Positions 1 through 22,977 of a stretch of 22,977 nt of DNA are shown piece after piece. A program made the position numbers and the translations under genes. How positions within the stretch are numbered: position 1 is the stretch's first letter; every line of letters starts with the position of its first letter. The notes under the pieces are model-generated. The model had not been told where the DNA came from. It ran no database searches and worked only from the letters and a program-made list of their open reading frames with translations. The stretch comes from a virus, in the IMG/VR virus record IMGVR_UViG_3300046777_000715, positions 1 through 22,977 of that record. One strand, written 5' to 3'.

Positions 1-21
1 AGACATAGCTAGGTTGTTTAC

Positions 22-30
22 TATAAATAT
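22..30 (-). promoter_or_regulatory. Putative late promoter element ATATTTATA, upstream of a gene leaving the window
   Basis: The minus strand reads ATATTTATA here, the same nine bases found before most transcription-unit starts in this window. Fifteen bases further on is an ATG at 6..4 followed by TCT, after which the window ends. The spacing fits the other sites, so the next late gene may start at base 6, but with only two codons visible this is an inference. The rest of 1-52 shows no hairpin and no other gene. Confidence 0.4.
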
Positions 31-52
31 AACTTATAATATAAAATGGAAA

Positions 53-295
53 TTATCTTCTCCTTGTTTTAGAAGATGTTGTTGTTTTTGATTTAGCCAA
101 TATTTTATCGTTGGCTTCTTTTTCTTTTTCTTTTGCTTCTATTAACTTATTCCAATAGAATTCTCTTAAACGAATTGGCATAAAATAAACATCATGCCAT
201 GTAAAACTACCATTAGAGTAGTATAGCATTTGAAAAATCTTATCATGTAAAATTATAGAATAATTACTCGGTAGGATAAAAAAAGTCACTCCCAA
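53..295 (-). CDS. Small basic protein overlapping the gp26-like gene; possible gp51-like baseplate hub assembly factor
   Basis: This reading frame of up to 80 residues overlaps the last 32 bases of the gp26-like gene in another frame. The 5' end is uncertain. The longest version begins at a TTG codon with no convincing ribosome binding site, GTG at residue 3 is another choice, and the first ATG is residue 23, giving a 58-residue protein. The conserved-looking core is GSFTWHDVYFMPIRLREFYW (about residues 29-48), followed by a charged Lys/Glu-rich helix and a Thr/Ser/Lys/Arg-rich tail ending in RRR. Small proteins with an 'MP.RLR.FY..KL' core next to gp26 homologues would fit the hub assembly factor gp51 of T4-like phages, where genes 26 and 51 are neighbours. 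That assignment rests on position and general look, not a confident motif match. It could also be a translational partner of the gp26-like protein. Confidence 0.6.
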   Translation of the reverse strand: MGVTFFILPSNYSIILHDKIFQMLYYSNGSFTWHDVYFMPIRLREFYWNKLIEAKEKEKEANDKILAKSKTTTSSKTRRR

Positions 296-1079
296 ATGGT
301 ATAGGAAGCGCCTCCGTTTCGCCCGTATAAGGTGATGTATATTCGAATTTAAAATCCAAATCAGGTGTTACAGATGCGATATATTTTCTCAATTCTTTAG
401 AATCTCTTGCTTGCAATTTGTTAGTTACAAAGTTACTGATATATCCCATATCTTTATTACCATCAACTTCGGTGATAACACGTCTATATCTTGATGTGAT
501 TTCATTACTTTGTTTAGTAATTTTTTCAGAAGCTTCTACATCTTTTGTAATTGCAGCTTCATCACCATGTGTTAATAACTTAAATTTTATTTGAGATTTA
601 CTATAAGGCAATGTGTAAGTAAATTCATTTCTTCTGTTCAATAAAGAATAATCAACTTCTTTGATTTGAATTTTTGAAAGGTCTACTGACCATTCTACTT
701 CTTCTCCGTATTCTTTATCGGTTACCTTAATTTTATATTCCGGTCCATATGCCAACAATCTAGTTGCAATAAGAATTGCGTTCTTGTCACCCAATAAAAG
801 GTCATCAACTCTAACACCTGGTTCAATTAAAACGGATTCTAATAATTTTTCAATTACTTGATTTCTCTTAATTAAGTTTGGAGAAGTAAGAATATCTTCT
901 TCTTTTGCAGTTAATAACTTAATTGTTACTTCACCTTTTGCTAATGGTGAATTTTCAGGGTAGCAGAGTCCTTTTGATGGTAATGCTATAATTTCTGTTG
1001 GGAAATCGTAAGTTTTAGTTTGTGTTGTAACTGGTTGTCCCAATCCTCTCGTAACTTGTTGTTCAATGTTTTGTTCCAT
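264..1079 (-). CDS. gp26-like baseplate hub protein (T4 baseplate protein family)
   Basis: This 271-residue soluble protein has no signal peptide or membrane segment. After a short N-terminal tail it shows a pattern I associate with the T4 gp26 baseplate family: LPSKGLCYPENSPL (about residues 33-46), then VTIKLLTAKEEDILTSPNLI (51-70), then 'DDLLLGDKNAILIATRLLAYGPEYKIKV' in pieces (about 92-119). The family belongs to the hub and wedge assembly of contractile tails, so a structural or assembly role in the baseplate is expected. It is longer than T4 gp26 (about 208 residues), mostly through its C-terminal half. The ATG start follows an AT-rich leader without a Shine-Dalgarno sequence. A terminator separates it from the tail tube gene, so it probably has its own promoter (1102-1110). 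Its 3' end contains a run of seven T within an overlap with the next frame. Confidence 0.75.
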   Translation of the reverse strand: MEQNIEQQVTRGLGQPVTTQTKTYDFPTEIIALPSKGLCYPENSPLAKGEVTIKLLTAKEEDILTSPNLIKRNQVIEKLLESVLIEPGVRVDDLLLGDKNAILIATRLLAYGPEYKIKVTDKEYGEEVEWSVDLSKIQIKEVDYSLLNRRNEFTYTLPYSKSQIKFKLLTHGDEAAITKDVEASEKITKQSNEITSRYRRVITEVDGNKDMGYISNFVTNKLQARDSKELRKYIASVTPDLDFKFEYTSPYTGETEALPIPFGSDFFYPTE

Positions 1080-1101
1080 ATTAGTATATAACTTTGTTTA
1101 T

Positions 1102-1110
1102 TATATATAT
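1102..1110 (-). promoter_or_regulatory. Putative late promoter element (one-mismatch variant ATATATATA)
   Basis: It lies between the terminator at 1118-1163 and the gp26-like start, 22 bases before the ATG. It differs from the ATATTTATA element seen elsewhere at one position. A promoter is needed here if the terminator works, which supports the call, but the surrounding DNA is so AT-rich that the match alone is weak. Confidence 0.35.
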
Positions 1111-1117
1111 TCTCTTT

Positions 1118-1163
1118 TTAAAAAAATAAAAAGGGGATAACATTTCTGTATCCCCTTCTTTTT
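1118..1163 (-). terminator. Intrinsic terminator after the tail tube gene, possibly bidirectional
   Basis: A perfect 9-base-pair stem (1131-1139 with 1149-1157, arm AAGGGGATA) closes a 9-base loop. On the minus strand the hairpin is followed by TTTATTTTTTT, a good U tract, and on the plus strand by CTTTTT, so it could work both ways. It follows the stop of the tail tube gene and precedes the gp26-like gene, and so would separate the sheath/tube unit from the hub unit. Confidence 0.85.
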
Positions 1164-1179
1164 ATAATTTTTAATTAAA

Positions 1180-1668
1180 TTAGTATTCTAATATCGCGTA
1201 ATCGTATGCTAAAGTTAATTCAATTGAAACTGGATCATTTGATGCCCAATCCAACTCACCGAAGTTTGCTGAAGTGATAAATGCACCTTTTAAAGTCCAT
1301 TGTTCAACTTTATCACCTACTGGTCCTAATAAGTAGAATGTGATATCTTTCTTGTAGAAAGCTGCGTATCCATCTCTACCTGTTAATGACTCATGTGATG
1401 TTCTAATCCACTCCATAACTTGCTGTGCTCCTGATGGAACAATTGGGTCATAAAGAGTAATATTAACATCATCCCATGTTGATTTACCTTTAATCTTTCT
1501 CTTTACGTTGATGTGGTCCAATTCTACTACCTCTGAAGTGAAAGTTGGTCTACTTGCAGTTTTGATGATGTATGATTCGATACCATTGATTTCCATAATG
1601 AATCTGTTACCTAACTTTGGTTCAAAATTCTTATAGAACATTTTATCAAACTCTAATATTTCTGGCAT
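1180..1668 (-). CDS. Tail tube protein, T4 gp19 family
   Basis: This 162-residue protein is almost the same length as T4 gp19 (163), the subunit whose stacked rings form the inner tube of contractile tails. The N-terminal part NRFIMEINGIESYIIKTASR (about residues 21-40), followed by 'P.FTSEVVELDHINVKRKIKGKSTWDDVNITLYDPIVPSG', is the usual gp19-type beta-barrel sequence. The C-terminal stretch with LKGAFITSANFGELDWAS and IELTLAYDYAILEY is also typical. It sits directly after the sheath gene, as gene 19 follows gene 18 in T4. The ATG start lies 26 bases after a putative late promoter, preceded by an A-rich stretch rather than a strong ribosome binding site. A strong terminator follows. Function and family are confident. 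Confidence 0.92.
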   Translation of the reverse strand: MPEILEFDKMFYKNFEPKLGNRFIMEINGIESYIIKTASRPTFTSEVVELDHINVKRKIKGKSTWDDVNITLYDPIVPSGAQQVMEWIRTSHESLTGRDGYAAFYKKDITFYLLGPVGDKVEQWTLKGAFITSANFGELDWASNDPVSIELTLAYDYAILEY

Positions 1669-1694
1669 TTTACTTTATTTTTATGTTATTCTTA

Positions 1695-1703
1695 TATAAA
1701 TAT
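1695..1703 (-). promoter_or_regulatory. Putative late promoter element ATATTTATA before the tail tube gene
   Basis: An exact copy of the recurring nine-base element lies in the gap between sheath and tube, 26 bases before the tube ATG. It could give the abundant tube protein its own transcript in addition to read-through from the sheath gene, because no hairpin terminator is visible in this gap. Confidence 0.5.
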
Positions 1704-1715
1704 TTACTTTTCAAA

Positions 1716-3962
1716 TTATCCGTTAAAACTTGCACCAGTTGGTAAGATATTGAAATCAATTTGAATGAATTCAGCTGTCTTAGTTGGTTGTAAGTAGATA
1801 GCTCCTTTAAGAATGTTTCTATCAATTACATCTGGTGTGTTATTAGTTTCATCCATTACTACTCTGAAAGCGTAAAGACCTTGTCTTTGTTGGATTGATT
1901 CTAAATAAGGATTAACGATATTCAAGAATCTATTTCTTGTTTCAGAAGAATTTTGTTCGAATACTAAATATTTTGAAGTTGAAGCGATATACTTTCTTAC
2001 AGTCAATAATAATCTTCTTACGTTGATTCTATCTAATGCAGATGGTTTATCTTGTAAAGTTTTTTGACCCCATACTACAATACCTTGTCCAGGGAACTGG
2101 CAGATTGGGTTTACTTTACCTTCGTATAATGTATCTCTTTCTGATTGAGTTACTTTATCCAATACACTTACTGCTCCTACTAAACCACCTCTATTTAAAC
2201 CTGCTGGTGCGAACCATTCTGCTGCTACTCTATCGTTTGCTGCGAATACACCTGGAAGTAATACTGATGGTGGGATTGTGATAAGTTTGTTAGTGTTTAT
2301 ATCAATAGTCTTAACATATGGATAGTAGAATGCTGCGTAGTTAGTATCAATTTCACCCGCTTGTGTTACTGCCTGTGCTAATGTTGTTGCTGAATCACCT
2401 GCTTCTGCAATAAAGAATGCATCTGCTCTTTCTTCAACCATATCAAGTATTGAAGTAAATACTGATGAATGTAATCTTCTATTTACATGCGGTGCTACTA
2501 CCATATTGATATCATATTCATCCGCGTTAGATAATGCTGCTATGTGTTTACCATAAGATGCAATACCTTCAGTTGATGCTGGGTCTACAACACTTGCTGC
2601 TGCAGTTGCTGGTGAATATCCATCAAATCCTTCTTGGAATGCTACAACGAATTGTGCTGAAGTTGAACCTACTGATAATGCTACTCCATTTGTTGAAGCT
2701 GAATCTAATCCAAATGCCACATTTGAACCATTACGTGCTCCTACTGGAATTGGTTTTAAATATATTTTATTATCATTGTTGAAATCTAAATCTATACCAC
2801 CAAATTGTGTTGCAGATGATGTTACAAATGATGCTGTTGGTATCTGTGCTTCAACTGGTATAGATGCAACTATTGGTAATTTATATTTTTCATGTCCAAA
2901 TGGAACTGCTTGAACAGGAGATACTGCGTTTAAGTTTGCAATTCTAATATATCTTGAATTGTTTATCCAATCGCCTGATTCGGTTACTTTTCCATTAGAT
3001 GCAATTGTTCTTTTTCTATCACCAATTACTCTACTGATAAAGTTAGGAGAATTAGGGTCTAAGTTTACATTTGCAAATGTTTCTAATACTGTCTTTTTCT
3101 TATTAGTATCAGCGAAATCTCTAACTGTTACTGTGAATGTTCCATAATCTGTACCATTTATAGAACCAGCTGCTTTTATGTTTGAGATACCTATTTTAAT
3201 TTTTGTATTTGCCGCATTACCTGCTGTAATTGTTTCAAATTGGAAAAGATTGTGTCTTTCACCACTTATCAATTGTGATTTAATCATTGGTGTTAAAGCT
3301 TCTTGAGCTTCAAATGTAAAATCTTGGTCATCTAAAACTGAGATAGAAGATGATACAGTTGCACCAAATGCAATTCCGTGATTTTTGAAAAATCCATAAA
3401 CATATCCACCTTTTGTACCTAATGCATTTGTTCCAAATACAGATTCGATATCATTTGTGCTGGTAGAATCAACCGATGCAGTTCCACTAAAATTAGTTGA
3501 ACCTGTTACAAACATAATGATATTACCATTACCTAAATCGTTATTTCCGTCTGTTGTTGCAGCTGAACCACTTAAACCGGTTGTTAAAGTATTTTTATCA
3601 GTTGGAAAAATTATAGCAACTGATGATGATACTAAACCTGTAGTTTGTCCAACTGAACCAGATGTGATAGTTATCAATAATGGATTATATCCAGTATATC
3701 CATCAACTCCGGCAGTTCTACAAATAGTTGCTACACCCGCTTCTCTTAAATAGTTTTGAACTGCTAATGGTGTATAATAAGTGTCATCAACTGCTCCAAA
3801 AAGATTTTGGAATTCAGCTTGTGAATTAACAATTGTTGGAACTAATGGTCCCTCTTTAAAAGGTCCAATGAATGCTGCACCAATATCAGCAATACCTTGT
3901 TGTAAGAACGAAAGGTCGTTTTCTTTAGTAAATACGCCTGGTGATACTAATTTCTCTGCCAT
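1716..3962 (-). CDS. Contractile tail sheath protein, T4 gp18 family
   Basis: This 748-residue protein is the outer contractile sheath subunit that surrounds the tail tube and shortens during injection. The N terminus (SPGVFTKENDLSFLQQGIAD, residues 7-26, then 'GAAFIGPFKEGP') is the classic sheath start. The C terminus from about residue 627 (VVWGQKTLQDKPSALDRINV, then 'RRLLLTVRKYIASTSKYLVFE') and the last part with ILKGAIYLQPTKTAEFIQID match the conserved C-terminal domain whose strands link neighbouring subunits. The protein is about 90 residues longer than T4 gp18. The extra length seems to be in the Ser/Thr/Gly-rich part at roughly residues 100-400, which in sheath proteins corresponds to variable surface domains. 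The ATG is preceded by AT-rich DNA without a Shine-Dalgarno sequence. A late promoter-like element lies 37 bases upstream, and the tail tube gene follows. Confidence 0.95.
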   Translation of the reverse strand: MAEKLVSPGVFTKENDLSFLQQGIADIGAAFIGPFKEGPLVPTIVNSQAEFQNLFGAVDDTYYTPLAVQNYLREAGVATICRTAGVDGYTGYNPLLITITSGSVGQTTGLVSSSVAIIFPTDKNTLTTGLSGSAATTDGNNDLGNGNIIMFVTGSTNFSGTASVDSTSTNDIESVFGTNALGTKGGYVYGFFKNHGIAFGATVSSSISVLDDQDFTFEAQEALTPMIKSQLISGERHNLFQFETITAGNAANTKIKIGISNIKAAGSINGTDYGTFTVTVRDFADTNKKKTVLETFANVNLDPNSPNFISRVIGDRKRTIASNGKVTESGDWINNSRYIRIANLNAVSPVQAVPFGHEKYKLPIVASIPVEAQIPTASFVTSSATQFGGIDLDFNNDNKIYLKPIPVGARNGSNVAFGLDSASTNGVALSVGSTSAQFVVAFQEGFDGYSPATAAASVVDPASTEGIASYGKHIAALSNADEYDINMVVAPHVNRRLHSSVFTSILDMVEERADAFFIAEAGDSATTLAQAVTQAGEIDTNYAAFYYPYVKTIDINTNKLITIPPSVLLPGVFAANDRVAAEWFAPAGLNRGGLVGAVSVLDKVTQSERDTLYEGKVNPICQFPGQGIVVWGQKTLQDKPSALDRINVRRLLLTVRKYIASTSKYLVFEQNSSETRNRFLNIVNPYLESIQQRQGLYAFRVVMDETNNTPDVIDRNILKGAIYLQPTKTAEFIQIDFNILPTGASFNG

Positions 3963-3999
3963 TTTATATAATTAATTTTTAAAAATTTATAATTCTCAA

Positions 4000-4008
4000 T
4001 ATAAATAT
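4000..4008 (-). promoter_or_regulatory. Putative late promoter element ATATTTATA before the sheath gene
   Basis: An exact copy of the element, 37 bases before the sheath ATG, in the 69-base gap after the 586-residue protein. The same gap contains the AT-only palindrome AATTTTTAAAAATT (3974-3987), for which I see no clear role. Confidence 0.5.
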
Positions 4009-4031
4009 AATTTTTTATTTCAAAACAACAA

Positions 4032-5792
4032 TTATGGTCTATATGTTGGTTGGAAATAATCATAAACTTGGTCGATTTCACTTGCACTCAATACTCTATT
4101 ATAAAATAGAGTAGGTCCTAATTGACATTTTGCATAATTATCAGCCCTACCTAATTTTATATCATATGTTGTTGTTGCATTAAATGCAGAAACTGTTCCT
4201 GTTCCAACACTTACACCATTTAAATAATATGCAATACCAGCTGCTGCAGATACTGTCACTGCCACCATATGCCATGTATTTAACGCCGGTGCAGTAAATG
4301 TTTGTATTGTATTTGAAACGGTACCCCTTGCAGATGAAAAATGATATCCATCCCAAGTTGATGAATTCGATGAATAAAGATAAAAATTATAATCTCTATC
4401 AGCACCTTCTTTTGAAAATAATCCACCAAATTGTGCCCCCTGATTTGCAGTTTGTCTAACCCATGCAATAAATGTCATAGCCGTAACATCAAATTGGGTA
4501 ATACCACCATTGATGTTTGAGTTTCTATCTTTAAACCAGAATGTTCCACTTCCATCTAATGTAAAATATTCATCAATTCTAGTTGCTCCATTATTATATG
4601 ATGGGGATGTTCCACTATATCCTGCAGAATTTGCAACTCCAGAAGGTCTTACACCCGTATTATACCCGCTCAAATCTAACCAATCCGTTGTAGGTGTACC
4701 CGTTGATGGTAATGTTTGTCCTGGGAATGAATAAGCTTTTGATGGGTCCAAATACATTCTTAAACCAGATGATGGTATAAATGGTTGTGTAGTTGTTCCC
4801 TTATTGTGTGAAATTGTTTTATTTGCTAAATAAACGTCATAGTTTTCTACATTAATTGTTACAATTTCAACATCTTCTATTATAGTATCAATATCGTATA
4901 CTTCAACTTCCGTTAATCCTGATATCTCATCAAATGTTACTACCAAATCTCCAGGTAGAACATCTTCCATATTTTTAAATCTATATTTTTCAATTTCTGC
5001 ATCCCATATGTAAATTGGATGTGTTCCAGTTGCTTTTATTAAACCATCATTTATTTGATAATATCCACTAGCAAAGTTAAATACTATATCGGAAACTACA
5101 ACTTCTTCATATGATCCCGTTGCGGTTTCTAACATATGAAATCTCCATTCAACATTTTCAGTTTCAATAGGTAAATCTTCATCAGGTAATCCCGCAGGTA
5201 CCCATGCTTTTATAGTATCTCCTACCGATAAATCTTCAACATTTACTTCCGTTCCATTTGCTTTTGTTACTTTTGTTCCAAACAATAAACAGAAATCAGG
5301 TTGGTTAATTGTATTATAAACATCAACCGCATATAATGTTTTTGTAGTTACAGTTCCATAATTTGTTGCATTTATATTATAACCATCTTGATACTTCATT
5401 GTTAAAACTGCAGATGCTTCCGAATATGATGATTGGTTTATTCCTGCAGGTGTAACTGGAACTATCGTAGGGCCGGTTGCAAATGTATTTGAACCTGTTG
5501 TAAAGTTTGCATTATTAAAAGAACAAGTAAAATTTGCTAATTGTTTTTGAACTTTATTGTAAAAATAAGAACCAGTTTGTGTAAATGAAAATTGTGCATT
5601 TTCCGTTGTGCTTTCAACTATGTAAGTATATGTTGGAGGAGTTACGGTTATTTCGTTTGTTGCAAAAGATAATAAATTCACATTACTACCTGCACCTGCA
5701 CCTGCAAGTCCACCCAATGATACTGCTCCCGGTCTTGCCGAACCACTCACTGCTCTATATAAGTTACCTAATGATAAGTTTGTTCTTGCCAT
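4032..5792 (-). CDS. Phage structural protein with internal intein-like Hint domain and C-terminal LamG-like domain
   Basis: This 586-residue protein has three parts. Residues 1-167 are an unrecognised, Gly/Ser/Thr-rich, probably beta-structured region with a Gly-rich stretch at 27-36. Residues 168-330 are a Hint (Hedgehog/intein) domain. It starts at Cys168 with CLLFGTKVTKANG then VEDLSVGD, has the TxxH motif T255-G-T-H258, a second '..VLPGDLVV' segment, and ends VYLANKTISHN at His329-Asn330. Residue 331 is Lys, not Cys, Ser or Thr. At 163 residues there is no room for a homing endonuclease. Residues from about 341 (SSGLRMYLDPSKAYSFPGQT) to the end match a LamG/concanavalin-like jelly roll with 'FTLDGSGTFWF', 'MTFIAWVRQ', 'NTWHMVAVTV', 'YYLNGVSVGTG' and LGPTLFYNRVLSASEI. 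It is likely a tail-associated adhesin that is cleaved or crosslinked at the Hint borders. The adhesin role is inferred from the fibre genes beside it. The start has no visible Shine-Dalgarno sequence. Confidence 0.88.
   Translation of the reverse strand: MARTNLSLGNLYRAVSGSARPGAVSLGGLAGAGAGSNVNLLSFATNEITVTPPTYTYIVESTTENAQFSFTQTGSYFYNKVQKQLANFTCSFNNANFTTGSNTFATGPTIVPVTPAGINQSSYSEASAVLTMKYQDGYNINATNYGTVTTKTLYAVDVYNTINQPDFCLLFGTKVTKANGTEVNVEDLSVGDTIKAWVPAGLPDEDLPIETENVEWRFHMLETATGSYEEVVVSDIVFNFASGYYQINDGLIKATGTHPIYIWDAEIEKYRFKNMEDVLPGDLVVTFDEISGLTEVEVYDIDTIIEDVEIVTINVENYDVYLANKTISHNKGTTTQPFIPSSGLRMYLDPSKAYSFPGQTLPSTGTPTTDWLDLSGYNTGVRPSGVANSAGYSGTSPSYNNGATRIDEYFTLDGSGTFWFKDRNSNINGGITQFDVTAMTFIAWVRQTANQGAQFGGLFSKEGADRDYNFYLYSSNSSTWDGYHFSSARGTVSNTIQTFTAPALNTWHMVAVTVSAAAGIAYYLNGVSVGTGTVSAFNATTTYDIKLGRADNYAKCQLGPTLFYNRVLSASEIDQVYDYFQPTYRP
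4803..5291 (-). other. Segment encoding the Hint / bacterial intein-like (BIL type A-like) domain
   Basis: The codon for the N-terminal Cys168 (TGT) is at 5291-5289 and the codon for the terminal Asn330 (AAT) is at 4805-4803. Both splice-junction motifs and the internal TxxH motif are present. True mobile inteins end His-Asn and are followed by Cys, Ser or Thr, whereas here Lys follows. That is the pattern described for type A bacterial intein-like domains, which cleave their flanks or splice inefficiently. The assignment to type A is an inference from these residues. Confidence 0.82.
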
Positions 5793-5802
5793 CTATTAAT
5801 GA

Positions 5803-6801
5803 TTATAATCCATTATAAATATCTAAAAGTTTTTCTTTCCACACTTCTTTATTTGAAAAGTGTTGTATCATCCAACTTTTAAGTTTTTCAAATTCTTTTT
5901 TACGGGTTTCGTAATCATCTTCACAAATTGTTTCGTAGGTTTCCTTAAATGATACCTTGTCAAACGCTTTGTATTTATAATCAAGTGGAACATGCCATTT
6001 TTCATGTAATATTGGAAGTTTCCCCCAATCCACTGCTTCAAAAATTCCATATCCGAATGGTTCATATTCAAAGCAAGAGTGAGATATTCCCCAATCAAGT
6101 GCATAGAACCTTTCTTTATATTTGTAATCAAATTTGTAAACTTTTGATTTTCCGAATCCGTATCCATATTTTTTTCTATAATATTTGTTAAAGGTTTCTG
6201 AATTTGTAAAAATAATTGATTCTAACTCATCTAAATATTCTACATTTTTTCTTCCTTCTACTCTAGCTGCAAATCCTATTTTATTAGAATTTGATAATTC
6301 TTTATTTTGTGTAAACTCATAACAATTTGGAATTTGATGTAAATTTTCCGTTTGATATGGAAAATTATATAATCCTACCCAAACTTTATTTTTTATTTTA
6401 TTTATTAATTCAGTTTCATATTCCCAATTACCATACCAATGCAAATATTCATCTTTTTGCATTTGCCCAACCATTGATACTTTCGTTAAATTATGAAAAA
6501 CAATTGAATCAATTTTTTCTAAATTATTATGTATTGCGGTTGTAGGTGTATAGTGCCCATGTAATATATGTATCTTTCTTGCACTCTTTAATATTTTGTC
6601 TATTTCCAATTCATTTGTTTCCCAGATGTGGTCTATATTGATTGGAAATTCCTCGTAATTATCTGGTTTTTTTCTATGGAAAAGGAGAAGTGGCTTCACT
6701 TCTAAATGCGGTGCCACTTCTTCTATCCATTTTGTTACCCATATATCAGCACCGCTGTTGAACCAAGGGCCTCCAGCGGTGGTATAATAAACATCATACA
6801 T
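5803..6801 (-). CDS. GT-B fold glycosyltransferase (GT4/GT1-like)
   Basis: This 332-residue cytoplasmic protein has no membrane segment. It shows a Gly-rich N-terminal loop (AGGPWFNSGADIW, residues 9-21) and, in the second half, GFAARVEGRKNVEYL (176-190), the usual start of the nucleotide-sugar-binding domain with Arg180 and Lys185. The E-x7-E motif of GT4-like enzymes is at Glu247 to Glu255 (EPFGYGIFE), followed by AVDWGKLPIL. It should transfer a sugar from a nucleotide donor; the sugar and acceptor cannot be read from the sequence. The gene starts 4 bases after the 1680-residue fibre gene and overlaps the promoter-like element of the next gene, so it is expressed with late structural genes. 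A likely acceptor is one of the Ser/Thr-rich fibre proteins, but host surface glycans or DNA remain possible. Confidence 0.82.
   Translation of the reverse strand: MYDVYYTTAGGPWFNSGADIWVTKWIEEVAPHLEVKPLLLFHRKKPDNYEEFPINIDHIWETNELEIDKILKSARKIHILHGHYTPTTAIHNNLEKIDSIVFHNLTKVSMVGQMQKDEYLHWYGNWEYETELINKIKNKVWVGLYNFPYQTENLHQIPNCYEFTQNKELSNSNKIGFAARVEGRKNVEYLDELESIIFTNSETFNKYYRKKYGYGFGKSKVYKFDYKYKERFYALDWGISHSCFEYEPFGYGIFEAVDWGKLPILHEKWHVPLDYKYKAFDKVSFKETYETICEDDYETRKKEFEKLKSWMIQHFSNKEVWKEKLLDIYNGL
5814..5822 (-). promoter_or_regulatory. Putative late promoter element ATATTTATA inside the 3' end of the glycosyltransferase gene
   Basis: An exact copy lies 21 bases before the ATG of the Hint/LamG gene. 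It overlaps the codons for the Asp-Ile-Tyr near the end of the glycosyltransferase, so the spacing to the next start is kept even though the intergenic gap is only about 10 bases. Confidence 0.45.
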
Positions 6802-6804
6802 TAA

Positions 6805-9800
6805 TTATAACCCTTTTTGTTTCTTTAAATCTGCTACTTCTAATTGTAGTTTTTCTATTTGTAATTGTTGTTCTTTAATTGCTTCTACCATAAGACCCAT
6901 CATCTTAGCGTAATCCAAACCTAAATATCCATCTTCTTTTTCTTTAACAACCTCAGGTAATACTGATTGAACTTCCTGTGCTATTAAACCTGTTTTAGGT
7001 GCTGCTTTTGTTACTTCATTCACATCATCATTCCATTCCCAAGTTACACCATTCAATGTTCTTACTTTTGCTAATGCGTTAGTAATTGGTTGAATATTGT
7101 TCTTATATCTTTTATCCGAAGAATAGTATGCTGTGATATCACCCGTTGCAGTTATTGCTCCGTTGATTGTTAAACCTGCGAAAGTTGGTGAAGATGTAGA
7201 TAACACCGCCTGATTTAAATATGTTCCAAATCCGGATGTTGAAGCTATTGCTATTTGTGCAGAACCTGTTACAACCGTTCCAATTGCAGTTCTAATTGTT
7301 TCGGCAGTTACTGAACTACCTAATGCTGTTGATTGTCCTGCAATTGTAATTGTGCTATTGGTTAATTTACCATTAGAAATTGAACCAGCCAACATAGCAT
7401 CGGTTACACCTAAGTTTGCTATTGAAATTGTTCTAGTAGTTGATATATCACCACCACCTGTTAATCCACTTCCTGCGGTAATACTAACTGCAGTGTGGTC
7501 AATATGTCTATTTGCAGAATAGTTTGTAGTTGCATTATGGTCAATTTGAGATGAACCTGTTACAACCGTTCCAATTGCAGTTCTAATTGTTTCAGCAGTT
7601 ACTGAACTACCTAATGCCGTTGATTGTCCTGCTATTGTTATAGTAGAATTTGTTAATTTACTATTAGAAATTGAGCCGGCCAACATAGCATCGGTTACGC
7701 CTAAGTTTGCTATTGAAATTGTTCTCGTTGCACTTATATCTCCGCCTCCAGTTAAACCACTTCCTGCAGTAATACTAACCGCAGTATGGTCAATATGTCT
7801 ATTTGCTGAATATCCTGTTGTTGAATCATGTGATACTTGAGATGATCCAGAAAATATTGTTTTACTTGCACTTGCTCTACCTTCATATGTAGTTGCTAAA
7901 GATGCAGTAAGTGTATTTAAAGATGAAGTGCTTTCTTCAATTCTTGTTAATCTGTTATTTTGGGATGTATTTGTAGTATCATTTGAACCTGTGTAAGTAT
8001 TCAATGAACTCAATATTCCAATTACTTGTGATGAACCCGAAACTACTCCACCAAATAAGTTTGCTGTAATTGAACCACCACTTATAATGAAGTCCACATT
8101 TGAACTATCAGTAGAAGCTGAAATTATATTTGCAGATATACCACTTAATTGTGTATAGTTTATTTGAGCTGATGCGGATACCAATGATGTTCCACTTGCA
8201 ACAAATGTTCCGTTTACAACCGTATTAGAACCTAAAGTAATTAATGTTCCAGTATCAGTAATATTTGAATCATTTAAATGTTCTTTGCCGGTTCCTTTTG
8301 GTATTCTATTGTTTGTAAGATATGTTTCGTTTCCTAAATTATCTATTGTTTCAGGTCCCAGTAAGAAATGTGAAGAAGTTACATTTGTTCCATTTCCTCT
8401 ATGAACAAAAATAAATTCATCTTCTACCGAATCATATAAGAATGAGCCAGAACCGCCTGCCGAACCTGAATCAAATACAGCGATACCACCAAATCTTACT
8501 ACTGGATTATTTACATTTAATTGGATGATATTATCACCAATATCTAAACGAGATGAACTAATATTTTGTATTGATGATGAACCACCTACTATTAAATCCT
8601 GTGTAATAAATAATGAACCTGTAATGGTTTGGTTTCCAGTAAAAATGTTTGTAGAATTTGTTCTCGCAAACGAACCACTCAATGAACCCAATGTAGACCA
8701 TTTAGTATCGTTAGAAGCGGTATATAATGCAAGAGTAGAATTTTTAGTTTCTAATGATGCGGTATAGCTTGCTAATGTTGTAAATTTAGTATCTACTGAT
8801 GCGGTGTATAATCTTAAAGTTTCTGCTTTAGTATTTTCAGATGCGCTAAATGCGTTCAATGATGAAGTGCTTTCTTCAATTCTTTGGAATCTTGCTAAGT
8901 TAGATGCCGTTAAAGATTGTAATGTAGAAAACTTAGTATCTACCGATGCAGTGTATAAACCTAAAGTTGAGAATTTAGTATCAACACTTGCAGTATATGT
9001 TTGAAGTGTTGCTGATTTTGTATTTTCCGATGCAGTAAAACTATTAACAGATGCAGTCCCAGCTGCCAATTGGTCAATTCTCGTAGTTTGTAGATTATTT
9101 GTAGTATCATTTGAACCAGTATAGGTATTTAATGAACTCAATATTCCAATTACTTGCGATGAACCCGAAACTACTCCGTTTGTTGCCGCAATTGAACCCG
9201 TAAATGAGTTTGCGCTTATTGCACCACTCACAAACATATTGCCCGCAATTTGAACTTTATCGGTTGCAGGAGTTGAACCACCCAATGAACTTACACCATT
9301 TCCAATACCAGGTCCAATTAATACATTACCATATGTTGGTTCTGATATAAAAACATAATCTGCTCCCGAATTAGATGGATTGCCTATTTCAAAGAAACTA
9401 TTGTTATCATATGGTAATAATCTAAATATACCATTTGCATTAGTTGTATCATAACTTACCTCAAAATTCTTTTCACCATTCTTTAAGAAATATAATGCAT
9501 TTACATTGGCAGTTGTATCTAATCCCAATGTTGCATCGTTTACAGATGTTGATATATATGCTGCGAATCCAGTACCACTACCTATTATAGTTTGATTACC
9601 AATAAATGTATTTGAACCGGTTGTTGAATATCCAAATGATGCTACTTGAGATGAACCCGATACAACACCATTTGTTGCATATATTCCTCCTACAAATCCT
9701 TCCGCATTTACTTGTCTAGTCACACCATTATAGTAGAATGAACCAGATGCATGAGTTCTTAAAGATATATATGAGTTTGGCGCTTGTGTTTCCGAAAATA

Positions 9801-11847
9801 ATGGATATAATGTAGTATCCGTTGTTGTGTTTGTTGTTACGGTTGCAACCGTTGCTGCAAAGTCTGCTACACCAATCAAAGGTCCTCTGAATGAACCGGT
9901 GAATGAACCTGTGTATGAACCTGTGAATGAACCCGATAAGTTTGGTATTGTTCTTCCACTTAATTGTAAACTACTACTAATTACACCATCTGTATCTAAT
10001 TTTGTTTTAATGGTAGTATTAATAGATGATGTAAATAATTCTAAATTAGAAGTTTCAATTGATAAACTTGCAGTTGCACTTTCTAAATTTGTTAATCTAC
10101 TTAAATTAGAAGCAGTTAAAGATTGAATTGTGGTAAATTTCGTATCAATACTTGCAGTATAATTTTGTAATGTATTATTTTTAGTATCTTGTGAAGATGT
10201 ATATGTATTTAAATTACTTAATACACCAACTATTTGTGCAGAACCGGATACAACACCCATTCCACCTGCTACTAAAATTTGAGATTCGCTTCCCAATCTA
10301 CCAGCTTTCCAAAAATCGTTTGTTACATCATATAAGAATGAACCTGATGTAGTTGTTCCACCTGTTGCATCTCTTACAACCAATCCACCATCTGAAGTTC
10401 CCGCTGCATTTAATACTAATATGTTATCTGCAATGTTTACTGTCGTAGAATCTACAACCGTCTGTGTTCCTTGTACAAAGAAATTACCCTTAACAGTCGT
10501 ATCTCCGTTTATTGTCACATTTACTCCACTCGCAGTAATTGCTGCTTTTAATGAAGATGTATAACTTTGTATATCGGTTAATTGTGATTGAACAGATGCT
10601 GTTAAAGTTTGTAAAGTTGTAAACTTAGTATCAATTGATGCGGTATATAATCTTAATGTTTCGGATTTTGTGTTTTCCGATGCACTAAATGTGTTCAATG
10701 ATGCAGTTGATTCTTGTATTCTTAAAATTTTAGAATCAACACTTGCGGTATAAGTTTGTAAAGTTGTAAACTTAGTATCAACACTTGCAGTATAAGTTTG
10801 AAGCGTTGCTGCTTTAGTATTTTCAGATGCGCTAAATGCGTTAAGTGATGCAGTTGATTCTTGTAATCTACTAACTTGTGCTGCCATTGAAGCAGTTAAA
10901 GTTTGAAGAGTTGTGAATTTGGTATCAACACTCGCAGTATATAATGCTAATGTTGCAGATTTAGTATTTTCCGATGCACTAAATGAATTCAATGATGCGG
11001 TTGATTCTTGTATTCTTAAAATTTTAGAATCAACACTTGCAGTATATGTTTGAAGAGTAGAAAATTTAGTATCTGCCGATGCAGTGAATGCATTTAAGTT
11101 TGTAGTAATATTTTGAGTAGCTATAAATTTACTATTAACCGATCCAGAGTAATTTGTTACATTTCCTATACCTACTATTGAACCACTAATATCACTTGTT
11201 GCAATAATTTTTTCAAAAGAACCAGTCGATGCTATTACCGATTGTCCTACAAAAAGACTTCCAGTTGAAACATATAAATTGGAAAAAATATGTACATGCG
11301 ATTGTGCTAATGTTGATCCTGAATCTATTCTAAATACAGAAGAACCTATTACATCATTGTGTATAGAAAAGTTTGCACCTGCTGTATTTTGTAGGTGATA
11401 ACTAATTCCTCTATCAGTATTTTTTAATTGTAATTCTGACCAACTACCTGACTCAATTGTTATAAGGCTAGCACTTATATTTTGTGCATAGACTGTTTTA
11501 TATCTTTTAGATGGTATACCAATATCAAAAGCATCATTATCTTTTGGTATTAACGATGAACTTAAATTAGCAGAAACAACAACCGTATCGGATGATTGGT
11601 CACCTATTGTAATGTTACCACCTAATGTTAAATTACCACCAATAGATGCATTTCCGGAAATTTCCAAAGAAGAACCAGATATAGCTCCAAATTGTCCTGA
11701 ACTAGCCGTTCCTTGCGTTGCTAACGTAATATCCCCACTATCTAAACCAATTTGTAATGTTCCTAATGTTGTGTTTACATATGGTTCTCCAAATGCTAAC
11801 GAACCTGATTTCTGTGCGGTTGTCCCACGTCTAAATTTAAGTGCCAT
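6805..11847 (-). CDS. Giant tail fibre protein with C-terminal peptidase S74 self-cleaving chaperone domain
   Basis: This 1680-residue protein begins MALKFRRGTTAQKSGSLAFG, a common N-terminal module of phage fibre proteins that probably mediates attachment. It then alternates heptad-length repeats of the TASVDTKFTTLQ kind (about residues 252-429 and 929-1062) with beta 'knob' modules (about 441-528 and 1076-1167), a GSFT/GSYT Ser-Gly-aromatic stretch, and a 97-residue tandem duplication near 1335-1530. The C terminus is an intramolecular chaperone of the S74 family. TAYYSSDKRYKNNIQP contains the Ser-Asp-x-Arg-x-Lys signature, with predicted catalytic Ser1577 and Lys1582, followed by GLIAQEVQSVLPEVV and a C-terminal coiled coil. 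In known S74 proteins this domain helps trimer folding and then cuts itself off just before the Ser. The start follows AAGAAGG, one of the better ribosome binding sites here. The glycosyltransferase follows directly. Confidence 0.9.
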   Translation of the reverse strand: MALKFRRGTTAQKSGSLAFGEPYVNTTLGTLQIGLDSGDITLATQGTASSGQFGAISGSSLEISGNASIGGNLTLGGNITIGDQSSDTVVVSANLSSSLIPKDNDAFDIGIPSKRYKTVYAQNISASLITIESGSWSELQLKNTDRGISYHLQNTAGANFSIHNDVIGSSVFRIDSGSTLAQSHVHIFSNLYVSTGSLFVGQSVIASTGSFEKIIATSDISGSIVGIGNVTNYSGSVNSKFIATQNITTNLNAFTASADTKFSTLQTYTASVDSKILRIQESTASLNSFSASENTKSATLALYTASVDTKFTTLQTLTASMAAQVSRLQESTASLNAFSASENTKAATLQTYTASVDTKFTTLQTYTASVDSKILRIQESTASLNTFSASENTKSETLRLYTASIDTKFTTLQTLTASVQSQLTDIQSYTSSLKAAITASGVNVTINGDTTVKGNFFVQGTQTVVDSTTVNIADNILVLNAAGTSDGGLVVRDATGGTTTSGSFLYDVTNDFWKAGRLGSESQILVAGGMGVVSGSAQIVGVLSNLNTYTSSQDTKNNTLQNYTASIDTKFTTIQSLTASNLSRLTNLESATASLSIETSNLELFTSSINTTIKTKLDTDGVISSSLQLSGRTIPNLSGSFTGSYTGSFTGSFRGPLIGVADFAATVATVTTNTTTDTTLYPLFSETQAPNSYISLRTHASGSFYYNGVTRQVNAEGFVGGIYATNGVVSGSSQVASFGYSTTGSNTFIGNQTIIGSGTGFAAYISTSVNDATLGLDTTANVNALYFLKNGEKNFEVSYDTTNANGIFRLLPYDNNSFFEIGNPSNSGADYVFISEPTYGNVLIGPGIGNGVSSLGGSTPATDKVQIAGNMFVSGAISANSFTGSIAATNGVVSGSSQVIGILSSLNTYTGSNDTTNNLQTTRIDQLAAGTASVNSFTASENTKSATLQTYTASVDTKFSTLGLYTASVDTKFSTLQSLTASNLARFQRIEESTSSLNAFSASENTKAETLRLYTASVDTKFTTLASYTASLETKNSTLALYTASNDTKWSTLGSLSGSFARTNSTNIFTGNQTITGSLFITQDLIVGGSSSIQNISSSRLDIGDNIIQLNVNNPVVRFGGIAVFDSGSAGGSGSFLYDSVEDEFIFVHRGNGTNVTSSHFLLGPETIDNLGNETYLTNNRIPKGTGKEHLNDSNITDTGTLITLGSNTVVNGTFVASGTSLVSASAQINYTQLSGISANIISASTDSSNVDFIISGGSITANLFGGVVSGSSQVIGILSSLNTYTGSNDTTNTSQNNRLTRIEESTSSLNTLTASLATTYEGRASASKTIFSGSSQVSHDSTTGYSANRHIDHTAVSITAGSGLTGGGDISATRTISIANLGVTDAMLAGSISNSKLTNSTITIAGQSTALGSSVTAETIRTAIGTVVTGSSQIDHNATTNYSANRHIDHTAVSITAGSGLTGGGDISTTRTISIANLGVTDAMLAGSISNGKLTNSTITIAGQSTALGSSVTAETIRTAIGTVVTGSAQIAIASTSGFGTYLNQAVLSTSSPTFAGLTINGAITATGDITAYYSSDKRYKNNIQPITNALAKVRTLNGVTWEWNDDVNEVTKAAPKTGLIAQEVQSVLPEVVKEKEDGYLGLDYAKMMGLMVEAIKEQQLQIEKLQLEVADLKKQKGL
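7262..7843 (-). repeat. Two tandem copies of a 291-base unit in the 1680-residue fibre gene
   Basis: The unit beginning GAACCTGTTACAACCGTTCC on the plus strand recurs exactly 291 bases (97 codons) later, at 7262 and 7553, with scattered, mostly third-position differences. Each copy encodes a module with 'YSANRHIDHTAVSITAG', 'SGLTGGGD', 'ISIANLGVTDAMLAGSIS' and 'STALGSSVTAETIRTAIG'. The duplication adds one structural repeat just before the S74 chaperone. Confidence 0.9.
8660..9060 (-). repeat. Heptad-type coiled-coil repeats, second block of the 1680-residue fibre
   Basis: This block encodes repeated 7- and 14-residue units such as TASVDTKFSTLG, TASVDTKFTTLA and 'EESTSSLNAFSASENTKAETLRLY'. 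Val and Leu recur with seven-residue spacing, as expected for a parallel trimeric coiled coil. The DNA units closely resemble those at 10560-11090 and in the 1307- and 660-residue fibre genes. Confidence 0.8.
9889..9936 (-). repeat. Four 12-base tandem repeats encoding Gly-Ser-Phe/Tyr-Thr units
   Basis: Four 12-base units of the form GAATGAACCTGT (plus strand) encode a run of GSFT/GSYT. A similar Ser-Gly-Ser-Phe run is encoded in the 234-residue protein near 16010-16040. Short Ser-Gly-aromatic repeats of this kind are common in fibre shafts. Confidence 0.8.
10560..11090 (-). repeat. Heptad-type coiled-coil repeats, first block of the 1680-residue fibre
   Basis: About 177 codons encode repeated TASVDTKFTTLQ, TASVDSKILRIQES and TASLNAFSASENTK units with lengths in multiples of seven residues. 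Many 30- to 40-base DNA stretches are identical or nearly so within the block and in the other fibre genes, which makes slippage or recombination easy. Confidence 0.85.
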
Positions 11848-11888
11848 CTAGTTTACCTTCTTTTTAGTACGTTTTATTATATAATGTC

Positions 11889-11897
11889 TATAAATAT
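11889..11897 (-). promoter_or_regulatory. Putative late promoter element ATATTTATA before the 1680-residue fibre gene
   Basis: An exact copy immediately after the stop of the 1307-residue fibre gene, 41 bases before the ATG. A recognisable AAGG ribosome binding site lies between it and the start. Confidence 0.5.
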
Positions 11898-14800
11898 TTA
11901 TTTATTTTCTAATTCCTTAACTCTTGCAGATAATTCTTTAACTGCTTGAATTAATACTGGAACTAATTTTACATAGTCTACTGCTAAATATCCTGATTCT
12001 CTTTCCATTACGACTTCAGGTAATACTGATTGAACTTCTTGTGCAATCACTCCCAAATCATGTCCTTTATGTGAATGAATTGTTTCAAATCCATCTTTCC
12101 AATCATATGTGTTACCACTTATTGCTTCAACTTTTTCCAAAGCATTAACAATTGGTTGGATATTTTCTTTTAATCTTTCATCGGATGAATAGAATGCCGT
12201 AATATCTCCCGTTGCTCTAATTTCACCACTTACACCACTTGCCGCAGTTCCGATTCCTAAAGAACCAAATTGAACATTTGCAGATGTATTTATATTTTGT
12301 GGAGTTGATAATGTTATTGCTGCTGATTCGACACCGTTTCCAGATACTACAATTTGATTTTCTGTTCCTGTTATTGTTGCAACATAATTACCCGATGTTC
12401 TACTTCCCAATGCAATATCACCCGTTGTAGATGATACATCTATTTGACCCGATCCAGATACAACACCACCTTTTAAGTTTGCAGATATACTACCACCGGT
12501 AATAATCATATCAACCTGTGCAGTATCCGAAGATGATGAAATTATATTTGCAGATATTCCACTTAATTGGGTAAAGTTAATTTGAGATGAACCAGAAACT
12601 ACTCCATCTAAATTAAATAATGTATCAATTTGTGCAGATGAAGATATAATTCCTCTACCTGTAGTTTCATAATTTGCTAATTGTCCTGAACCTGATATAA
12701 TTCCACTACCACCTGTTATAGTTCCCAATGTAATACTTCCACCCAATGCAACTGATGTTCCTGCAATTGATATAGTATTGTTTGAAATCTGTGTTCCATT
12801 TATTTGAGAAGAACCTGATACGATACCTCTTCCGGTAGTTTCATAATTTGTCAGTTGCGCTGCTCCGGAGATAATACCTCTACCGGTAGTTTCATAATTT
12901 GTTAATTGTGCAGCACCTGATATAATATTTCTACCTGTTGTTTCGTAGTTTGTTAATTGCGCAGCACCTGATATAATATTTCTACCTGTTGTTTCAAAGT
13001 TTGGTAATTGTGTAGAAGATGAAACGATTCCTCTACCTGTTGTTTCAAAGTTTGGTAATTGTGCAGAAGATGAAACGATTCCATCCAAATTAAATAATAC
13101 ATCAATTTGAGCAGAAGATGAAATTATTCCTCTACCGGTAGTTTCATAACTTCCCAATTGACCGGAACCGGATATTATTCCCATTCCATCTGTTAATACT
13201 TTTGCTTCAGTTCCTTTTTTACCAGCAATCCACATATCATTGGTTGCATCCCAAAGAAGTGAACCCGATGTGGTTGAAACGCCCGTTGCATCTTTTGTAT
13301 ATATACCCGATGTAGTAGCTGACCCACCATAGTTTAATTCTAATATATTTTCACCAATATTAACTTGTGTTGAATTAATTTGTGTTGTTGTTCCAACCAC
13401 TGTCAAATTACCATTAACTGTCACATCTGAACCCGCAACTGTTATTGCTGTTTTTAATGATGAAGTGTAAGAATTTAACGATGCCGTTGATTCTTCAATT
13501 CTTTGGAATCTTGCTAAGTTAGATGCAGTTAAAGATTGTAAAGTTGTGAACTTTGTATCAATTGAAGCAGTATAAGTTTGTAATGTAGTTGCTTTGGTTT
13601 CTAAAGTATTTATAGAAGTTTTTGCAGAACCACTCCATACATTAATATCAGCAATATGACCATTTATAGATGCGGTTGTTAAATTAATACTTGCAGTTGA
13701 TTCTTTCAATCTTGCAATAGTATCGTTCAAACTAGCTGTATATAAATGTAATGATTGACTTACTAATTGTAATGATTGTGTTGCCGAATTAATAGATAAC
13801 AATGATGCTTCCAATCCACCAGGACTTAATATAGTTACGGTGTATTCCAATGAATCCAATCTACCATCTACCGAAGTTGAAAATGGTTGGAATGTTGACC
13901 CAGTCCATGTATTAAATGATGCGGTTTGTAAATTTAAAGATGCGGTTACTGACTCTAATGTTGTATCTTTTTGTTTTTGAGAACCTGTCCATGCATTTAT
14001 GTCAGCAACGTGTCCGTTTATAGATGAAGTATAGATGTTTATATCAGAAACATGTCCATTTATACTTGCACTAAATGTATTTAAACTTGCAGTCGATTCT
14101 TCCAATCTACTTAATCTTGTATTTTGGGTAGTATTGGTTGTATCGTTTGATTGAGTATATAAATTTAACGATGCAGTTGATTCTTTTAATCTTTCAATCG
14201 TAGAATCAACACTTGCAGTGTATGTTTGTAAAGTTGTGAATTTACTATCAACACTTGCAGTATAACTTTGTAAAGTTGTGAATTTACTATCAACACTTGC
14301 AGTGTATAATCTTAAAGTTTCATCTTTTACATTTTGTGATGCACTAAATGTATTAAGTGATGAAGTGCTTTCTTCAATTCTATTTAATCTATTATTTAAA
14401 GAAGCAGTATAAGAATATAAAGATGCAGTTGCTGAATTTAAAGAACTTGTTACTATTTGAACTGCATTAAATTTACCATCAACCGATGCCGTATATGCTG
14501 CTAAAGTTGTATTTTTATTATCTTGAGAACTACTAAACGTATTAAGCGATTGTAAAATACCAACAACTTGTGCCGAACTAGAAACTACCGAATCTCCTCC
14601 TGCTAAAAGAATTTTTGATTCTGCATCTTTAACTCCCGCCTTCCAATAATCATTTGTAGAATCCCAAATTATCGAACCAGTTGTAGTGTTCGGTGAAGTT
14701 GGGTCTTTAACCCACAATCCACCATTTACTGCCCCATTACCATTCAATTCAATAATGTTATCACCTAACTGAACCGTTGTTGAGTTTACTGCAGTTGTTG

Positions 14801-15821
14801 TTCCTGCTACAGTCAAGTTTCCAGCAATAGTAACATTTTGTCCACTTACACCAATTGCCGTTTTTAGAGATGATGTATATGCTTCTATATCATTTAATCT
14901 ACTATTCGCAGATGCCGTAAATGTATTTAAACTTGCTGTAGATATTTGAATACTATTAAATTTAGTTTCAAATGAACCTGTTTTAAGATTAATATCTGTA
15001 ACGTGTCCATTTAAACTTGCCGTTGTCAAATTAATACTTGCAGTTGATTCTCTTAATCTTGCAATCGTAGAATCAACACTTGCGGTATAAGTTTGTAATG
15101 TAGTTGCTTTATTTTCTAAGGTTGTAATTCTTGTATTTTGTGAACCACTATCAGTTGATAATTGGTCTAATCTACTATTTTGAGTTGTATTAATAGTTTC
15201 ATTACTAGCCGTATATGCGTTTAAAGAACTTAGTATACCAACAACTTGTGCAGAACCAGAAAATACACCACCATATAAATTTGCAGATATTGAACCATTT
15301 GATATAATGATATCAACATTTGCCGTATCAGATGATGCCGAAACAATATTTGAACTTATATTACTTAATTGTGTAAAATTAACTTGAGAAGAACCTGAAA
15401 CTAATCCAGCTGGTAATGCTGCTATAATTTGTGAAGAACCCGATACTACACCATTATATGCTTTTATATTTCCATAAACGTTTGTAGCATATACATTTGT
15501 CCAGGGTGCCGATGTTGTTCCTATATCAATAGTTCCATTAGGTATTAAATTTGTTGTAAATTGACCTAAAGCTTGAATATTATCTGCAGATGCATTACCT
15601 AAATAAATATTTCCACCGATTCTAACATCACCCGATGCGGATATATTACCTATTAAATTAATATCGCCTATAGCGGGAGCATTTAATGGTAATAAATTAT
15701 ATGTAGTTGAACCACTACCAAATTGTATAGAACCACTACCCAAATGCAAATATAATTCTGCTTCTATTAGTGAAGGACTTGCGTTTGTGGAACCTCTTCT
15801 TAATGTAAATATAGCTGCCAT
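11898..15821 (-). CDS. Long tail fibre protein with C-terminal peptidase S74 self-cleaving chaperone domain
   Basis: This 1307-residue protein shares its plan with the 1680-residue fibre. An N-terminal MAAIFTLRRGSTNASPSLIE module is followed by a region with SGSSQVNFTQLSNISSNIVS-type sequence, long heptad-length repeats (about residues 200-310 and 435-785), two beta knob modules with NLTVAGTTTAVNSTTV and 'GDNIIELN' (about 324-412 and 794-877), and a run of 17-residue repeats (about 880-1008). The C terminus carries the S74 signature in ITAFYSSDERLKENIQP, giving predicted catalytic Ser1213 and Lys1218, then GVIAQEVQSVLPEVV and a C-terminal helix. It should form a trimeric fibre whose chaperone tail is removed after folding, leaving the repeat-built shaft and a tip just before the cut. 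The start lies 20 bases after a promoter-like element and has no clear Shine-Dalgarno sequence. Confidence 0.9.
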   Translation of the reverse strand: MAAIFTLRRGSTNASPSLIEAELYLHLGSGSIQFGSGSTTYNLLPLNAPAIGDINLIGNISASGDVRIGGNIYLGNASADNIQALGQFTTNLIPNGTIDIGTTSAPWTNVYATNVYGNIKAYNGVVSGSSQIIAALPAGLVSGSSQVNFTQLSNISSNIVSASSDTANVDIIISNGSISANLYGGVFSGSAQVVGILSSLNAYTASNETINTTQNSRLDQLSTDSGSQNTRITTLENKATTLQTYTASVDSTIARLRESTASINLTTASLNGHVTDINLKTGSFETKFNSIQISTASLNTFTASANSRLNDIEAYTSSLKTAIGVSGQNVTIAGNLTVAGTTTAVNSTTVQLGDNIIELNGNGAVNGGLWVKDPTSPNTTTGSIIWDSTNDYWKAGVKDAESKILLAGGDSVVSSSAQVVGILQSLNTFSSSQDNKNTTLAAYTASVDGKFNAVQIVTSSLNSATASLYSYTASLNNRLNRIEESTSSLNTFSASQNVKDETLRLYTASVDSKFTTLQSYTASVDSKFTTLQTYTASVDSTIERLKESTASLNLYTQSNDTTNTTQNTRLSRLEESTASLNTFSASINGHVSDINIYTSSINGHVADINAWTGSQKQKDTTLESVTASLNLQTASFNTWTGSTFQPFSTSVDGRLDSLEYTVTILSPGGLEASLLSINSATQSLQLVSQSLHLYTASLNDTIARLKESTASINLTTASINGHIADINVWSGSAKTSINTLETKATTLQTYTASIDTKFTTLQSLTASNLARFQRIEESTASLNSYTSSLKTAITVAGSDVTVNGNLTVVGTTTQINSTQVNIGENILELNYGGSATTSGIYTKDATGVSTTSGSLLWDATNDMWIAGKKGTEAKVLTDGMGIISGSGQLGSYETTGRGIISSSAQIDVLFNLDGIVSSSAQLPNFETTGRGIVSSSTQLPNFETTGRNIISGAAQLTNYETTGRNIISGAAQLTNYETTGRGIISGAAQLTNYETTGRGIVSGSSQINGTQISNNTISIAGTSVALGGSITLGTITGGSGIISGSGQLANYETTGRGIISSSAQIDTLFNLDGVVSGSSQINFTQLSGISANIISSSSDTAQVDMIITGGSISANLKGGVVSGSGQIDVSSTTGDIALGSRTSGNYVATITGTENQIVVSGNGVESAAITLSTPQNINTSANVQFGSLGIGTAASGVSGEIRATGDITAFYSSDERLKENIQPIVNALEKVEAISGNTYDWKDGFETIHSHKGHDLGVIAQEVQSVLPEVVMERESGYLAVDYVKLVPVLIQAVKELSARVKELENK
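12798..13185 (-). repeat. 51-base tandem repeats encoding 17-residue units in the 1307-residue fibre
   Basis: Successive units of the form GRNIISGAAQLTNYETT are encoded with a 51-base period. Two neighbouring units (starting near 12917 and 12968) are almost identical at DNA level, including a shared CCTGATATAATATTTCTACC. Outer units have drifted to GIVSSSTQLPNFETT and similar. A related unit, GRNVISSSAQI, appears near the N terminus of the 901-residue fibre. Confidence 0.85.
13470..14520 (-). repeat. Long block of heptad-type coiled-coil repeats in the 1307-residue fibre
   Basis: About 350 codons contain many TASVDSKFTTLQ, 'ESTASLN' and SINGHVSDIN units in multiples of seven residues. Several DNA stretches, such as the one encoding 'VDSKFTTLQSYTASVDSKFTT', repeat with 42-base spacing around 14200-14320. 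A shorter similar block lies at about 14880-15240. Confidence 0.8.
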
Positions 15822-15841
15822 CTAATATTATTTCTGTTTTG

Positions 15842-15850
15842 TATAAATAT
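15842..15850 (-). promoter_or_regulatory. Putative late promoter element ATATTTATA before the 1307-residue fibre gene
   Basis: An exact copy in the 31-base gap after the 234-residue protein, 20 bases before the ATG. Confidence 0.5.
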
Positions 15851-15852
15851 CG

Positions 15853-16557
15853 TTAATCATTAAAATCCAAATCTACTATTTCTGCAATTGCACATGCTAT
15901 ATACAATTCTGCAAATGAACGGGGTGGAATTAAATTACCATCTACATCATTTAATTGTGCAGATGATAAATCCACAATAACATTTGTCAATCCACTACCA
16001 TCTCCAATGAATGATCCTGAAAAAGAACCACTAAAAGAACCACTTCCTCCAGTTGCTTGTCCTAAATCATTACCATTTAATGTTAATGAGCCGGTTATAG
16101 ATACTGAACCTGTAAATCTATGTGTATCGGTTAATGTATCACCAAACGAAGTTGAACCACTTGCATATTGTGTGGTCATATTAGTTACGGATGAACTAAT
16201 AATTAATTGTTGTGCTACAATGTTTCCTCTTATTAATAAATTGGAACCTGTGATATCACCTAATATATCTATATCACCATTTGATACAATATCCCTACCT
16301 ACAAAAAGGTCTCTTGTAATATTTGCATCCTGTGTTACAACTAATTCACCAAATGAACCAGATTGAGTAAGAGTAATTGACCCCGTAGTTGTGGAGTCGG
16401 TTGTTACTAACGATTGAATAGACTCAATACTTCCGGAACGTTTTAAAAATACCTTTCCATCGTAGGTATTTATTGCGATTTCACCTAAGTTAAGAGAACC
16501 CGTATCAGGGACTTTACCGGGTAGCGCAGAACGCTTCAGTATAATTGATTGTGACAT
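15853..16557 (-). CDS. Short tail fibre-like structural protein
   Basis: This 234-residue protein begins MSQSIILKRSALPGKVPDTG and continues 'SLNLGEIAINTYDGKVFLKR', the same kind of N-terminal module as the long fibres (basic residues, then L..GE.A.N..DG..FL). The middle is beta-rich with repeated 'GDI..G...I.GNI' and 'TGSVSITGSLTLNGNDLG' motifs. Next comes a SGSFSGSFSGSFIGDGSGLT run, and then an unusual C terminus with 'SFAELYIACAIAEIVDLDFND' that I do not recognise. It has no coiled-coil block and no chaperone or lectin-like head. It may be a short fibre, an adaptor joining a longer fibre to the baseplate, or the attachment part of a split fibre. It is first after the UUCG terminator, so it probably starts its own transcript. 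Confidence 0.75.
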   Translation of the reverse strand: MSQSIILKRSALPGKVPDTGSLNLGEIAINTYDGKVFLKRSGSIESIQSLVTTDSTTTGSITLTQSGSFGELVVTQDANITRDLFVGRDIVSNGDIDILGDITGSNLLIRGNIVAQQLIISSSVTNMTTQYASGSTSFGDTLTDTHRFTGSVSITGSLTLNGNDLGQATGGSGSFSGSFSGSFIGDGSGLTNVIVDLSSAQLNDVDGNLIPPRSFAELYIACAIAEIVDLDFND

Positions 16558-16589
16558 ATATAGTCTATTCTATGGTTATATAACAAAAG

Positions 16590-16603
16590 GTAGTATATAC
16601 TAC
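16590..16603 (-). promoter_or_regulatory. Perfect 14-base palindrome in the 234-residue gene leader
   Basis: GTAGTATATACTAC is a perfect inverted repeat with no spacer, lying between the promoter-like element at 16607-16615 and the ATG at 16557. Its position just downstream of the putative promoter would suit an operator, but short AT-rich palindromes also arise by chance. Confidence 0.3.
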
Positions 16604-16606
16604 TTC

Positions 16607-16615
16607 AATAAATAT
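16607..16615 (-). promoter_or_regulatory. Putative late promoter element (variant ATATTTATT)
   Basis: Matches the recurring element at eight of nine positions. It lies just downstream of the UUCG terminator and 49 bases before the 234-residue gene start. A promoter is expected here because transcription from the previous unit should stop at the terminator. Confidence 0.45.
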
Positions 16616-16626
16616 ACTTTTTGAAA

Positions 16627-16651
16627 ATAAAAAACCCTTCCGAAGAAGGGT
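16627..16651 (-). terminator. Strong intrinsic terminator with UUCG tetraloop after the 660-residue fibre gene
   Basis: On the minus strand the sequence reads ACCCTTC, then loop TTCG, then GAAGGGT, a 7-base-pair stem closed by the very stable C(UUCG)G tetraloop (stem arms 16645-16651 and 16634-16640). It is followed by TTTTTATTTTC. It lies 22 bases after the stop of the 660-residue gene and divides the fibre cluster into two transcription units. Confidence 0.92.
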
Positions 16652-16672
16652 CTTTAAATATTATTAAAAATT

Positions 16673-18655
16673 TTAGAATGTTCCACCATCTATCACATTA
16701 CTCATTACAAAGTTTGCACCATCCCATTGAACCAAATCTCCCGATGTTGTCGGTGCAGCTACAAAATCTAAATTACCCGTTGTTGCTCTAAATGCCACTC
16801 TTTTAGAAGAACCAAATCCAGGAACATTTACTGATGCGGTTACTGCAGATGCGCTAATTGGAATATTTGCTGTCCATGCATTTGGAGTTGAATCATATGT
16901 AAATGTTGCATTTGCTCCTAAAACTTCAATTCCAGCTCCGTTTGCAGTTGCTGCGTTTGTTGAACCACTTGCTAATGAAATTAATTTATCTTCGACTACT
17001 AATTGTGCAGTATTTAAAGTAACAGTATTACCTTGTACTACTAAATCACCACCCACTACTACATCACCCGTTGTTGTTACCTTTGCAAATGTTACTTGAT
17101 TTCCGGTTCCTACTCCTTGTATTGTTCCAGTTCCTTCTAACGTATCAAGTCTACTATCAACAGAAGAACTAAAGGATGTTCCAAATGATGATGTGAATGA
17201 TTCGATATTTGTCAATCTACTGTTTTGTGCAGTATTTGTAGTATCATTTGAAGATGTATAAGAATTTAAGGATGCAGTTGATTCTTCAATTCTAGTAAAT
17301 CTCGCTGAGTTAGATGCGGTTAATGATTGTAAAGTTGTGAACTTTGTATCTATTGATGCTGTGTAACTTTGTAAAGTTGTAAATTTCGTATCAACAGATG
17401 CCGTATATAATCTTAAAGTTTCAGATTTAGTATTTTCAGATGCACTAAACGCATTGAGTGATGAAGTGCTTTCTTCAATTCTTTGGAATCTTGTTGAGTT
17501 AGATGCAGTTAATGATTGTAAAGTTGTGAACTTTGTATCAATACTTGCAGTATAACTTTGTAAAGTTGTGAATTTGGTATCAACGCTCGCAGTATATAAT
17601 GCTAATGTAGCAGATTTAGTATTTTCTGACGCGCTGAATGAATTCAATGATTGTAAAATACCAACAACTTGTGCGGAACTTGTAACAACAGAGTCTCCAC
17701 CTGCTAAAAGTATTTTTGATTCTGCATCTTTGGCGCCTGCTTTCCAATAATCTAAAGTTGAATCCCATAATAAAGAACCACTTAATGTATTTGGTGAAGT
17801 TGGGTCTTTAACCAATAAACCCCCATTTGCAGTTCCGGTACCATTTAATTCAAGTATATTATCACCAATTTGAACAGTCGTAGAATTAACAATGGTTTGT
17901 GTTCCTGTAACGGTTAAATTACCAGGAATAGTTACATCCCCACTAAAAATTACATTTGCACCACTTGCTGTAAATGCACTTCTTAAAGAAGATGTATATA
18001 AATTTAAACTTGCAGTTGATTCTTGTAATCTTGCAACTTGAGCTGCTAATGAAGCAGTTAAAGTTTGGAGAGTAGAAAATTTAGTATCAACACTTGCAGT
18101 ATATAATCTTAAAGTTTCAGATTTAGTATTTTCGGATGCACTAAATGCGTTTAAATTTGAAACACTAATATTAACACTTGCAGATGTAGATTCTAAATTA
18201 TTTAATCTAATAGTTGCACTTCCTGTAAATATATTTAATTGTGTTACCGAATTACCGATATCTCCGCCACCACCTAAAGAGGCTTCAACCGAATCTAATC
18301 TACTATCAACGGATTGGGAGAAGGAATTGATATTACCAATTAAGTTTAGTTTTGTATTGGTATCGGTTCCTAAAATATATAAAGAACCACTTGTACTATC
18401 GTAAAATGGAACACCCGATACAAGTCCATTGTATGTTGAGTTTGCAAAATTTGCGGGTGCCGATGTTCCTACAAGTATTCTGTTTACAGCTTGTAATTGG
18501 CCGTCTGCTGCTGCAGCAAATACAATGGAACTACCATTAGATACCGATAAATTACTTGAACCGGTAGCTATTACGAGTTCACCTTTATTTATAGACGAGG
18601 TTACGGATGCTAATCCTTCCAACGAACCACGTCTGTGTTTAATTATTTGCGCCAT
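16673..18655 (-). CDS. Tail fibre protein without chaperone domain
   Basis: This 660-residue protein begins MAQIIKHRRGSLEGLASVTS, the RRG-type fibre N-terminal module. It has an early beta region with 'VPFYDSTSGSLYILGTDTNTKL', heptad-length repeats (about residues 120-220 and 332-502) and beta knob modules at about 232-320 (GNLTVTGTQTIVNSTTVQIG) and 527-598 ('VVQGNTVTLNTAQLVVEDK'). The ending 'GDLVQWDGANFVMSNVIDGGTF' is a simple fibre C terminus with no S74 domain and no lectin-like head. It may form an inner fibre segment or take a partner tip. Its first knob and the sequence after it are close to those of the 1307-residue fibre, including 'DAESKILLAGGDSVV'. A UUCG terminator follows. The start follows AACGGAGAATAAC, with GGAG rather far from the ATG. 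Confidence 0.85.
   Translation of the reverse strand: MAQIIKHRRGSLEGLASVTSSINKGELVIATGSSNLSVSNGSSIVFAAAADGQLQAVNRILVGTSAPANFANSTYNGLVSGVPFYDSTSGSLYILGTDTNTKLNLIGNINSFSQSVDSRLDSVEASLGGGGDIGNSVTQLNIFTGSATIRLNNLESTSASVNISVSNLNAFSASENTKSETLRLYTASVDTKFSTLQTLTASLAAQVARLQESTASLNLYTSSLRSAFTASGANVIFSGDVTIPGNLTVTGTQTIVNSTTVQIGDNILELNGTGTANGGLLVKDPTSPNTLSGSLLWDSTLDYWKAGAKDAESKILLAGGDSVVTSSAQVVGILQSLNSFSASENTKSATLALYTASVDTKFTTLQSYTASIDTKFTTLQSLTASNSTRFQRIEESTSSLNAFSASENTKSETLRLYTASVDTKFTTLQSYTASIDTKFTTLQSLTASNSARFTRIEESTASLNSYTSSNDTTNTAQNSRLTNIESFTSSFGTSFSSSVDSRLDTLEGTGTIQGVGTGNQVTFAKVTTTGDVVVGGDLVVQGNTVTLNTAQLVVEDKLISLASGSTNAATANGAGIEVLGANATFTYDSTPNAWTANIPISASAVTASVNVPGFGSSKRVAFRATTGNLDFVAAPTTSGDLVQWDGANFVMSNVIDGGTF
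17150..17660 (-). repeat. Heptad-type coiled-coil repeats in the 660-residue fibre
   Basis: This block encodes alternating TASVDTKFTTLQSY, TASIDTKFTTLQSL and 'EESTSSLNAFSASENTKSETLRLY' units. The DNA is nearly identical over long stretches to the blocks at 8660-9060 and 10560-11090. For example, the stretch encoding 'RFQRIEESTSSLNAFSASENTK' appears near 8830-8895 and again near 17425-17495. Confidence 0.85.
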
Positions 18656-18693
18656 ATTTTTAGTTATTCTCCGTTAATTATACTTATTCAATC

Positions 18694-18702
18694 TATAAAT
18701 AT
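18694..18702 (-). promoter_or_regulatory. Putative late promoter element ATATTTATA before the 660-residue fibre gene
   Basis: An exact copy in the 60-base gap after the 147-residue protein, 38 bases before the ATG. A run of T on the plus strand (A on the coding strand) lies just upstream. Confidence 0.5.
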
Positions 18703-18715
18703 ACTTTTTTTTTCT

Positions 18716-19159
18716 TTACCATTCACCTTGGTCAATAATATTTGATTGAGAGCTTCCACTTACATATGGGTCATTTGGTGGAACAGAGCCTGAAACTAAA
18801 TATATTTGTCCAGGAACACTCACATCCATATCTCCATCTATACTTCCTGTTAAACCGGTTGCATCTACAATACTAACTGCACCACTAACAATCAAAGAAT
18901 ATCCATCTGCATTTTGTGTCGATATTGTTAGATTTTTAATAATAGTTCCATCTAATTGTGCAGAACTGGATATAACTCCATCCGGTAATACCGCACCAAC
19001 ATTATTTGTAATAATAGTAATAATTGATTGTGAAAATTGTGTTTGTATTGATTGTGATACAACTTCGTTTACCGAACTACTAAAATCCGTTCCTACAACT
19101 GCGGCCGCCTCGATTGCTGATGCGCTTTCTATTTGTTTTAATCTAATTAAGTTTGCCAT
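18716..19159 (-). CDS. Short tail fibre-like protein
   Basis: This 147-residue protein begins MANLIRLKQIESASAIEAAA, a helical N terminus, followed by a Ser/Gln/Ile-rich segment and then 'DGVISSSAQLDGTIIKNLTI', which uses the same ISSSAQ motif as the large fibres. The C-terminal third ('SIDGDMDVSVPGQIYLVSG...SNIIDQGEW') is beta-like and ends in a short acidic/aromatic tail similar in style to the VIDGGTF end of the 660-residue fibre. It has no recognised receptor-binding domain. The likely role is a small structural component or adaptor of the fibre or baseplate. The start is supported by AGGAT just before the ATG and by the shared MA.. beginning. A promoter-like element ends only 4 bases before the ATG, which is unusual. 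Confidence 0.75.
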   Translation of the reverse strand: MANLIRLKQIESASAIEAAAVVGTDFSSSVNEVVSQSIQTQFSQSIITIITNNVGAVLPDGVISSSAQLDGTIIKNLTISTQNADGYSLIVSGAVSIVDATGLTGSIDGDMDVSVPGQIYLVSGSVPPNDPYVSGSSQSNIIDQGEW

Positions 19160-19163
19160 ATCC

Positions 19164-19172
19164 TATAAATAT
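19164..19172 (-). promoter_or_regulatory. ATATTTATA element directly before the 147-residue gene
   Basis: An exact copy of the recurring element, but only 4 bases from the ATG, against 15 to 49 elsewhere. If it is a promoter, the transcript would have almost no leader or would start inside the gene. It overlaps the region just after the previous stop codon (19176-19174). Confidence 0.35.
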
Positions 19173-19173
19173 C

Positions 19174-19938
19174 TTATTTTATATAAACTGCTAATGTGTT
19201 AAAGTTAGATGTAATACCATTGCCCGTTGTAGTAACATTTGCCAAACCATATACAGTATTTGTAGTCCTATTTGTCCAACCACCCGTTCCTAATCCATTA
19301 CCACTTCTACCATAAGGTGCATCAGGATAAACATTAGTAGGGCCTGCTACCGTCCACCAGTTAGTATCGTAGTTCCAATCACATGGTGCTGCAACAGGAT
19401 ATGATGATGCTGTCATAAATGTATATCCTTTCAATGCCGACCAACTACCCGTCAATGTAGGTGCTAATTTTAAAGTTATTGGTGTGTTTATGTTTATATC
19501 CAATGCGTTTGGATTTGAATATACGGTTTGATGTGCAATACTACAATTTGATAAATGTGGTTGAACCGATGCAGTTGATGCCATTCTCATTACTGAATTA
19601 CATTGTGCAGAACCCGATGTTGAATACCAAAGATTTTCTGCGTTTCTATAATGTTTTATAAATGATGGGGTTTGTAAACTTCCACTATCGGCATTTGGAT
19701 ATGGATAACCTACTTGAGTTGAACCGGATGGGTTATATGATACTAACATCCAACCACCACCATTATCAGTTTGATTACAATAAACTTGCACCGAACTTGT
19801 CATCATTCCGGTTTGAATATAATACCAACCATTTGTTTGAATTCCGGCATTATATAATTGAACAGCAGAAATAGCGGGATTACCAATTGTTCCTAATGTG
19901 TTACCAATTCTAAACCCATTTGAAAATTCTATTGCCAT
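19174..19938 (-). CDS. Phage tail protein with fibrinogen C-terminal-like domain
   Basis: This 254-residue protein has a core resembling the start of a fibrinogen-related domain: NGWYYIQTGMMTSSVQVYCN (residues 36-55) followed by 'QTDNGGGWMLVSYNP' with the hallmark GGGW at 60-63 and Cys54. Other Cys residues at about 113, 131 and 186, a high Trp/Tyr/Asn content, and the later 'DWNYDTNWWTVAGPTNVYPDAPYGRSGNGLG' part fit a compact carbohydrate- or protein-binding head. Fibrinogen-like domains bind sugars in animal lectins; here a receptor-binding role is inferred. There is no coiled-coil shaft, so it probably sits on another fibre, and the obvious candidate is the 901-residue protein ending 3 bases before it. 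Start: AGGGTAAG lies just before the ATG, inside the end of the upstream gene. Confidence 0.75.
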   Translation of the reverse strand: MAIEFSNGFRIGNTLGTIGNPAISAVQLYNAGIQTNGWYYIQTGMMTSSVQVYCNQTDNGGGWMLVSYNPSGSTQVGYPYPNADSGSLQTPSFIKHYRNAENLWYSTSGSAQCNSVMRMASTASVQPHLSNCSIAHQTVYSNPNALDININTPITLKLAPTLTGSWSALKGYTFMTASSYPVAAPCDWNYDTNWWTVAGPTNVYPDAPYGRSGNGLGTGGWTNRTTNTVYGLANVTTTGNGITSNFNTLAVYIK

Positions 19939-19941
19939 ATC

Positions 19942-22647
19942 TTACCCTATATATGCTACTGAAAAATTATCATTTCCGTCAAATGAAGAAGTTCCCATAA
20001 ATATCATTGCTTTAAGAGTATCCCCTACTGCTAATTTAGAAATAGTAGAACCTCCCATATGATTTACACTTGTATTTGCGGCCCATTCTAACATAATTTG
20101 TACAGCTCCATTACTTCCTGCGGTATTGTTTTTAACTACTACTGCCTGCGATGCACCTGCACTATTTGAATATGTTCTACAAACTAAATTTACTTGATAT
20201 AACCCAGCTATTGGTGCGGTAAAAGTTCCGTTTGTTATGTTATAATGACCACCCTCATTATAATCCACTATCACCATACTACCTGATAATACAGTCGTTG
20301 CGGCAGTTGGGCCACCTGCACCAGTTACTCTAAATGCAGGTCTATTCGGCATTATGATTGAACCACTACTAATACTGATTGAACCTGTCAATGCCAAACT
20401 ACCACTAACTCTTAATGAACCACTAATTTCTGCTATACCATTATTTTGTAAATAAAAATTACTACCACTATTTAAAGTTAGAGATGAACTATTTGCCGTA
20501 AATGATGAACTAATTACTGCTACCGAACTTACATTCAATGAACCGGTAATAGTTTGATTTCCGTTGAATGAGTTTGAGCCGGTTGTTGCCAATGAACTAC
20601 TCCAAATATTTAACGAAGATGTAAATGTATTTAATGAAGTATTTGCATTAGATGCAGTAAATGTATTTAATTGTAATATTGATGAAGTTACTGAACCGGT
20701 CACCAAATATCTTAAATCCAATGAACTTGTCAATTGTGATGAACCACTCACAGTTCCTGCAGGTGCCACACCACCAACACTTCCACTAGCTGCATATCTT
20801 GTATCTAATGAACTTGTCAATTGTGATGAACCACTTACAATTCCTCTACCTGTTGTTTCATATGATGAAGTTGCATTATTTAAATTTGTAATTGAACTTA
20901 CTAAACTTGCAGTTGAAATACTTGCAGTATATGAATTGAAAGATGAAGTTAATACAACACTTCCAGTAAATGTATTTAAAGATGTTAATGGAGTTGATGA
21001 ACTGATAAATCCAAATGCAGTTATTTGTGAAGATGCACTAATTGTTCCATTCAAACTTGTCAAAAATGAACCCGTTTCACTTTCGGTAATCCAACTACTA
21101 CTTACACTTTCAATTGCGTTTAATCTATTTACCAATGATGATGTAGATTGTGATGCAGTGTATGAATTGAAAGATGATGTAGTTACTAAATTTGCAGAAC
21201 TACTAATTACACCATTTGTTGCATTTATTATACCATTAAATGATGTAGCAGTAATTACACCAGCTTTGAAATCTGCTAATGTAAATCCAGTTCCCGCAGT
21301 ATCAACAGTTGCCGTAGTTTCGGTCTGTAATCCGTTAAATACTTTCCAACTATGTCCATCACTTGCATCCATAAAGATACCAGCGTGTCTATAAGTTCCA
21401 TCATTATAATGTCCTACAATACCCAAATCGTTATCAGTAGATGCAGTTGGTGATAAATAAAGAATGTTATCGGAAAGTTCTACATTTGTTGAAGTAATTA
21501 CGGATTGAGTTCCATAAACAACAATATTTCCTAAAAACGAAACAGTCGAACCTGTTAATTCAATTGCACCTTTTAAAGATGATGTGTATGAATTTAAATT
21601 ATTTATAGATGATGATAAACTTGCAGTTGAAACTGAAGCAGTAAATGTATTCAATGATGTTAATATTCCAACAACTTGTGATGAAGAACTTATTGCTCCA
21701 CTTAAATTTGTTAAATACGAACCACTTACAAATCCTAATGAAGTTATTTGTGCGGATGAACTTAATAAATTTGAAGGTAATGGTTGAACACTACCACTCA
21801 ATGTATATCTTGCATCGTATGAAGATGTTAATTGAGATGAGGAACTTATTGCTCCATTTAAATTTGTCAAAAATGAACCCGTTTCACTTTCAGTAATCCA
21901 ACTACCACTTACACTTTCAATTACATTCAATCTATTTACTAAACTTGCAGTTGAAATACTTGCACTAAAATTATTTAAAGAACTTAAATCCGTAGATTGC
22001 GAAACTATACCAGATGGTTTGTTTGCTATATTATCCCACGTTGTTTGAGTAATACTTCCACTAATCACATATCTACCATCGTATGAACTTGTCAATTGCG
22101 ATGAAGAACTTATTGCACCATTTAAAGATGTCAAATAAGAACCACTATTCAATTCTAAATTATCTATTCTACTATCAACACTACCACTCAAAGTATTTAC
22201 TACCAATTGAGTTACATATGCACTTAAATCCTGTTCGTTGGTTGCTGCAAGTATTTCCGAGTGAACCGAAGCACTAAATGATTCAAATGAAGATGTTGTT
22301 AATCTTGCATTGATACCATTTGTTAATGCAGTATTCGTTGCAGATTGTGAAGATGTAAATGAGTTAAGTGATGTTAAATCTGAAGATGATGTTGTAAATC
22401 CTAAAGCAGATATTTGTGCGGATGAACTTATTACATTTCTACCTTTAGTTTCAAAAGAAGATGTTACGGATTCTAAAGAAGATAATCTACTTCTATCTAA
22501 TATATTAACTCTGGCAGTTACTGCATCTGCCAATGTATCCAATTCTATTCTATAAGTAGTCCCACCATCAACACCCAATACGGTTGTATCTAATGATGCC
22601 GATGTTAATGCGGTTAACTCTGAAATTTTTCTTCTTATTGTTGCCAT
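19942..22647 (-). CDS. Tail fibre protein with C-terminal C1q-like head
   Basis: This 901-residue protein begins MATIRRKISELTALTSASLD then 'TTVLGVDGGTTYRIELDTLADAV', a usual fibre N terminus. The shaft consists of repeated units such as ESETGSFLTSLNGAISSSSQ and LTSSYDGRYVISGSI, Ser/Thr-rich heptad-like stretches, and one beta knob (about residues 362-439, GTQSVITSTNVELSDNILYL). The last 135 residues (767-901) match the C1q/TNF-like fold: 'FRVTG', SGSMVIVDYNEGGHYNITNG, then TFTAPIAGLYQVNLV, then LAVGDTLKAMIF and a final 'NFSVAYIG'. C1q-like domains form trimers and bind diverse ligands, so this is a probable receptor-binding tip on a trimeric fibre. It follows a 106-residue gene by 4 bases and is followed by the fibrinogen-like gene within 3 bases. 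Confidence 0.88.
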   Translation of the reverse strand: MATIRRKISELTALTSASLDTTVLGVDGGTTYRIELDTLADAVTARVNILDRSRLSSLESVTSSFETKGRNVISSSAQISALGFTTSSSDLTSLNSFTSSQSATNTALTNGINARLTTSSFESFSASVHSEILAATNEQDLSAYVTQLVVNTLSGSVDSRIDNLELNSGSYLTSLNGAISSSSQLTSSYDGRYVISGSITQTTWDNIANKPSGIVSQSTDLSSLNNFSASISTASLVNRLNVIESVSGSWITESETGSFLTNLNGAISSSSQLTSSYDARYTLSGSVQPLPSNLLSSSAQITSLGFVSGSYLTNLSGAISSSSQVVGILTSLNTFTASVSTASLSSSINNLNSYTSSLKGAIELTGSTVSFLGNIVVYGTQSVITSTNVELSDNILYLSPTASTDNDLGIVGHYNDGTYRHAGIFMDASDGHSWKVFNGLQTETTATVDTAGTGFTLADFKAGVITATSFNGIINATNGVISSSANLVTTSSFNSYTASQSTSSLVNRLNAIESVSSSWITESETGSFLTSLNGTISASSQITAFGFISSSTPLTSLNTFTGSVVLTSSFNSYTASISTASLVSSITNLNNATSSYETTGRGIVSGSSQLTSSLDTRYAASGSVGGVAPAGTVSGSSQLTSSLDLRYLVTGSVTSSILQLNTFTASNANTSLNTFTSSLNIWSSSLATTGSNSFNGNQTITGSLNVSSVAVISSSFTANSSSLTLNSGSNFYLQNNGIAEISGSLRVSGSLALTGSISISSGSIIMPNRPAFRVTGAGGPTAATTVLSGSMVIVDYNEGGHYNITNGTFTAPIAGLYQVNLVCRTYSNSAGASQAVVVKNNTAGSNGAVQIMLEWAANTSVNHMGGSTISKLAVGDTLKAMIFMGTSSFDGNDNFSVAYIG

Positions 22648-22651
22648 TTTC

Positions 22652-22972
22652 TTAAATTATTATATCTAAACCATCTTCGGTTGTTATATTTAAATTATCT
22701 TCAGTTGCAATAGGAATATCTATGAATTTTCCAAAAACATAAATATCATTTAAAGTAACATTATCAAAATCAATATATCTTTGATTTAAAGTTATTACAA
22801 CATTATCACCTACATTTTCAACTTTAAAATCTCCAGGAATATGAAGTCCATAAACTAATATTTCAAAATTATTTTCAGATGGACCTTGTGTTCCATAATC
22901 CGTTTGTGCATTGTATACGATTAAAGTATTTTCAACATTATCAAAAGCATCTATATTTTTTTTAACATACAT
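22652..22972 (-). CDS. Small beta-rich protein upstream of the fibre cluster (5' end may lie outside the window)
   Basis: At least 106 residues from an ATG five bases from the window edge. The frame stays open to the edge, so the true start may be further upstream. The protein is rich in Val, Ile, Asp and Asn and looks all-beta: 'NNFEILVYGLHIPGDFKVEN' followed by NVVITLNQRYIDFDNVTLND and IYVFGKFIDIP. The end, TEDNLNITTEDGLDIII, carries the doubled TED-G motif often seen at the ends of small phage tail-associated proteins. I cannot assign a function. Its tight spacing to the 901-residue fibre gene suggests co-transcription and a role in the same fibre or baseplate structure. Confidence 0.7.
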   Translation of the reverse strand: MYVKKNIDAFDNVENTLIVYNAQTDYGTQGPSENNFEILVYGLHIPGDFKVENVGDNVVITLNQRYIDFDNVTLNDIYVFGKFIDIPIATEDNLNITTEDGLDIII

Positions 22973-22977
22973 TACAC

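Follow-up and report, generated by a model that had tools for sequence, protein, structure and literature searches.

The closest described relatives of the domain discussed here are the A-type bacterial intein-like (BIL) domains, which lie in variable bacterial proteins and carry no endonuclease. Their chemistry involves a thioester at Cys1 and cyclisation of the terminal Asn, after which the thioester is either hydrolysed or attacked by the newly freed N-terminus, and without a nucleophile at the +1 position they mainly cleave and only partially splice (PMC4031507). The autoprocessing domain of Hedgehog also uses Cys1 thioester chemistry, and the pretoxin HINT domains (PF07591), which end in His-Asn, are believed to set free the domain that follows them. 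In Tetrahymena, BIL2 of the BUBL1 locus has ubiquitin-like flanks. In phages, three Hint proteins in the tail region of NCTB (BN7874_132/135/136) had already been annotated as intein-domain proteins.

The window, i.e. the whole stretch of DNA analysed here, is by itself a virus record of 22,977 bases from an uncultured T4-like phage. An ORF on its minus strand (4032..5792, as for all parts of this protein given below) encodes a 586-residue precursor, which consists of an N-terminal domain, a Hint domain (residues 168-330, 4803..5291) and a LamG domain. Among IMG/VR records, 307 stretches code for Hint relatives, and the loci fetched yielded 84 distinct complete homologues, 82 of which were used for counts. 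The ORF translation contains, in this order, C168LLFGTK, VEDLSVGD, ATGTH258P and TISHN330, followed by K331-G332, and there is no homing endonuclease in the 163 residues of the Hint segment. A sequence-only reading of this DNA had described the domain in the same terms (Cys first, VEDLSVGD, TGTH, terminal ISHN, then Lys, no endonuclease), and its coordinates proved exact. Cys168 (5289..5291) is the nucleophile at Hint position 1, block B reads Thr255-x-Thr257-His258 (5019..5030), and Ser328-His329-Asn330 (4803..4811) supplies the C-terminal cyclising Asn. Two further features had not been part of that reading: Asp319 (4836..4838) takes the place of the block-F His, and an invariant Lys331-Gly332 pair (4797..4802), devoid of a Cys, Ser or Thr nucleophile, occupies the +1 and +2 positions.

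In profile searches, the segment matched PHROG 38766, annotated as 'virion structural protein' (residues 143-332, 6e-10). In Pfam, Intein_splicing reached E = 0.076 with the single window protein, short of the cut-off, and NCBIfam gave no match. From sequence alone, the evidence for the Hint domain is weak, and since single-sequence Pfam finds almost nothing, the motif reading had to be checked against structure. In its AlphaFold model (14 sequences, pLDDT 86), the Hint segment adopts the horseshoe shape of Hint domains and brings its two termini together, so that the prediction of structure, which the earlier reading had proposed as a check, makes it clear that residues 168-330 are a Hint domain. 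The best Foldseek match is BIL2 (6y75, E 3.6e-8), and further matches include Hedgehog, the RecA intein and the BIL of C. thermocellum. The VIA-align Z-scores are 17.7 for the Mtu RecA intein, 17.4 for Hedgehog, 17.1 for the C. thermocellum BIL and 17.0 for T. thermophila BIL2, with rmsd values of 1.8-2.4 Å across about 131-136 residues. Residue 1 of the model (Cys168) superposes on the first residue of the intein, and residue 163 (Asn330) on its last.

With Cys at position 1 and the block B TxxH in 82/82 proteins, the family falls within the Hint superfamily. It shares with A-type BILs, exemplified by the C. thermocellum domain (2lwy, Z 17.1, rmsd 1.8 Å), the fold, Cys1, the terminal His-Asn, the lack of Cys, Ser or Thr at +1 (Lys in 82/82), and the absence of an endonuclease and of mobility. 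The type A pattern noticed in the window protein thus extends to the family, and the assignment as an A-type-BIL-like, non-mobile and domesticated Hint domain is supported by the fold, the invariant residues and the lack of a Hint-less allele. Unlike the A-type BILs, the window Hint resides in a phage tail-module protein, has Asp for the block-F His and a fixed Lys-Gly at +1/+2, and contains an extra insert of about 25 residues with a conserved W-x-P-x-x-LPDE. BIL2 has the same block order as the window Hint, but it retains the block-F His, with which Asp319 aligns, and the window protein has Phe rather than Gly at -1. The same Asp319, together with Lys331 instead of Cys, Ser or Thr at +1, sets the domain apart from class 1 inteins. 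Hedgehog (1at0) differs in that the window Hint ends in His-Asn and is followed by LamG instead of a sterol-recognition region. In comparison with pretoxin HINT, there is a lectin-type C-terminal domain and no toxin, and PT-HINT matches only 1/51 family members.

The residues of the presumed active site and its surroundings are remarkably constant. D166-F167, C168, T255, T257, H258, D319, S328, H329, N330, K331 and G332, and hence the residues flanking both junctions, are unchanged in 82/82 proteins, whose mean divergence is 30% in the N-domain, 31% in the Hint and 36% in LamG. The chance that five randomly drawn Hint positions are all invariant is p about 0.001. Median dN/dS is lowest for the Hint (0.27, compared to 0.30 for the N-domain and 0.32 for LamG); because many pairs have nearly saturated synonymous sites, only the ranking and the fact that the values are well below 1 are meaningful. 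The distances obtained for the three segments show weak correlation with each other (r 0.20-0.35), an indication of module exchange. Across all loci, counting duplicates, every readable N-junction is F|CLLF (184/184) and every readable C-junction SHN|KG (187/187). Probing with a 'spliced' sequence revealed no locus in which the flanks are joined; four matches that appeared continuous (L166, L173, L186, L189) all hold the Hint and SHNKG, and are alignment overruns. Together with the conserved gene order, the invariance and the lack of a Hint-less allele argue for a fixed protein part under purifying selection and against a mobile intein, as the earlier reading had presumed from the type A pattern. 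An efficiently splicing, selfish mini-intein that happened to reach fixation would explain why fold and motifs are common to class 1 inteins. We consider this extremely improbable, in view of the missing +1 nucleophile and endonuclease, the 187 readable junctions without an empty allele, and a location within a variable structural protein, not at the conserved site of an enzyme.

Instead, we think that the window Hint is probably a fixed, non-mobile, single-turnover autoprocessing domain in the style of A-type BILs, which excises itself from a tail-module lectin protein and frees or partly ligates the flanks. The cleavage reactions and their balance, as we infer them, would be as follows. After folding, Cys168 would attack the carbonyl of Phe167 to form a thioester, and cyclisation of Asn330 would break the bond before Lys331. 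The products would be a mixture of the N-domain (1-167), the excised Hint (168-330) and free LamG (331-586), and some N-domain would be ligated directly to LamG by way of the new Lys331 amine (1-167/331-586), so that the two halves would end up as separate or rejoined structural parts. This reading is consistent with the predicted fold, in which both active ends are in register, and with the constancy of C168, T255, T257, H258, H329, N330, K331 and G332 in 82 proteins at 31% mean Hint divergence. That Lys-Gly never varies at +1/+2 points to some importance of the scissile bond or of the new N-terminus. In inteins, the block-F His assists Asn cyclisation; with Asp in its place, the C-terminal step of the window Hint may be slow or conditional.

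The N-extein-like domain (residues 1-167, 5292..5792) is beta-rich in the full-length AF2 model (51 sequences, pLDDT 81) and has no family match; in the records searched it occurs as a single copy per genome, and every copy is fused to the Hint. The C-extein-like part (residues 331-586, 4035..4802) had been read as LamG. Pfam does not detect LamG in the window protein itself, but 39/51 homologues match PF13385 (Laminin_G_3) at E<=0.01, and the full-length model has a lectin-type domain at residues 340-582, which matches concanavalin-type lectin folds with Z 17-19, a cyanophage tailspike among them. LamG is also the most variable segment, with identity to the window down to about 45%, and the poor correlation of its distances with those of the N-domain suggests lectin swapping. 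In Flavobacterium phage immuto and related phage genomes, stand-alone LamG proteins have 220-240 residues, the size of the window C-part. A profile of the C-part finds immuto gp051 (E 8e-6) and gp050 (E 3e-5), both annotated as structural proteins; with just the window sequence as query, the match is weak (E 0.04). The two genes belong to a row of LamG-type genes without Hint (gp051, gp050 and probably gp049; L207 24719-27462). In both proteins 12 residues precede the GL motif, the same lead that a K331-586 fragment would have, and this agreement in size and lead would fit processing of the precursor. An internal start as the source of a separate LamG is not supported: M346, the first Met beyond the Hint, lacks conservation.

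The occurrence of LamG as stand-alone proteins in related phages would equally suit a Hint that acts as a protease only, separating LamG and perhaps the N-domain without ligation, comparable to toxin release by pretoxin Hints. The lack of a +1 nucleophile, the presence of PT-HINT among the Pfam families matched by relatives, and the predominance of cleavage in A-type BILs (PMC4031507) point in the same direction. However, Cys1 and TxTH, which the thioester chemistry at the N-terminal junction needs, vary no more than His-Asn, and one-ended release leaves this conservation unexplained, as well as that of K331-G332. The conserved N-terminal half of the chemistry thus argues against a pure C-terminal release device, and we regard cleavage without ligation as a rather unlikely account.

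The Hint gene is located in a T4-like tail module. Pfam and PHROG identify a T4 baseplate-type protein (264-1079), a tail tube (1180-1668) and the tail sheath (1716..3962, minus strand), which is the downstream neighbour in 163/166 loci. Directly upstream, in 141/144 loci, is a gene (5803..6801, minus strand) that looks glycosyltransferase-like by eye and has no match in a Pfam search; the remaining 3 loci are stored in reverse. The order of glycosyltransferase-like, Hint-LamG and tail sheath genes is conserved. Further upstream, 6805-11847 and 11898-15821 (both minus strand) encode very long, repetitive fibre-like proteins, each with an S74 self-cleaving chaperone at its end, which gives the gene cluster a second self-processing device; the first of these proteins also has a weak Mtd_N match. 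The earlier placement of the gene beside sheath and fibre genes was accurate, and from gene order and the LamG and fibre context we infer that the Hint-LamG protein is part of the virion; a search of the open-access literature found no published virion mass spectrometry for Hint-carrying phages. A relative with a 238-kb genome (G001) encodes a protein that is 94% identical, in identical gene order. Its terminase is closest to those of Flavobacterium phage immuto (54%) and Microcystis phage Mel-JY01 (52%), which makes a Bacteroidota host possible for the lineage. Neither of these two phages has the Hint or the N-domain. No homologues of the full-length protein were found in isolated phages, and no relatives were confirmed in bacterial genomes.

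The window Hint is nevertheless not an isolated case, and some phage Hint proteins had earlier been annotated as intein or Hint domain proteins. A search with the divergent family member L020 finds Hint proteins in the isolated jumbo phages NCTB, Erwinia pEa_SNUABM_32 (gp111) and Yersinia fHe-Yen9-02, in all three cases putative virion proteins, and in the uncultured LR756508, where a homologue of the glycosyltransferase-like gene (37% identity) also adjoins the Hint gene. Matches in a structure library also include a 929-residue 'Hint domain containing protein' encoded by an uncultured phage. No IMG/VR relatives of the LR756508 and NCTB_136 proteins were found. The jumbo-phage proteins resemble the window protein in their putative tail or fibre context, the His-Asn end and a non-nucleophilic or variable +1 residue, and, like LR756508, they carry Asp at the block-F position that is His in inteins and BIL2. 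They differ in phage lineage, in their collagen or Calx-beta N-terminal parts, and in the location of the Hint at the extreme C-terminus, which leaves 3-10 residues beyond His-Asn, or 2-10 once LR756508, with its equally C-terminal Hint, is counted. Judging from these matches, Hint modules recur in structural genes of large phages; what characterises the window family is that an entire lectin domain follows the Hint. Other arrangements were also seen. In two phage genomes, three tandem Hints follow an unidentified N-domain in one protein (L125 645-2942, minus strand; L126 1-2151, plus strand): the first has lost Cys1 and block B and kept His-Asn, the second is complete with a block-F His, and the third is without the His-Asn end. 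In LR756508, a portal-like gene (L117 634-3273, plus strand) is interrupted by several intein-like Hint segments, and the record has more Hint matches outside this gene.

The C-terminal Hints bring conjugation into view, in which the nucleophile of another molecule would attack the Phe167 thioester and the N-domain would become covalently attached, in a Hedgehog-like or BUBL-like manner. With so few residues after His-Asn, splicing would gain little, and N-terminal thioester chemistry is what is left; moreover, Gly directly precedes Cys1 in six of seven C-terminal phage Hints (the exception is NCTB_135), and a sugar-transferase-like gene is a conserved neighbour. In the window family, however, Phe takes the place of Gly at -1 and a full LamG domain follows the Hint, and no acceptor has been identified, which makes this explanation improbable for the window protein. 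Some relatives are degenerate: the block-B His is missing in LR756508 and NCTB_135, and Cys1 of the latter is uncertain. Together with the first Hints of L125 and L126, they indicate that some phage Hints may not need the full chemistry. Such losses, and the Asp in place of the block-F His, would also be expected of an inactive remnant, in which the Hint has lost its cutting activity and serves as a folded spacer. In the window family this is very hard to reconcile with a nucleophile, block B, His-Asn and residues flanking both scissile bonds that are invariant over 82 diverged proteins.

If the self-processing that we favour for the window Hint takes place, a phage structural protein would mature by intein-type chemistry and not through a prohead or S74 protease. 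The A-type BIL domains, for which hardly any biological role is known, would then have a concrete job, which could be approached in isolated phages. The window family also offers naturally fixed Hints whose +1 residue is Lys and whose block F contains Asp, which could be useful for protein-ligation chemistry. Finally, it is a long shot that large phages use Hint thioester chemistry for assembly, with Hint virion proteins covalently joined to a virion protein, a glycan or a surface; if true, phages would have a parallel to the conjugation performed by Hedgehog or ubiquitin-like systems.
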